Shown: positions 1 through 64,000 of the stretch, piece by piece
Position numbering within the stretch: position 1 is the first letter of the stretch
Layout of the letters: each line of letters begins with the position of its first letter
Origin: Erysipelothrix piscisicarius
Lineage (GTDB): Bacteria; Bacillota_I; Bacilli_A; Erysipelotrichales; Erysipelotrichaceae
Direction: 5' to 3'
NCBI RefSeq assembly: GCF_003931795.1
Contig: NZ_CP034234.1
Coordinates: forward strand, 1,426,001-1,490,000
DNA: 64,000 nucleotides
Program-made: the position numbers and the translations under genes
Notes under the pieces: generated by a model
Database searches by the model: none
Told to the model about the DNA's origin: nothing
The model's input: only the letters and a program-made list of their open reading frames with translations

Positions 1-1843
1 CTACAATTTCATCGCCATAGACTGGATTACAACAATTGCTTAAACCAATCATCATTGAATCAATTCCGGAAACACTAACGCCAGATTTACTGGTTGACTT
101 GCTTTGTTGCGTTGCACTGCGAGCAACCACTTTTTCAACTTTACTGTTTTCATCATTGATGTTTTTGTTAAGGTCTAATTTTTCAAAAAGAGCAGGAAAG
201 GAAAGTGATTTAGAAGCAATCGCATACATTAAATCGTCAAAAGAATTTACTGAAAACTGACTGTATACATGTTCAAATCGTTTTGAAGCCTTGAGTTCCT
301 TCTCATCGATACCACGACGTTTACATTCTTCTCTAAACATAGACTCGCCTTTATCCACAACTTCTTTGCGGTTATCCATTTGTTGTTTTAGAAGAAAGTT
401 ACGAATTTTATTTCGGGCATGCGTTGTTTTGACTACTTTCAGCCAATCTTCACTGGGTGTCGATTGCTTCGATGTCTTAACCTGAACAACATCCCCCGTT
501 TTAAGGGGTGTATTTAAAGGTACTAAGGTCCCGTTGACAATAGCACCAACGGTTTGATGTCCGACTTCGGTATGCACTCGGTACGCAAAATCAATTGGCG
601 TTGCACCATTTGGCAAGCCAATAACGCGACCTTTGGGAGTCATCACATAAACATTAGCCTCAAAAATATCTTTTTGAAGCACATTCATATAGTCTTGTGC
701 ATTTTCATCCACACCTTCGGTAAGGATATTAATATCTCTAAACCATGAAAGGCGATCTTCAATTTCTTTTTGATTTGCTTCTTGATTGGTGTTGCCTTCT
801 TTATATCGCCAATGCGCTGCAACCCCACGCTCCGCAATTTCATCCATTTGTTTCGTTCGAATTTGAACTTCAAAAATAGCGCCCTCATCACCAACGATTG
901 TGGTATGAAGGGATTGATACATATTCATTTTCGGCATTGCTATATAATCTTTCAAACGCCCTGGTATCGGGCGATAATTCGCGTGAATATGACCCAGAAT
1001 TTCATAACAATTTAATTCGGTTTCGGTAATAATTCGGATTGCAAGTAAATCTAAAATTTCATCAAAACGTTTATGTTTGGTCGTCATTTTTTTATAAATC
1101 GAATAGAGATGTTTAGAACGCCCAAAAATATTAAAACGAATATTATTCTCGAGCAATAGCTCGGCAATATCTTCAATCATGCGTGTGACCTGTGCATCGC
1201 GTTCTGCTTTACGATCATCCACGAGTCTTGCAATCTCATAATATTTATCACGGTGAAGATAACTGAAACTTAAATCCTCGAGTTCATTTTTAATTTCACC
1301 AAGACCTAATCGATGGGCAATCGGAGCATAGACATCTAAGGTTTCTGCCGCAATCTTTTTTTGTTTTTCTGGAGTATGATATTGGAGCGTTCGCATATTA
1401 TGGAGACGGTCTACAAGTTTAATAAAAATAACCCGGACATCTTTTGCCATCGCAATAAAGATTTTACGATGATTTGCCGCAAGATACTCCTTCTCATCTT
1501 TAAATTCAATATTTCCTATTTTGGTAACACTTTCCACCAGTGTTGCGATTTCTTCATTAAATTCTTCTGCAAGTTCTTCTTTACTTACATCACAATCTTC
1601 AATTACGTCATGCAACAATCCTGCAGAAATGGTGGTTGGAGACATGCCTAAATTTGAAAGGATATAACACACGTGCAAAATATGAACAATATACGGTTCA
1701 CCACTTTTACGATATTGACCTGAATGCTTCGCTTCCGCAAACTTATATGCATGCGTAATTAATTCAATGTTTTCAGGTGATGTAATATATTTTGACGTCT
1801 CTTCGAGTATCATATCAAAACTAATAGCTTGAAATTGTCTCAT
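1..1843 (-). CDS. relA: Bifunctional (p)ppGpp synthetase/hydrolase RelA/Rsh (C-terminus beyond window)
   Basis: Makes and degrades the alarmone (p)ppGpp from ATP and GTP/GDP. The frame is open from ATG 1843 (GGAGGT ribosome site just upstream) to the window edge, giving about 614 residues, so the ACT-like C-terminus is missing from view. Visible in order: the HD hydrolase domain with HD at residues 78-79 (HDVIED), a synthetase domain with LYSIYKKM and the EVQIRT...AAHW signature, then a TGS domain (VYVMTPKGRVIGLPNGAT). Both catalytic halves look intact, so this is a long Rsh enzyme. It lies directly downstream of apt, the classic Bacillota apt-relA order, and is last in a long minus-strand run starting at mraZ or above. 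Confidence 0.95.
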   Translation of the reverse strand, partial: MRQFQAISFDMILEETSKYITSPENIELITHAYKFAEAKHSGQYRKSGEPYIVHILHVCYILSNLGMSPTTISAGLLHDVIEDCDVSKEELAEEFNEEIATLVESVTKIGNIEFKDEKEYLAANHRKIFIAMAKDVRVIFIKLVDRLHNMRTLQYHTPEKQKKIAAETLDVYAPIAHRLGLGEIKNELEDLSFSYLHRDKYYEIARLVDDRKAERDAQVTRMIEDIAELLLENNIRFNIFGRSKHLYSIYKKMTTKHKRFDEILDLLAIRIITETELNCYEILGHIHANYRPIPGRLKDYIAMPKMNMYQSLHTTIVGDEGAIFEVQIRTKQMDEIAERGVAAHWRYKEGNTNQEANQKEIEDRLSWFRDINILTEGVDENAQDYMNVLQKDIFEANVYVMTPKGRVIGLPNGATPIDFAYRVHTEVGHQTVGAIVNGTLVPLNTPLKTGDVVQVKTSKQSTPSEDWLKVVKTTHARNKIRNFLLKQQMDNRKEVVDKGESMFREECKRRGIDEKELKASKRFEHVYSQFSVNSFDDLMYAIASKSLSFPALFEKLDLNKNINDENSKVEKVVARSATQQSKSTSKSGVSVSGIDSMMIGLSNCCNPVYGDEIV

Positions 1844-1865
1844 CGGCTACCTCCAAATTTGTGAA

Positions 1866-1890
1866 AAGAACGAAGGGATCTTCGTTCTTA
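1866..1890 (-). terminator. Hairpin with T-tract between apt and relA
   Basis: On the minus strand GAACGAAG-atcc-CTTCGTTC is followed by TTTT, starting at the apt stop codon and ending 23 bases before the relA start. It could act as a partial terminator or attenuator, lowering relA relative to apt. The short T-run argues for incomplete termination. Confidence 0.55.
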
Positions 1891-2400
1891 GTATTGCATA
1901 ATTGTAAAGACTTCATAGCCTTCAAGTTTGTCGCGACCATTTAAATCTTCAAGTTCAATAAGAAATCCACATCCTACAACTTCAGCACCCAATTCTTCAA
2001 TAAGTGCTACCGACGCTTCAACCGTTCCACCAGTAGCAAGTAAGTCATCGATGATGAGCACTTTTTGTCCTGGTTTTACACCGTCTTTATGGATATGAAG
2101 TTCATTGGAACCATATTCAAGATCGTATTTGTAACTTACCGTTTCACGAGGTAATTTACCCGGTTTACGAACAGGAACAAACCCAATATTCATTGCATAA
2201 GCAACTGGACACCCAAAGATAAACCCTCGGGACTCCGGTCCTACAATAACATCTGCACCGACTTTACGGGCAAAACCTTCAAAGAGGCGCGTTGCTTCCG
2301 CAAAAGCTTCACCATCGGCCATTAAAGGGGTAATATCTCGAAACTTGATGCCTTCTTTAGGGAAATCATCAATTGTTGCAATATAGTTTTTTAAATCCAT
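1888..2400 (-). CDS. apt: Adenine phosphoribosyltransferase
   Basis: Purine salvage: adenine + PRPP to AMP + pyrophosphate, cytoplasmic. The 170-residue protein has the family length and carries the PRPP-binding motif [13 protein letters not shown] at about residues 114-126, plus the N-terminal [16 protein letters not shown] segment typical of Apt. An upstream TTG at 2412 is in frame, but GGAGGA lies 4-5 bases before ATG 2400, so I take the ATG. The recJ-apt-relA order is conserved in Bacillota, although here a surface-protein gene is inserted between recJ and apt. Confidence 0.96.
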
Positions 2401-2430
2401 AACATCCTCCAAAGTACATTATTTATTATA

Positions 2431-4062
2431 TCATAGTTTCTTCTTTTTCTTGTACTTATTAAAATAGAAAAAACCACTTCCTCCAATTATTGTTAGGACA
2501 ATAATGAGTAACGAGATAATGATAAAATGATCATCGGTTTTCGCAAGCTTATTGAATGTAATCACATAGTCATTATTGGTTACCGAAAATTTAAGTCGAT
2601 CTTCATTGGATACAGAGACTTCTTGATTGGTAAACTCAAGATCGTTTTTGTTAGTACGTTCATAGATAAAATGCATCTGGGAGAACGTTGACTCAATCAA
2701 TTTCGCGGACAACTCTACGGTCGTCCCTTCACCAAATTGTGATTGATTCGCAAAAACCAACTCAAAAGCCCGCCCTGATAACTGTTCATACAAGGGTGAA
2801 CGCTCTGTGATTTGGATGATTTTAAATCGTAAATCCACATCATGTGGATAGGCCCCTTGAAAATTATAGATGATTAGAGGTACGTTACGCTTATCAACCA
2901 AATGAATGGATAATGTTTTATCCGTTAAGGCGCTCATGACTGCTTCAGAAACAACAAAGGACTCTAGGTTTGCCATATCTTTTTCTAATAACACATCATC
3001 CAGAACCAATATCACTTCTGAATGATCACGAGCTTCAATAAACTTCGTTAAGATTTCATCCGGTAATGTAAGCGCGTATTTTTGATTATCTGCCTTACTA
3101 AGATTATCTGTAACGAGAACCAATCGATCGCCATCTTCTTTATCAACCTTCAGTTTGATAATATCGGCACCGGATTCTGTTTGCTTTGATTTAACTGTAA
3201 CCTCAAGTTCAGCATGATGTTCACCAATTGTTGCGGTAACTTTGGTTTTACCAATTTTCTTTGCAACCAAATGATCTCCGATAACTTCCACAATACCATT
3301 ATCTTCCGAAACATAACTTGCATTGCGTGAAGTCGTTGTATCATAAGGTACAAAAATAAGATCAGGGATTGCGACTTCATCTTCCAAAACAATGGAGAGA
3401 TTTGAAGGATTAAACTCAATATCACGTAAAGGAATGGTTACGGTAACTTTCACACTGGATGTAATGGTTCCAATCTGCGCAGTTATCGTTGTCGTCCCCG
3501 CAGATTTCGCGGTTACCTTGCCATTTACAACATCCGCAACGGCCGTATTCTCAGATGACCAAATAATGCTTTTATCTTTCATGGCGTCATTGCTTAAGGT
3601 ATATTCAAGTTCATATTCAAATCCACGGTTAATATAAATGTCTTCATTTTTAAAATTGATGGTTCCATCCAAAACATTTACTTTAACACTGATTTCTTTC
3701 GTATAAATTTGTTCCCCATCCACTGCAACAATAGTGATGATGGACGATCCCTTTGAAAGCGTTGTAAGCAAGCCTTTTTCCGACACACTTACAATATCTG
3801 GATTTTCACTTTTAAAGGATACCGTCGCTTGCTTGCTCAGCCCTTCTAAGGTGTAATCAATTTGCATGCTTGAATTTTCATACAAATCATATTTGGTTTG
3901 TTTAATTTTTATTGGATCTTTAACAACTTCCGTATCATCTTGCGATACCGCAACACGATGCGTAGCAGGAGGAATCTTATCCGCAATGGGTTGCTTATTA
4001 ATTTGTGGATTTGGCCCAATACCACTCAGAAGTAATACTGTGGCTAAAAATGTTTTAAACAT
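2431..4062 (-). CDS. Big2-domain surface protein with C-terminal membrane anchor
   Basis: A 543-residue predicted surface protein. An N-terminal hydrophobic signal (MFKTFLATVLLLSGIG) is followed by three Ig-like bacterial Big2-type modules (about residues 50-300), recognisable from repeated W/F-x-S-E-N-x-x-I/V-A/S-V and G-x-T-T/K-I/V-T-A patterns. A 180-residue region without a clear family follows, then a hydrophobic helix (IIISLLIIVLTIIGGSGFFYF) and a lysine-rich tail (KYKKKKKL). No LPXTG motif is visible, so it is probably held by the membrane helix. ATG 4062 is chosen because AGGAGG lies 6 bases upstream; the in-frame extension to 4092 has no such site. It is wedged between recJ and apt, where most relatives have nothing. 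A role in adhesion or envelope structure is inference only. Confidence 0.75.
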   Translation of the reverse strand: MFKTFLATVLLLSGIGPNPQINKQPIADKIPPATHRVAVSQDDTEVVKDPIKIKQTKYDLYENSSMQIDYTLEGLSKQATVSFKSENPDIVSVSEKGLLTTLSKGSSIITIVAVDGEQIYTKEISVKVNVLDGTINFKNEDIYINRGFEYELEYTLSNDAMKDKSIIWSSENTAVADVVNGKVTAKSAGTTTITAQIGTITSSVKVTVTIPLRDIEFNPSNLSIVLEDEVAIPDLIFVPYDTTTSRNASYVSEDNGIVEVIGDHLVAKKIGKTKVTATIGEHHAELEVTVKSKQTESGADIIKLKVDKEDGDRLVLVTDNLSKADNQKYALTLPDEILTKFIEARDHSEVILVLDDVLLEKDMANLESFVVSEAVMSALTDKTLSIHLVDKRNVPLIIYNFQGAYPHDVDLRFKIIQITERSPLYEQLSGRAFELVFANQSQFGEGTTVELSAKLIESTFSQMHFIYERTNKNDLEFTNQEVSVSNEDRLKFSVTNNDYVITFNKLAKTDDHFIIISLLIIVLTIIGGSGFFYFNKYKKKKKL

Positions 4063-4100
4063 AACATGCCTCCTCATCAATATTTCTATCATATCATAAG

Positions 4101-5642
4101 TTATTCAAAATCTTCTACGAACAATACATTTTTTGAACGACTGTCTAAATCTAATGTTACAATTAAACTGCGTGCAGCTTGCAATTGATATTTTTGATAT
4201 TGTTGGGTAAAAAATACCGCTTCATCAAATGGAAACCCATTAAATGCATATTTAAATCCATATCCATTAAGATTGTATAATTGAAAATCACGTGGGATAT
4301 CAACACGCATTAACGGCAATTTAAAACCTTCACCAAAGGGTTCTAGATGGCGTAACTCATCCAGAGCTGTTTGAGTGATCCAAGCCGGATCAATGGAAAG
4401 CACGGTCTCATGACGTCCTTCAAACGCTCCAAAATCGGATACAATCTGATTAACATCTGCTCTAAAAGCGTCAAAGGTTGCTTTGTTTAAAGTCATTCCG
4501 TATGCGAAATCATGGCCACCCATGGCCACAAAGTAATCTGAATGAACTTCAGTAAAAATATCTTGAAGTGAGAACGTCATGCTTCGAGCACTTCCTTTTA
4601 AGACATTATCATATTCCGTAAGAACAACAGTTGGTTTCATGGTTTCTTGTGCAACTTGGTTCGCAACAATACCGAGCAACCCTTCATGGAATCGCTTATC
4701 AACAATAATTTGAATGGGATCATCATTAACCTGAGCCATGGCTACTTCTTTCAATGCTTTTCCTTGTTCTTTACGGTAATCATTAAGTTTGAATAATTGT
4801 TTGGCATATGACGTAATTACCGATTCATCCGGTGTTGTAAAGTATTGGACTAAGGTATTCACATTCGCAAGATCACCCAAGCGTCCAACCGTATTGATTT
4901 TTGGAATTGCTTGAAATGACAACAGTTTTGCGGAGTAATGCGTAAAGCGATTTCGTTTAACTAACGCATCAAATTGCAAGAATTGATTTTGATTCAATGC
5001 CTGAATTCCGTTACGAACAAGCTCACGATTTTTACCCCAAAGCGGCATTACATCCGCAACCGTAGCAGTGCATGCCAAGGCAAGCATGTATGAATCACTT
5101 AAACCCATGCGTTCCGCAACACAATATATGAGTCCACTGGCACACATTGATGCTTCATACGGACTGCATACGTCGGGATGTAAAAACGCATCAGCGGTGA
5201 CGGGTTCATCAATGATATGATGATCAACCACCGCAACACGCATTCCTAACGCTTGCGCATACGCAATCTCTTCATGAGCCTTAACCCCGTTATCGATAAT
5301 TAAGACATCCTTGTAGCCCCGTTTGTGAGCCATGGTTATGGTCTCCTTTGAGACCCCGTATCCTTCTTTAAGTCGATTTGGAATATAATAACCGACTTCA
5401 AGATTACATTTTTTTGCTAAGAGCACCGCAATACTTGTTGAAGAAACACCATCACAGTCATAATCGCCACAAACAATGAGTTTAGTAGCACGTTGATAGA
5501 AATCAATGATGGAATCGATGGCCTTATTGGAAACAATACGGTCTGTTGGATTGAATAATTCCTGTAATTGAGAGTCCGTTAAGTTCATCGTTTTAAGCGT
5601 TTCTTGTACAAGGGGTGATAAAGCGTTAGTCATATCGTTCAC
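4101..5642 (-). CDS. recJ: RecJ-type DHH single-strand DNA exonuclease
   Basis: 5'-3' single-strand DNA exonuclease for recombination and mismatch/base-excision repair. The 513-residue protein shows DHH motif I (GDYDCDG, about residues 59-65), the DHH triad in VVDHHIID (about 138-145), and a downstream DHHA1-like glycine motif (FVAMGGHDFAYGMTL). It is shorter than typical Bacillus RecJ, so the C-terminal extension is probably reduced. Start: GTG 5642 with AGGTGG about 10 bases upstream, overlapping the end of secDF; ATG 5633 is an alternative with poorer spacing. The secDF-recJ-apt-relA order supports the name. Confidence 0.9.
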   Translation of the reverse strand: MNDMTNALSPLVQETLKTMNLTDSQLQELFNPTDRIVSNKAIDSIIDFYQRATKLIVCGDYDCDGVSSTSIAVLLAKKCNLEVGYYIPNRLKEGYGVSKETITMAHKRGYKDVLIIDNGVKAHEEIAYAQALGMRVAVVDHHIIDEPVTADAFLHPDVCSPYEASMCASGLIYCVAERMGLSDSYMLALACTATVADVMPLWGKNRELVRNGIQALNQNQFLQFDALVKRNRFTHYSAKLLSFQAIPKINTVGRLGDLANVNTLVQYFTTPDESVITSYAKQLFKLNDYRKEQGKALKEVAMAQVNDDPIQIIVDKRFHEGLLGIVANQVAQETMKPTVVLTEYDNVLKGSARSMTFSLQDIFTEVHSDYFVAMGGHDFAYGMTLNKATFDAFRADVNQIVSDFGAFEGRHETVLSIDPAWITQTALDELRHLEPFGEGFKLPLMRVDIPRDFQLYNLNGYGFKYAFNGFPFDEAVFFTQQYQKYQLQAARSLIVTLDLDSRSKNVLFVEDFE

Positions 5643-7338
5643 GTTTGTGTACCCACCTTTTAATTAACCAAGCAATACAATAGAGGATGATTAAAGCTAA
5701 ATAAATCGCAAAAACCATCATCATTAAAATCGCAATCATTTCAACCGTTATTGGAACCGGAATAATTATTAGAATCGGTGTTGAAATAATCGCAAATAAA
5801 ATGAGATTAAGCATCAATGAGTCCATAAACTCCGATTCAAACAAATCTAAATTAAAAAATCGATTTAAGGAATATTGAGAACTGTAATAACATCCAATGA
5901 TTAATGGAATCGTCCAGACAATGTAAACCGTCTCTCGACTCCATTTAATATGATAAACCATCGTTAAGAAGACAAAGAGCATTGAGGACAACACACTTAA
6001 AATTGGAATCAAGATATTCCGTTTAAATCCAAAAATACAACTTACCATAATCCATGATGCAAGAATAAACACACCTAAGGTTAGATAGAAATCGACATCT
6101 TCAAGAGGAAATAGATTCTCAGGGGTATCGTAATAAGTTCCCTTAACATTAAATTTCGTCTTAACCCCACGCGCAGCAGCACCCAATTGTTTGGACGTGA
6201 CATTTTCATCAAAATGAATCCATGTGTCGCCCTGTTCGGTTACCTCATAGCTTAATTGATTATCAAAAATTCCCACTTCATAAAGCGTCGCTTGAAGTTC
6301 AAGGTATGCCGTTGATCGCGCATCATTCATAATTAATACATTTTGATTTGCAAAATCCCAACCCTTGTGTAAATCAATCCCCTTGGCGATCGCAAACAGG
6401 GTACTTAATAGCAAGACTGCAAGCATAACTGACACAGTGTTTTTAAATAACGCATGGGTAGGTTGGGTTATTTTTAAAACATTAATATTTTGAAAATGGA
6501 TAAAACTCGATGATTTTGGAATTTTTAATAGGAATCGTTCAAATACAAAATTAAATAATAGGAATTGTATTAAAACAATATAGCCTAAGAAAATCATGTA
6601 CCATCCGGTACGAACAAGCCCATATCGATTCAAAACGACCGCAACAAAACCAAAAATCAAATAAAATGCGGAATGAAGCAACGATACACGAATGTGTCGC
6701 TTACGGATATCTTGACGCGACTCCACAACCTCATGCAAGGTTAAGCCTTCAGAGTCCACTAAATACATCTGTTTTTGGTAAACAAGCATCATAAAAGAAA
6801 TCAAGACTGAATACCAGAGCGATTTTGTAAACGGATAACCAAATAACGAAACTAAAAGCAGGGATAACATCACACCAATTACGATTTCCATCCCTGCAAT
6901 CCATCCAAAAAACCGAAACCTAAAACAAAAATAACCGACCGTTAAGGCCATAAATAAAACCAGATACAAACTAATAAAGCTCTGAGTACTCATCAATTTT
7001 GTAACCGATCCAAATGTTCCTGTATTCCAAACCACTAAATCTGATACATGAGCATCAATACTATTAACAAGGTCGGTTATATTTTCGACACCTGAAAAGG
7101 ATAACGCATAGTGATTTGAATCAATCACACGTTTACGCCATTCACGATTATTGCGTGTTTGGTTTGAAAGAAAGTTGTTTAAGCCCGTACGATCTTTTGT
7201 TTCAACGATTAGACGAACATCGTGACCAAAGCCCAAACCCGTATTTAATCGCCCAACCGTCGTAAGCGTCAAAAAACCTACCAAAACAGTAACAATGATT
7301 ACAATAAACGAAACTCTTAACTCAGCTTTTGTTTTCAT
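5626..7338 (-). CDS. secDF: Degenerate SecDF-like membrane protein
   Basis: A 570-residue polytopic protein with two similar halves of roughly six membrane segments each, the SecD-SecF fusion layout. Weak landmarks remain: TVGRLNTGLGFGHDVRLIVE after the first helix, where SecD has GLDLRGG, and AKGIDLHKGWDF at the start of the second half, where SecF has GIDFTGG. The large first periplasmic domain is cut to about 90 residues, and I cannot find the DANV (SecD) or ND-TVV (SecF) transmembrane motifs. Canonical fused SecDF is about 730 residues. The name therefore rests largely on synteny (comN-secDF-recJ-apt-relA) and topology. ATG 7338 has GAGGAG upstream and overlaps the comN stop (ATGA), indicating translational coupling. 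Confidence 0.65.
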   Translation of the reverse strand: MKTKAELRVSFIVIIVTVLVGFLTLTTVGRLNTGLGFGHDVRLIVETKDRTGLNNFLSNQTRNNREWRKRVIDSNHYALSFSGVENITDLVNSIDAHVSDLVVWNTGTFGSVTKLMSTQSFISLYLVLFMALTVGYFCFRFRFFGWIAGMEIVIGVMLSLLLVSLFGYPFTKSLWYSVLISFMMLVYQKQMYLVDSEGLTLHEVVESRQDIRKRHIRVSLLHSAFYLIFGFVAVVLNRYGLVRTGWYMIFLGYIVLIQFLLFNFVFERFLLKIPKSSSFIHFQNINVLKITQPTHALFKNTVSVMLAVLLLSTLFAIAKGIDLHKGWDFANQNVLIMNDARSTAYLELQATLYEVGIFDNQLSYEVTEQGDTWIHFDENVTSKQLGAAARGVKTKFNVKGTYYDTPENLFPLEDVDFYLTLGVFILASWIMVSCIFGFKRNILIPILSVLSSMLFVFLTMVYHIKWSRETVYIVWTIPLIIGCYYSSQYSLNRFFNLDLFESEFMDSLMLNLILFAIISTPILIIIPVPITVEMIAILMMMVFAIYLALIILYCIAWLIKRWVHKRERYD

Positions 7339-7622
7339 TGAATCTCCTCGTCCTCAAATAAATTCTGATAGTCTTCAAGAGATGATTTTAACCCATTGAT
7401 TTTAGATTCCGTCGCAAGCCACCTTACAACATCTTCATCCGTCGTTTTAAAAATATCATCGGCTAATTCACTTAACCGAGATGGCTCTTTATGACGCCAT
7501 ACATAGGTTGTAAACATGCGGTACAAATCATCATATGAAACGCCTTTTAATCCATTATTATGTATTTGACGAAGTCTTAATGTTAGTAACAATTTAAATT
7601 GTTGTGTATTATCATCTTTCAT
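7335..7622 (-). CDS. comN: ComN-like post-transcriptional regulator family protein
   Basis: A 95-residue soluble protein. The pattern L-RLRQIHNNGLKGVSYDDL, then the W of YVWRHKEP, then RLSELADDIF resembles the post-transcriptional regulator (ComN/YrzD) family, which in Bacillus subtilis affects comE mRNA and localises to septa. B. subtilis yrzD also lies near secDF. ATG 7622 has AGGTGA upstream; the longer in-frame version (start 7667) lacks a good site. The gene overlaps secDF by 4 bases. A role in controlling the comEA/comEC genes seen at 60.5-62.7 kb is possible but inferred from family only. Confidence 0.6.
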   Translation of the reverse strand: MKDDNTQQFKLLLTLRLRQIHNNGLKGVSYDDLYRMFTTYVWRHKEPSRLSELADDIFKTTDEDVVRWLATESKINGLKSSLEDYQNLFEDEEIQ

Positions 7623-7682
7623 ACATTCACCTAGCCTCATCACGTATATGATACACGAAAAACACAAAAGAAAAAACTTTAA

Positions 7683-8957
7683 CTAGAGAGTTTTAACGTA
7701 TTCTTTAAATATGTTACCACGAATTTCAAAATTTTCAAATTGGTCATAACTTGCACATGCAGGAGACAATACAATGATATCGCCAGGTATTGCATGCGAT
7801 TTCGCCTCTATAAACGCTATTTTCATCGAATCGACTTTGATGGCAAACGGAAATACTTCACAAATTTGATCAGAACTCTGACCAAATACATACAAGGTCT
7901 TAATGCGTGATTCATAAGGTTTAAGGAGATCAAATGAAATATGCTTATCAAAACCACCCGCTAATAAGATAATGGGTTTTTCAAAGGCTTGAAGACATAC
8001 CTCTGTAGACTCTGGATTGGTTGCTTTTGAATCATTATAATAACGAACCCCATCCACTTCATCCACAAATTCAATACGGTGTTCCACACCACTAAATGTT
8101 TGAATCACATTTTGAATGGCTTGAAGATCAACACCCGCTAGAAAAGCAAGGCTCGCCGCAAAAGCCGCATTCATTAAATTATGCGCCCCCACTAATTTTA
8201 AAGACGCAACCTCGAACAATGCTTGGTCCAGGAAATATACCCAACCTTGACGGACACATATATCGGCATCGTGAGTAATTGATAAATTATAAACCGTTCC
8301 TTGATAATCGCGTGTTAAGCGCATAATGTTTTCATCATCACAGTTACGAATAAATGTTTTAACGTTGGGTAGGATATTTAGCTTTGCCTTGTAATAGTCA
8401 TCAACCTGGTCGTAACGATCCATATGATCGGGACTTAAATTCATAAGCGCATAAACTTCCGGTGAAAAGGTCGGTGTTCCTTCCATTTGGAAAGCCGATA
8501 TTTCTAAGGCGACATCACGAACAACATCTCCATCGCGATAAACCGCTTCACTCAATGCATATCCCACATTCCCTGCAAGCAATGCGTTCGAATCTTTCTT
8601 TAATAACATTTCATGAAGACATGTAGTTGTGGTTGTTTTACCATTGGTCCCCGATATCGCATAAAACATTGCGTTTTTCGCATACCGTGATGCAATTTCG
8701 ATTTCATTATAGGTGCGTGAAAATTGGGATACAAGTGGATGATCATTTGGAATCCCAGGATTTTTAATTACATAATCGTAAGGTGCGACAAGACGCAGAT
8801 CTTTATCATCTAAAGAAACTTTGATCCCCAAAGCTTCAAGTTCATGACGCTCCGGAAAGTCTTGATTTGTCGTCAAAATCACTTCACAAGCTTCTTTATT
8901 GAGAAGACGAGCACATCCAATCCCTGAACGTGCTCCTCCAATAATTAACGCATTCAT
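7683..8957 (-). CDS. murD: UDP-N-acetylmuramoylalanine--D-glutamate ligase
   Basis: Adds D-glutamate to UDP-MurNAc-L-Ala in the cytoplasmic stage of peptidoglycan synthesis. The 424-residue Mur ligase has the N-terminal Rossmann-like motif (LIIGGARSGIGCA), the ATP-binding loop SGTNGKTTTT (about 102-111), the Mur-ligase HRIEFV box, and NDSKATNPES, which is typical of MurD. ATG 8957 lies within 2 bases of the mraY stop, so the two are coupled; TTG 8966 is a possible alternative. Unlike most dcw clusters, no ftsW, murG or divIB follows; comN does. Confidence 0.95.
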   Translation of the reverse strand: MNALIIGGARSGIGCARLLNKEACEVILTTNQDFPERHELEALGIKVSLDDKDLRLVAPYDYVIKNPGIPNDHPLVSQFSRTYNEIEIASRYAKNAMFYAISGTNGKTTTTTCLHEMLLKKDSNALLAGNVGYALSEAVYRDGDVVRDVALEISAFQMEGTPTFSPEVYALMNLSPDHMDRYDQVDDYYKAKLNILPNVKTFIRNCDDENIMRLTRDYQGTVYNLSITHDADICVRQGWVYFLDQALFEVASLKLVGAHNLMNAAFAASLAFLAGVDLQAIQNVIQTFSGVEHRIEFVDEVDGVRYYNDSKATNPESTEVCLQAFEKPIILLAGGFDKHISFDLLKPYESRIKTLYVFGQSSDQICEVFPFAIKVDSMKIAFIEAKSHAIPGDIIVLSPACASYDQFENFEIRGNIFKEYVKTL

Positions 8958-8958
8958 A

Positions 8959-9921
8959 CTATGCAATCGCGTTTAAGGCTAAACCAATGATGGCAAACGC
9001 TACACCAAGTGCATAGAAGAAATTGACGACATTTTCCTCTTTCCATCCATTGAGTGTAAAACTGTAATGAATCGGCGTATATTTAAATACTTTTTTATGT
9101 CTTAATTTCCAAGACGTCCGTTGAATAATAACACAGAGTGTTTCAAAGACAAAAACGCCTCCAACAATCGCTAAAAGAATTTCTTTATTGAGCAATACCG
9201 ATACCCCAGCAAATAAAGCCCCTAAAGCAAGCGATCCGACATCACCCATGATAATCTTGGCAGGCTTGCGATTATAAACCAAAAATCCAAGAAGACCACC
9301 GATAACCGCTAAAAGAACCATAAATACATCCATCCGGTTCAAGGTGTATGCAACAAAAGCAAATGCTGCAAACGCAATAACACTTGTACCGCCAGCTAAT
9401 CCATCCATCCCATCAGTTAGGTTTACGGCATTTGAAGCACCCGCAAAAATAAACATTAACAGTGGTAAATAGAACCAACCCAGATCAATGGGTTCTTTCA
9501 TAAATGGAAGTGCGAGTTTGTTATCACCACCCATTTTTATATAGATAACATAAAATAAAACAGCCAATAACAACTGTGAAAACATCTTAACTTTTGGTGA
9601 AAGACCGTCGTTTTTGCCTTCTTTCACAATTTTATAATCATCAATGAGACCAATCAGTGCATACATTGCGTACACACCGATAAGTAAAAGAACCGAGCCA
9701 TTGAAATTAAATCCGTTAAAAACAAGAGCAACTAAAACCGAAACAACAACAAAAATAAAGCCTCCAAAAGTTGGTGTTTTTTGTTTGTTTTTAAATTCTT
9801 CTAATGCATATTCACTGACTTTTTGTTCCATATTGCTTGTTTGAAGATATTTAATAAATCTTGGATAAGCAACAACACTGAGCGCAAATGCTGTTAACAT
9901 CGCGATAATTCCTACAATCAT
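8959..9921 (-). CDS. mraY: Phospho-N-acetylmuramoyl-pentapeptide transferase
   Basis: Integral membrane enzyme making lipid I from undecaprenyl phosphate and UDP-MurNAc-pentapeptide. The 320-residue protein is almost entirely hydrophobic (about ten helices) and carries the family landmarks KTPTFGGF, IGLIDDYKIV (Mg-binding DD), NAVNLTDGMDGLAGG and GDVGSLALG. ATG 9921 has GGGAG upstream. It sits between pbpB and murD; murE, often found here in other dcw clusters, is absent. Confidence 0.96.
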   Translation of the reverse strand: MIVGIIAMLTAFALSVVAYPRFIKYLQTSNMEQKVSEYALEEFKNKQKTPTFGGFIFVVVSVLVALVFNGFNFNGSVLLLIGVYAMYALIGLIDDYKIVKEGKNDGLSPKVKMFSQLLLAVLFYVIYIKMGGDNKLALPFMKEPIDLGWFYLPLLMFIFAGASNAVNLTDGMDGLAGGTSVIAFAAFAFVAYTLNRMDVFMVLLAVIGGLLGFLVYNRKPAKIIMGDVGSLALGALFAGVSVLLNKEILLAIVGGVFVFETLCVIIQRTSWKLRHKKVFKYTPIHYSFTLNGWKEENVVNFFYALGVAFAIIGLALNAIA

Positions 9922-9960
9922 AATCTTTCTCCCTTACATCTTACTTATTATAACAAATTC

Positions 9961-12141
9961 TTAATTCAGTTTAAGTGAAACCGTATCTTCTTTTGTGAAA
10001 ATTGTTCCTGGCGGAATAGACTGTTCAGTAACATATCCCGAACCCGACAGTTCCGCATTTAATCCCGAAATACTCATAAAACTGAGTACTTCTTTACGTG
10101 TCCACCTTTTAAAATCTGGTAAGGTCATATTATGATCGCCAGCATAGAGATAAACCCGCTCATTATTGATAACCTGACGATTTACTTCGGGTTTCTGGTT
10201 AATAACTGTTTCACCATCACCAATTACAACAGGTTTGTAACCTAAAGACTCAAGTGACTCTTTCGCTTTAGGAACCGGTGAATTAATATAATTTTGAAGT
10301 TCCTGAACTGTTATTTCAGAAATAGATTCCTTACCACCTTCGTTGGTCATCCCGTAAGTCGCAGCGATTTTATGAAGGACATCACGAATGTAAACCGCTG
10401 AATAATCAACATCATGACCATAATTCGCTTTATAGGCTGTATAAACAAGCACTTCCGGATCTTCATACGGTAATGCTACCGCACTTGAAAAGTTATAGAT
10501 TGTTGGGGAATAACCCGGTACCCCTTCAACAACCGTTTGCGCAGTACCTGTCTTCGCAATCACATTAGTCTCGGGAATATTAAAACGATACCCTGAACCC
10601 GTAATATCTACAACATATCGCATTAAATCTTGAACTTTTTTTGCGGTTTCTTCAGAAAAGACTTTACCAAGATTTTGGGTTTGTCCTTTATAAATAACTT
10701 CACCAGTCTGTGAATTTTTAATTTCATCGATGTAATAAGGTTTAACCATAACCCCTTTATTTAAAACAGACGTGTAAGCTTGAGCAAGCTGTAAGATCGA
10801 AGCACTTGACCCTTGACCAAAACCGTTACTGATTTTCTCTAGCGGTTCTTGCCATAAATCATAGCCTTGTTCTTCTGGTATTTTATCCGTATTTACGTTT
10901 TTATAAAAACCAAGTTTATATAAATAATCGTGGAACACTTCTGGATCTAGTTTATTCGTAAGTAATTCCGCGATCATAACGTTCGAACTTAATGCATACC
11001 CATAGTCATATCGCATTTGACCATAAGTATGACCCCCTGCATTGGTAATGGTATGAACACTGCCATCCTCAGAGGGTAATCGGTATGCTTTATTATTTTG
11101 AACCCCAACATGGAATGGATTGGAATCAAATGTTTCCTCATTATTCCAGACACCTTCTTCAATGGCTGCAGCGACGGTGAATGTTTTCATCGTTGAACCC
11201 GGTTCAAAAGTACTTTGAGATACACGGTTCGTAAAACCATTACTGAAATCAGGCGCATTCGGGTCAAAACTTGGTGCATCTCCCCACGCTAAAATCTTTC
11301 CAGTTTTAACTTCCATAACAAGTCCCCAAGCTTCTGATGCCTTAACACCCGGATCTTGGGTGATGCCAAGCAGTGCACGTTCTAATGAATCTTGAATCCC
11401 ACGATCAAGGGTTAACTTTACATCATTACCATTAATTGGATCTTTCCGCTGTCCATCATCGAAACGAAGTCTAAAATTATCACGATCATGGGTGTATTGT
11501 TCAAATCCATTGGTTCCTTCCAATACATCGTTATAGGCACTTTCGAGTCCCATCTGACCAACTTGCCCCTCTTCCAATTCATCATATTGTGAGTAACCAA
11601 TCAACTTCGATGCAAAAACTTTTAAAGGATAATTCCGGGTAATAATTTTTTCAAACATCAATCCCGGAATTCCCGAGTTTTCAAGTTCTGTTTTTTGATC
11701 TAAGCTTAAATACTTACCGGCATATCCAAACTCTACTTGAAGCGCATCCTGACTAATAATTTCCATAACTTTATCATATGGCGTTCCAATAACCTCGCTA
11801 ATAACCTGTGCTGCCTTTTCTTTGTAATCAATATGTGCAGGCGTTTTATCCGAATGCATCCGTGATTCGTCAAGACTTGCTTGTAACGTATAGGCAACAA
11901 GATCTTGTGCGATTACCGTATCATTTCGATCAACAATTTTACCACGATTCGCAGGAATTTTACGTTCTACTGTATGGATTCCATTGATGTCATCACGAAA
12001 ATCCGTACCCGAGTTTAAATGATAACCCAGTACGGATACAACAAAAACATTGGCACCCACTACAACAAAGAGGAGCGCCATTGTGATGGATACAATTAAA
12101 ACTTTATAGTTTGCACTTTTTCGTAACTTCTTCTTTTCCAA
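9961..12141 (-). CDS. pbpB: Penicillin-binding protein 2 / FtsI-type transpeptidase with PASTA domains
   Basis: Class B PBP for septal peptidoglycan cross-linking. The 726-residue protein has an N-terminal membrane helix (about 12-38), a dimerisation domain, and a transpeptidase domain with STMK (S316-K319), SSN (about 388-390) and KTGTAQ (about 530). Two PASTA modules follow at the C-terminus (KESLESLGYKPVVIGDG and TRKEVLSFMSISGLNAEL regions). The start is TTG 12141, with GGTGATTAG upstream and 2 bases from the ftsL stop; no ATG lies in a suitable place. Confidence 0.94.
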   Translation of the reverse strand: MEKKKLRKSANYKVLIVSITMALLFVVVGANVFVVSVLGYHLNSGTDFRDDINGIHTVERKIPANRGKIVDRNDTVIAQDLVAYTLQASLDESRMHSDKTPAHIDYKEKAAQVISEVIGTPYDKVMEIISQDALQVEFGYAGKYLSLDQKTELENSGIPGLMFEKIITRNYPLKVFASKLIGYSQYDELEEGQVGQMGLESAYNDVLEGTNGFEQYTHDRDNFRLRFDDGQRKDPINGNDVKLTLDRGIQDSLERALLGITQDPGVKASEAWGLVMEVKTGKILAWGDAPSFDPNAPDFSNGFTNRVSQSTFEPGSTMKTFTVAAAIEEGVWNNEETFDSNPFHVGVQNNKAYRLPSEDGSVHTITNAGGHTYGQMRYDYGYALSSNVMIAELLTNKLDPEVFHDYLYKLGFYKNVNTDKIPEEQGYDLWQEPLEKISNGFGQGSSASILQLAQAYTSVLNKGVMVKPYYIDEIKNSQTGEVIYKGQTQNLGKVFSEETAKKVQDLMRYVVDITGSGYRFNIPETNVIAKTGTAQTVVEGVPGYSPTIYNFSSAVALPYEDPEVLVYTAYKANYGHDVDYSAVYIRDVLHKIAATYGMTNEGGKESISEITVQELQNYINSPVPKAKESLESLGYKPVVIGDGETVINQKPEVNRQVINNERVYLYAGDHNMTLPDFKRWTRKEVLSFMSISGLNAELSGSGYVTEQSIPPGTIFTKEDTVSLKLN

Positions 12142-12143
12142 AT

Positions 12144-12446
12144 CTAATCACCATGCTTTACGGTTACAACATTATGTGTGTTATCTAATCCAGCTTCCGT
12201 TGCGATTGACACCACGCGGTTTGAATCACTTAAATCTTGAATCTCAGCTGTTAGCTTTTCATTATTGACATTAATATCTGCTTGTTGTTGTTTAACAACT
12301 TGAATTTCTCGTGCAAGACGTGCATTTTCAGAACGAACAAAAATTTGCGTAACAAATGAAAATAATAATGCTATCGTGAATACAAAACCAACAAGTCCAC
12401 TCCAACGAATTGTTTTCTTTTTTCTTTTAATTACGTGTTTTGCCAT
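12144..12446 (-). CDS. ftsL: FtsL-like cell division protein
   Basis: A 100-residue bitopic protein: a basic cytoplasmic start (KRKKK), one helix (about 17-36, LVGFVFTIALLFSFVTQIFV), then an extracytoplasmic coiled-coil segment with LAREIQVVKQQQADINVNNEKL heptads interrupted by short breaks. Size, topology and position between rsmH and pbpB identify it as the FtsL divisome protein, since sequence conservation in this family is low. ATG 12446 has a GGGTGA-like site. Confidence 0.85.
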   Translation of the reverse strand: MAKHVIKRKKKTIRWSGLVGFVFTIALLFSFVTQIFVRSENARLAREIQVVKQQQADINVNNEKLTAEIQDLSDSNRVVSIATEAGLDNTHNVVTVKHGD

Positions 12447-12448
12447 AA

Positions 12449-13360
12449 TTATTTCACCCTTTCGATCCCTCTTAAGATTGCACTATGTGCGCGATTATTA
12501 AACTCTAATTCTTCTGCAGAGGCCTTGAGTGCCTTTGAAACCAATTTATAATTAAGTACTTGTTCTTCAATGATTGGTAGTTTTGGATCAACCTTTTTGG
12601 GTTTACCGTAGTTACTGAAGATTCGTTTAACAATTCTATCTTCGATAGAATGGAATGTGATAACAACAACACGGCCACCTGGCTTAATAACATGAACCGC
12701 TTGTTCAACTGCATCCTTAACTTCTTCAAACTCATTATTAACTTCGATACGCAAAGCTTGAAATGTTTTCTTAGCCGGATGTCCCTTTTTAAGTTCTTTT
12801 CCTGGATATGCACGTTTGATCAACTCAACGAGTTCAAATGTTGTTTCCACGGGTCTATTTTCAATTATCTGTTTAACAATACGACGTGCATACCGCTCAT
12901 CCGAATTGTCTTTCAGTATCTGTACCAATTTTTCTTCATCATATTCATTCACAACTTCATAAGCACTGAGCGCTTGGGTTTGATCCATACGCATATCCAA
13001 CCTGCTATCAAAACGATAACTGAATCCACGATCTGCATCATCAAACTGAGGTGATGAGACGCCTAAGTCAAATAGAAACCCATCCACTTCGTGAATACCC
13101 AACTCATTGAGTTTATCCGTAAGTTGCGTATAACTCCCGTGAACCATCGTGACTTTATCACCGAAACCTTCGAGGCGTTTGGAAGTACGTTCAATCGCAT
13201 CAAAATCTTTATCGAACCCAATAAGTCTTCCTGTTGTCAATTGCTTACAAATTTCATAGCTATGACCTCCGGCACCTAATGTTGCGTCAACATATATTCC
13301 TTCTGGATTTATATTTAATAATTCAATTGTTTCATCAAGCATGACTGATATATGTTTCAT
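12449..13360 (-). CDS. rsmH: 16S rRNA m4C1402 methyltransferase
   Basis: SAM-dependent N4-methylation of C1402 in 16S rRNA. The 303-residue protein begins HISVMLDETIELL, has the SAM loop VDATLGAGGHS (about 24-34), DGFLFDLGVSSPQFD, RGFSYR, and the late VVITFHSIEDRIVK motif; all are RsmH/MraW signatures. It overlaps the mraZ stop by one base, so it is translated as part of the dcw operon. Confidence 0.97.
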   Translation of the reverse strand: MKHISVMLDETIELLNINPEGIYVDATLGAGGHSYEICKQLTTGRLIGFDKDFDAIERTSKRLEGFGDKVTMVHGSYTQLTDKLNELGIHEVDGFLFDLGVSSPQFDDADRGFSYRFDSRLDMRMDQTQALSAYEVVNEYDEEKLVQILKDNSDERYARRIVKQIIENRPVETTFELVELIKRAYPGKELKKGHPAKKTFQALRIEVNNEFEEVKDAVEQAVHVIKPGGRVVVITFHSIEDRIVKRIFSNYGKPKKVDPKLPIIEEQVLNYKLVSKALKASAEELEFNNRAHSAILRGIERVK

Positions 13361-13788
13361 TAGAAAAACTCCGTTAGCGATTCTGCTATTTCTTCAAAAT
13401 TCTCGCTCGCTGCATCACAGTATTCAGTCCATCGTGTTTGATCCCAAATCTCAACATGATCGCTTACCCCAACTACAACACAATTTTTTGTTAACTTTGC
13501 TTCTTGTGTTAAATGTGCAGGGATACGAATCCGACCTTGCGAATCCAGATCACATTCGGCGGCCTTGGACATAATCATATGTGTATACATACGAACTTCT
13601 CGTTTCGTTGATGGCAACTTTTTTAAGTTCTCATAGACTTGTTGCCATTGTTCAAGTGTGTAAAGTGCGAGGCATCCATCGAGCCAACGCGTAACAATCA
13701 TTGCTTCGCCGAGCTCCTCACGGAATTTAGCGGGAACAATGATTCTTCCTTTGGTATCGATATTGTGCTGATATTCTCCAATAAACAT
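13360..13788 (-). CDS. mraZ: Transcriptional regulator MraZ
   Basis: DNA-binding repressor of the dcw operon. The 142-residue protein contains two AbrB-like MraZ repeats, each with the D-x-K/Q-G-R motif (DTKGRIIVPAKFRE near the start, DSQGRIRIPAHL in the second half). ATG 13788 is chosen with a purine-rich GGGGA site; the frame extends to 13812, but the extension overlaps the operator repeats. First gene of the cluster, with an extended -10 promoter and four 10-bp repeats directly upstream. Confidence 0.96.
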   Translation of the reverse strand: MFIGEYQHNIDTKGRIIVPAKFREELGEAMIVTRWLDGCLALYTLEQWQQVYENLKKLPSTKREVRMYTHMIMSKAAECDLDSQGRIRIPAHLTQEAKLTKNCVVVGVSDHVEIWDQTRWTEYCDAASENFEEIAESLTEFF

Positions 13789-13798
13789 TGAATTGTCC

Positions 13799-13833
13799 CC
13801 ACTTTCCTCCACTTCTTACCACTTTGTACCACT
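13799..13833 (-). promoter_or_regulatory. Probable MraZ operator: four 10-bp direct repeats
   Basis: On the minus strand AGTGG recurs four times at exactly 10-bp spacing (CCACT on the plus strand at 13799, 13809, 13819 and 13829). The repeats fill the interval between the -10 element and the mraZ ribosome site. MraZ is known to bind tandem TGGG-type boxes separated by 5 bases upstream of its own gene; these match in period and place, so autoregulation is likely. Confidence 0.8.
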
Positions 13834-13842
13834 ATTGTATCA
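13834..13842 (-). promoter_or_regulatory. Extended -10 promoter of the dcw operon
   Basis: Minus-strand TGATACAAT is an extended -10 (TG-n-TACAAT) with no good -35 box. It abuts the MraZ repeats, so bound MraZ would cover the start site. Confidence 0.55.
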
Positions 13843-13874
13843 TATCACCTGATATATGGGAAGAAATCAACCCA

Positions 13875-13906
13875 CAGAAAAAGGAGTGGCATAAGCCACT
13901 CCCAAA
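13875..13906 (-). terminator. Rho-independent terminator after murJ
   Basis: Minus-strand GGAGTGGC-TTAT-GCCACTCC followed by TTTTT, 20-50 bases beyond the murJ stop. It separates the yceD/LCP/murB/murJ transcripts from the mraZ promoter. Confidence 0.85.
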
Positions 13907-13928
13907 GCGTTTTTTTATCATTTCACGA

Positions 13929-15448
13929 TTATTTCAGAAAACTTAAGATTAAATTTCGTACAAATTGAACTTTTAAGGCTAAGATTGCGATTATATACGC
14001 CAATACTGCTACAAGGATGATGACAATCGTCGACAATTTACCCGGAATCAAGTATTGAACAGGATTTTTGAGGAGTACAACCACAACACCCATAATGAAT
14101 GCTGCCAATGTAATCTTGATGAAATCCAATGCAATAAAACGCAAGCGCGAACGCGGTATATGTTTCTTCATACTCTTATATAACGGAACACATGAAATCA
14201 ATGCCGCCAAGGAGTACGCAAAGGACAATCCAGCCAAAGGCATTCCAAATTTACCGAAAATAAAACTAAACAACACCATTCCGACAACAAACAGTACCGA
14301 TACAAGAACGGTATTGCGAACCGGCCCCTTCATATCGTGATACGCATAATGGATTCGGAACATTAACTCCGCATCGCATATGCAAAAAGAACAATCGTAT
14401 CACAAATAAAGATTGGAACAATCACAGAGATATCCGCAGGTGTTACTGCACCACGCAAGAATACAAACTCCACAATACCACGTGCTAAGGTTATAAATCC
14501 AACCATCGCTGGCAATACAAACAATGCAATCATCAGCACCGCATCGTTGATCGAATCATTCACCTTACGCATATCCTTCTCAAACACACTCTTTGCAATA
14601 GTTGGGTAGGTTACTTGGAGAATTGCGATAATAAAGATCCCTTGCACAAAACCAATAAGCTTCGTGGCATAAGTCATATAACTATAACCACCCTCACCTT
14701 GTAAAACGGTCGCATAATTTTTCATTACAATATCATTAAATTGACCTAGAAATGAAGATAGTACCAATGGCAACGCTAAAGCAACCATTGAACGTAAATC
14801 GTCATCTTTTAAATCAATAACAGCATGATATACAAAACCACTACGCCACATAAAGAATAAAATGATTACTGCTTGCACAATCAGCGCAATAAGTTGCGCA
14901 TAACCAAGAATGTAAGGATTCCCTGCTTTACTACTAATGGCAATCCCTGCAATGACAATAAGATTCATTGGAATTGTTACCATTGCGGGAACGATAAAAT
15001 TTCCTTTTACATTAAGATATCCTGTTCCCAGTTGCATCACCGCTACTGAGAAAACACCGAGGGATAACGTTCGGACGAAAACAACCGCATACGCCAATGT
15101 TTCACCTTTAAATCCACCCGCTACTATTTTTAGAACAACTTCCGGAACTAAAAACATAAAAAGCGATAACACTAAAGAAAACACAATCATAATGTTAAGA
15201 ACATTACTTGCAAATCGATCACCACGTTTTTTGTCTTCATGAGAAATCTTTGTCAGCATTGGAATTACCCCGGTAATCAAAGCCGAACCAATCACTGACA
15301 ACACAACCGTAGGGATTGCTACCGAAGCATTAAATGCATCGGTGATGGCCCCCATACCAAACATTGAAGATAAGGTAATATCACGGATAAAGCCTAAGAC
15401 TTTAGACAGGACACCGATAAACATTACAATAATCGTCGTTTTTTTCAT
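13929..15448 (-). pseudogene. murJ: Lipid II flippase MurJ, frameshifted
   Basis: Polytopic MviN/MurJ protein that flips lipid II across the membrane. The N-terminal frame (361 residues from ATG 15448) has the family start VLSKVLGFIRDITLSSMFG and ends ...FAYAMRS-stop. The remaining 144 residues (MFRIHYAYHDMKGPVRNT...) continue in the next frame. One extra G in the GG run near 14369 would restore AYAMRELMFRIHYAYHD, giving about 505 residues, the normal length. Because murJ is usually essential unless a paralogue (Amj) exists, a consensus error is more likely than loss. Directly downstream of murB, ended by a strong terminator. Confidence 0.88.
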
Positions 15449-15449
15449 G

Positions 15450-16331
15450 TTAGATTACACGCCATTCTAGTTCTAACTCAACATCGTATTCATCTTTAAC
15501 ACGTTTCTTACATTCTTGAATCACAGCTTGAACATCTTCAACGGATGCATGACCCACATTCACAATAAATCCAGGATGTTTCTCAGATACCATCGCATCA
15601 CCCACACGGAATCCACGAAGATCAACACCATCAAAAAGTTTCCAAACAAAGAGTGATTCACCGTTTTTATCTTTTGGTCGCTTAAACACACTTCCTGCAT
15701 TCGCATAATTACGTGGTTGTTTCACATAACGCTCATGGCGATAGTAAAGCATTTTTTCCAACGCTTGATTATAATCGCCTTCAATTGTTTTTAATCCACT
15801 TCGTAAAACATAAACCGGCAGGTCATTCAAACGTGAATAACGGTAACCGAAAAATGCTTCATCGGGAATAAGACGTTCAACTTCTTGTGTTTCATAATTA
15901 AACACTTCAATCCAATTTACAAATTGCCCAATCGCATATTGCCATTGACCTGCATTCATAATTAATGCACCACCAACAGTTCCAGGAATATCTTCACAGA
16001 ATTCCATATCACCTAAAGATTGCTCACACGCAAACCAAGCAAGACGATTTAAACGAACCCCTGATTCTGCAACAATCTCATTATCAACAATTTCCAAATC
16101 ATTTAATAAAATTGTGATAATAAATACGGTATTATCATCATAATGCTCTTGAGAAAAAATCATGTTTGATCCATTTCCAACAAGAACAATGCGTTTCCCT
16201 GTATGATCGCGTAATGCTTCCACTAATCCATCAACAGTATGAGGAATTATCACCGTATCCGCTGTTACATCTAACCTCATTGTATTATAGCGTTTTAACG
16301 ACGCATTTTTCATCACAAAATAATCTGCCAT
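15450..16331 (-). CDS. murB: UDP-N-acetylenolpyruvoylglucosamine reductase
   Basis: FAD- and NADPH-dependent reduction giving UDP-MurNAc. The 293-residue protein carries the FAD-binding LVGNGSNMIFS, the IPGTVGGALIMNAGQW motif, YRYSRLND, and NAGSVFKRPK (type II MurB with a catalytic Ser). ATG 16331 has GGAG 5 bases upstream. It lies 1 base from murJ and follows the HEPN-like/CBS gene. Confidence 0.96.
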   Translation of the reverse strand: MADYFVMKNASLKRYNTMRLDVTADTVIIPHTVDGLVEALRDHTGKRIVLVGNGSNMIFSQEHYDDNTVFIITILLNDLEIVDNEIVAESGVRLNRLAWFACEQSLGDMEFCEDIPGTVGGALIMNAGQWQYAIGQFVNWIEVFNYETQEVERLIPDEAFFGYRYSRLNDLPVYVLRSGLKTIEGDYNQALEKMLYYRHERYVKQPRNYANAGSVFKRPKDKNGESLFVWKLFDGVDLRGFRVGDAMVSEKHPGFIVNVGHASVEDVQAVIQECKKRVKDEYDVELELEWRVI

Positions 16332-16385
16332 AAGAACTCCTTTTATATAGTGTTACCAATGATAAATATACACGTTACTGTTCAA

Positions 16386-17102
16386 TTATTCAAGTTCACG
16401 TATAAGATTTGGTAAATCCGCAACGGTAAAAATTCCGAGCGGTTTTTCATTTTGTTTTCCTGTTTCTGTCACAATAATTGCAATGACACTTTTTCCACGA
16501 TTGTGATTTGTCTCATAGACCTACAACAATTCAGGAATCGACATGGTCAAGGGTACAAAAACAACCCGATCATCTGGTTGATAATATTTGAGTAAGTCCT
16601 CAACACGCATCATCGCCAAATCATAAGACGTACGTGACGCATCCTCCATCAGTCTTTGGTATAATCGCGGATGCACCACCCCAACATAAACATGTTTATT
16701 ATACACCGGAATTGCCGAGTAATGTTGATGGTTTTGTTGCTTCACCATATCGAGCAATAACGTATCCGAAGGGACACTGAATGGTTTGTCATGCACTAAG
16801 TCCATCACTGTTTTACGATTATAAATTTTCGAGACAATTGTTTGAATATGCGTAACAACTGAGTCATGCGGTTCTGCAATCGCTTCTTCATTACCACCAC
16901 GATTATGAACAATCGCATTACGCAATTGAGCATACTCCACTAAATCTGTTTGAAAATGACGAATAACTTCATCTTTTCGCGCACCCATATGAACCATTTG
17001 CACAAAACCAACACTGGGATTATTTAATAAATTTCGCAAATACATTTCAATTTGTACAAAAGCATTTAAAAATAAAACTGAATTCGCTGTGGTATCGCCC
17101 AC
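16386..17102 (-). pseudogene. HEPN-like/CBS-domain protein with in-frame amber codon
   Basis: Residues about 1-95 are helical and include YAQLRNAIVHNRGG, an R-x4-H motif of the kind seen in HEPN domains. Residues about 95-238 look like a CBS pair (VMDLVHDKPFSVPSDTLLLD..., then SVIAIIVTETG...PLGIFTVADLPNLIREL). The frame is interrupted by TAG at 16521-16523 (PELL-stop-VYETNHNRG), and coding continues in the same frame for 44 codons to TAA 16386-16388. A CAG-to-TAG change would explain it. GTG 17102 overlaps the LCP stop by one base and has AGGAGGGG upstream. Function unknown; a ligand-sensing CBS module near wall genes is all that can be said. Confidence 0.6.
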
Positions 17103-18487
17103 TACGACCCCTCCTTATTTGCGACGATTAAATCGCTAATTTGTTTTTGTATCGATGCAACACTTTCTTCTGAAGGCCAATATACATAATATTTATAACG
17201 ACCATCTTGGCTGTAGGTTGGTTGCATATCACCGGTACCGCGAAGATAATCTTCTTCAAAATGCCAACGATCACTGGTTTCAATTTGTTTAGAAATCAAT
17301 TTAGAGATACTACCATCATCCAGATTAGTATCAACAACTTGGCTTACAAGCCCTGTTAATTGTGGTGCCTTAATCAGGTTTTCAGTTTGTGTAGCTTTTT
17401 CAAAGATTGCCTTGACCAATTCTTGATGGTGTAAACCACGGGCAACATCACCATATTCTACATGGTCTCGCTCACGCGCAAAAGCCAGAGCCTTTTCACC
17501 ATCAACATGATTCATGCCTTTCATAAACACATCCCCATTCTCAGTGATAAAATCATAATGAGAGAGAACATCCACACCTTCTAAGGTATCAACTATCTGA
17601 ACCAAGCCTGTGAAGTTAACACGAATATAATAGTTAATATCAATATTAAATAGCTTTTCAAGCGTCTTAACGGAACAAGTAACGCCATAAAGACCTGCAT
17701 GTGTCAACTTATCCATTTCACCATTTTCACACCCCAACGGAGCATATGTATCACGCGGGACAGAGACCGTTAAGACTTCGTTGGTATTAGGATTCACAGA
17801 TAACAGAAGGTTCATATCACTTCGTGATCGTGTAACAACCTCTCCATATACATCAATACCACTTAGATAAATGGTAAACGGTTCTTTTAAAACATCCACA
17901 TGCTTCACAATAGAATCACGGCTTAGACGGTATTCATAGCTATTGACTAAAATCGTATCTTTTAAAAAGTCGGGATACAGAAAGGATAAGTTCGCAAGCA
18001 TTGCTTTGTTTACAAAAAGCCCATCAATCTCTTGAGCATAAAACGAAGAAACAACTTCATCTATATCCGAGAATTTCTTAAATCGATCGGTTCCAATCTC
18101 ATTTTTAAGGTCATCAGAAATGGCCTCAAGATGATTTTCTTTTACACCATAGAGTCCAATAATCGGATTATTCGCGAATTCATGATCTTTCATTCGCAAT
18201 AAATCATACTTAATGAGTTCGTATTCTTTAGTATCCGCCATTTGATCGACAAATCGTTGAGAACTAAATACAAATAAACTGGTTATCAGGATACAAATCG
18301 CAATTAAATAACGCCAAAATGGTCGTTTGGTCACAATCATGACCACCATTGCAACGATAACCGCCACAACTAATATTATAAGACGGTTCCGTATCGGCAT
18401 ATACTTCGTAAATACTAAAACGCATGCTAAGCATGCGAATGAAAAAATTACTGCCAATGGACCGAAAACGACTGATTTACGATTCAT
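17102..18487 (-). CDS. LytR-CpsA-Psr (LCP) family protein
   Basis: Probable phosphotransferase attaching teichoic acid-like or capsular polymers to peptidoglycan at the outer membrane face. The 461-residue protein has two or three N-terminal membrane helices, an accessory domain (about 90-210), then the LCP domain with YLSGID, TRSRSDMNLLL (R and D of the active site), SVPRDTYAPLG, and LAFARERDHVEYGDVARGLHHQE (conserved R/D/R-x-x-R-Q-like cluster). ATG 18487 is preferred to GTG 18496, which sits too close to the purine-rich site. It leads a four-gene run LCP-CBS-murB-murJ. Confidence 0.9.
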   Translation of the reverse strand: MNRKSVVFGPLAVIFSFACLACVLVFTKYMPIRNRLIILVVAVIVAMVVMIVTKRPFWRYLIAICILITSLFVFSSQRFVDQMADTKEYELIKYDLLRMKDHEFANNPIIGLYGVKENHLEAISDDLKNEIGTDRFKKFSDIDEVVSSFYAQEIDGLFVNKAMLANLSFLYPDFLKDTILVNSYEYRLSRDSIVKHVDVLKEPFTIYLSGIDVYGEVVTRSRSDMNLLLSVNPNTNEVLTVSVPRDTYAPLGCENGEMDKLTHAGLYGVTCSVKTLEKLFNIDINYYIRVNFTGLVQIVDTLEGVDVLSHYDFITENGDVFMKGMNHVDGEKALAFARERDHVEYGDVARGLHHQELVKAIFEKATQTENLIKAPQLTGLVSQVVDTNLDDGSISKLISKQIETSDRWHFEEDYLRGTGDMQPTYSQDGRYKYYVYWPSEESVASIQKQISDLIVANKEGS

Positions 18488-18528
18488 ACTAAACACTCAC
18501 TTTCCCAAATTTTCCCATATTTTCACAT

Positions 18529-18553
18529 AAAAAAAAATCTTGGATATCCAAGA
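18529..18553 (-). terminator. Terminator after rpmF
   Basis: Minus strand TCTTGG-AT-ATCCAAGA (a near-perfect palindrome) followed by nine T residues, about 10 bases past the rpmF stop. The LCP promoter must lie between this hairpin and 18487. Confidence 0.85.
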
Positions 18554-18563
18554 CTTAATTATA

Positions 18564-18710
18564 TTATTTAACCTCGTCGCGATTTGCACGGTGTGGTAAT
18601 TTCCACTCCGCAGTTTGAGGATCTTTAGCTAATGTCACATTAGGTAATTTGTAATGTGTACGACGTTTGTTTTTTCTTGCTTTAGATGTGCGTCTTTTTG
18701 GAACTGCCAT
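18564..18710 (-). CDS. rpmF: Ribosomal protein L32 (zinc-free form)
   Basis: A 48-residue basic protein beginning [19 protein letters not shown], the invariant L32 start, and ending [10 protein letters not shown]. The four cysteines of zinc-binding L32 are missing, so this is the C-minus type. ATG 18710 has a GAGGTGAGAC site. It follows the YceD gene, the conserved yceD-rpmF pair. Confidence 0.95.
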
Positions 18711-18724
18711 CGTCTCACCTCCAT

Positions 18725-19234
18725 TTAATCAAACTTAAAGTCTTTTAGTTTTGCAAGTCTAGGATCAATCTCTTGACTCTTCTCTTTTGTATAATCTTCT
18801 TCAGTCATAACCTGCCAGCCATCTCCCTCTGGATATTCCTTAAGATCCGGATGGATTGCCTTTAGGGGAACTGCAGCTAAGATAGAATCCACGATATATG
18901 GATCAAGATCAAGCTCTTCACCTTCAATTTCAATACCTACTTCGTCATCTTCGAGTTTCTCGAAACTAAACACATCACCAATTGGAATCGAAAATTCGAT
19001 ATCAAATGGTTCAAGTGTAATGGCGCAGGGTACTGTCATAATACCTTCTATTGTCAGATCGGTAATTAATTTAGAAGTGTGTTCGTCATAATAACCATGA
19101 CCTACTGCGAAGATCTCACGTAAAGCAGTACATAGAGAAAAACCTTTCAAGAGATCTTGATCGATGATAATTTCCTCGTCTATTTCTAAACGTGGTGATT
19201 TTAACCGATCTAAATCAGCTCTATAAAATTTCAT
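18725..19234 (-). CDS. yceD: DUF177/YceD family protein, 23S rRNA accumulation factor
   Basis: A 169-residue acidic protein with the DUF177 layout: an N-terminal beta-rich half, [22 protein letters not shown] in the middle (one family cysteine; the usual pair is not evident) and an acidic C-terminal stretch ending LAKLKDFKF. YceD is needed for normal 23S rRNA levels in several bacteria and is almost always upstream of rpmF, as here. It has a consensus promoter (TTGACA/TATAAT) 30-58 bases upstream. Confidence 0.88.
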
Positions 19235-19263
19235 ACTCTCACCCTACTCTTTAACGCTACTTA

Positions 19264-19292
19264 ATTATATAGATTACAAACTGGAATGTCAA
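19264..19292 (-). promoter_or_regulatory. Consensus sigma-A promoter of yceD-rpmF
   Basis: Minus-strand TTGACA (19287-19292), 17-base spacer, TATAAT (19264-19269): a perfect consensus promoter, fitting a ribosomal-protein operon. Confidence 0.9.
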
Positions 19293-19478
19293 ACGAAACC
19301 GTTCATGTTTGCGATGATTCGTTTTTTTATAAAATCAACCTTAATTTTGTATAGCCTGTATAATTGTAAAACTAAAATAACATACTCTTTATATCCTTAA
19401 TAGCATAACAAGTCAAGATTTATTTATTTTAGACCAATAAGATTCTTATACACAAAAAAAGAAAAGCTCTATTATCAG

Positions 19479-19503
19479 TGGAGTAGTAAACTAAAAGTAG
19501 ACA
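19479..19503 (+). repeat. Left terminal inverted repeat of the IS
   Basis: Begins TGGAGTAGTAAACTAAAAGT; 22 of 25 bases match the complement of 20801-20825. Confidence 0.85.
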
Positions 19504-19566
19504 AGTAAAAAAGACTTGTCTACTTTTTTGTGTAATAATAAAATCAGAGATAAAACGGAGGTATTA

Positions 19567-20789
19567 ATGATGGGAAGACCCAAAGGTGGATTAAATAATA
19601 AATGGACTTATGAGGATCGTATTAAAGTCGTTACACGTCATATTGATGAACATATAAGTGCTGCGAAACTATCACAAGTCCTAAAGGAACGATTAATGGT
19701 TGGATTGATCGATTCATGCGCGATGGTAAGGAGGGTTTAAAAAACAAGAAAAAGACAGGAAATCATTTTTCTGCGCTTCATACGAGTAAATCATTAACTG
19801 AGATCGAACGACTTCAACTCGAAATTCTAAAACGAGATATTGAGATTGCACGATTAAAAAAAGGGTACCAGGTGAAAGGAGTTGGTGTAAACAAGGAGTT
19901 CGTTACTTTAAAAGACAAGAATTCCAAATAGCACATGACTTATCTTTTAAACATCCGATTACGTTCATTCTTAGATTTATGAATTTGAACCGATCTGGTT
20001 ATTACAAGTGGTTAAAGCATAAGAATGATCTCAATATTTATGAACAAAAAAGAGCGATTCTTAGCTTTGTGATTAAAGACTGGCATCGCCGTTTTCCAAG
20101 TTATGGTTATCATGATATCGCTGCAGTCATGAGAAAGCAAAGTGATTTAGGGATTGAATTTTCCGATAATTTAATCCACAAGTGTTGCAAGTTTTTAAAT
20201 ATTAAATCAAAAGTTAAACACTATTCCTATAAAAAACCTGGAACACAAAGTCGAATTTATCCTAATATTATAAAGAATCAATGGAGGCAACCAAACCTTT
20301 AGAAATTATTGTTTCAGATATGACACATATTCGAAACAAAGGGATTAATATGAATGGACTTTAATGGTTGATACCTTTAACAATGAAATTATCAGTTCTG
20401 CATTATCGCGTACAACTGGTGATCCTAAGCCTTACTACAAGTGTCTCGAGGATCTCCTTGCGCTACTTAAGGATAATAAAAAAACAGCTCCCACGATTCT
20501 TCACACAGATCAAGGAGCTGTCTACCACTCTAAAGCTTTCGCTAAAGCGCATGAAAATTATAACATAATTAGATCTATGTCGCGAGCTGGAACACCTACA
20601 GATAATCCAATTATCGAATCATTAAATGGATGGATTAAAGCAGAAATGGCGTGTGATTATCAATACTGGTCCGTAGATAACTTTGAAAATTTTATCGAAG
20701 AATATGTACATTATTTCAATTTTGAAAGACCTGCTTACTGTTTAAATTACAAAACCCCTATCCAATATAAAATGGATAAGGGTTTCTAG
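19567..20789 (+). pseudogene. IS3-family transposase OrfA/OrfB, several frameshifts
   Basis: OrfA (from ATG 19567, GGAGG upstream) is a helix-turn-helix plus leucine-zipper protein starting GRPKGGLNNKWTYEDRIK; OrfB is an rve integrase with SDMTHI (first D), HTDQGAVYHS (second D) and NPIIESLNGW (E), followed by YKTPIQYK. The reading is broken at TT 19693-94 (OrfA), GG 20283-84 and T 20349 (OrfB); each is repaired by one added base. The OrfA to OrfB overlap near 19870-19920 may be the normal programmed -1 shift. Whether the element is truly dead depends on whether those single-base gaps are real. Confidence 0.8.
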
Positions 20790-20800
20790 TCTTTTATTAA

Positions 20801-20825
20801 TGTCTACTTTTGTTTGACAACTCCA
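20801..20825 (+). repeat. Right terminal inverted repeat of the IS
   Basis: TGTCTACTTTTGTTTGACAA followed by CTCCA; complementary to the left repeat at 22 of 25 positions. Confidence 0.85.
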
Positions 20826-20925
20826 ATTATCAGCTTCTCTTTTTTTCTATTTATTTATAAGGGGAAAGATTATGTATGATTTTTGGTTATTCATAAGGGG
20901 ATATGAATAAAGGAGAAGAGGAATC

Positions 20926-20953
20926 ATACGTGTAAGAGTTTCTTCTTACACTT
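20926..20953. repeat. Stem-loop without T-tract downstream of xerC
   Basis: GTGTAAGA-(loop)-TCTTACAC at about 20929-20952, with further partial ATGTAAG copies at 20970-21000. It lies just past the xerC stop on the minus strand. No T-run follows on either strand, so its role is unclear. Confidence 0.4.
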
Positions 20954-21001
20954 GAATCATACACAAATAATATGTAAGAAATATACCAGAAGTATGTAAG
21001 A

Positions 21002-21892
21002 TTATGTGACTGGTATTTTTTCAATCGCATCGTCATAGACTTCTTTAATTTTTTGCATACTAACGTGCGTATAGATTTGCGTTGTACTCAGAGATTCATG
21101 ACCCAAAAGCGTTTGAACAACACGTAAACTCGCACCATTGTCCAATAAATGCGTCGCAAAGCTATGTCGCAACATATGTGGATGCAACTTCATCCGAAGT
21201 CCTGCGGTCTTACCTTGGTGCTCTAGAATGTGTTGTATTCCGCGTGACGTAAGTGGATTTCCTCTTTGATTTAAAAAAACAGCATGTGATCTTGAACTAT
21301 TGGCAATTTGAGGCCGATATACATTGAGATACGACCAAAGCTTAGGAACTAATGATTCATAGAAAAAAAGTTGACGTTCTTTATTTCCTTTACCAATTAC
21401 CCGTAACGATCGTTCTGTGAGATCTAAATCATGAATCTGTAAATCAACAGCTTCACTTACCCGCAAACCACATGCGTACATCAATTCAATCATCACCTGA
21501 TTTCGCACACCTAATACAGAATCATCACAACTTAGGAGTAGTGTTTCAATTTCATCGTACATGAGAAAATGGGGAAGATGTCTTCCTTGTCGTTTAATCT
21601 TAATTTGTTGAAACGGATTGTCTGCAAGTCCGTAATTGACCTGCAGAAATTTATAGAAAGATCGTAATGTCGATATTTTACGTGCAACACTTGCACTTGA
21701 CAGTTTTGAATCATAAAGCATATTTAAGTAATCGTATGCTGTCGAGCGCCCTACATCTTTTAATGGTATGTCTTCAATAAAATCAAGAAATTGCCGAATA
21801 TCACGTTCATATGCAAGATTTGTATGCTCGGATGACGTATTGGTTATCGCAATATGACGCATAAAATCGATTACAATATCTTCAGTCTTCAT
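21002..21892 (-). CDS. xerC: XerC-like tyrosine recombinase
   Basis: Site-specific recombinase for chromosome dimer resolution. The 296-residue protein has an N-terminal SAM-like DNA-binding domain and a catalytic domain with R in ACGLRVSEAVDL, K in GKGNKER, H-x-x-R in HPHMLRHSFATHLLDNGA, H in LLGHESLSTTQIYTH, and Y. The topA-trmFO-xerC (codV) order is standard in Bacillota. Its natural downstream terminator appears to be the one split by the IS at 19.5-20.8 kb. Confidence 0.92.
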   Translation of the reverse strand: MKTEDIVIDFMRHIAITNTSSEHTNLAYERDIRQFLDFIEDIPLKDVGRSTAYDYLNMLYDSKLSSASVARKISTLRSFYKFLQVNYGLADNPFQQIKIKRQGRHLPHFLMYDEIETLLLSCDDSVLGVRNQVMIELMYACGLRVSEAVDLQIHDLDLTERSLRVIGKGNKERQLFFYESLVPKLWSYLNVYRPQIANSSRSHAVFLNQRGNPLTSRGIQHILEHQGKTAGLRMKLHPHMLRHSFATHLLDNGASLRVVQTLLGHESLSTTQIYTHVSMQKIKEVYDDAIEKIPVT

Positions 21893-21950
21893 TCAATCAC
21901 CTCTTTTTTTATTATACGCTAATCTCAAGAAAAAAAGACACCGAAGTGTC

Positions 21951-23240
21951 TTAACCAAACTGTGAAACGAGCTTATCGATATGTGCAAGACTGCGAACCG
22001 ACATTGCTTCACGATCTTTTAAACGATTGCCTACAATTCCAAAGTTTGCATTCATCGGTTGGAATTGTGAGGGATTCGCATGTGAAACATAATAAGCCAT
22101 CGAACCCATGACTGTTTCTTGAGGTAAGTCAATCAACGGTTCTTGTTTAAGGAATTGAGCCATATTAAGTGCCGCTACAAGTCCACTGGCCGCCGATTCA
22201 ACATACCCTTCCACGCCACTCACTTGTCCCGCAAAGAAAAGCGTTGGTTGCGTTTTTGATTGATAGTGATGGTTGAGAAGTAATGGTGATTTAATGAAGG
22301 TATTACGGTGCATCACACCATAGCGAACAATTTCAGCATTTTCCAATCCTGGTATCATTTGAATAATCCGTTTTTGATCTCCCCATTTTAATCGCGTTTG
22401 GAATCCTACGAGATTATACAGTGATCCAGCAGCATTATCTTGACGTAATTGTACGACAGCATAAGGGCGCGTACCATCTGGTTTTTCCAAACCAACAGGT
22501 TTTAACGGACCAAATAGCATGGTTTTGATACCACGGCGAGCCATAACTTCAACGGGCATACACCCTTCAAAAACTTTGACATCTTCAAAATCACGCATTG
22601 GAGCTTCTTCCGCTTCTAAAATAGCACGATGGAATGCTTCAAATTGATCACGATCCATTGGACAGTTTATATAATCCTGACCATCACCCTTGTCATAACG
22701 TGATTTACGATAGGCAATATCAAAATTAATGCCATCCACAGAAACAATCGGTGCAATCGCATCATAAAAATACATCTCTGATTGTCCAAGATAATTCATT
22801 AAGTACTTTGAAAAATTATCAGATGTAAGGGGACCTGTCGCAACAATCGTTGGCAAATCATCCAGTTCCGTCATTTCACGATTTGAAATGATAATATTGT
22901 CCATTTTCGAAATTTTTTCTGATACCTTTTCACTAAAACCAACACGGTCAACGGCTAGCGCACTACCGGCTGGTAAACGATGTTCATCCGCTGATTTCAT
23001 AATAATACTATCAAAACGACGCATTTCTTCTTTTAGTAGTCCAACAGCGTTATTTAAATCATCCGAACGAAATGAATTTGAACATACGAGTTCCGCAAAA
23101 TGTTCTGTAACATGAGCTGGCGTCATTTTAACCGGACGCATCTCAACAAGTTCTACAATAAATCCACGTTTCGCAAGTTGATAAGCAGCTTCACTTCCTG
23201 CTAATCCTGCCCCTATAACTCTAACTTGAGGTTATTTCAT
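21951..23240 (-). pseudogene. trmFO: tRNA:m5U54 methyltransferase TrmFO with stop at codon 3
   Basis: Folate- and FAD-dependent methyltransferase of tRNA U54. Full frame 430 codons, matching the family. From ATG 23240 the sequence reads M-K[27 protein letters not shown], then [11 protein letters not shown] and [16 protein letters not shown]. The in-frame TAA at 23232-23234 breaks the gene at codon 3, and no alternative start follows before Met 23141, which would remove the FAD-binding loop. A single base change (for example CAA to TAA) would explain it. AAGGAT lies about 8 bases before ATG 23240. TrmFO is dispensable in model species, so a real null is possible. Confidence 0.88.
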
Positions 23241-23362
23241 AATTACCATCCTTATCTTAATTTATGCCAAAGAAAACTGACATACACTTCAAATTATACG
23301 CGATGCATCACCTTCAAACGTGTTTAATGCACCATAATTTTAAAAGCGATGTCAGCGTTTAT

Positions 23363-25417
23363 TTAATCTTTAATTTCTTCACCTAATGGTTCATGCTCCG
23401 TTGACGCTTCTTTCGGCTTTTTCGTCTTTGGTTTCTTAGCATTTTCATTGGGTTGAATGTATCGACATTTAGGGAATCCTGAACATCCTACAAAGAACGT
23501 TCCGTAACGGCTCTTACGTTTTACTAAAGGTTCACCACAATCCGGACACATTTCGCCCGTTTTTTCAGGCTCTGGACGTTTATCTTGATCCAGCGCACGA
23601 TTGTATCGACACTCTGGGAAGTTACCACATGCAATAAATTTACCAAAACGTCCAAATCGGTAAACAAGTTCACCGCCACAGTCGGGACAAACCTCTCCAA
23701 CTTTCTCAACTTCGATTTTTTCCATTTTTTCATCAGCTTCTTCAAGCAATGGATAAAATTTATCGACAAATCGTTGCAGTGCTTCAACATTGTTTTCTTC
23801 ACCTTCCGCAATACGATCAAGCTCATCTTCCATATTTGCGGTGTAATGAACGTTGATAATATCCGAAAAATGTTCTTGAAGTTTTTCGTTTGTTAGAATT
23901 CCTTGGTCAGTAGGTTTAAAGACTTTAGTTTTAGATGTTTCCGAAACTGCACCAAATGTTGCATATGCACGGTAAACGATCGTTTCCAAAATCATTGAAT
24001 AGGTACTTGGACGACCAATTCCCAATTCTTCCAATTCTTTGATCAAGCGCGCTTCTGTATAGCGTGCAGGTGGTTGTGTAAAGTGCTGGTTCTTTTCAAT
24101 TTTTTGTGCATTATAAGCTTTTGCTTCATCCAACTCACCCATGACCTTATCGGTTGTCTTTTCGTATTCATATACTCTTAAGTAACCGTCAAATGTCATA
24201 ATCGATCCACTACCATTAAAATCATAATCATTTTGACTGAAAACAACACTTACTGAATCGGAAATGGATGGTGCCATAAGCGATGCAAGTGTTCGGTAAT
24301 AAATAAAACGATATAATTTATATTCATCAGGGGTCAGGTAAGATTTCACAGCTTCGGGGCGACGCGAAATACTTGTTGGTCGGATTGCCTCGTGAGCATC
24401 CTGAGTATTTTCAGTTTTCTTACCTTGACGGTATTTACCTAAATATTCTTTACCATATTCTTCTACAATAAATGCCTTTGCGTCATCCACAAACACATTG
24501 CTAAGACGTGTAGAATCCGTACGCATATAGGTAATCAAACCTTCTGTATCTGCACCCATCTGAATTCCTTCATAAAGCTTTTGAGCGACACGCATGGTTT
24601 TCTTTGCAGGAAAACCGAGACGTGTCGATGCTTCTTGTTGAAGTGTCGATGTAATGAAAGGAAGTTTTGATTCTTTCTTACGTTTCTTCTTCTCAAGCTT
24701 TGTAATTTTAAAAGGTCCTTGTGATGCATCCAATACTGCTTGTGCTTCTGCTTCATTCGTAAGTTTTAGTTTCTTCCCTTTATAACGTTCTGCACTTGTC
24801 TCAATGATATTTCCCTCATTTTCAAAAAATGCGAGAACAGACCAGTATTCTTCTGGTGTAAATGCATCAATATCTTTTTCGCGATCTACAATTAGTTTTA
24901 ACGCAACTGATTGCACTCGACCTGCGCTTTTACTTTTAATTTTAGCTTGCAATAATTTTGAAAGTTTAAAACCAATAATTCGGTCAAGTATGCGTCGTGT
25001 TTCCTGTGATTTTACCAAATTCATATCAATATGACGTGGTGATTCAAATGCACTTAAAACAGCATCTTTTGTAATCTCGTTAAAAACAACACGATTATCT
25101 TGATCGAGATCAACGCCTAGTTCATTCGCAAGATGCCAAGAAATTGCCTCTCCCTCACGGTCGGGGTCAGTTGCAAGATAAACAGCATCCGCTTTCTTCG
25201 CTTTTGCTTTTAATTCTTTTACAACATCTTTCTTATCTTTACTTATTTTATAAGTTGCTTCAAAGTCATTATCAAAATCAACACCCAGACCGCCTTTACC
25301 GGTCGTCGCTAAATCTCGTATATGACCTTTTGAAGAAACAACCTCAAAATCCTCACCAAGATACTTCTCAATTGTTTTAGATTTTGAAGGTGACTCAACA
25401 ATTACTAAATTTTTCAT
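23363..25417 (-). CDS. topA: DNA topoisomerase I
   Basis: Type IA topoisomerase relaxing negative supercoils. The 684-residue protein has the N-terminal Toprim motif (LVIVESPSKSKTIEKYLG, and DPDREGEAISWH), the active-site region GLITYMRTDSTRLS with catalytic Tyr, and two C4 zinc ribbons at the end (CPDCGGELVYRFGRFGKF..., CPDCGEPLVKRKSRYGTFF...). ATG 25417 has AGGAG 8 bases upstream; TTG-type extensions to 25426 lack a better site. It precedes trmFO. Confidence 0.97.
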   Translation of the reverse strand: MKNLVIVESPSKSKTIEKYLGEDFEVVSSKGHIRDLATTGKGGLGVDFDNDFEATYKISKDKKDVVKELKAKAKKADAVYLATDPDREGEAISWHLANELGVDLDQDNRVVFNEITKDAVLSAFESPRHIDMNLVKSQETRRILDRIIGFKLSKLLQAKIKSKSAGRVQSVALKLIVDREKDIDAFTPEEYWSVLAFFENEGNIIETSAERYKGKKLKLTNEAEAQAVLDASQGPFKITKLEKKKRKKESKLPFITSTLQQEASTRLGFPAKKTMRVAQKLYEGIQMGADTEGLITYMRTDSTRLSNVFVDDAKAFIVEEYGKEYLGKYRQGKKTENTQDAHEAIRPTSISRRPEAVKSYLTPDEYKLYRFIYYRTLASLMAPSISDSVSVVFSQNDYDFNGSGSIMTFDGYLRVYEYEKTTDKVMGELDEAKAYNAQKIEKNQHFTQPPARYTEARLIKELEELGIGRPSTYSMILETIVYRAYATFGAVSETSKTKVFKPTDQGILTNEKLQEHFSDIINVHYTANMEDELDRIAEGEENNVEALQRFVDKFYPLLEEADEKMEKIEVEKVGEVCPDCGGELVYRFGRFGKFIACGNFPECRYNRALDQDKRPEPEKTGEMCPDCGEPLVKRKSRYGTFFVGCSGFPKCRYIQPNENAKKPKTKKPKEASTEHEPLGEEIKD

Positions 25418-25434
25418 AGCCAACACTCCTTAGT

Positions 25435-26163
25435 TTATATATTGGATAAATCTTCGAGGTTTGTCAACACCTCGGCTCCCTCCTGGATCAAAAGATTGCA
25501 TCCGACTCCTGAAATATCATCCAGATTATGAGGAAGACATACAACCCTTCGATTTAATTTCAATGCTTCATTAACCGTATGCATCGTCCCACTTCGCGCT
25601 AAAGCACTCATCACATAGATGCTTTGTGATAAAGCTGCAATCAAACGATTTCGAAATGGAAAATAATGCTTTTGTGGATGCACACCTATCGGATACTCCG
25701 AAATCACAAGATGCTTTTGTTTCATAACATCAAAAACTTCGCGATGCTTAAATGGATAACATATATCTAAACCACACCCTACCACAGCTATCGATTGAAA
25801 ATCAAGTGCACACCGATGCGCCATGATATCAATGCCGTAAGCCAGACCCGAAACAATGGTATAGTGTTCCCTTACATTACGAACAAATAATTCAGTCATT
25901 CTTAGAGCGTATTTACTTGGAGTTCTCGAACCCACTACTGCAATACAACGGGTATGGAGTAACGAGAGATTCCCTTCATAAAAAATAACGAAGGGTGGAT
26001 CGTCCAACTCATAAAAACACTTTGGATAATCTCGATCTCCATAACAAATATAGTTTCCTTGATATTCATATGAGGGAACCCTTTTTCCCTCATGAATGAA
26101 ACGACATATACTAGAATAATCCCCTCTTAAATGGATTGCAAGATTTTTTAAGTAATTTCTCAC
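25435..26163 (-). CDS. dprA: DprA/Smf DNA-processing protein, short form
   Basis: Loads RecA on incoming single strands during transformation. The frame is open upstream to 26355, but that overlaps rnhB; GTG 26163 (VRNYLKNLAIHL, GGTGA upstream) gives about 242 residues. Motifs: AVVGSRTPSKYA, VSGLAYGIDIMAH, AVVGCGLDICYP, FPFRNRLIAALS and the SGTMHTVNEAL loop of the Rossmann domain. The C-terminal DML1 domain of larger DprA proteins is not seen. Between rnhB and topA, as in many Bacillota. Confidence 0.85.
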   Translation of the reverse strand: MRNYLKNLAIHLRGDYSSICRFIHEGKRVPSYEYQGNYICYGDRDYPKCFYELDDPPFVIFYEGNLSLLHTRCIAVVGSRTPSKYALRMTELFVRNVREHYTIVSGLAYGIDIMAHRCALDFQSIAVVGCGLDICYPFKHREVFDVMKQKHLVISEYPIGVHPQKHYFPFRNRLIAALSQSIYVMSALARSGTMHTVNEALKLNRRVVCLPHNLDDISGVGCNLLIQEGAEVLTNLEDLSNI

Positions 26164-26203
26164 ATTATCACCATTATTAGTTAAGCAATAAAAAAAACAA
26201 GAC

Positions 26204-26818
26204 CTAAATATCAAACGATATTTGTGTCTCGTCTTTAAATCGAAAAGATTTTCGATGAATGGGACAACGACCAAACTTGAGAATTGCTTCTTTATGTTGT
26301 TTCGTCCCATATCCTTTGTGTTTCGCAAAACCATACTCTGGAAACTCAAGGTCATAAACTTTCATGAGCCCATCTCGAACCGTTTTAGCCAAAATACTTG
26401 CGGCAGCTATCGAAAGCGAACGTGCATCCCCTTTAACGATTGCTTCACACGGAACCGTGAGGTCATCTAAAGGCATGGCGTCGGTTAACACAATATCTGC
26501 TTTGCTCTCAAGAGCAATTTTTTTCATAGCATTTTGAGTTGCTCGATAAATATTATCACGGTCGATGACATCCACTGGAATAATCTCTGTAAATGTCCAT
26601 AATGCATTGGATTCAATAATGGAAACCAACGCATCGCGTTGTTTTTCACTTAATTGTTTAGAATCATTAATACGAGCGTCATAAAATCCTTTTGGGAAAA
26701 TAACACCCGAAACAACACAGGGACCAGCCATTGGACCTCTACCTGCTTCATCAATCCCAACAACAAGTTTTCCTTGCTCCCAGTAATTGATTTCAAATTC
26801 TTCTATAAGCGATCCCAT
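26204..26818 (-). CDS. rnhB: Ribonuclease HII
   Basis: Cleaves RNA in RNA-DNA hybrids, including single ribonucleotides. 204 residues with VGIDEAGRGPMAGP (D and E of the active site), INDSKQLSEKQRD, LTDAMPL, and KGDARSLSIAAASILAKTVRD; complete family signature. It overlaps the rbgA end by 16 bases. ATG 26818. Confidence 0.96.
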   Translation of the reverse strand: MGSLIEEFEINYWEQGKLVVGIDEAGRGPMAGPCVVSGVIFPKGFYDARINDSKQLSEKQRDALVSIIESNALWTFTEIIPVDVIDRDNIYRATQNAMKKIALESKADIVLTDAMPLDDLTVPCEAIVKGDARSLSIAAASILAKTVRDGLMKVYDLEFPEYGFAKHKGYGTKQHKEAILKFGRCPIHRKSFRFKDETQISFDI

Positions 26819-27636
26819 GTAATGCGTCCAATCCGACCGTTTTGAATATCACTCAAAAACGCGACTCGTGTTTTATCGTCGTTCACCGTTCCACCTTCAC
26901 CAAGAAGACCGCGATAACGTCCCACTTGGTCATAAAAATTATCAAAGGATTCAAGTTCATAACGACGCTTTAACTCTTCAGGTTTATACTGAATATAGTA
27001 ATCACGAGCATAATCTGTAACCAATGCCATTGGATATCCTGTATCTTTTACAGATCCAATCACAGCACAAATAATCCCCATTTCCTCCGATTCAAATTTA
27101 GGCCACAACACACCGGGTGTATCAACCAATTCAAGATCTTGGGTTACTTTAATAAGCTTTAACGATTGGGTAACACCCGGTCTATTTTCAACACCTGCAG
27201 CCTTTAGAGCTGAGATTTTATTAATAACACTGGATTTCCCAACATTTGGAACACCTACAATTAATGCACGTGCGGTTCGAGGACGAATTCCACGACGTTT
27301 ATCGCGTTCACGTTTCTCTTTTAAGACGATATCCGTCTTTTCAATAATCATTTTACGTACGGGATCGTTAATCACATCCACCAAAAGTACGACATTCCCT
27401 TCCGATTCAAGCTTTTCAACCCACATTTCACTCTGTTTTGGGTCCGCTAAATCTTTTTTTGTCAAAACAATAAGACGTTTCTTTTGTCCAATTGACCGTG
27501 ACAAAACAGGATTTCGAGTCGACATCGGTGCACGAGCGTCACGACATTCGATGACAAAATCAACGACTTTGATTTGTTCTTCAATCAAGCGAATCGCTTT
27601 TGCCATATGACCCGGAAACCAATGTACCTGTGACAT
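26803..27636 (-). CDS. rbgA: Ribosome biogenesis GTPase RbgA (YlqF)
   Basis: Circularly permuted GTPase needed for late 50S assembly. The 277-residue protein starts SQVHWFPGHMAKA and carries G4 (LTKKDLAD, about 58), then G1 (VGVPNVGKSSVINK, about 130) and G3 (DTPG in LVDTPGVLWPKF). ATG 27636 with GGAGCG upstream; a TTG 3 bases earlier is less likely. It is next to rnhB and follows lepB, matching B. subtilis sipS-rbgA-rnhB order. Confidence 0.95.
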   Translation of the reverse strand: MSQVHWFPGHMAKAIRLIEEQIKVVDFVIECRDARAPMSTRNPVLSRSIGQKKRLIVLTKKDLADPKQSEMWVEKLESEGNVVLLVDVINDPVRKMIIEKTDIVLKEKRERDKRRGIRPRTARALIVGVPNVGKSSVINKISALKAAGVENRPGVTQSLKLIKVTQDLELVDTPGVLWPKFESEEMGIICAVIGSVKDTGYPMALVTDYARDYYIQYKPEELKRRYELESFDNFYDQVGRYRGLLGEGGTVNDDKTRVAFLSDIQNGRIGRITWDRL

Positions 27637-27648
27637 CAAATCACGCTC

Positions 27649-28209
27649 CTATTTTCCTACTGTTCTTATTTTGTTAAATGGTATAAAGACAAAGACATCT
27701 TTACTTTTAATTGCTTCACGTTTAAAGGTTCCATAATCTCGAGAATCACTTGAACGAATACGGTTATCCCCTAGCATAAAATACTCACCTTCGGGCACCG
27801 TTATCGGACCAAAATCACGAGAAAACTCTTTCCCTGTCGACGTCATTTCACGTACGTAATCTGTATCCAAGAAAGGTTGCTCAACTTCTTTCCCATCGAT
27901 ATATAATTTTTCATCACGTATTTCCACAACTTCACCTGGCAAACCAATTACACGCTTCACAATATGTTTTTTCTGTGAATCAAGATAGAGCACAAGAACA
28001 TCAAAACGCTCTGGATCTTTCATTTTCATGCTTAAAATATTTGAAAAGCCTAATTCTTTATCGTTAAGACTCGGGTACATGGATAACCCTTCTACCCGAA
28101 CAGGACGCGCAATAAATTGCGTTACTAAAATAACCAAAACAAGACTGATTACCATACTTTTAATAAAGTCTTTAACCGCGATTAAAAACTTATCATCGCC
28201 TTTATTCAT
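27649..28209 (-). CDS. lepB: Type I signal peptidase
   Basis: Membrane serine protease that removes signal peptides from exported proteins. 186 residues, one N-terminal helix (about 18-36), catalytic Ser in GLSMYPSL (S43), catalytic Lys in IVKRVIGLPG (K85), and the box E motif GDNRIRSSDSRDYG. ATG 28209 with AGGGAGGG upstream. It is separated from rplS by a terminator hairpin. Confidence 0.95.
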   Translation of the reverse strand: MNKGDDKFLIAVKDFIKSMVISLVLVILVTQFIARPVRVEGLSMYPSLNDKELGFSNILSMKMKDPERFDVLVLYLDSQKKHIVKRVIGLPGEVVEIRDEKLYIDGKEVEQPFLDTDYVREMTSTGKEFSRDFGPITVPEGEYFMLGDNRIRSSDSRDYGTFKREAIKSKDVFVFIPFNKIRTVGK

Positions 28210-28227
28210 TTCATACCCTCCCTACAA

Positions 28228-28257
28228 TAAAGAAAAAGCCGTATAAATACGGCTAAT
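28228..28257 (-). terminator. Terminator between rplS and lepB
   Basis: Minus strand AGCCGTAT-TT-ATACGGCT followed by TTTTTCTTT (28229-28254). It should limit read-through from the abundant rplS transcript into lepB. Confidence 0.8.
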
Positions 28258-28258
28258 A

Positions 28259-28606
28259 CTAACGAATTTCTTTAATACGTGCTGATTTACCTGAACGGTC
28301 ACGTAAGTAGTATAGTTTTGAACGACGTACTTTACCTTTACGTAATACAGTTACGCTGTCAATAATAGGTGAGTTGATTGGGAATGTACGTTCCACACCA
28401 ATTCCTGATGACATTTTACGAACTGTAAATGATTCTGAAATACCTGTTCCTTGAGTTTTAATAACAACACCTTCAAATGCTTGAATACGTGTTTTTCCAC
28501 CTTCTTGGATTTTAACGTCTACGCGTACTGTACATCCAGGACGGAATTCAGGAATGTCGTTACGTAATTGTGACTTTGTAATTTCTTGTACTAATGCTAA
28601 TGACAT
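28259..28606 (-). CDS. rplS: Ribosomal protein L19
   Basis: 115 residues, complete L19 with [26 protein letters not shown] split over the N-terminal half, [13 protein letters not shown], and the C-terminal [17 protein letters not shown] 28606 with AAGGAG 8 bases upstream. Own promoter and a leader stem-loop lie upstream. Confidence 0.97.
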
Positions 28607-28641
28607 AGTAATTCTCCTTTTTCTGTCTATATATGTTAAAA

Positions 28642-28673
28642 CTGGTTCATAATGATTCCAACAGCGGAACCAG
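28642..28673 (-). ncRNA. Stem-loop in rplS 5' leader (L19 leader candidate)
   Basis: Minus-strand CTGGTTC...GAACCAG, read as a 7-bp stem with an 18-base loop, 36-67 bases before the rplS start and about 20 bases after its promoter. Bacillota rplS genes often have a structured autoregulatory leader; this matches in position but I could not align it to the known family. Confidence 0.45.
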
Positions 28674-28691
28674 AGTGCTTTAAGCCTATAT

Positions 28692-28720
28692 AATTTATCA
28701 TAAACAGCTTAAATAATCAA
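28692..28720 (-). promoter_or_regulatory. rplS promoter
   Basis: Minus strand TTGATT (28715-28720), 17-base spacer, TAAATT (28692-28697). Transcription would begin near 28685, giving an about 80-base leader. Confidence 0.6.
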
Positions 28721-28837
28721 GTAAAATTTTTCTAGGCTTTAAACATTGCTCTTATCGATATTTTGAAATCTCTGACATTGTCAATTTGAAATGAGATTAT
28801 CTTTGAGATTCTTTTAAATATAGTTTATAAGACGTTT

Positions 28838-30133
28838 CTATTTACCCATAAAACGAGAGAGCATCTTCATTTGCTTCTGCATTTTTTCGTATTGGCTTAA
28901 AAGACGGTTCACGTCTGTTGTAGAGGTACCCGATCCTTCAGCAATACGACGCTTGCGTGTAGAACGAATAATTTTAGGATTGTTACGTTCTTCCGGAGTC
29001 ATACTTAAAATCATTGCCTCAGTTTTTTTCATTGTACTTGATGCATCTGCGTCATCAATTTGACCTGCTAATTGATTCGCTCCTGGCATCATTTTCATTA
29101 GACCTGATAATGGACCCATTTTTGAAACTTGTTGTAATTGAATAAGCATATCATCAAGTGTAAATTGACCCTTCATCATGCGTTCCGCTGAACGTTCAGA
29201 AGCTTCGATATCCATTTTTTCTTGCGCTTTTTCTACAAGACTTACGATATCACCCATCCCTAAAATACGAGAAGCGGTACGATCTGGATAAAACTCATCC
29301 AACTCATCAATACCTTCCCCAACCCCAACACACTTTACGGGAACTTGAGTCATGTATCGTACTGAGAGAATCGAACCACCACGCGAATCACCATCAAATT
29401 TAGTAGCAACAAGACCTGTAATGTTGAGTTTTTCTTTAAATCCATTCGCAACATGAATAACATCTTGACCACTCATTGCATCAACACTTAATAGAATTTC
29501 ATCTGGTTTTGTTAGCGATTGAATATCGACAAGTTGTTGCATTAATGCTTCATCAATTTGTAATCGACCTGCAGTATCAATGAGAATAAGATCGAAATCC
29601 TTACCGTGTGCAAGCGCATTTTTTACCACTTCAACTGGGGTGCTGTTTTCTTGCGCATATACTTCCACACCGATTTGTGTTCCCAGGATTTTCAGCTGTT
29701 CAATTGCAGCAGGACGCGCTAAGTCTGCGGCAACCAACAAGACTTTTTTTCCTTCTTTGTTGAGCTTGTTTGCAATTTTCGCAATTGTCGTTGTTTTCCC
29801 TGAACCTTGCAAACCAACCATAATTAAAATTCCGGGTTTTTGATTAAAGCTAAGTTCGGATTTTTCTTCACCTAAAATCTCAATTAATTTGTCATTCACA
29901 ATCTTGACAAACATTTGTGAAGGTTCAACATCGCGCGTCACTTTAATTCCAAGCGCTTCGTTGCGCGTATGTTCTAACAGTTCATTAATTACTTCTAAAC
30001 TTACATCTGCTTCTAAAAGTGAAATTCGAATCTCACTTAATGCATCGGTAATATTTTTTTCGGAAAGTTTCCCCTTTCCGGTCATATTTCTAAATGTATC
30101 TTGTAATCGGTTTGTTAAATTATCGAATGCCAT
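28838..30133 (-). CDS. ffh: Signal recognition particle protein Ffh
   Basis: SRP54 GTPase that targets nascent membrane proteins. 431 residues: N domain, G domain with GLQGSGKTTT (about 107), LIDTAGR, and the ATKFDGDSRGG motif, then the methionine-rich M domain (LSGLMKMMPGANQL... and a final KMQKQMKMLSRFMGK). ATG 30133 with AGGAGG upstream. The 110 bases between its end and the rplS promoter hold no gene. Confidence 0.97.
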   Translation of the reverse strand: MAFDNLTNRLQDTFRNMTGKGKLSEKNITDALSEIRISLLEADVSLEVINELLEHTRNEALGIKVTRDVEPSQMFVKIVNDKLIEILGEEKSELSFNQKPGILIMVGLQGSGKTTTIAKIANKLNKEGKKVLLVAADLARPAAIEQLKILGTQIGVEVYAQENSTPVEVVKNALAHGKDFDLILIDTAGRLQIDEALMQQLVDIQSLTKPDEILLSVDAMSGQDVIHVANGFKEKLNITGLVATKFDGDSRGGSILSVRYMTQVPVKCVGVGEGIDELDEFYPDRTASRILGMGDIVSLVEKAQEKMDIEASERSAERMMKGQFTLDDMLIQLQQVSKMGPLSGLMKMMPGANQLAGQIDDADASSTMKKTEAMILSMTPEERNNPKIIRSTRKRRIAEGSGTSTTDVNRLLSQYEKMQKQMKMLSRFMGK

Positions 30134-30142
30134 AACTTCCTC

Positions 30143-31345
30143 CTATAAGAACGATGGTGTATCTTCTTGTTTTTTCTTTGTAACTTCTACTACTTCGATG
30201 TTTTTAATTGCTTCATCAACCAGCGGATCAATATCAAGTCCCTCTTCAAAACGTAAAATCTTGTCCCCATGCGGTTTTGTTGTAGGGTTTTTCGGTGTAA
30301 AGATTGTACAGCAATCTTCAAATGGCAATATTGATGTTTCATAGGTATCAATCTTACGTGCGAGGTCAATTATCTCTACCTTATCATAAGTAATGAGAGG
30401 GCCTAAGATCGGTAATGTCACAATATTTGTGATTTCTTTCATACTATGTAGTGTTTGTGATGCAACTTGACCAAGACTTTCACCATTGGCAATTGCAAGA
30501 CAATTACGACGGAATGCAAGACGTTCCGCAATACGAAGCATGAAACGACGCATCATCGTAATGGCATAACTCTCTGGAACTTTTTTATAAATTTCCAGTT
30601 GAACATCAGTAAAAGGGACTACATTAATACGAATGTGATCTTGGTAATTTGTAAGTTGTTGGGCAAGGTCCATAACTTTCTTTTGCGCCTCGTCAGAAGT
30701 GTATGGCGGTGATGCAAAGTGGATTGCTTCAATACGAACCCCACGCTTCATCATCAAGTAAGCAGCGACCGGCGAATCAATTACCCCCGAAAGCATCACC
30801 ATAACTTTACCTTGAATCCCTACTGGATATCCACCAGCACCTTCAACGCGCCCCATCATGATATATGCTGAGTCACTTCGAACTTCAATGATAATCCCCA
30901 CATCAGGCTTACGAACATCCACTTTGAATTCTGTTGTTTGTAAGATTTTGGTTGCAACATGGCGATTAATAACGTCAGAAATATGTTCATAGGATTTGTC
31001 ATGACGACGAGCAATCACTTTAAACGTCGATTTGCCTTCTTCTTTTTGAATCATTTCTGCAGCGACATTCGCAATAACATCCAAATCTCGCTCAAGTTTA
31101 ACTGCAAGTGAAAAGGAACTTAAACCAAACACATGGCGCAGTTCATCACTAACAGCCAATCCATCTTCTCCATTTAAAGTAATATACAGACGATCGTATG
31201 TCTCACGATACGTTAGATTCGGAAATGCTACCAATTGCGAACGAACATTACGCACCAATTGTGCCGTAAAATTACGTCGGTTTTTCCCTTTTGTTGAAAG
31301 TTCACCATAACGGCAAACAATAAATTCATAGTTAGTGTTGTACAT
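30143..31345 (-). CDS. thiI: tRNA 4-thiouridine synthase ThiI (altered PP-loop)
   Basis: Uses a desulfurase-bound sulfur to make s4U8 in tRNA. 400 residues with ferredoxin-like and THUMP domains (about 1-165) and an adenylating PP-loop domain; no rhodanese domain, as in Bacillus ThiI. The PP-loop reads LSGVIDSP where the family has SGG-x-DS: residue 188 is Val (GTA, 30782-30784). The late Cys of the Bacillus enzyme appears to be present in FEDCCTIFTP. The start overlaps the desulfurase end by 14 bases, the conserved nifZ-thiI pair. Confidence 0.9.
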   Translation of the reverse strand: MYNTNYEFIVCRYGELSTKGKNRRNFTAQLVRNVRSQLVAFPNLTYRETYDRLYITLNGEDGLAVSDELRHVFGLSSFSLAVKLERDLDVIANVAAEMIQKEEGKSTFKVIARRHDKSYEHISDVINRHVATKILQTTEFKVDVRKPDVGIIIEVRSDSAYIMMGRVEGAGGYPVGIQGKVMVMLSGVIDSPVAAYLMMKRGVRIEAIHFASPPYTSDEAQKKVMDLAQQLTNYQDHIRINVVPFTDVQLEIYKKVPESYAITMMRRFMLRIAERLAFRRNCLAIANGESLGQVASQTLHSMKEITNIVTLPILGPLITYDKVEIIDLARKIDTYETSILPFEDCCTIFTPKNPTTKPHGDKILRFEEGLDIDPLVDEAIKNIEVVEVTKKKQEDTPSFL

Positions 31346-32483
31346 AATTTTTTATCTCCAATATTGTTTCACAAACTTTTTCGAGTTCTTCCATTGTCGT
31401 TAGGTGTGATAAACTGATGCGAACACTTGTAAGTGCGCATGTTTCATCACAGCCCATGGCTTTTAATACATGAGAAGGTTCCAACGACTTCGAATTACAC
31501 GTACTCTGTGCTGATACGTATATGCCTTTTGCATTTAAGCCATTCATCATTATTTCCGATCCAACATTTAAAACTGACATATTAAAGATATACGGTGAAC
31601 CGTGAATATCTGAGTTAATGTGGATGTTTTCCATTCCATCGAAAGTATCGTATAAAATTTATTCATGCGTATTATATCATTAAATGGGCGTTTGTGGTCC
31701 TCAACTGCCAATCGGAGTGTTTTCGCCCACAAAATTGCGGAAACATTATCTAAAGTTCCTCCACGCAATCCACCTTCTTGCTGTCCCCCATTAATCAGTG
31801 ACAAACACTTAACATTTGCTTTTTTAACGAGCAATCCACTCCCCTTCAAACCATAAATTTTATGTGCAGAATAAGAAACACTATCAATTTGTTTCATGGG
31901 AAAATCATGGCGAGCGAGCGCTTGAACACCGTCAATATGAACATACGCACTCGAATATTTTTTCGTTATACGCGCCACTTCTTGAACATCGGTAATACTT
32001 CCAACTTCATTGTTAACAGCCATAACTGTGACAAGAACTGTATCTTTTCGAAGTTTTGCTTCAATTCATCAAGTGAGATACATCCTGTTGTATCAACACT
32101 GAGATAATCAACTTCAAATCCAAATTCATCTTTTAATTGTTGCACAGCACCATGACGGGGCTGTGTTCAACACATGTTGTGATGATATGTTTACCACGAT
32201 GACGGTTTGCAAGGGCAATTCCCTTAATTGCAGTACTGTTTGATTCACTGGCTCCAGACGTGAAAAAAATCTCATGAGGGAGTACACCAAGCATTTTTGC
32301 TAATGCATCACGAGATTGCACTACAAGATCAGACACACGCTGGCAACCATAATGAAGTGAATCAGCATTTTCGTAATATTTTTCCATAATCACGAACGCA
32401 TCCTTCAAAATTTCTGGACGCGTCGGTGTTGTACTTGAATAATCTAAATAAATTGGTTTATCGTGCGCTTTTTGCATTGTCAC
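31332..32483 (-). pseudogene. IscS/NifZ-type cysteine desulfurase, three frameshifts
   Basis: PLP-dependent sulfur donor for ThiI. Three fragments in different frames reconstruct one gene: the N-terminus (YLDYSSTTPTRPEI, FFTSGASESNSTAIKG), the middle (HIDGVQALARHDFP, SAHKIYGLKGSG with the PLP Lys, GGQQEGGLRGGT), and the C-terminus (YVSAQSTCNSKSLEPSHV with the active-site Cys, VRISLSHLTT). Breaks lie at GG 32150-51, the A4 run at 32054-57 (T4 on the plus strand) and the T4 run at 31654-57 (A4 on the plus strand); each is mended by one extra base. All catalytic residues survive, so I suspect sequence error. GTG 32483 has GAGGAG 7 bases upstream. Confidence 0.85.
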
Positions 32484-34197
32484 GAATCATCTCCTCATAA
32501 GCCGTATTCGGTCTATATCGATCAATAGAATTAATGATTGTAGTCAAACTCTGTGTATAATCACCACTATTGAAGGATAACTCTGCACGGGTTAATTCGG
32601 CATCGATATCGGGAACAAAAGCTCTAAATTTGTTTGCATAAACAATTGCATTTTCACACATGTCGACTACACCCACCAAGTTATTGACGTTGTTGTGTAG
32701 TTTGTAGATATAATCGATTGCCTCATCAACTGTAGCGTTTAAGAGTTTAACATCGATTACATCTTGACCTAGCATTTCTTTCACTTGATCAGTATATTTA
32801 TAAGCACGTTCTAAATCCGAAGCATATTTATCGGAAATCGAAGGTAATGAACGTTTTTGAATTCTTACTTGAACATCATTAATGATAAGATGGAGCTTAA
32901 GTAATTGCTTCGTTGCGCGCACTTCATCTGCATTCGCACGTTCTACTTTTTCATTCATGGCAAGATACTCATCTTTAAGCATTGAAACATCTTGACCAAG
33001 TTCTTGCAGCGAAATAAGAATCGTTGAGGCCGGGATTTTTTCTTCCTCGATCATTCTTGAAACCTTCACACCGGATTCACTAAATTCTTGAATGCGTTGT
33101 GAGAATACGCCAACATTTTCAGTATACCCGTCGAAATTAAAACGCGTCTCAACTTTATGTGCATCCTTGCACATCTTACTGATGCTATCCACAAGAAACT
33201 CTAAGTTCTCAAACACTTCTTCACTTAACGCATCAACCTCACGTTGTGCTTTGTCTTCTTTTTGAATTGAGAGGGCAAGTTGTTCAAGTCGCTTTTGACT
33301 TTCCTTAAGACTCGTCCGTGACTTTTCAATTTCGCCTTGACCAATATTAATCAAGTCATCTTTAAGGATCTCACTTAAAACACCAATGTTTTTAGGAACT
33401 TCAAGATGCTCTACAAAAACTCCGTTCTGACGAACACCTTGATAAAGTTTTGAGACTTCATCCAGCAATTGTGGAATTAATCCTTTAGCGTGCTCATAAA
33501 GTTTGGGAATCTCTGTAATTTTAATTTCTAGATCATCAATTGAAGCACGTGTCTCTTCACTGATTTCCTGCGCTTTCATGAAATCAGATGCATACATCCA
33601 TTCTTCAAAAACCGAAAAGTTTTGTTCAATTTCTTTAATTTGATCTTCAATTGTCGGGAATGCATCCCCCAATCCCGATGTATTTTCAATCGCATTTTTT
33701 TTCAATTCTCTAAATCGATCTTTTAATGTTGTAATCTCCATGCGTTGACGTGTTTCTTGCTCGAGTAACGTTTCGAGATTATCATTTAGGGAAACCGTCT
33801 GTTCCATGGATTCAGTAATCAATACATCCAAACGTGTTAAGTGTTTTGAAGCTTCTTTTAGTTTCCCAAATGCAAGTGCATCTTCAGAATCTGCAAGTGC
33901 ATCTGAAATTTCTTCTTGACGTGTATTGATCTCACTAAACTCCGCCTTGCACTCTGAAACTTTTTTCTCAACATCCGGGTTTAATTTAGCCAACCCATTT
34001 GCTTTGTTTATTTTGAACAACACAGGAATACTCATAAGCTCGTTGTATCGCACCTCTAAGGTTTCAAAGGCTTTATTCAATCGACGTTTTTTAGCCATAC
34101 GTATGTAGACAAAAACCACAATGATTAACAGCACTAGGACAACAGCAATTATATATTTGTAGTCATTCATAAACTTTAATATCATCTGAAAATTCAT
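32458..34197 (-). CDS. ezrA: Septation ring formation regulator EzrA-like
   Basis: Negative regulator of FtsZ ring assembly in Bacillota. 579 residues: an N-terminal membrane helix (about 15-33, IIAVVLVLLIIVVFVYI) followed by a basic stretch and an entirely coiled-coil, spectrin-like cytoplasmic body, the EzrA layout. Family length is about 560-570. The ezrA-desulfurase-thiI order matches B. subtilis. ATG 34197 with GAGGTG upstream. Divergent from rpsD. Confidence 0.85.
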   Translation of the reverse strand: MNFQMILKFMNDYKYIIAVVLVLLIIVVFVYIRMAKKRRLNKAFETLEVRYNELMSIPVLFKINKANGLAKLNPDVEKKVSECKAEFSEINTRQEEISDALADSEDALAFGKLKEASKHLTRLDVLITESMEQTVSLNDNLETLLEQETRQRMEITTLKDRFRELKKNAIENTSGLGDAFPTIEDQIKEIEQNFSVFEEWMYASDFMKAQEISEETRASIDDLEIKITEIPKLYEHAKGLIPQLLDEVSKLYQGVRQNGVFVEHLEVPKNIGVLSEILKDDLINIGQGEIEKSRTSLKESQKRLEQLALSIQKEDKAQREVDALSEEVFENLEFLVDSISKMCKDAHKVETRFNFDGYTENVGVFSQRIQEFSESGVKVSRMIEEEKIPASTILISLQELGQDVSMLKDEYLAMNEKVERANADEVRATKQLLKLHLIINDVQVRIQKRSLPSISDKYASDLERAYKYTDQVKEMLGQDVIDVKLLNATVDEAIDYIYKLHNNVNNLVGVVDMCENAIVYANKFRAFVPDIDAELTRAELSFNSGDYTQSLTTIINSIDRYRPNTAYEEMIRDNAKSAR

Positions 34198-34255
34198 ACG
34201 TTCACCTCGTTGAATTTATTGTACCATAGATAGCTTAGTTCTTAAATGTGTTTCG

Positions 34256-34284
34256 TTGACTTTTCACCTCAATTTAGGTATATT
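34256..34284 (+). promoter_or_regulatory. rpsD promoter
   Basis: TTGACT (34256-34261), 17-base spacer, TATATT (34279-34284), giving a leader of about 155 bases before rpsD. Confidence 0.75.
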
Positions 34285-34290
34285 ATATAA

Positions 34291-34440
34291 GCGTCATATT
34301 TTTAGTGCAGCACGCAAAGTTATTAGCCACGTGTTTATCCCGCGGCAGGAATCAAAGTACCTACGCTGTACAGGGAAACGATTATAGATAAACTCAACTA
34401 TTAATAATTTGTGGAACTCGCTAATGACATATTAGGAGGT
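34291..34440 (+). ncRNA. rpsD 5' leader, probable S4 autoregulatory region
   Basis: A leader of about 150 bases with GC-rich patches (CCACGTG, CCCGCGG) and potential pairing, ending in AGGAGGT before the ATG. S4 represses its own mRNA through leader structures in Bacillota; this fits by position and length. The exact fold was not solved here. Confidence 0.45.
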
Positions 34441-34447
34441 CAGTATT

Positions 34448-35050
34448 ATGGCAAGAATTAAAGGTCCAGTTTGGAAAAAAGCACGTCGTTTAAGTTTCTC
34501 AATCCTCGAAACAGGTGAAGAGCTACAACGTCGCGATTATGCACCAGGACAACATGGTAAAGCACGTCGTCCAAAATTATCAAACTACGGTTTACAATTA
34601 CGTGAGAAACAACGTATTCGTTATACATATGGAGTTACTGAAAAACAATTCTATAACACATTCAAAAAAGCTTCAAAACTTGAAGGTGTTGCAGGTCACA
34701 ACTTCTTATTCATGTTAGAATCACGTTTAGATAACGTTGTATACCGCATGAACTTATCACGCACACGTCGTGGAGCGCGTCAATTAGTTAACCATGGTCA
34801 TATCTTAGTAGATGGAAAAAAAGTTGATATTCCTTCATACATTGTAAAACCTGGTCAAACAATTGAAGTTAAAGAATCTTCACGTTCAATGGCAGCAATC
34901 AAAGATGCTTTAGAAGCTAATGTATCAATGGTTGATTATGTTACATTTGACAAAGATAAATTCAAAGGTGAATACAAACGTTTACCAGAACGTAGCGAAT
35001 TAAACCAAGAAATTAATGAAGCATTAGTTGTTGAATTCTACAACCGTTAA
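34448..35050 (+). CDS. rpsD: Ribosomal protein S4
   Basis: Primary 16S rRNA-binding protein. 200 residues with [26 protein letters not shown], and the S4 RNA-binding domain ([35 protein letters not shown]). AGGAGGT 7 bases before ATG 34448. Single gene with its own promoter and terminator, as in most Bacillota. Confidence 0.98.
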
Positions 35051-35063
35051 TCTTCATAATCCT

Positions 35064-35092
35064 AAAACTTCCCCAATGAGGAAGTTTTTTTT
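35064..35092 (+). terminator. rpsD terminator
   Basis: AAACTTCC-ccaatga-GGAAGTT followed by TTTTTT, 14-42 bases after the rpsD stop. Confidence 0.88.
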
Positions 35093-35168
35093 ATGAGTAT
35101 TTGAACACAAAGAAAAAACCATTCAATTGGAACTGACCTAGTTCCTTGGGACTAAAGAAAAAACCAAG

Positions 35169-36017
35169 TTAGGATGAAGTTAACCGATAATTTACGGGAG
35201 ATTGATATCCTAGCTTTTCTTGTATTCGATTTTCATTGTAATATTTTAAATAGTTTATCACAGTTTGTGATACAATTTCAGTAGAACCCTTTAGTTCTGG
35301 GTTTAATTCGAATGTTTTACACTTTAGCGAGGCATGAAACGATTCGATAGGAGCATTATCAGCGGGTGTACCCTTACGGGACATACTCATGGTAATGCTT
35401 TTATTTTTTACTTTGAGTTGATACTTTTTTGATGTATAGACACTCCCTTGATCAGAATGAAGAATACATGGCTGAACGATATCCGGAAGTTGATTTAATG
35501 TATCAACCACACATTCTAGGTTTTGTCTGTCACTCAATGTAGACGCAATAATCTCACCATTATATAAATCCATGATCGTAGATAAATAGAGCATCTTATG
35601 GCCATAAGGGATGTAAGTGATATCTGTCACCAATTTCTCTAGAGGACGTAGTGATTTAAAGTCGCGATTAATGATATTGGGCATAATGATCTTCGGATTT
35701 TGTTTTCGATACCGTTTGACCTTAACACGGCATTGACATTGGTGTTTCTGCATTATCTTTTGAACAGTGTTCTTATTGATAATTCTTTCTTTTCGAATTA
35801 ATGCAGTTATTTTTCGATATCCATAACGAAATTTATTTTCTTTACAAAGTTCAATTACTAATGCTTCATTGACAGAATAATTATTAGACTCTAGTTGCTC
35901 TTTTTTAGTCCAACGGTAATACGTTGACTTAGGTACCCCAAAAAGATTCAAGATATCTTTAAGAGATACAGTGTTGCGATACTCTTCAACGAGCTTGATG
36001 ATTATTTCAGGAACCAC
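35169..36017 (-). CDS. IS3-family transposase OrfB (integrase domain)
   Basis: 282 residues with an HTH_21-like segment (FRYGYRKITALIRKE) and an rve DDE core: TDITYIPYG (D), HSDQGSVYTSKKY (D), NAPIESFHASLK (E), ending GYQSPVNYRL. Intact. Its start overlaps OrfA by 16 bases, the arrangement for programmed frameshifting to an OrfAB transposase, though I did not prove the slippery site. Confidence 0.93.
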   Translation of the reverse strand: MVPEIIIKLVEEYRNTVSLKDILNLFGVPKSTYYRWTKKEQLESNNYSVNEALVIELCKENKFRYGYRKITALIRKERIINKNTVQKIMQKHQCQCRVKVKRYRKQNPKIIMPNIINRDFKSLRPLEKLVTDITYIPYGHKMLYLSTIMDLYNGEIIASTLSDRQNLECVVDTLNQLPDIVQPCILHSDQGSVYTSKKYQLKVKNKSITMSMSRKGTPADNAPIESFHASLKCKTFELNPELKGSTEIVSQTVINYLKYYNENRIQEKLGYQSPVNYRLTSS

Positions 36018-36316
36018 ATCCTTTCTCTTTCAAATACTTTTAATAGTTCAATTTGTTGCTCCAAAGATTTAATTCTAAGTCTTTGTGTTTCTTCGACCGT
36101 GTCTCCTTCAGGCCCTTTTCCAAAAGTATATTGCTTGCCTACAGGTTGAGAAAATCGATAGTGTTCACCATTTCGATACCATCTCCACCATGTTTTGACT
36201 TGTGTTACATTTTTTATTCCAAGTTCAGTCTGAATAAACCTGCTTGAGTAGCCTGCCAATTTCATTTCTATAACTTTCATCTTTGTCTCATAGCTATGCA
36301 TAGTTCGTGTTCCCAT
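36002..36316 (-). CDS. IS3-family transposase OrfA
   Basis: 104 residues: an HTH DNA-binding region (YETKMKVIEMKLAGYSS...) and a C-terminal leucine-rich helix (LRIKSLEQQIELLKVF) that normally mediates dimerisation. GGAGG lies upstream of ATG 36316 and it overlaps OrfB. Confidence 0.88.
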   Translation of the reverse strand: MGTRTMHSYETKMKVIEMKLAGYSSRFIQTELGIKNVTQVKTWWRWYRNGEHYRFSQPVGKQYTFGKGPEGDTVEETQRLRIKSLEQQIELLKVFERERMWFLK

Positions 36317-36365
36317 ATAAAAAACCTCCTATATTGAACTATTTTACAATAATTCTCATACAAGA

Positions 36366-36403
36366 GGTTTTTTTCTTTAGTCCCACGGAACTAGGTCAGT
36401 TCC
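36366..36403 (-). repeat. Terminal inverted repeat of the second IS (OrfA end)
   Basis: The complement of 36366-36403 matches 35129-35165 with one substitution and one extra T. Confidence 0.9.
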
Positions 36404-36435
36404 ATTATTTAGAATGGTTTTCTTTAAATCGTATG

Positions 36436-37029
36436 CTACTCATCGTCTTCTTCGGTTTTATCTACTACTTCTTCTTTTTTAGGTTCCTCTTTTTTTGAAT
36501 CATCTTTATTGGATTTGGATTCCTCTTTTTTAGGTTCCTCATATTTTAATTTAAACTGAATAAACTCTCGTTGTGTTTCAAGTTTTGTATTATTACGCCA
36601 TGAAACCAGAATATTCAATGTTACTTCTGGAACATCCACTTCCCCAGCAAGACTGATCCCACCCATATAGTTACGATCTTTTCGAACTTGCCCTGGAACT
36701 AAATTATATTCCGAATCAAAAATACCCGCAGTTGGCATCATTTTATCCGCATGGTAATCTTCGTTGTTTTCTAGAACAACAATTTCTACACCATACATGG
36801 CAATCTTTGGCTTATCAATCACAACGCCATAGACATATAAATCTTCATGTTTTTCAATGGTCGCCGAAATATCAAAGAAACGTGATGACTCAACAAAACG
36901 GTCATTATCGTTAATTGCATTCCAATAAGACTCATACCGTTTCAATTTTTCAGTATAGAGTTTTTTTTCATTCACTGAACACCCTGTTAACAACATCATG
37001 CTCAAGAGTACCAAAAATAGTTTTTTCAT
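36436..37029 (-). CDS. Secreted lipoprotein of unknown function
   Basis: 197 residues. Signal MKKLFLVLLSMMLLTGCS carries a lipobox (LTGC, Cys at about 17). The mature part has no family I recognise; the middle is beta-rich and resembles a small extracellular domain (VDVPEVTLNILVSWRN). The last 40 residues are a low-complexity K/E/D tail (EEPKKEESKSNKDDSKKE). Downstream of tyrS in the same direction. The IS lies between its stop codon and its original terminator arm. Confidence 0.75.
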   Translation of the reverse strand: MKKLFLVLLSMMLLTGCSVNEKKLYTEKLKRYESYWNAINDNDRFVESSRFFDISATIEKHEDLYVYGVVIDKPKIAMYGVEIVVLENNEDYHADKMMPTAGIFDSEYNLVPGQVRKDRNYMGGISLAGEVDVPEVTLNILVSWRNNTKLETQREFIQFKLKYEEPKKEESKSNKDDSKKEEPKKEEVVDKTEEDDE

Positions 37030-37046
37030 ATTATACCTCTTACGAT

Positions 37047-38297
37047 TTAGTTTGTGTGGTTAAAGATATGATACGTCTTCTTACCGCGGCGTACAACGGT
37101 CACTTCTTTACCAATTGCATTTTCCTTAGAAACGACAAAATTTGTATCCCTCACAACTTCGCCATTTACGCGAATTGCTCCACCTTCAATGAGCTGACGT
37201 GCTTCACGCTTGCTTGGACATACTTTAGTATTAACCAGTAACTCAACAATATTTTCATCAGCCGTTACTTCAATGGATGCACTGTCTGCAAACACTTGAC
37301 GAATTTGGTCAACGGTTAGCTCTTGTACATTACCTGAAAAGAGTGCGTTGGTGACACGTTCTGCCATTGCAAGACCTTCCTTACCGAAGACAACTTCTGT
37401 TAATTCCTTTGCAAGTTCCTTTTGCGCAAGTCTTAAATGTGGTTCTTTAATAAATGACGCTTCGATTGCTTGAATTTCTTCAACACTCTTAAACGAAAGA
37501 CGTTTTAAGAAATCAATCACATCGTCATCACTTGTATTAATGAAGAATTGATAGAAACTATAAGCATCCGTACGGTTTTCATCCAACCAGATATTTTGAC
37601 CTTCACTCTTACCGAATTTTGTGCCATCTGATTTCATGATTAAGTGTGAGGTAATACCAAATACTTCAGCTTCGGGCCCTTCAACCTTACGAATTAGATC
37701 TGCACCACTAACAAGGTTTCCCCATTGATCAGACCCACCAATTTGTAGTTCAATACCATAGTTTTTGTATAAATGAAGGAAATCAATCGATTGTAAGATT
37801 GTATATGAGAATTCTGTAAAAGAAATTCCAGTGCTTAAACGCTTTGCAATCGTATCTTTTGCCAACATATTACTTACGCTGAAAAATTTACCATAATCCC
37901 GTAAGAAATCAAGAACGGTTAAATCTCCCAGCCAATCACGATTGTTTACAATCGTAACTGGATTATTATCACTTGAGAGAATACGTTCAATCTGAGCCCC
38001 AATACCATCTACATTTTTTTGTAAGTCTGCATCATCGAGCATTGAGCGTTCTGTTGTAGGACGTGGGTCACCAATCATCCCGGTTGCGCCTCCAACCAAT
38101 GCAATTGGCTTATGGCCTTGCATTTGGTAACGCTTTAATAAAATTAGTTGTTGAAGATGACCGACATGGAGGGAATCCGCAGTTGGATCAAACCCACAAT
38201 ATAGCGTAATTGGCTGCTCTAATCGTTTTTCCAACGCTTCATAATTGGTAACATCCTTAACAAGACCACGCCAGTTTAATTCTTCTAAAAAATTCAT
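37047..38297 (-). CDS. tyrS: Tyrosyl-tRNA synthetase
   Basis: 416 residues. Class I signature PTADSLHVGHLQQ (HIGH-type), GGSDQWGN tyrosine-binding motif, KFGKSEG (KMSKS-type) and a C-terminal S4 domain (CPSKREARQLIEGGAIRVNGE). ATG 38297 with AGGTGG 8 bases upstream; GTG 38309 overlaps that site. No T-box leader precedes it, because the CitXG-like gene is only a few bases away. Confidence 0.96.
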   Translation of the reverse strand: MNFLEELNWRGLVKDVTNYEALEKRLEQPITLYCGFDPTADSLHVGHLQQLILLKRYQMQGHKPIALVGGATGMIGDPRPTTERSMLDDADLQKNVDGIGAQIERILSSDNNPVTIVNNRDWLGDLTVLDFLRDYGKFFSVSNMLAKDTIAKRLSTGISFTEFSYTILQSIDFLHLYKNYGIELQIGGSDQWGNLVSGADLIRKVEGPEAEVFGITSHLIMKSDGTKFGKSEGQNIWLDENRTDAYSFYQFFINTSDDDVIDFLKRLSFKSVEEIQAIEASFIKEPHLRLAQKELAKELTEVVFGKEGLAMAERVTNALFSGNVQELTVDQIRQVFADSASIEVTADENIVELLVNTKVCPSKREARQLIEGGAIRVNGEVVRDTNFVVSKENAIGKEVTVVRRGKKTYHIFNHTN

Positions 38298-38311
38298 TTT
38301 CTTTTCCACCT

Positions 38312-39559
38312 TTATTTTTCTTGTGTATCAAATAACATTTTAATTTTTAAATAATATCGTTGCATAATATCAAGCATGCATGTGACCGCTAAAAGCGTTG
38401 TCGCATCATGAGGATATATATACCCAGATGCACAAAACTTATCAAGCTCTGGCCACTTATCTTCTTTAAAAATCAAGTTCTTAGCTAAAAATTGTGTTTT
38501 TAATAATGCTTGTTCTCCATTATGCATTAAAACCGCTTGATCATCATGACGACTCATAATATAGAGTAACGTTGATGTAATCGATTTATTTTTTTGTAAG
38601 AACGGAACGTATTGATTAAATACTTCGCGCATTCCGTTATTTAAGATTTCATAGCGCTTCGGTTCCTCAGTGAACATATTATTCTGAGTAAACCCTTCAC
38701 TTATTTTTTTAATTTGTTTCGTTATATCTGCATAGCCTCGTGAATTAATAAATGCAAACATTACTGTGCTGGTAATGAATACGGTATAGTGGTAGGATTG
38801 CTGATTTAAAACGGCACGTTGAATCTTCGTTTCAACTTCGTTTTGGAAACGAGCAATATCAACCGTACTTGTGCTATTCACTGAGAATATCCGTTGCATT
38901 TCATCTTTGTATGTACGAACAAGATGAATAAACTTTTCGAAATTCATTTGTTCATTACTGCCACGATAATTGGGACCATACATACCAAACCCCATTGTTT
39001 TGGTAAATGAACTCACATACCCATAAACTAAGATGTTCGACAGAATTGTCTGTTTATCACCTTTTACAATATAACCTTCAACTCGTTTAGTATAATTATC
39101 AATGTATTTTGGATCTTCTACAATATCATTCATCAATTCTTCAAGCGAGGACTTATAGTAGTCATCAAGTCTATTTTTATATCCCAGCGCTTCACGGGTC
39201 GACTTTTGATCACAATCGAACACATCACTATCAATTGCAAATCCTAATGGATGGTGATCTTCATAGTGAACCAAAATATCTTTGACCGTTTTTGCGCTTT
39301 CGTCCAGTTTAATGTAGAACATTAGTCCTTCTTCATCAAACGTATACGACCAAGATTCCATATTGAATCGTTCCCAAAGCTCAAAAAAGATGGTGAATAC
39401 TGCATAGGACACAATGTTACGTTGGCGATCTTCCCCCGCAAAAGACCCACCTAAAACAAGGAGGGATCCATCCTGCCCTTCAATCATACTTTTCATGATA
39501 CCATTACGTTTTTCACGTAACTCACGAATTGATTCAGATGTTAATTGAACAATATTCAT
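38312..39559 (-). CDS. Divergent CitXG-like protein (orphan)
   Basis: 415 residues. The N-terminal half resembles CitX (apo-citrate-lyase phosphoribosyl-dephospho-CoA transferase): LREKRNGIMKSM, ...DHHPLGFAIDSDVFDC, ALGYKNRLDDYY. The C-terminal half resembles CitG (MGFGMYGPNYRGSNEQMNFEKFI, where CitG has a PKPGLVD...GSH-DM motif), but the key residues are poorly kept. No citrate lyase genes (citDEF) are near. Function is therefore uncertain: relic, or a changed activity. It shares an operon with tyrS; a palindrome and terminator lie upstream. Confidence 0.45.
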   Translation of the reverse strand: MNIVQLTSESIRELREKRNGIMKSMIEGQDGSLLVLGGSFAGEDRQRNIVSYAVFTIFFELWERFNMESWSYTFDEEGLMFYIKLDESAKTVKDILVHYEDHHPLGFAIDSDVFDCDQKSTREALGYKNRLDDYYKSSLEELMNDIVEDPKYIDNYTKRVEGYIVKGDKQTILSNILVYGYVSSFTKTMGFGMYGPNYRGSNEQMNFEKFIHLVRTYKDEMQRIFSVNSTSTVDIARFQNEVETKIQRAVLNQQSYHYTVFITSTVMFAFINSRGYADITKQIKKISEGFTQNNMFTEEPKRYEILNNGMREVFNQYVPFLQKNKSITSTLLYIMSRHDDQAVLMHNGEQALLKTQFLAKNLIFKEDKWPELDKFCASGYIYPHDATTLLAVTCMLDIMQRYYLKIKMLFDTQEK

Positions 39560-39635
39560 AATAATACCTCTTTCAACATATAATATTCTACCATGAAATC
39601 ATCGTTTAAGGTAATGTAAAACTCAAAGAGCCATA

Positions 39636-39661
39636 AAAAAAGGCAATACGCCTTTTTTTCG
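39636..39661 (-). terminator. Hairpin with flanking A/T runs upstream of the CitXG-like gene
   Basis: AAAAAAAGGC-aatac-GCCTTTTTTT works on both strands. It lies between the MFS gene and the CitXG-like gene and is the likely terminator of the MFS transcript (minus strand). Confidence 0.7.
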
Positions 39662-39729
39662 GAAAAATATTATTTAACAAGGGAAATCTGTAACCATATT
39701 TATTTTTAAGGAGAAGAAATATAGTCATT

Positions 39730-39746
39730 GTAAACAAAATGTTTAC
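39730..39746. promoter_or_regulatory. 17-bp palindrome, candidate operator
   Basis: GTAAAC-aaaat-GTTTAC, a perfect 6-bp inverted repeat with a 5-base centre, about 170 bases upstream of the CitXG-like gene and just beyond the MFS stop. No regulator can be named. Confidence 0.35.
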
Positions 39747-39793
39747 GTGTATAGAATACAAAAACATTATGGTATGAATTCGCCGAAACTGTG

Positions 39794-40955
39794 TTAATTT
39801 GTGTGAGCCGGTTTAAAGATAGAAATCATGACTGTAGGAACCACCATAATGGCTCCGAAAATAAAGATAACCGTTTGAATTGGCATCTGTTCAACGAGAA
39901 TCCCTGAGACAAGTGGTGTAATGATTGCCGAGAATCCAATACTCATTGAAATCGAGAACATCTGTGCTGTTGAACGTAAATGACTTGGTGATTCTCTAAA
40001 AATTAGATCTTTTTGTGCCACCAGAATAAGTGGGAATGTGATTGCTTGAAGTGTTGATAGGACAATAATTTGGAACACAGATGTCGCCATGCCATAGGTT
40101 ATCATTCGAATGATCATAATCATACTGGAAAAAACCATTAAGTTTTTGCCACCGTATTTTTTCAGTAGGGCGCCCCCCACTAACATCAGTGGAATCTCAC
40201 TGAGTGCCTCCACAAACCATTTTACCCCAACATCTTGAGCATTACCCCCAAGATGAAACATATAATCCGTAATGGTAATTGAATCCACATTGATTACAAA
40301 ATAGGTCAGTGTAAAACAAGAACCAAATACATGTAACGTTTATTCGTGAAAGTACTTTTAAATCTTTAAAACTGAGTGTCGTCGCCACACCATCCCGACT
40401 TTGTTTGGACGCATCTTCAAGTTTAAAAGAATAAAAAATAACCACAAAACTTAAAATGCCAGACAAATATCCTAATGATGCATAACCATAGCGATGGATA
40501 AAAAATCCAGACACGAGAGATGCTAAGGCCCACCCAAGCGAACCAAAACTCCGAATAAAGCTAAATTGATGATAAATGCCATCAACTTCCAACCCCCATG
40601 TCTCAAAAAGATTCGAAAGAATTCGAACAACACCTGCCATCGTTCCTAATAAGAAGAAGTGATAATAAAAATTATGTATATTTATACAGTAGGAAAGCAT
40701 CCCTGTTGCCGCTAAAATAAATGTTCCGTAGATAAAAAAGCGCTTAATCGTTCCAAATCGATCACATAAATAACCGGATAGAATTTGGCCTACCATCGCA
40801 ATGATGGCTAGAAAAGAAAGAATAAGTCCCCGTTGTGATGCCGAATAACCAAGATGCGTTAAAAAGGGCACTACTTGTGGAAATAACAATCCATGTGAAG
40901 CATACATCAAAAACATAACAGCACTAAAATTGATAATCTTTGATTTATTAGACAT
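39794..40955 (-). pseudogene. MFS permease, two frameshifts
   Basis: About 390-residue major facilitator. The N-terminal part (from ATG 40955, GAGGT upstream) shows six helices and the loop motif GYLCDRFGTIKRFF; the C-terminal part continues in another frame with further helices (IPLMLVGGALLKKYGGKN and beyond). The join runs through three frames within 50 bases and is repaired by one added base at the A4 run 40355-58 (T4 on plus) and one at 40313-16 (A4 on plus), giving LKSTFTNKRYMYLVLVF...TYFVINVDSITI. Substrate unknown. Confidence 0.8.
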
Positions 40956-41021
40956 TTTTATACCTCATACACTCTAAGCCTCATTATACCATTTATTTCT
41001 CTAATGTTTTCACCAATTGGG

Positions 41022-41052
41022 CCAAAAAAACCCTAATCGCGATTAGGGTTCA
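41022..41052 (-). terminator. Terminator overlapping the fthC stop codon
   Basis: Minus-strand AACCCTAATCG-CGATTAGGGTT followed by TTTTTTT; the TAG stop lies inside the stem. It ends the suf operon transcript. Confidence 0.9.
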
Positions 41053-41587
41053 TAATTGCATTTTCAGTAATAATAACATCACAACGAATATCATGATCTT
41101 GTTGGAATGGAATATCTGTTTCTTGAAACGAATACGCAACACCAATTTTTATTGCATTAATACCTTTAAGAAAACGATCATAATAACCGCCACCATAACC
41201 AATACGATAACCTTGTCTATTAAAAGCAACCATGGGTACGATTACCACATCAATTTCATCTGCTGAAATTTTATGATTGGTTGTGGGTTCAAGAATCCCC
41301 ATCACCCCAGGTTGTAACTGTTCAAAACCTGTTATCGCGTAGAAGTCCATCGATTCCCCTTTAATTTTAGGCAAACAAATTGTATAGCGATCATCCCAAA
41401 ATAACGTTTCCATCATTCCATAAGTATCCACTTCATGATTAAATGCAGCATAAAGTGCAATTGTTTGATGCACTTCTAAACGATCCATTACAGCATTATG
41501 AATTACGCTATCCCAGGGAGCACGCATCAGCACATCGTATTGCTTGCGCTTCTCTAAGACTCCCTGAGCAATCGTTTTTTTATCCAA
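41033..41587 (-). CDS. fthC: 5-formyltetrahydrofolate cyclo-ligase
   Basis: ATP-dependent recycling of 5-formyl-THF to 5,10-methenyl-THF. 184 residues with the family motif [15 protein letters not shown] (about 125-140) and [10 protein letters not shown] before it. Start TTG 41587 overlaps the sufB stop (AAGG about 6 bases before). Last gene of the suf operon; its terminator stem includes the stop codon. The link to Fe-S assembly is positional only. Confidence 0.92.
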
Positions 41588-42990
41588 CAGAGCCTTCCAT
41601 CTCCATTTTCATAAGTTGATTTAATTCAACCGCATATTCCATCGGTAATTCCCGAGTAAAGGGTTCCAAAAATCCCATAATAATCGTTTCAGACGCTTGT
41701 TCTTCACTTAATCCCCGACTCATAAGATAGAAAAGTTCTTCTTCAGAAATCTTCGACACACGCGCTTCGTGTTCAATGATGGACGCATTGGTATCGACAA
41801 CATTGACTGGCATGGTATCACTCATAGAAAGCGGATCTAGTATCAACGTATCACACTCAATTTTAGTTTTCGCATTTATTGAATTTTTATCATGGTGCAC
41901 AATACCTCGATAATTCACAGTACCACCATTGCGTGATACTGATTTTGAGATAATCGTACTTTGAGTATTGGGTGCTTTATGAATCATTTTCGCTCCAGCG
42001 TCTTGCCATTGATTAGCCCCCGCAACAGCAATAGAGATGGTCATACCTTTAGCATATTCTCCAATTAAAACACACGAAGGATATTTCATAGTTATATAAG
42101 CACCAATATTACCATCAATCCACTCCATCATTCCGTGTGCCTCAACTTGGGCACGCTTTGTGACAAGATTATAAACATTTGATGACCAATTTTGGATGGT
42201 CGTATAACGACATTTGGCATTTTTATGAACAAATATCTCCACGACTGCAGCATGCATTGCATCTTTTTTGTAAATCGGTGCTGTACACCCTTCAACATAA
42301 TGCACATCGGCGCCTTCATCCACTATAATCATGGTTCGTTCAAACTGCCCCATTTGCTCAGCATTAATTCTAAAATAGGACTGCAATGGTTTATCCAATG
42401 TTACTCCTTTTGGAATATAGATAAACGATCCTCCAGACCATACCGCTGTATTCAATGCCGCAAACTTATTATCATTGTAAGGTACAAGCTTTCCAAAATA
42501 TTCCTTTACAATTTCAGGATGTTCGCGCAATCCCGTATCCATATCAAAAATAAAACCCTTTAGATTCCACTTCCTGAAGCATGCTTGCATAAACGACTTC
42601 GGAATCATATTGAGTCGCCACACCTGATAAATATTTAGCTTCTGCTTCTGGAATTCCAAGACGATCAAAGTATTGCGAATTTCTTCAGGAACATCCTCCA
42701 CGTGCGCTCCACTTGGTCACTCGCACGCAAGAAATAGATGTATTCATCAAAATCTACCTTAGAAAGATCTGCACCCCATGAAGGCATTTTTTGCTCCTTA
42801 AAGGATTCATAAGCCTTTAAGCGTATTTCAACATCCACTCAGGTTCATTTTTAAGCCGTGAAATTTCACGCACCACTTCTTCATTTAAACCTTTATCAAA
42901 TGCTACAACACTTTCGATTTCATCATGAAAACCGTATTGATATTCTTCGTTTGGTAAGCGATCGCGATCATCAATTTTCTCTTCACTCAT
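41580..42990 (-). pseudogene. sufB: Fe-S assembly scaffold SufB, four frameshift sites near the N-terminus
   Basis: Core SufBCD scaffold protein. The C-terminal 350 residues are intact ([49 protein letters not shown], ...[22 protein letters not shown]). The start is ATG 42990 (MSEEKIDDRDRLPNEEYQYGF) and breaks after KNEPEWMLKY. Four single-base indels (near 42823, 42698-99, 42667-69 and 42552-55) restore a continuous 470-residue protein. SufB is essential in most Bacillota, and four errors in 300 bases point to a poor consensus rather than decay. Confidence 0.9.
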
Positions 42991-43423
42991 CTTTATCCCT
43001 ACTTTCTTCAATAATATCCGTCAAACCACGCCACCCTAACGTTGCGCACGTAATCCGATTCGCTTGTCGCCCAACATTTTTAAACGCAACCGCTTCTTGA
43101 AGAAGCTCCTCATCAAAAGATTCCAGATGAATCATTCGATTATATTCAGCAATAATCTTTTCGGCTTCTTCTAAAGTCTTCCCTTTCACAAGCTCGGTCA
43201 TAATTGAGGCAGCGGAAGTCGCAATTGTACACGCTTGACCATCAAAACAAACATCTTCAATAACGCCATTTTTAATGGATGCTTGAATGGTTAAATCATC
43301 AATACAGGAATCCGTACTGACACGTTTTTTTGTATATGCTTCGTCGGTCCGCTTATTTCGTGGATTTTCATAATGATCCATAATTAGTTGTCGAAGAAAA
43401 CGGGGATCTTCAAAATAATTCAT
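42983..43423 (-). CDS. sufU: SufU Fe-S/zinc sulfur-transfer protein
   Basis: Receives persulfide from SufS. 146 residues, IscU-like, with Cys in ACTIAT, an Asp/Cys pair in STDSCIDDLTIQ and a late Cys in RITCATLGWRG; this is the SufU pattern. Overlaps the sufB start by 8 bases and follows sufS. Confidence 0.93.
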   Translation of the reverse strand: MNYFEDPRFLRQLIMDHYENPRNKRTDEAYTKKRVSTDSCIDDLTIQASIKNGVIEDVCFDGQACTIATSAASIMTELVKGKTLEEAEKIIAEYNRMIHLESFDEELLQEAVAFKNVGRQANRITCATLGWRGLTDIIEESRDKDE

Positions 43424-43438
43424 TTTATCACTCCAAAT

Positions 43439-44650
43439 CTATAGATAGAGGTCGATACATTTTTCCAACGTAATCGTCTCTAACGCTTTTATCAATTTCG
43501 TAACATCCGCATCATTATTATAAAAATAGAATGAAATACGAACACTTTTTTCCATATTTAATGCCCCATTAATAAGTTTTGCACAATGCTCACCCGATCG
43601 AACGCTAATACCCTCACGATTGAGATATGCTGCAACATCCTGAGCAAAAATTCCCTTCACACTAAATGTAATAAGCCCCATATCCGCATGTTGATTATAA
43701 ACCGTTATATGATCCATCGCATTCAATGCATCCAATGCACGTTGATGAAGTGGCAAGATAATTGCGTGAATGCGCTTCATACCAAATTGAGTTAAATAAT
43801 CAAGTGCTGCGCCAAAACCAAGCACGCCCTCAATATTCGGTGTACCTGCTTCAAATTTCGCAGGTCCAGATTTTAATTCCACGATGCCACAGGCATCAAA
43901 ACGAATATTACTGCCGCCTCCATGGGAGATGGGATACATTTTCGTTTGTATTTCGGGTTTGACATAAAGAACCCCTACACCTGTAGGCCCCAGCATTTTA
44001 TGCGCAGAAAACGCCATAAAATCAACATCTAAGTCTTTGACATCAATTGGCATATGTCCGATTGATTGAGCTGCATCAAGACAAAATAACGCGCCATGGT
44101 CATGTGCATACTTTGCGAATGATTTAATATCATTAACATATCCCAAAACATTGGATACATGAGCCATCGATACCAGTTTTACCTTATCGTGAAATGCACT
44201 CGAAAGCATTTCAAGTGTAATATGACCCGCATCATCCAGGGGAACAAATTCAACTTTAAAACCAATTTCTTCCGCCATTGCATACCAAGGAAGAATATTG
44301 GATGCGTGTTCTGCTTGATTTAACAGCACCACGTCATCTTTTTTGAGATAATATTTAGCATACCCACTTGCAACAAGGTTTAAAGATTCACTCGCTCCCG
44401 AAGTAAAAATAAGAGACTCCGGTGTTGTTTGAATAAAATCCGCTGTTTTCTTTCGAACGGCTTCATATAAATCACTGGTTTCAAGGGATGTATCATAATC
44501 TCCGCGATGAATATTGGAACTTAGACGTTCATAATAATCAACAACAGCATCAATAACACATTGAGGTTTTAAAGCTGTAGCGGCATTATCAAGATAACTA
44601 ACATCTGGATGGTGCTTAAAAAAAGGAAAATCTTTTTTTATTGAATCCAT
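43439..44650 (-). CDS. sufS: Cysteine desulfurase SufS
   Basis: 403 residues. PLP-Lys in DFMAFSAHKMLGPTGVGVLY, HRGDYDTSLETSDLYE, and the active Cys loop VRSGEHCAKLINGA. Group II desulfurase, paired with SufU. Overlaps sufD by 13 bases. Distinct from the desulfurase at 31.3-32.5 kb that serves ThiI. Confidence 0.95.
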   Translation of the reverse strand: MDSIKKDFPFFKHHPDVSYLDNAATALKPQCVIDAVVDYYERLSSNIHRGDYDTSLETSDLYEAVRKKTADFIQTTPESLIFTSGASESLNLVASGYAKYYLKKDDVVLLNQAEHASNILPWYAMAEEIGFKVEFVPLDDAGHITLEMLSSAFHDKVKLVSMAHVSNVLGYVNDIKSFAKYAHDHGALFCLDAAQSIGHMPIDVKDLDVDFMAFSAHKMLGPTGVGVLYVKPEIQTKMYPISHGGGSNIRFDACGIVELKSGPAKFEAGTPNIEGVLGFGAALDYLTQFGMKRIHAIILPLHQRALDALNAMDHITVYNQHADMGLITFSVKGIFAQDVAAYLNREGISVRSGEHCAKLINGALNMEKSVRISFYFYNNDADVTKLIKALETITLEKCIDLYL

Positions 44651-45432
44651 TGTGTATTCACCTTCTCTGTAATTTCTTCTTTTAACTGTGTTTGAATCGT
44701 TTCATCATCAATTGCATCTACAATTGGCATGAGATAACCCATTATAATAAGACGCAAGGCATCCTCACGTGTTAAACCACGGGATTGAAGATAGTAGATG
44801 TGCTCTTCATTCGGTTGGCCCACAGAAGCCGCATGTGATGCTGCTACATCATTTTCATCGATAAGAAGCATCGGATACACTACACCATGAACATCTTCAC
44901 CTAAATTCATAATGCGACTCATTTGATGGGTTTCAGCTCCTGAATTTCCTTTAGCAATACTTCCTATTACTTCTAGATTTAGACTTCCTTTATTAAGGAC
45001 AATCGCATTACACTCAACCATTGCATAACTTTTACGGGCTTGATGATCTGCCTTTACCGTCCATTTTAGTTTATTAAAAGCAATCACTGCGCCTTTAAAT
45101 TCACAATGACTTCCCAAACCAAGGTACTCAATATGGGTATATTTTTGATGGTTTCCTTGACTCATCTCACCATAGTTTGCGATTAAGTGCGCGTGTTCAT
45201 ACAATTTAATGTGCTCATTCACTTCCAAAGCTTCATCACTTTGATTGATCCACAAATATTTAAAATTCGCCTGTTCTGATACATGAAGTGTTAGATCAAG
45301 AGACCCTTGACCTTTCGCAATAATATAGAGGGTACCCGTTGCACGTTTAGGAATCGTAATGGATACTTTTTCTTCACCTTGAATATCAAGTACGATTGAA
45401 TTCATCGGTTCCGTCAAGCTAAATTCCGTCAT
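44638..45432 (-). CDS. sufD: SufD-like scaffold subunit, short form
   Basis: 264 residues against about 420-440 for common SufD. The C-terminal beta-helix and tail are present: GAVIAFNKLKWTVKADH, VLNKGSLNLEVIG, ETHQMSRIMNLGEDV, HAASVGQPNEEHIYYLQSRGLTREDALRLIIMGYLMP. The helical N-terminal domain is missing. It overlaps sufC by 1 base and sufS by 13, so the shortening is not a sequencing break. Confidence 0.88.
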   Translation of the reverse strand: MTEFSLTEPMNSIVLDIQGEEKVSITIPKRATGTLYIIAKGQGSLDLTLHVSEQANFKYLWINQSDEALEVNEHIKLYEHAHLIANYGEMSQGNHQKYTHIEYLGLGSHCEFKGAVIAFNKLKWTVKADHQARKSYAMVECNAIVLNKGSLNLEVIGSIAKGNSGAETHQMSRIMNLGEDVHGVVYPMLLIDENDVAASHAASVGQPNEEHIYYLQSRGLTREDALRLIIMGYLMPIVDAIDDETIQTQLKEEITEKVNTQWIQ

Positions 45433-46247
45433 TATTTATCACCCATTGCTTCACGCACCGCACATGTTCCAAGGACACTTGGACGTTTTGTCACTTTCTC
45501 TTTTTCAAGCGTTTCTTCAATCCAATCGTAACCTTCGCGATCAATTTTACTTACAAGTGTTTCATCCGAACTTAATACAATACGACCATCAATCATGATG
45601 TGTGTATGAGTTGGTTGAATAAGCTCAAAGAACCGTTCATAATGACTTACAATAATTAATCCCATTTTTTGTTTATCTTGTTCCTGTTTTAATACCTTAG
45701 CAACCAGTTCGAGTGCATCAATATCAAGTCCCGAATCAATTTCATCCAACATCGCAAACCGTGGTTCTAACATAATCATCTGCAAGATTTCATTTCGCTT
45801 TTTCTCACCACCACTAAATCCTTCGTTTAGGAAGCGATGTGCAAGATCTTCTTTCATTTTAAGACGTTCAATGCTGCCTTCCATGGACTTCACAAATTCA
45901 AATAAACCGATTGGTGTTTCACGACGCGCATTTAAAGCGGACTTTAAAAAATCAGAATTTGTTACTCCAGAGACTTCTTGTGGATATTGCATTCCTAAAA
46001 ACAATCCGAGTTTACTGCGCTCATCCACTTCAAGTTCAAGAACATTGATATCATCTACATAAACAGATCCTTCCGTAATCTCGTAACGCGGATGACCCAT
46101 TATAGCAGAAAGAAGTGTTGATTTCCCATTCCCATTGGGACCCATGATTGCATGGATTTCATTCTCATTAATCACAAGATTGACACCCTTGAGTATTTCT
46201 TTTCCTTCAATTGCTACATGTAAATTTTCAATTCTTAATTGTGCCAT
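45432..46247 (-). CDS. sufC: SufC ABC-type ATPase
   Basis: 271 residues. Walker A GPNGNGKSTL (about 36-45), ABC signature FSGGEKKRNEIL, Walker B FAMLDEIDSGLD, His switch VSHYERFF. First gene of sufC-D-S-U-B. Its promoter (extended -10) and that of the foldase gene face away from each other in the 150-base gap. Confidence 0.96.
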   Translation of the reverse strand: MAQLRIENLHVAIEGKEILKGVNLVINENEIHAIMGPNGNGKSTLLSAIMGHPRYEITEGSVYVDDINVLELEVDERSKLGLFLGMQYPQEVSGVTNSDFLKSALNARRETPIGLFEFVKSMEGSIERLKMKEDLAHRFLNEGFSGGEKKRNEILQMIMLEPRFAMLDEIDSGLDIDALELVAKVLKQEQDKQKMGLIIVSHYERFFELIQPTHTHIMIDGRIVLSSDETLVSKIDREGYDWIEETLEKEKVTKRPSVLGTCAVREAMGDK

Positions 46248-46283
46248 ATTATCACTTTCCTCTACTTATATCTTAATTCTTAT

Positions 46284-46292
46284 ATTATAGCA
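46284..46292 (-). promoter_or_regulatory. suf operon extended -10 promoter
   Basis: Minus-strand TGCTATAAT about 40 bases before sufC; no strong -35. Confidence 0.6.
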
Positions 46293-46345
46293 CAAGATTA
46301 ATCCGAATAAGGCGACCATCGCTCACGAAACGTATTCGTAACGTG

Positions 46346-46374
46346 TTGCATTGACCCCTCAAATAACCTATAAT
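46346..46374 (+). promoter_or_regulatory. Promoter of the foldase operon
   Basis: TTGCAT (46346-46351), 17-base spacer, TATAAT (46369-46374); GGAGG follows at 46389-46393 before ATG 46399. Confidence 0.75.
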
Positions 46375-46398
46375 TAATGAGACAAAAGGAGGATTGTA

Positions 46399-47367
46399 AT
46401 GATTGACAATTTAAAAAAATATTGGTTTGTCGTCGTTATAGGTTTGGTACTGATTGTCGGTATCGGGTATTTTACTAAGGAACAGATGAACGCTGTTTTG
46501 AGCGGTAAAAAAGTAGACGGTAAAGATGTAATATATGAGGTTGCTGGGAGTGATTATACTGCAGATGCATATTATAATGAACTCTTAGAATCGAAAGGAA
46601 CCGCAGAGATTTATAAATTATTCGAACGCGCTGTTCTTGATTCAATGGAAACAACTGAAGATATCGTTAAGAAATCTAAAGAAGAAGCTGAAACAGTTAA
46701 AACTAATGTTTCTGCACAAAATGGTGCAGCAGGGTTAGAACAATTGGATAAAGCCCTTGTTTCATTAGGTTATAAAGGTGTTGATGAAATGAACAAGTTT
46801 TATGAAAACTCAAATAAACTTGATGTTATTTTAGGTGATTACCTTGAAGCAAATTACGATCAATATGTGAAAGCATTTATCGAAGAAAATCAACCTCGTG
46901 TTGTAAGTCACATCCTTGTCAAGATGGACGATTCAAAAAATCCTACTGCTGAAGAAACAGCAAAAATGGAGAAAATTGATGCAGCTTTAAAAGAGGGTAA
47001 ATCTTTTAGTGATGTTGCTATGGAATTTTCCGATGATGGAACAGCCCAAAATGGCGGTTTACTCGGATATATGGATAAAACATCAAGTTTAGTTCCTGAA
47101 TTTATTGAAGGAGCTACAAGTATCAAGAAGGGTGAAACAACTGGGTGGGTTACTTCACAATACGGTCGTCATCGCATTACAGTTCAACAAGACTCTTTCG
47201 AAGAAATCAAATACGATAAAGATTTCTTAAAAGCAATATCAACAAATAATCCTAAAATCCAATATCAAGCAATCTGGGAAAAAGCAGAAGGCTTAGATAT
47301 TAAGTTTGCGGATGATTCTGTCAAAGCAGATTTAATGGCATTTATGGGTCTAGGAGGAAATCAATAA
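46399..47367 (+). CDS. Membrane-anchored PpiC-type peptidyl-prolyl isomerase
   Basis: 322 residues. One N-terminal helix (about 8-25, WFVVVIGLVLIVGIGYF) without a lipobox, SurA-like helical region, then a parvulin domain (about 170-270: RVVSHILVK, GKSFSDVAMEFSDDGTAQNGGLLGYM, GRHRITVQ). It probably helps fold exported proteins at the outer face of the membrane. Its stop overlaps the next gene's start (TAATG). Confidence 0.88.
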   Translation: MIDNLKKYWFVVVIGLVLIVGIGYFTKEQMNAVLSGKKVDGKDVIYEVAGSDYTADAYYNELLESKGTAEIYKLFERAVLDSMETTEDIVKKSKEEAETVKTNVSAQNGAAGLEQLDKALVSLGYKGVDEMNKFYENSNKLDVILGDYLEANYDQYVKAFIEENQPRVVSHILVKMDDSKNPTAEETAKMEKIDAALKEGKSFSDVAMEFSDDGTAQNGGLLGYMDKTSSLVPEFIEGATSIKKGETTGWVTSQYGRHRITVQQDSFEEIKYDKDFLKAISTNNPKIQYQAIWEKAEGLDIKFADDSVKADLMAFMGLGGNQ

Positions 47368-48242
47368 TGAAAAAACTTCTAGTTTCACTCCTCGCACTGC
47401 TGATGCTTGCGGGATGCAGTGATGCACGTGCAATGATTTCCACAGATGAAGAGATATTCTCTGTCGGAAGTGAAAAAATTACATCAAAACGTCTTTTTGA
47501 TGTTATGAAACTCAGTGATGGTGGAATGACTGTTGTTAAGTCAGCACAAAATAAAATTACTGAAAATGTTGCGGATGCAGATGTAAAAGCAGAAGCAGAT
47601 AAACGTCTTGAAGAGATCAAAGAAGTTTTTGGTGATCAACTTGAAGAACGTTTAAAACAAAGCGGTTATGAAAGTGTTGATGCTTTCATGGCACAAACTG
47701 TTTATCCTGAGCTTAAAATGACACATCTTCTTAAAGAAAAAATGGTTGCAGATTTTGAAGCATTAACGACAGAAAACGCACCCCGCAAAGCGCGCATTCT
47801 TCAATTAGAGAATCAAGAAAAAGCGGACGAAGCTCTTGAGAAAATTAAGGGCGGAGAAAACTTCGATGATGTCGCAAAAGATTACAAAGTTACGGGTTCT
47901 TCATATGATGGAAGTGCTAAAGTACACCTCTTGAAATCTGTGCAATATCCTCAAGAAGTTGCGGATGCACTTAAAAATGCAACTGAGCCTACATTATCTG
48001 GTGTTCTCAGTGATTCAAGTGATGACAGTAAATATATTGTTCAAATTATTGAAATCGATGCCAATCGATATCAAGATGAAACCATTGAAGCATTTGTAGG
48101 ATCCAAAGATATCGTTAATCAATATCTTTCGCAACTCTTTGTGGATAATGGATTTAAAATCTATGACAAAGATGTTTATGATGCGGTAGCTGAAAAGTTC
48201 CCACAATACTTAAACATTCAAAAAGACAAAGACGCTAAATAA
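47367..48242 (+). CDS. PrsA-like foldase lipoprotein
   Basis: 291 residues. Signal MKKLLVSLLALLMLAGCS with a lipobox (LAGC). The body has the PrsA-type helical N-domain and a PPIase-like segment (RKARILQLENQEKADEALEKIKGGENFDDVAKDY), in which the usual parvulin catalytic residues are poorly kept, so it may be a chaperone only. Second of two foldase genes; followed by a HIT gene, as prsA neighbours hit in Bacillus. Confidence 0.8.
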   Translation: MKKLLVSLLALLMLAGCSDARAMISTDEEIFSVGSEKITSKRLFDVMKLSDGGMTVVKSAQNKITENVADADVKAEADKRLEEIKEVFGDQLEERLKQSGYESVDAFMAQTVYPELKMTHLLKEKMVADFEALTTENAPRKARILQLENQEKADEALEKIKGGENFDDVAKDYKVTGSSYDGSAKVHLLKSVQYPQEVADALKNATEPTLSGVLSDSSDDSKYIVQIIEIDANRYQDETIEAFVGSKDIVNQYLSQLFVDNGFKIYDKDVYDAVAEKFPQYLNIQKDKDAK

Positions 48243-48252
48243 GCGTCTTTTC
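48228..48252 (+). terminator. Terminator overlapping the end of the PrsA-like gene
   Basis: AAAGACGCT-aaata-AGCGTCTTT then TCTTTA; the stop codon is in the loop. Confidence 0.75.
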
Positions 48253-48259
48253 TTTATGC

Positions 48260-48265
48260 TATAAT
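48260..48265 (+). promoter_or_regulatory. -10 box of the HIT gene promoter
   Basis: TGC-TATAAT, an extended -10, 21 bases before ATG 48286, right after the terminator. Confidence 0.55.
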
Positions 48266-48285
48266 AGCGCTAGAGGAGGTCTACT

Positions 48286-48690
48286 ATGACACTTTTTGAA
48301 AAAATTATTAACCGAGAAATCCCCGCAAAAATAATATGGGAGGACGATGATGTCATCGCATTTCTAGACATATCACAGGCGACTAAAGGCCATACCTTAG
48401 TTGTACCAAAGGTTGCGACAGAATCTGTACTCACCGCGACACCAGAGGTCGTCTCAAAGGTCAATTGCACGGCACAAATGCTTGCAATAAACCTCATGAA
48501 AACCTTTGGCGCATCCGGTGTTAATATTTTGACGAACGCCAATGAAGTAAGTGGACAAACCGTCCCTCATTACCATGTTCATGTTATTCCACGCTATGAC
48601 GTAGAGGAATTAAAATTTGTACCTGTACCCAATCATCATGACCTTGATGAAGTTTTCAAAATCTATCAAGATTACCAAAATAGTCAATAG
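48286..48690 (+). CDS. hit: HIT family nucleotide hydrolase
   Basis: 134 residues with the histidine triad HYHVHVIPRY (His-x-His-x-His) and FEKIINREIPAKII at the start. Likely hydrolyses AMP-linked substrates. GGAGG upstream of ATG 48286. Own promoter and terminator. Confidence 0.93.
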   Translation: MTLFEKIINREIPAKIIWEDDDVIAFLDISQATKGHTLVVPKVATESVLTATPEVVSKVNCTAQMLAINLMKTFGASGVNILTNANEVSGQTVPHYHVHVIPRYDVEELKFVPVPNHHDLDEVFKIYQDYQNSQ

Positions 48691-48696
48691 AAACAT

Positions 48697-48730
48697 AAAA
48701 GTATTGAGTTGTACATTCAATACTTTTTTT
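48697..48730 (+). terminator. Terminator after the HIT gene
   Basis: AAAGTATTGA-gttgtacat-TCAATACTTTTTTT. Confidence 0.85.
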
Positions 48731-48757
48731 TATATCTTGGCACCGCAGGCATCGTCA

Positions 48758-48787
48758 TTGAAAAAAATAATTTACTTATTATATAAT
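48758..48787 (+). promoter_or_regulatory. Candidate promoter of the monooxygenase gene
   Basis: TTGAAA (48758-48763), 18-base spacer, TATAAT (48782-48787), leaving a leader of about 110 bases. Confidence 0.5.
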
Positions 48788-48902
48788 CAAATTAGATCAT
48801 ACATATTCATGATTCGTATTGAATTCGCATAGATTTTCTATGTCTCTGCACTTCTTGATTTATTCTAAGAAGTATATCCTTATTTAGAAAAGGAGTAACT
48901 AC

Positions 48903-49953
48903 ATGAAAATAGAATTAGGTATCAGTACTTTTGGAGAAACAACACCTCTCGAACATACGGGCGTTGCCCCTGCTCACGATGAACGCATTCGTCAGCTTGT
49001 TAAGGAAATTGAATTAGCCGACCGTGTCGGACTCGATATTTATGGCATTGGCGAACATCATCGCTCTGATTTCGCAGTTTCAGCCCCTGAGATTGTTCTG
49101 GCTGCAGGAGCCGTCAATACGAATCACATTCGTTTAAGTTCAGCCGTTACCGTCCTCTCTTCAATTGATCCTGTACGTGCGTATCAACAGTACGCAACCA
49201 TCGATGCGCTATCTAACGGACGTGCCGAGATGATGGTAGGACGAGGTTCATTTACAGAATCATTCCCACTGTTGGGCTATGATTTAAAGAACTATGAGGC
49301 CCTCTTTACTGAAAAATTGCAGATGCTTCGTACCATCGTCGAAAACGAAACCGTTACCTGGGAAGGTCACCATACCCAATCCCTTGATCATACAGGTATT
49401 TACCCCCGTTATGTCCAAAAAAACCTTCCTATTTTGGTCGCAACAGGGGGGAAATGTAGAGTCAACTGTGAATATAGCGCGACAAGGCTTACCCATCACC
49501 TACGCGATAATCGGTGGAAACCCTTTACGCTTTAAATCACTGATCGAAGCTTACCACGCAATTGGGAAACAAATGGGATACCCGAAAGACCAGCTTCAAG
49601 TTGCCGCACATTCTTGGGGATTTATAGCGGATACATCGGAAGAAGCCAAAGATAACTATTTCTACCCCACGAAATTATTGATTGAAGCAATTGCGAAAGA
49701 TCGCTCGAATTGGGTTCAAACCTATCGTCGTGAAGATTTTGACGTTGCGACAGGACCGGGTGGTGCGATGTTTGTAGGTAGTCCGGAAGACGTGACACCC
49801 AAACTCATCAAGATGATTGAAGAGCTTGGACTCAATCGATTCATGCTCCATCTACCTATTGGGTCAATGGAACATGAAGATGTTCTGCATGCTATTGAAT
49901 TGTTTGGAACACGTGTCGCCCCTGCTGTACGCGATTATTTTAAAGATAAATAA
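48903..49953 (+). pseudogene. Luciferase-like (LLM) flavin monooxygenase, one frameshift
   Basis: About 350 residues. First part: FGIGEHHRSD-type motif (YGIGEHHRSDF), LSSAVTVLSSIDPVR, GRAEMMVGRGSF, all typical of bacterial luciferase-like flavoproteins. Second part: GLPITYAIIGGNP, and a C-terminal ...LIKMIEELGLNRFMLHLPIGS. The break is in the G6 run at 49446-49451: removing one G restores LVATGGNVESTVNIARQGL. AAGGAG 7 bases before ATG 48903. Substrate unknown. Confidence 0.85.
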
Positions 49954-49956
49954 CAA

Positions 49957-49993
49957 TAAAAAAAACATCAACGATTTCGGTTGATGTTTTTTT
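49957..49993. terminator. Bidirectional terminator between the monooxygenase and pnp
   Basis: AAAAAACATCAAC-gatttcg-GTTGATGTTTTTTT, usable on both strands by the two converging genes. Confidence 0.88.
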
Positions 49994-49999
49994 CGCCTA

Positions 50000-52138
50000 T
50001 TATTCCGCAGGCTTAACGTCTTCTTTTTTGACTTCCGGTTTTGGTAATAATGCTTTACGGGATACGTTTACACGGCCCTTTTCATCAATTTCCATAACCT
50101 TAACTTTAACGATATCCCCTAATTTAACGATATCTTCTGGTTTTTCAACACGACTATGATCCATTTTTGAAACGTGTAAGAGTGCATCCGTTCCCGGGAA
50201 TAGATTTACAAATGCTCCAAATTTTTCAATACGCACAACCTTAGCATCATAGATTTCTCCAACTTCTGCTACACGTACGATATTTTTAATCATCGATTTT
50301 GCTTTGTCAATTGAAGCTTGATCTGTATGGTAAATCACAACACGACCATCATCTTCAATATCAATTTTAACATCATTACATTCTTCAATGATTTGATTAA
50401 TGATTTTACCACCTGCTCCAATAACATCACGAATTTTATCCGGTTTAATGTTCATTTGAGCAATTTTAGGTGCATATTCACCCACAAAGGTACGAGGTTC
50501 TGAAATCACGTCATCCATTGCAGCCATCATTTCTGCACGACCTTTTTTCGCTTGAGCTAATGCTTCACGAAGAATATCTTCTGATAACCCTTTAATTTTG
50601 ATATCCATTTGAAGTGCTGTAATCCCTTGTTTTGTTCCAGCAACTTTAAAGTCCATATCTCCAAAGTGATCTTCCATTCCTTGAATATCTGTTAGGATGG
50701 TGTAATCTTCTCCATATTGAACAAGACCCATCGCAATTCCACTCACTGCCGCTTTAACAGGAACACCTGCTGCCATTAACGCTAATGAACCCGCACAGAT
50801 ACTTGCTTGAGAAGAAGAACCGTTTGACTCAAGAACTTCCGCTACTAAACGAATTGTATATGGGAATTCCTCTTCAGAAGGAATAACATAGGATAGAGCA
50901 CGCTCACCTAAAGCACCATGGCCAATTTCACGACGCCCTGGCGCACCCATACGGCCTGTTTCACCAACACTGTAAGGAGGGAAATTATAGTGATGTAAGA
51001 ATCGTTTAGAATCCACATCCGATAAGTCATCAATTATTTGAGTATCTGCCATTGCACCTAGGGTACAAACAGAGAGTACTTGAGTTTCACCACGTGTAAA
51101 GAGTCCACTACCGTGAACACGACTTAATAAATCAATTTGAACATTTAATGGACGTACTTCATCAACACCACGGCCATCAGGACGAATTTTTTCAATCGAA
51201 ATAAGGCGAAGAACTTCATCCGCAACCATTCCGTGCGTAACTTCTTTAACGTATTTTATCGTTTTATTTTTTTCAGATTCCGTTTCATAGGTTTTCGCTT
51301 CAAAATGTAAAACCGCTTTTTCTTCAAGTTCATCAATCGTTCCATAACGTTTTAATTTTTCATGAATCGCAACGGCTGCACGTAAATCTTTACCTACAAG
51401 CGCTTCAACCTCATCAACAATTTCTGTTGGAACTTCATAGAGTGTAACTTCCATCTTTTCTTTCGCAACTTCTTGTGCGATTTCAATTTGGAAAGCACAA
51501 AGACGTTTGATCCATTCATGACCAAATAACATCGCTTCAAGCATTAGTTCTTCAGAAACTTCCTCAGCGCCAGCTTCAACCATATTGATTGCATCTTTTG
51601 TACCCGCAACAATCAAATGCATTTTTGATTTTGCTTGCTCTTCAAGGGTTGGATTTATAACAAACGTTTCGTCAATATAACCAACAGTAACCCCTGCAAT
51701 CGGTCCTTCAAAAGGAATATCCGAAACCATCAAGGATAAAGATGCCCCAAACATTGCTGCCATATCAGGTGCACTGTCTTGATCAACAGATAAAACTGTA
51801 TTAACAACTTGTACTTCATTACGGAACCCTTCCGCAAACAATGGACGAATTGTACGATCAATTAAGCGTGATGTTAGTGTTGCATATTCACTTGGACGTC
51901 CTTCACGACGTAAAAACCCACCTGGAATCTTCCCAACTGAATATAATTTTTCTTCATATGTAACTGTAAGTGGGAAGAAATCGATGTCTTTCGCTTTCTT
52001 GCTTGCAGTTGCAGCGGATAATACTGCAGTATCTTCATAACGCACTAAAACAGACCCACCAGCCTGTTTTGCTAATTCTCCCGTTTCAACTTTTAGACTT
52101 TTTCCACAAAAATCTAGTTCAAATACTCTCTTGTTCAT
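50000..52138 (-). CDS. pnp: Polynucleotide phosphorylase
   Basis: 3'-5' phosphorolytic exonuclease of the RNA degradosome. 712 residues: two RNase PH domains ([29 protein letters not shown] region; [14 protein letters not shown] and [18 protein letters not shown]), a KH domain ([15 protein letters not shown]), and an S1 domain ([29 protein letters not shown]). It follows rpsO, the conserved pair. Confidence 0.97.
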
Positions 52139-52192
52139 AGATTCACCTCAATATCTTATTCAATTTTAACACATTCTATACGTATTTGATAT

Positions 52193-52221
52193 AACAAAAA
52201 AAGGAGCAACTGCTCCTTTTC
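52193..52221 (-). terminator. Hairpin between rpsO and pnp
   Basis: Minus-strand AAAGGAGCA-gt-TGCTCCTTTTTTT, just beyond rpsO. It separates rpsO from pnp or trims their shared transcript. Confidence 0.8.
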
Positions 52222-52231
52222 ATGTTTTTTA

Positions 52232-52498
52232 TTATTTTCTTAATCCTAGGCTTGTGATTAATTCACGGTAACGGTTAATGTCTTCGTTACGTAGGTAAGT
52301 TAATAAATTACGACGACGTCCAACTTTTTTTAGAAGTCCACGGTTTGAGTGGAAATCTTTTTTATGTTCTTTCATATGTTCTGTAAGCAAGTTAATTTCT
52401 GCTGTAAGAACAGCTACTTGAACTTCTGCTGAACCTGTATCGCCTTCATGACGTGCATATTGAGTCATGATTGCTTGTTTTTCTGATTTTGATAACAT
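52232..52498 (-). CDS. rpsO: Ribosomal protein S15
   Basis: 88 residues, complete S15 with [38 protein letters not shown] and [17 protein letters not shown] 52498, AGGAGG upstream. Confidence 0.97.
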
Positions 52499-52579
52499 GT
52501 ATGTATCCTCCTGTTTTTCAGACCTTCATCACCGAGAGTATAGTCGAGGAAACGGATATCCCAGTCATAAAGCCTACAA

Positions 52580-52608
52580 ATAATAACATACCCATGCTTA
52601 ATAGGCAA
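52580..52608 (-). promoter_or_regulatory. rpsO promoter and leader
   Basis: Minus strand TTGCCT (52603-52608), 17-base spacer, TATTAT (52580-52585). The transcript begins about 75 bases before rpsO; that leader may carry the S15 autoregulatory site. The rest of 52609-52764 shows no gene. Confidence 0.55.
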
Positions 52609-52764
52609 GTGAATTTCTTTATGATCCCGTGAAATTAAAGGGAAAGCGAACTTTAGAATTCACCTCTCAAACAGCTTCGATTGAATTCATCTTGATTTTA
52701 TTGTATCTACAACATCCTTGTTTTCAACTGTTGAAGCGAGAGGACTTAAACTGGTTTGAGGGCA

Positions 52765-53295
52765 CTATTGAAATTGAATCGTAAAGACTATAAATTCATC
52801 TGTATTTTTATCGTTTGTGATTTGAGCATAAAGATCACTTAATGTCACAGTGTTGGTGTAAATTGAAGAAGAAGCATACGCCAGTAGATATGTTTCACCA
52901 AATTCAACGGTTTCAAGACCGTCAGTGAATTGAAACGAATGCTCTGGCAAAACCATCTCAATCTGTTTTTCAGCGGATACAAGCTGTTTATTTGCCATCT
53001 CAAACGATAAAACCATCATATTCTTCAATAACTCAAACTGAATCGTTTTAAGTCGTATTTCATCTTCATTTTCAACCTGTAGATGGTTTTGATTCATCAA
53101 AACTTTGTTTTCGATAACTCTACCGTTTCGAATCAAAACACAATTCAAATGAAAGTTTTGCGTCTCAAGTCGTTTTGAAAGCGAAAAGGTGTTCGGTTTT
53201 GTAATCAGAAGATCTGTTCCAGGAATCATAACCTGAATCATAATCCCAAAGCAACCACAGCCACAAGACCTAGAAACATTGTTTTTATATTTCAT
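52765..53295 (-). CDS. Hypothetical protein with N-terminal Cys cluster
   Basis: 176 residues; I do not recognise a family. It begins with SRSCGCGCFG (three cysteines), has no clear signal peptide, and the rest is mixed beta/alpha with FTDGLETVEFGETYLLAYASS. It is transcribed away from the dehydrogenase at 53367 through overlapping -10 boxes. No operon partners. A real gene because of its length, ribosome site and promoter; function unknown. Confidence 0.6.
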   Translation of the reverse strand: MKYKNNVSRSCGCGCFGIMIQVMIPGTDLLITKPNTFSLSKRLETQNFHLNCVLIRNGRVIENKVLMNQNHLQVENEDEIRLKTIQFELLKNMMVLSFEMANKQLVSAEKQIEMVLPEHSFQFTDGLETVEFGETYLLAYASSSIYTNTVTLSDLYAQITNDKNTDEFIVFTIQFQ

Positions 53296-53314
53296 AATTG
53301 CCCCTTTTTAATTT

Positions 53315-53338
53315 ATTATAGCACAGTCATGGTATAAT
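53315..53338. promoter_or_regulatory. Overlapping divergent extended -10 promoters
   Basis: Plus strand TGGTATAAT (53330-53338) serves the dehydrogenase; minus strand TGCTATAAT (53315-53323) serves the hypothetical gene. Their -10 boxes are 12 bases apart, so firing of one should hinder the other. Confidence 0.6.
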
Positions 53339-53366
53339 TGATTTTACTTAAGGAGGGTATATTTAT

Positions 53367-54221
53367 ATGAAAAAAGTTGCATGGATTGGTACAGGTGTTA
53401 TGGGGAAACCCATGGCGTTACATTTAGCACAAGCAGGTTATGCTGTCTCAGTATATAATCGCACATTCTCAAAAGCAAAAGCGATGGAACCATCAGTCAC
53501 GGCTTGTCAAACCATTGAAGCAGTCGTACAGGATGCGGATGTTGTCTTTGCGATTGTAGGGTATCCAAATGATGTTAAGAATGTTTTCGAAGAGGTCATG
53601 AAGCATGCGAAACCAGGTTGTCTTTTGGTAGATATGACAACATCTTCTCCATCACTTGCGAAATCCTTGGCGGATGATGCAGAAAAACATGGATATAGAA
53701 TGCTTGATGCCCCTGTGACCGGTGGAGACTTAGGCGCAATCAATGCGACCCTCTCAATTATGGTGGGCGGCGATCACGCCGATTTTGAGTCCGTACTGCC
53801 TCTGTTGAAGGTTATGGGTAAAACAATTAATTATATGGGTACGCATGGTAATGGACAACATGCTAAATTAGCGAATCAAACAGCCATTGCTGGAGCCCTA
53901 GCAGGCACTGCCGAAGCGTTGCATTATGCACACCATCATCAAATCGATATGACAACCATGCTTAATGTCATTACGGGTGGTTCAGCAGCTTCATGGCAAG
54001 CTGCAAATAACGGTCCAAAAATGATATCAAAGGATTTTGAACCTGGATTTTACCTTAAACACTTCCTCAAGGACTTAAAGTTAGTGATGGATGAAAAAGA
54101 TGATTTGTATCTTCCTATTGTAGAAAGTGTATGTAAAATCTACCAAACACTTAGCGAACATGGATATGATGAAATGGGAACACAAGCCATTATCGATTAC
54201 TATATAAATCAATTATCATGA
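53367..54221 (+). CDS. 3-hydroxyisobutyrate dehydrogenase-family oxidoreductase
   Basis: NAD(P)-dependent beta-hydroxyacid dehydrogenase. 284 residues: Rossmann GTGVMGKPMA (about 8-17), the substrate motif DAPVTGGDLGAINATLSIMVGG (about 115-137, split), catalytic Lys region GNGQHAKLANQ (Lys about 170), FEPGFYLKHFLKDL. Exact substrate (3-hydroxyisobutyrate, tartronate semialdehyde or other) cannot be told. AGGAGGG upstream of ATG. It overlaps the next gene (ATGA). Confidence 0.9.
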   Translation: MKKVAWIGTGVMGKPMALHLAQAGYAVSVYNRTFSKAKAMEPSVTACQTIEAVVQDADVVFAIVGYPNDVKNVFEEVMKHAKPGCLLVDMTTSSPSLAKSLADDAEKHGYRMLDAPVTGGDLGAINATLSIMVGGDHADFESVLPLLKVMGKTINYMGTHGNGQHAKLANQTAIAGALAGTAEALHYAHHHQIDMTTMLNVITGGSAASWQAANNGPKMISKDFEPGFYLKHFLKDLKLVMDEKDDLYLPIVESVCKIYQTLSEHGYDEMGTQAIIDYYINQLS

Positions 54222-54511
54222 AATCACGCATAAACCGAGATTTACTCATACCGCTAATCGCCTCTGTTTTATCATTGGTTGCATTTATTTATATCTATCT
54301 AAAGCAAACACAGTTTGGTCCATTCAATCTAAGCTTGATGATAATTCTTCTCGTTTGCGCTTTAAATGCATTATTGTTTGGTATCTATAAGCACTTTTCA
54401 AAACGTGTTGATACACTTGAGTTGAAATTTCTAACTGTTATTTGGATTGGACTCAGTCTCTGTCTTGTACTGATTTCAGTTGCTACTGTATTGATCTTAG
54501 TTTCATTATAG
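54218..54511 (+). CDS. Small three-helix membrane protein, function unknown
   Basis: 97 residues with three hydrophobic helices (about 10-27, 37-56, 71-95). Start ATG overlaps the preceding stop by 4 bases, so it is co-translated with the dehydrogenase. No family recognised. Confidence 0.6.
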   Translation: MKSRINRDLLIPLIASVLSLVAFIYIYLKQTQFGPFNLSLMIILLVCALNALLFGIYKHFSKRVDTLELKFLTVIWIGLSLCLVLISVATVLILVSL

Positions 54512-54557
54512 AAAAAACCTGTATGATTCCATCAATTTGGAACCATACAGGTTTTTT
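54511..54557. terminator. Bidirectional terminator before hemW
   Basis: AAAAAACCTGTATG-loop-CATACAGGTTTTTT; inner ATTCCA/TGGAAC can extend the stem. Shared by converging transcripts. Confidence 0.88.
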
Positions 54558-55659
54558 ATTCATCATTTAAGATAGACATGAAAGGAAGCAACGTATCATC
54601 CAACATTACAAATCCTTCAAATGTCGTTTTTAACACATCTTCTGTTTGGTATAGAAGTTTACGAGAAATACCTTCTTCAATCGCATCGTTGAAAACCTGT
54701 GTCATAGGAATACCAAAGCGTTCTTCAAATCGCGAAAAGGCGACACCATCTTTAAGACGCAAGCCCATCATCATAAACTCAAACATCTCGTCATCGACCG
54801 TGAGGTCGATGACTTCATGGTACGAATCTTCTTTGAGATACATCCCAAGTTTAGTTGTCCAAGTCTTACGTTGATGATTATGTTTTAAACTCGAACCCGG
54901 ACCAAGGGCATAAAAATCTTCATAACGCCAATAAACTTGGTTATGTTGACTTCTCGAACCCGGAAGTGCAAAATTTGAAATTTCATACTGTTCATATCCT
55001 GCATCCTCCATTAATTGAATGCACGAAAGAAACATTTCAGTTTCAAGTTCAATCGGAACAGGTTGAATGCCACGTCTTCCAAATAATGAATTGGGTTCAA
55101 CAGTTAAGGCATAAATGGATACATGATCAGGTTTCAGTGCAATAACATCGCGCATCGATGCTTCAAAACTTTCAAGCGTTTGTCCAGGAAGTCCATACAT
55201 CAAATCTAATGAGATGTTTTCAATTCCAATTTTACGCAATAACTTAACCCCTACCTCAACATCATAAAATTTATGGTGTCGGCCTATTTTTTCGAGGAGA
55301 TCATCATGTGTTGTTTGAACACCCAAACTCATTCGGTTCACACCGTAATCGTGAAGCATCTGAACATTTTCTTCCGTAAGATTTTCTGGATTGCCTTCAA
55401 ACGTCCATTCATAATCATCTGCAAGTTTCGGTTTCAATGCTTTAAGTAATGCTTCCAATTGATCATCTTCAAGAGAAGTTGGGGTACCACCCCCAACATA
55501 AATTGTTTTTAGGTTACCGGGTAAACCATTAATTTGTTGAATCAAACGAATCATAAACTGATCTGAAATTTGCCGTGCGTAATGAAAGCGCGTAAAATCG
55601 CAATATCCACAGATATGATCACAAAATGGAATATGGACATAAAGTGCTTTAGTACTCAC
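54556..55659 (-). CDS. hemW: HemW-like radical SAM protein
   Basis: 367 residues, formerly annotated as oxygen-independent coproporphyrinogen oxidase. Radical SAM cluster CDHICGYCDF (about 13-22), IYVGGGTPTSL, TFEGNPENLT, GVNRMSLGVQT, LDLMYGLPGQT. HemW is a heme chaperone; the extra Cys of true HemN is lacking. Position next to lepA is typical. No heme genes seen here. Confidence 0.9.
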   Translation of the reverse strand: MSTKALYVHIPFCDHICGYCDFTRFHYARQISDQFMIRLIQQINGLPGNLKTIYVGGGTPTSLEDDQLEALLKALKPKLADDYEWTFEGNPENLTEENVQMLHDYGVNRMSLGVQTTHDDLLEKIGRHHKFYDVEVGVKLLRKIGIENISLDLMYGLPGQTLESFEASMRDVIALKPDHVSIYALTVEPNSLFGRRGIQPVPIELETEMFLSCIQLMEDAGYEQYEISNFALPGSRSQHNQVYWRYEDFYALGPGSSLKHNHQRKTWTTKLGMYLKEDSYHEVIDLTVDDEMFEFMMMGLRLKDGVAFSRFEERFGIPMTQVFNDAIEEGISRKLLYQTEDVLKTTFEGFVMLDDTLLPFMSILNDE

Positions 55660-55912
55660 GTTTCATCACCTCATCAATTTTATCGTTAATCAACAATTCG
55701 ATATCGTAGTCACGATCGAGACATATGGAAATTGTATACATGAGTACATCCGCAATCTCTTTCTTAAAGTTCGCTTCATCATTCAAACTTTCTTGCAATT
55801 CAAGCGCTTCTTTCACAACACATGCGGGCATAAATTCGATGGTATCTGTTTTATCCCAACCAAAGTGTTCTCGCATCGCTTGAATGCGTTTATTAACGTG
55901 ACTATTCATCAT
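55649..55912 (-). CDS. MazG-like nucleotide pyrophosphohydrolase
   Basis: About 87 residues, from ATG 55912 or 55909. Motif [13 protein letters not shown] and [22 protein letters not shown] matches the E-x-x-E...E-x-x-D core of MazG-type all-alpha NTP pyrophosphatases. Overlaps the lepA stop (ATGATGAATAG) and the hemW start. Confidence 0.8.
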
Positions 55913-57704
55913 CCATTGACAGAACAGACATAAATGCTTCTTGAGGTATTTCCACTGAACCAACTTGCTTCATACGTTTCTTACCTTCTTTTTGCTTCTC
56001 TAAGAGTTTCTTCTTACGTGAAATATCACCACCATAACATTTCGCAATAACGTTTTTACGGAGTGCTTTGATGGTAGAGCGGGCAATAACTTTCTGATTA
56101 ATAGCCGCTTGAATTGGAACTTCAAACTGTTGTCTTGGAATAAGTGTTCTTAGTTTTTCAGTAATTGCTTTTCCACGATTAAACGCAAAGTCGCGATGGA
56201 CAATGGTTGATAGTGCATCGACAATTTCTCCATTGAGAAGAATATCCATCTTCACAAGATTGGATTGTTGATAGCCAATAAACTCGTAATCAAAAGATGC
56301 ATAGCCTCGAGTCGTTGATTTAAGACGATCGAAGAAATCAAAAACAATTTCCACAAGTGGCAAATGATAAACAATGTTCATACGGGTACCATCAATTGTT
56401 TGCATATCCATATAAATTCCACGTTTATTTTGACAAAGTTCCATTACAGCACCAACATAGTCAGATGGCACCATAATTTGAGCCTCGACAAAGGGTTCTT
56501 CAACATGATCAATCACATTTGAAATTGGCATTCTTGATGGATTGTCTAATTTTAACATTTCTCCATTTGTTAGGTAAACATGGAATTCAACTGAAGGTGC
56601 TGTCGCGATTAAATCAAATTGAAATTCGCGTTCCAAACGTTCTTGGATTACATCCATATGAAGCAGGCCTAGGAAGCCACAACGGAATCCAAACCCAAGT
56701 GCTTGTGATGTTTCTGGCTCAAAAACAAGGGAGGAATCATTCAATTGCATTTTCTCTAAAGCTTCTCTTAAATCTGTATAACGTTTACTATCAATTGGAT
56801 AAAGCCCACAATATACCATTGGGTTTAATTTACGATATCCTGGTAGTGCTTCTTTGGCAGGATTATCCGCGAGGGTTATTGTATCCCCCACGCCAATTTC
56901 TTTAATGGATTTGATGCTAGCACTAATCCATCCTACTTCCCCCGTTACGAGTTTATCTTTTTTGATTTCAGTGGGTGTCCGCACACCCAATTCAGTCACC
57001 TCAAACACTGCACCAGAAGCCATAAATTTAATCTCGTCGCCAACTTTAACTTGGCCTTGTTTAATATTTACAAATGCAATAACACCACGATAGGTGTCAT
57101 AAATCGAGTCAAAAACCAAGGCTTGTAAAGGTGCATCAAGATCCCCTTGAGGGGCTGGAATTTGCGAAACAATCCCTTCCAAAACTTGGTCAATATTTAA
57201 ACCTGTTTTCGCACTGATTAACGGTGCATTACTTGCATCAATACCTAATACGTCCTCAATCTCACGTTTTACACGTTCTGGATCTGCAGAAGGTAAATCG
57301 ACTTTATTGATAACAACCATAATTTCCAAGTCGTTTTCAATTGCAAGATATGCATTTGCGAGTGTTTGTGCTTGAATCCCTTGTGTCGCATCCACAATAA
57401 GAATTGCGCCTTCACATGCAGCAAGAGAGCGAGACACCTCATAAGTAAAGTCAACGTGACCAGGAGTATCGATTAAATGGAAGATATACTCTTGTCCATC
57501 ATTTGCTTTATATGCAAGTTGAACAGCATTCAGTTTAATTGTAATCCCACGTTCGCGCTCAAGATCCAACTGATCCAATAATTGCGCTTGCATATCACGG
57601 TGTGCAACCGTATGTGTTTGTTCTAAAATACGATCCGCTAATGTTGATTTTCCGTGGTCAATATGAGCGATAATAGAAAAATTTCGAATATTTTTTTGAT
57701 TCAT
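55902..57704 (-). CDS. lepA: Elongation factor 4 (LepA)
   Basis: Ribosome-associated GTPase. 600 residues: G1 [14 protein letters not shown]3 DTPGHVDF, G4 NKVDLP, and the LepA C-terminal domain with [17 protein letters not shown]...[14 protein letters not shown]. It overlaps the MazG-like gene. Confidence 0.98.
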
Positions 57705-58217
57705 TTAGTTACCTCTTAAATATTTCATTAGTTTTTGTAATCTTGGATAAAACAATGTCGCCAATATGACTGCGAAAATACCTTGAACCAAATCACCTTT
57801 TAAGGCCACAAAAAAGGATGGCCAGCTTTTGGTTAAGAAAACCGCAACAAACCCATACATCGTCATCATCCAAAGTGCTGCCAGTGAAAAGGGAATCCAT
57901 CGTTGACGTGTATCAAGGTAGCGTTCTAAAAGCTTAATAATAATAACTTCCCCCGCTTTGATAAAGAGAGAAAAAATAGCGTAGACAGCATAACCACCTG
58001 CAATGTCGGCTAAAGCACACCCAACACCTGCCGCAAAGATCGCACCTCCAAGCGGAAGCATAATTGGGGATACCATAATAACAAAGTCACTGAGATTAAG
58101 ATATCCTCCGGTTGCGGATGGTATTTTAATGATGAGTGTTACCGTCGTAATCAACGCTGTAACAATACCAATCATGACTAAAGTCTGTGTACGTTTTACT
58201 TCATAATTTTCTCTCAT
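57705..58217 (-). CDS. ECF transporter S component
   Basis: 170 residues, six helices, with ALITTVTLIIKIPSATGGYLNLSD and GGAIFAAGVGCALADIAGGY, the membrane-substrate-binding protein of energy-coupling factor vitamin transporters. The substrate cannot be told from sequence; the ECF A/T subunits are not in the window. It is 1 base from lepA. Confidence 0.75.
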   Translation of the reverse strand: MRENYEVKRTQTLVMIGIVTALITTVTLIIKIPSATGGYLNLSDFVIMVSPIMLPLGGAIFAAGVGCALADIAGGYAVYAIFSLFIKAGEVIIIKLLERYLDTRQRWIPFSLAALWMMTMYGFVAVFLTKSWPSFFVALKGDLVQGIFAVILATLFYPRLQKLMKYLRGN

Positions 58218-59139
58218 TCAAATCGTTTCCCCTTCCAATTTCGACCCAGTCCATTTGCGAAATCATGAGCAGACGTTATCGGTTTTCCTGCTGGCTGTAT
58301 CAAAGTAATTGTAACGGATCCATTAACACAAGCAACGGTAAGCCCACTCTCATCTACTGATATGACTTCCCCAGGTGCATACGAATGACTTGCTTCGGAC
58401 ATTGTAACCCCATGAAACTTAACATTCATCCCTTCCACAACACCATATCCAACCGGCCATGGAATTAGACCTCGAATATGATTATAAACATCAAAACAGA
58501 TCTATTAAATGAAACAAACTCATCTTCGCGTTGAATTGTGTAAGCGAGTGTGACGTGTTCTTTATTTTGTGGTACAAATGATAAATCGCCTTCAAGATAA
58601 GCTCTTAAATCCTCTTGAATTAGAATTTTGGAAGCCGCCATTAATTTTGACTCGACATCGCCCATCATGTCATGATCATCAATTGATACGCGTCGAGATG
58701 CGAGCATATCCCCACTATCCATACCGACATCCATTCGCATTAACGTAACGCCTGTTTCCTTTTCGCCACGAATGATTGACCAATGAATGGGTGCCCCTCC
58801 ACGATATTTTGGGAGCAATGAAGCATGAACATTCAAACAAAGAAATTTTGGATAGTCTAAAATGGCTTTAGGGACAATCTGTCCATAGGCACATGTAACC
58901 ACTAAATCGGGTTCAAATTTTAAAACATCTTCAATTGATTCTTTAATTTTGATGGGTTGAATCACCGGAATTTCGTGCTTTAAAGCTAATTCCTTAACAG
59001 GGGGTGCCTTTAAAACCTTTTTACGTCCAAAAGGACGATCTGGTTGGGTCACCACTGCAACCACATCATAACCATCATCTAATAATTGTTGTAACACAAC
59101 ACAAGAAAAATGTGTTGTTCCCATAAACATAACGCGCAT
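58214..59139 (-). pseudogene. fmt: Methionyl-tRNA formyltransferase Fmt, one frameshift
   Basis: 308-residue formyltransferase needed for initiator tRNA. Start ATG 59139 (MRVMFMGTTHFSCVVL, AGGA upstream). Has NVHASLLPKYRGGAPIHWSI, the DVGMDSGDML region and the C-terminal OB-like domain (VEGMNVKFHG...PAGKPITSAHDFANG). The frames join at the A4 run (plus strand) 58493-96: one more T on the coding strand restores NRSVFDVYNHIRGLIPWPVG. Probably a sequence error. Confidence 0.9.
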
Positions 59140-59309
59140 ATTATCACATCCTAGCACATATTATAACACGTGCTCGAAACAAGTGCATCGTTCATTCTTA
59201 ATTTCCAAAAAACATTATTTGAACCAATGTGAAATTTATATCACTGAACTTACACATTGAGCAAACTTCAAACGTGTTACAATGTTTCTATACTGGGAGG
59301 TGGCAATTT

Positions 59310-59573
59310 ATGGCAATTATCGCAAGTAATGCAAAACGAACAAAAACAAATCGTAAATCGGAAGCTGCAAACAAGAGCCAACGTTCAAGTTTGAAAACAG
59401 CACTTCGTAGTTTTAATTCCGCAATCGAAGCTGGTGACAAAGAAATGGCAGAACGCCTATTCAATCAAACCAATTCATTGTTGGATAAATCGATTACAAG
59501 CAACATTCATCACAAAAACTACGTAGCCCGTAAAAAATCCGATTTATCATTAAAACTTAACACATTAAAATAA
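59310..59573 (+). CDS. rpsT: Ribosomal protein S20
   Basis: 87 residues: MAIIASNAKRTKTNRKSEAA, SSLKTALRSFNSAIEAGDKE, and a C-terminal KNYVARKKSDLSLKL. ATG 59310 is chosen because GGGAGG lies upstream; the longer frame from 59229 has no such site. A plausible -10 (TACAAT, 59278-59283) is present. Divergent from fmt. Confidence 0.97.
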   Translation: MAIIASNAKRTKTNRKSEAANKSQRSSLKTALRSFNSAIEAGDKEMAERLFNQTNSLLDKSITSNIHHKNYVARKKSDLSLKLNTLK

Positions 59574-59599
59574 CATTCATACGAAGGTTATTTTTTATA
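59570..59599. terminator. Terminator between rpsT and holA
   Basis: AAATAAC-attcatacgaag-GTTATTTTTT, at the end of rpsT and just before the end of holA. Confidence 0.7.
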
Positions 59600-60530
59600 T
59601 TATTGCTTCAATCATAAACAATTCAAATGCTACAAATCGATCAATTTTTCCTTGTTTCACATCCTGATCGATTTGGGCAAGCTGATTTAAGAGTTCCAAC
59701 AAACCAAATGACGGACGCATCTGGTTTTTCACCAGAAAATAGACTTGCTTTTCTGAGAGCGACAACCGATCAGCAATCCCCTTGTTTGAAATCCCTTGTT
59801 CGTATAAGGCGCTGATTTGATAAATCTTACGAAAACTGCTTCCTATAAGTCCTAAAAGAGCAAGAGGGTCTACTTTCTGCGCGAGTAGATTTTGATAAAC
59901 AGAAAAAGCCTTCCCAATGTTTTTATCTAAGAGCGCATTTGAAATCGCAAAAATATCCTCATCGATATTTTTAGAGATTAGCTTAACAACGTGCTCTTTT
60001 TCAATATCCTGTCCGACCAAACTTAATTTGTTTAATTCTTGATAAAGACGTGTCGTATCGTCACCAACTCGCTCAAGCAATTCAACCATGGCAGCATTCG
60101 ACATTTTAAATTCAAGCCGTTCAATTTCTTGTTTCATCAATATACTTAGCTGACCCACATCTGGATCCTTAATTTGATGGACACGAGCATGCTTCGCAAT
60201 TGCTTTACCCATCACAGATTTTGCCAGCGGTTTCTTCTCAAAAATAACAATTAGACTTACATCAAACATTGATTGTGCCATTAATTCACTTAAGGATGTT
60301 TCCATTTCTTTTATCAAATCATCATGAGTTGATAATACAACCGCCTTTTTATCGCCAAAAAGTGAAACCGTTAAAGCACTTTCCAAAACATGATCAAATA
60401 AAAACCCCTTATCACGTGTGTCAAAATGTGACACATCGAAAACACCATACTGGTTTTCATATTCTTTTATGATACTCTCTACCTTACGTTTAATCAGCGA
60501 AGGTTCTTTTCCTACGATTACGTCTATCAT
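59595..60530 (-). CDS. holA: DNA polymerase III subunit delta
   Basis: Clamp-loader wrench subunit. 311 residues, with the N-terminal DVIVGKEPSLIKRKVESII and C-terminal domain IISKNIDEDIFAISNALLDKN... typical of HolA. Adjacent to comEC and convergent with rpsT, the usual Bacillota context. Confidence 0.92.
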   Translation of the reverse strand: MIDVIVGKEPSLIKRKVESIIKEYENQYGVFDVSHFDTRDKGFLFDHVLESALTVSLFGDKKAVVLSTHDDLIKEMETSLSELMAQSMFDVSLIVIFEKKPLAKSVMGKAIAKHARVHQIKDPDVGQLSILMKQEIERLEFKMSNAAMVELLERVGDDTTRLYQELNKLSLVGQDIEKEHVVKLISKNIDEDIFAISNALLDKNIGKAFSVYQNLLAQKVDPLALLGLIGSSFRKIYQISALYEQGISNKGIADRLSLSEKQVYFLVKNQMRPSFGLLELLNQLAQIDQDVKQGKIDRFVAFELFMIEAII

Positions 60531-62254
60531 CTTATCACCATCCCTATTATACCAAAGTGACCACGATTTGAAACAAAGTAATCAAAGAATGGCGTAAACA
60601 CAAAGTCAATCGTGCCCATCTTCGACGTTTCTAACACTTCAACATCATTCGTTTTTAATATGTCAATGACTTCTTTGTGTGGATGTCCGTATTGAGAAGG
60701 ATCAGAACTAATTAAACCAAATTGAGGTTTTAAATCCTGTATAAAGCGTGAGTCAGTTGCGGTCCTGGATCCATGATGGCCCAATTTAATTAGAAAAATT
60801 GGGTCATCAAAATGATAGAATCGGAGCAATTCGCGCTCTTGTTCTTTTGATGCATCCCCCATAAATAAAAATGCATACTGTTTTACTTTTAAACCTAAAA
60901 TTAAACTGTTGTCATTTTTTGTTCGATAAACCTTATCGTACAACAATTCATGGAGCAATTTGAGTTGTGCACCTTTTTCTTCAATGATGTTCACGACTTT
61001 ATAGTCTTTTATTACGCGATTTTGTGACCCATTATGGTCTTGGTCGCCGTGCGTAATAATCAATTGATCGATTGTTTGAATTCCATACGCTGAAAGAACG
61101 CGGCGAACCTCAGGATACGCTCGCGGACGACCCGTATCGATGAGTGTTGTATACAAAGAAAATGGAGTTCGGATTAAAATACAGTCCCCTTGATCGACAT
61201 CAATAAAAGTAATGGTATAACATGGATTATAGAGGGTCATCAAAGCAATGCACAGAATGCGCATCAAAGCACTCGTATTCGACTTTACTTTAAAGAGGAA
61301 AAGCAAACAAATAAGTGGTGGTGCTCCGTAGACTGTAAAACGTTTCTCAATCCAAGTATTTACCGTATTCATCACCGCAAAGAACCAGTCACAATAATGC
61401 AAAGGGAGTCCAAGCAAAATGCATCCATACAGTATCAAAAAGATAAATCCCATAATGGGTTTCAAAACGCGAACCATGACAATACTCAACAAATCCAAGC
61501 GTTTGCACGAATAAAAAACTAAGACAAAACGTATAAACCATCGCGGTGCATGTTGGCATAAAGAAGTTAAGTTTGATATAAGTAGTGGACCATAAATAAT
61601 AAGAAATGATGGATTTTGGAGCGGTTTTGGCAAGAGAAAAATAACAATTATTATTGTTACGTGTGGTGAAAATACTTGCCGCAACAAAAAATTTAAATTT
61701 GATGCATTCATTCCAAAAAGATACTGATACCAAAATGTCACACCTGCATTAATTACGTGAGTACTTATTGAAATTTGAAAACGTTTTTTTAAAATGATGA
61801 GCAGTTCTGAAAGGGATCGAATTTGAAATGAAATCAAAGCAAGGTAGGATTCGCGACGCTCGAAAAAGTACGATTCAAGGTAGGGATATTGATGGATTGT
61901 TTGATAAATAGAGTCAATCAAGGGTAATTTCACAACCTTAATGTAATTTCCTGAGTGCACATCATTCCCAAGAAGCCACAGTAAATCACCCACCTCGCCT
62001 GTATAGTTCATCAACAATCGCTGCTTGGTATTAAAACGGTTGAGCCATAAACCCGTATCATCCACCGCAACAACAACTCCTAGCGGAAATGAATATTGAT
62101 GAATTTGCGTCATTAACAGAAAAAGCAGTGGAAAAAGAAAGCGATGTGGATGTTTGCGAAAACAGAGTAAACCAGTCCAAGCACAACCTAAACAGATTTT
62201 TAAAAGAATTCCATCAACCAAGGTCCCAAGTAACATTCCATAGATTAAATGCAT
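60527..62254 (-). CDS. comEC: ComEC DNA-uptake channel protein
   Basis: 575 residues. Competence domain with many helices, then a metallo-beta-lactamase-like domain: IDVDQGDCILIRTP, THGDQDHNGS, FMGDASKEQE, LGHHGSRTA. Shorter than B. subtilis ComEC (776), mostly in the N-terminal extracellular part. Overlaps holA by 4 bases and comEA by 10. Transports single-stranded DNA into the cell. Confidence 0.92.
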   Translation of the reverse strand: MHLIYGMLLGTLVDGILLKICLGCAWTGLLCFRKHPHRFLFPLLFLLMTQIHQYSFPLGVVVAVDDTGLWLNRFNTKQRLLMNYTGEVGDLLWLLGNDVHSGNYIKVVKLPLIDSIYQTIHQYPYLESYFFERRESYLALISFQIRSLSELLIILKKRFQISISTHVINAGVTFWYQYLFGMNASNLNFLLRQVFSPHVTIIIVIFLLPKPLQNPSFLIIYGPLLISNLTSLCQHAPRWFIRFVLVFYSCKRLDLLSIVMVRVLKPIMGFIFLILYGCILLGLPLHYCDWFFAVMNTVNTWIEKRFTVYGAPPLICLLFLFKVKSNTSALMRILCIALMTLYNPCYTITFIDVDQGDCILIRTPFSLYTTLIDTGRPRAYPEVRRVLSAYGIQTIDQLIITHGDQDHNGSQNRVIKDYKVVNIIEEKGAQLKLLHELLYDKVYRTKNDNSLILGLKVKQYAFLFMGDASKEQERELLRFYHFDDPIFLIKLGHHGSRTATDSRFIQDLKPQFGLISSDPSQYGHPHKEVIDILKTNDVEVLETSKMGTIDFVFTPFFDYFVSNRGHFGIIGMVIR

Positions 62255-62699
62255 ACAAAATCTTTAATCCGTTCCAAGAGTTTAGGTCCAATTCCCTTGA
62301 TATTGAGGAGTTCATCGATACTCATAAACTTTTGATGGTGAAGCCGATATTGAAGAATTGCTTCAGCTTTGCGAGGTCCAATTCCCTTTATTTGCACTAA
62401 ATCTTGTTCACTTGACGTATTAAGTGAGACACATGTTGTTTTCTTCATTTCTAGTTTAAGGTGTTGGCCTTCATAGAAAGAAGTTATGTTGGGTAAGTTT
62501 TAATGTTTGAGGCCTGAATACCAAGCCGTTCAAGAATTTTTAGTATGGTATCATTACTTTCTAAAGCAACATCATAGGACTTATCATCGATATCAATGCG
62601 TATCGATGTCTTCTTTTGAAACGTCAATTCATTCATATTCATGATGAATTGAAACGAAGCAAGACACATGATTAACGCAATAATTACAATAAATTTCAT
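62245..62699 (-). pseudogene. comEA: ComEA DNA receptor, one frameshift
   Basis: About 151 residues when repaired: an N-terminal membrane helix (MKFIVIIALIMCLASF), a small domain (IRIDIDDKSYDVALESNDTILKILERLG), then a helix-hairpin-helix pair (LVQIKGIGPRKAEAIL, LLNIKGIGPKLLERI) that binds DNA. The two frames meet at the G3 run (plus strand) 62491-62493: one more C on the coding strand gives TYPNITSFYEGQHLKL. Overlaps comEC; the comE unit is intact in layout. Confidence 0.85.
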
Positions 62700-62742
62700 G
62701 AACCACCCCTTAGTTAATTATGATATTTACAAAGTAATTCAT

Positions 62743-62766
62743 AAAAAAAAAGAAGCTTACGCTTCT
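62743..62766 (-). terminator. greA terminator
   Basis: Minus-strand AGAAGC-gtaa-GCTTCT followed by eight T residues, immediately after the stop codon. Confidence 0.88.
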
Positions 62767-63236
62767 TAGTTAATTTTTAGAACTTTAACCTCATATGGTT
62801 CATCAACTTGAACTTCAACAACGTCGCCTTCTTTGGCTTCGTTCATTGCTTGTGCAAGTGGTGAAACGTTTGAAAGTTTACCATTTTCAGGATCTGCTTC
62901 AACAGAACCTACGATTGAAAATGTTTCTTCAATTTCCATTTCCATATCATAAATCGTAACAGTAGCACCCAGACCAACTGTCTTGTGTTTTTTTGCTTTG
63001 TCACCATCAATAATTTCAACTTTTGTTAAAGTTGCTTCAATTTCACGGATTCGAGCTTCAACACGTGCTTGACGATCACGAGCTGCATCGTAATCAGCAT
63101 TTTCAGACAAGTCACCTTGTGCGCGTGCTGCTTTTAAATCTTCAATAACTTCTGGACGTTCAACTTCGATTAATTGGCGAAGCTCACGATTTAATTCATC
63201 TAAACCAGCCTGTGTTACAGGAATTCTTTCTGTCAT
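62766..63236 (-). CDS. greA: Transcription elongation factor GreA
   Basis: Rescues arrested RNA polymerase by stimulating transcript cleavage. 156 residues: N-terminal coiled coil (LNRELRQLIEVERPEVIEDL) with the tip motif LSENADYDAARD, C-terminal FKBP-like domain with SPLAQAMNEAKEGDVV. ATG 63236 lies 8 bases from AAGGAG; the longer GTG/ATG starts (63245, 63242) are too close to that site. It overlaps the end of udk. Confidence 0.96.
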   Translation of the reverse strand: MTERIPVTQAGLDELNRELRQLIEVERPEVIEDLKAARAQGDLSENADYDAARDRQARVEARIREIEATLTKVEIIDGDKAKKHKTVGLGATVTIYDMEMEIEETFSIVGSVEADPENGKLSNVSPLAQAMNEAKEGDVVEVQVDEPYEVKVLKIN

Positions 63237-63241
63237 GTTCA

Positions 63242-63889
63242 TCACTCCTTGAATAAAAATTGTAACACACTCGTACCAATGATACTACTTATTTTAGTTG
63301 TAAGTAAATCAATCGCAACGGTGTTATGAGCCCCTTCGGGAATAATAATATCAGCATAGCGTTTTGAGGGTTCAACGAACTGTTCGTGCATAATACGAAC
63401 CGTTGACATATATTGCTCAATAACGTGTTCCAGCGTACGTCCACGCTTATTTACATCACGTACAAGACGACGTATAAAACGAATATCTGCAGGTGCATCC
63501 ACAAAAACTTTGATGTCGAGTAAATTACGTAAACGAGAATCATCTAACGTCATGAGACCTTCTAATACAATAACATCATTACATTGAATTTCTTCTGAAT
63601 ACTGGCTGCGTGTATGATTCATAAAATCATACACAGGTTTTTGAATTGATTCCCCTGACTTTAAAGACTCCATATCGGAAACTAATAAATCCATATCAAA
63701 TGCAAATGGATGATCATAATTGGTAGCCAAACGTTCTTCCATAGGTAAGTGACTTTGGTCCTTGTAATAGTCATCCATTTTAATGATGACTACTTTTTGT
63801 GTCTCATCGAAGTGTTTTTTTAATTTCTTTGCAATACTAGATTTACCGGATGCACTTCCACCAGCAATCCCAATAACAATTGGACTCAT
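63242..63889 (-). CDS. udk: Uridine kinase
   Basis: Phosphorylates uridine and cytidine. 215 residues: P-loop GIAGGSASGKSSIAK, KMDDYYKDQ, NYDHPFAFDMDLL, VLEGLMTLDD, RRLVRDVNKRGRTLE. ATG 63889 with GGAGG upstream. mltG-udk-greA is a conserved Bacillota order. Confidence 0.96.
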   Translation of the reverse strand: MSPIVIGIAGGSASGKSSIAKKLKKHFDETQKVVIIKMDDYYKDQSHLPMEERLATNYDHPFAFDMDLLVSDMESLKSGESIQKPVYDFMNHTRSQYSEEIQCNDVIVLEGLMTLDDSRLRNLLDIKVFVDAPADIRFIRRLVRDVNKRGRTLEHVIEQYMSTVRIMHEQFVEPSKRYADIIIPEGAHNTVAIDLLTTKISSIIGTSVLQFLFKE

Positions 63890-63905
63890 TATAGCCTCCT
63901 AATAC

Positions 63906-64000
63906 TTAATTGAGTATCTCTTTGACACGTTGGTCATGTTCTTCAAATGTTTTTGAATAATATATTTTTCCATAATCTGGATCGTTTTTGTCTGCTTTCA
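63906..64000 (-). CDS. mltG: Endolytic transglycosylase MltG, C-terminal end (partial)
   Basis: The last 31 codons of a gene that begins beyond the window: ...KADKNDPDYGKIYYSKTFEEHDQRVKEIL-stop. The pattern SKT-x-x-EH-x-x-x-V is typical of the MltG (YceG-like) C-terminus, and mltG precedes udk in B. subtilis. Identification rests on this short tail and synteny. Confidence 0.65.
   Translation of the reverse strand, partial: KADKNDPDYGKIYYSKTFEEHDQRVKEILN

Follow-up and report, generated by a model that had tools for sequence, protein, structure and literature searches.

What is the protein encoded between comN and recJ in Erysipelothrix piscisicarius, and what could maintain it? An earlier note on the window (the whole stretch of 64,000 nucleotides analysed here, from a genome of 1.72 Mb in a single contig) took it for a core-only SecDF that lacks its key motifs, which may have another role or be on its way out. 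The question touches on a wider one, as a role of SecDF beyond proton-driven pulling, such as a scaffold for SecYEG-YidC or channel clearing, has been argued for years. In our literature search, which had partial coverage, no paper described a reduced or missing SecDF in Erysipelothrix.

The locus and the identity of its product

The gene set comN-secDF-recJ-apt-relA described before is present (Table 1), with one further gene that had gone unmentioned. Located between recJ and apt, it encodes a surface protein that carries Big_2 (bacterial Ig-like) domains and is anchored to the membrane at its C-terminus. The SecDF-like gene shares 4 nt at its ATG with the end of comN, and 17 nt at its own end with recJ. 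These overlaps indicate tight packing and, probably, translational coupling.

Table 1. Coordinates, in the window, of the SecDF-like gene, its neighbours and the parts of its product.
Feature	Position	Strand	Remarks
relA/spoT-like	2..1843	-	by sequence; runs off the window
apt	1888..2412	-	
Big_2 protein, 553 aa, between recJ and apt	2431..4092		
recJ	4101..5642	-	
Motor-less SecDF orthologue, 570 aa, 12 predicted TM helices	5626..7338	-	ATG start, fully open frame
comN, post-transcriptional regulator	7335..7667	-	Post_transc_reg PF13797, E 1.5e-7
GLGFGHD, residues 34-40	7219..7239	-	relic of the SecD motif GLDLQGG
P1-base-like ferredoxin-fold domain, residues 39-109	7012..7224	-	no P1-head insert; model, pLDDT 80
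TFGS motif, residues 108-111	7006..7017	-	P1 end, near invariant
TM4	6754..6825	-	equivalent of Thermus D340 is Y187 (6778-6780)
P4-like extracytoplasmic domain, residues 332-405	6124..6345	-	beta-alpha-beta-beta-alpha-beta; aligned to canonical P4
YLELQATL, residues 345-352	6283..6306	-	conserved in P4 (pattern YLExQAxL)
WxxFD, residues 373-377	6208..6222	-	conserved in P4
TM10	5875..5937	-	without equivalent of Thermus D637
TM11	5764..5850	-	without equivalent of Thermus R671

Twelve other Erysipelothrix species carry the gene, with identities from 97% down to approximately 18-20%. Those with a name are E. tonsillarum (the nearest named relative of the window species), E. anatis, E. aquatica, E. 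urinaevulpis and E. sp. HDW6A. The frame, already reported as fully open in the window, is open in all 13 species. The plasmid collection had no match to the protein. In E. sp. HDW6A, murD (L056:1304-2613) is split into two frames of 332 and 93 aa, by a frameshift or a sequencing error.

In terms of direct searches, the single 570-aa sequence gave nothing significant against Pfam, NCBIfam or, with phmmer, the PDB, and none of the 13 Erysipelothrix proteins matches a Pfam SecDF model. Annotation pipelines are thus likely to miss the gene, and these genomes would be scored as lacking SecDF. The sole NCBIfam match, to the recognised divergent SecDF type NF037998, was not significant (E 0.4; 8 bits against a cut-off of 400), and its 1237-aa model is about twice as long. 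Some relatives have PF02355 matches of approximately 700 aa, which were considered as intermediates and rejected, being MmpL-type RND proteins at other loci.

A clearer picture came from profile comparison with hhalign. The 13 Erysipelothrix proteins matched 11 intact SecDF of the same family with a probability of 96.9% (E 1.7e-10); the match covers 335 columns and stays in register between TM2 and TM10. The MmpL-type RND proteins mentioned above, from the same bacterial family, served as negative control; they have the RND superfamily fold in common with the Erysipelothrix protein, but their profile match was not significant (0.4%, E 0.16) and their loci differ. Furthermore, the same comN-recJ slot holds an intact SecDF of approximately 760 aa in other genera of Erysipelotrichaceae.

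As for structure, an AlphaFold model built from six sequences (moderate, pLDDT 65, pTM 0.60) has 12 helices and two ferredoxin-like extracytoplasmic domains, with the extracytoplasmic loops following TM1 and TM7 as in the 12-TM RND fold. The six best PDB matches of this model in Foldseek are all SecDF (E 4e-9 to 8e-7). With VIA-align, the match to SecDF 5xan_B (Z 16.5, 426 residues, rmsd 6.0) was equalled by those to Patched and to further RND folds. The fold by itself therefore points to RND, and the identity as SecDF comes from sequence profile and slot. The P1 domain folded alone gave generic ferredoxin-like matches without SecDF among them, a result that is neutral as to identity.

Taken together, slot, profile match and fold identify the product of 5626-7338 as the SecDF orthologue of Erysipelothrix, as had been proposed from synteny and topology. 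With the intact SecDF of Thermus thermophilus, Bacillus subtilis and the 760-aa Erysipelotrichaceae forms it shares the ComN-SecDF-RecJ slot, the 12-TM RND fold, the P1-base-like and P4-like domains and a statistically supported homology. Unlike these, it has no proton-relay residues, no P1-head and no C-terminal IPGIND tail, its GG motif is degraded and it is approximately 190 residues shorter. A second, complete SecDF was not found in the genome: PF02355 matched nothing, and the SecD model reached just an MmpL-type protein at 1181-1182 kb. This MmpL-type RND gene (G000 C1:1181224-1182410; L112, L113) lies in multiple frames and looks interrupted; it is not a SecDF.

Motor residues and conserved positions

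In E. coli, SecDF activity depends critically on SecD Asp519 and SecF Arg247, and ion-channel activity disappears when their Thermus counterparts are mutated (PMC3643904). Numbering was transferred through an intact relative aligned to the sequence of Thermus SecDF 3aqp, with D340, D637 and R671 in the expected places. The TM4 and TM5 Asp are present in all 11 intact relatives and the TM11 Arg in 10 of them. The TM10 Asp (Thermus D637) is Asn in 8 of the 11 (L048, L097-L103), with SINNSIV and not ND-TIV. Part of the SecF proton site has thus changed even where the motor otherwise looks intact.

Among the 13 Erysipelothrix proteins, the TM4 Asp position is occupied by Tyr, Phe, Ile, Val or Asn, non-acidic in every case, and the TM5 Asp is gone in all. 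Their alignment shows neither a conserved acidic residue in TM4, in TM5 or in the TM10 core nor a conserved Arg in TM11; the TM10 and TM11 equivalences come from gapped alignments, and the absence of these residues holds whatever the placement. The earlier note could not find the DANV (SecD) and ND-TVV (SecF) motifs in the window protein, an observation that holds. Judged from these alignments, all proton-relay residues (TM4 Asp, TM5 Asp, TM10 Asp and TM11 Arg) are lost. The motor-less pattern is, on sequence grounds, beyond chance, as it recurs in 13 species down to 18% identity. Next, the P1-head (PF22599) is absent from all 13 proteins, the model being matched in an intact relative. With both the proton-relay residues and the P1-head lost, action as the known proton-driven pulling motor appears very unlikely. 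The description of a SecDF core deprived of its key motifs, which the earlier note had given for one protein, is in this way confirmed for the genus sample.

The first extracytoplasmic domain, previously estimated at about 90 residues, has approximately 75-90 and is arranged as beta-alpha-beta-beta-alpha-beta in the model. The reduction of GLDLRGG to GLGFGHD was also seen again: the site reads G(L/I)GFG(H/R/K)D in the window protein and in seven of its nearest relatives. The versions of this motif run from the canonical LGLDLQGG, through the intermediate GLGMGRD of the G085 protein (LGLGMGRD), to the TGIGFGRD of Erysipelothrix.

Columns conserved in at least 80% of the divergent rows cluster outside the membrane. 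These are G34, F37, G38, F56, E66, TFGS 108-111, LE 346-347, QA 349-350 and L352, followed by Y364, S367, W373, F376 and D377. Conserved positions in the membrane or at its edge are few (Y125, R140, G145, L160 and W175). As far as conservation of columns indicates, constraint sits in the two extracytoplasmic domains and not in the proton path.

Graded reduction and loss in Erysipelotrichaceae

Within Erysipelotrichaceae we found a graded series, from intact SecDF of 760 aa, through motor-less forms of 775 aa, of 650-660 aa and, in Erysipelothrix, of 545-570 aa, to complete loss. The 775-aa form (genome G085) keeps both periplasmic domains and has no motor residues. The 650-660-aa forms belong to two genera (g24 and g42) and resemble the Erysipelothrix protein in slot, open frame and lack of motor residues, those of TM4, TM10 and TM11 being gone. 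At the TM5 Asp site there is Glu in g24 (L088-L090, L045, L087) and Ala, Ser or Phe in g42.

In terms of domains, the g24 and g42 forms keep most of P1 and are without P4, the reverse of Erysipelothrix, where P4 is kept and the P1-head is gone. The two opposite losses are separate events, and SecDF can lose its periplasmic domains individually. A cytoplasmic tail at the C-terminus (IPGIND, IFGINE or VLGVND; L048, L045, L096) is conserved in the intact, 650-aa and G085 proteins. It outlasts the motor in the latter two and is absent in Erysipelothrix.

Complete absence, with comN directly against recJ, is seen for example in G020, and SecDF is also missing in the sampled slots of a neighbouring family. 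Some survey genomes are incomplete and single absences are not firm, as in G026, where the contig ends near the slot. The complete loss in related genera shows that the wider family can indeed dispense with SecDF. In B. subtilis, SecDF is not essential (PMC12445088).

The RecJ tree places the 650-aa forms in one clade and groups Erysipelothrix with G085 (SH-aLRT 98), with G020 and G021, which have lost the gene, as sisters of these two. A topology holding the 650-aa and Erysipelothrix lineages together was not rejected (p-AU 0.19), so one shared loss of the motor is possible.

Selection and the possible role of the protein

In comparisons of four closely related species, the SecDF-like gene has a dN/dS of 0.019-0.028, lower than the 0.042-0.057 of recJ and the 0.046-0.079 of murD. 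Several of these pairs approach synonymous saturation, but the value is no different in G002/G009, the pair least affected by it in the clade (dS 0.44, ratio 0.0195). In a second clade, the E. anatis/E. aquatica pair has a ratio of 0.055. This amounts to strong purifying selection in the window's clade, where some constraint had been deduced earlier from the open frame.

Rates across the tree vary widely. The ratio of SecDF to RecJ branch lengths, summed over the branch table on a fixed RecJ+MurD topology, is 0.31 over the window's clade and approximately 3.05 over the rest of the tree. The lengths between divergent species are uncertain, since sequences with less than 30% identity do not align perfectly. 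When genera are compared by distance, the ratio of SecDF to RecJ is 0.42 in the intact form, 1.47 in the 650-aa form and 2.38 in Erysipelothrix. Constraint was thus relaxed once the motor had gone, and it was restored in the window's clade.

As for function, we lean towards a clamp or scaffold that acts, unpowered, on the extracytoplasmic side of SecYEG-YidC. The protein would stay at the SecYEG-YidC export site, where its two extracytoplasmic domains, without ion flow, may hold or guide emerging chains as an anti-backsliding clamp, and SecA would supply the drive. Alternatively, it may steady the SecYEG-YidC assembly. YidC is present in the genome. Published work makes a PMF-independent role plausible: SecDF probably has a stabilising effect on the contact between SecYEG and YidC (PMC8082313), and SecYEG on its own is able to exploit the membrane potential (PMC6028853). 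The pulling of preproteins by SecDF is attributed to a P1-head that moves under proton drive (PMC8277102; PMC6028853), and the lack of this part, thought to grip preproteins, weakens the clamp role. YajC (PF02699) was not found in the window's genome, where it is either lost or too divergent, and scores above the cut-off in six other Erysipelothrix species. On the other side of the balance, the protein diverges between clades approximately three times faster than RecJ, as could be expected of a changed role and of a passive role alike.

More tentatively, these lines together may reflect a second, proton-independent function of SecDF, preserved by selection after the loss of the motor. Trimming would then have followed two opposite paths (P1-head and P4), and the burst of divergence with renewed constraint in the window's clade, which includes E. 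tonsillarum, would mark a new fixed role. With the motor gone and the protein kept, these lineages are natural separation-of-function mutants, that is, ready-made constructs for studying a PMF-independent role.

The fast divergence between clades (2.38 against 0.42 for intact SecDF), followed by constraint in one of them (0.31), could also be expected from a repurposed RND protein, one that left export after motor loss for another envelope task (receptor, lipid-handling or regulatory), like energy-uncoupled RND-fold proteins. Loss of the P1-head and the appearance of the new conserved motifs TFGS and WxxFD would suit such a change. We consider it unlikely, however, since the gene never left the comN-recJ slot in the Erysipelothrix species with flanks read, SecDF proteins lead its Foldseek matches and there has been no gain of a domain or neighbour.

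A clamp or scaffold would dispense with ion flow, and we also weighed a pump that would run on protons or another ion through residues unused by other SecDF. A basic pair in TM2 (R/K140 and R/K/H142) is found in all divergent rows and the acidic E469 of TM10 in 7 of 9. But E469 stands at the start of TM10, not mid-helix, and is not universal, while R140 and R142 are at the end of TM2. Moreover, TM4, the TM5 core and TM11 have no conserved ionisable residue and the P1-head lever is absent, which makes this kind of coupling improbable.

Lastly, a decaying gene, a remnant under relaxed selection in which a stop has yet to be acquired, would agree with the outright loss of SecDF in the sister lineages G020 and G021, and in the slots sampled from the neighbouring family, and with evolution between clades faster than that of intact SecDF, but it is very improbable given frames open in 13 of 13 species and, in the second clade too, a low dN/dS; for the window's clade, the selection data contradict the earlier suggestion of a disappearing gene, with a dN/dS of approximately 0.02 that lies below those of the housekeeping genes recJ and murD, the least saturated pair included.
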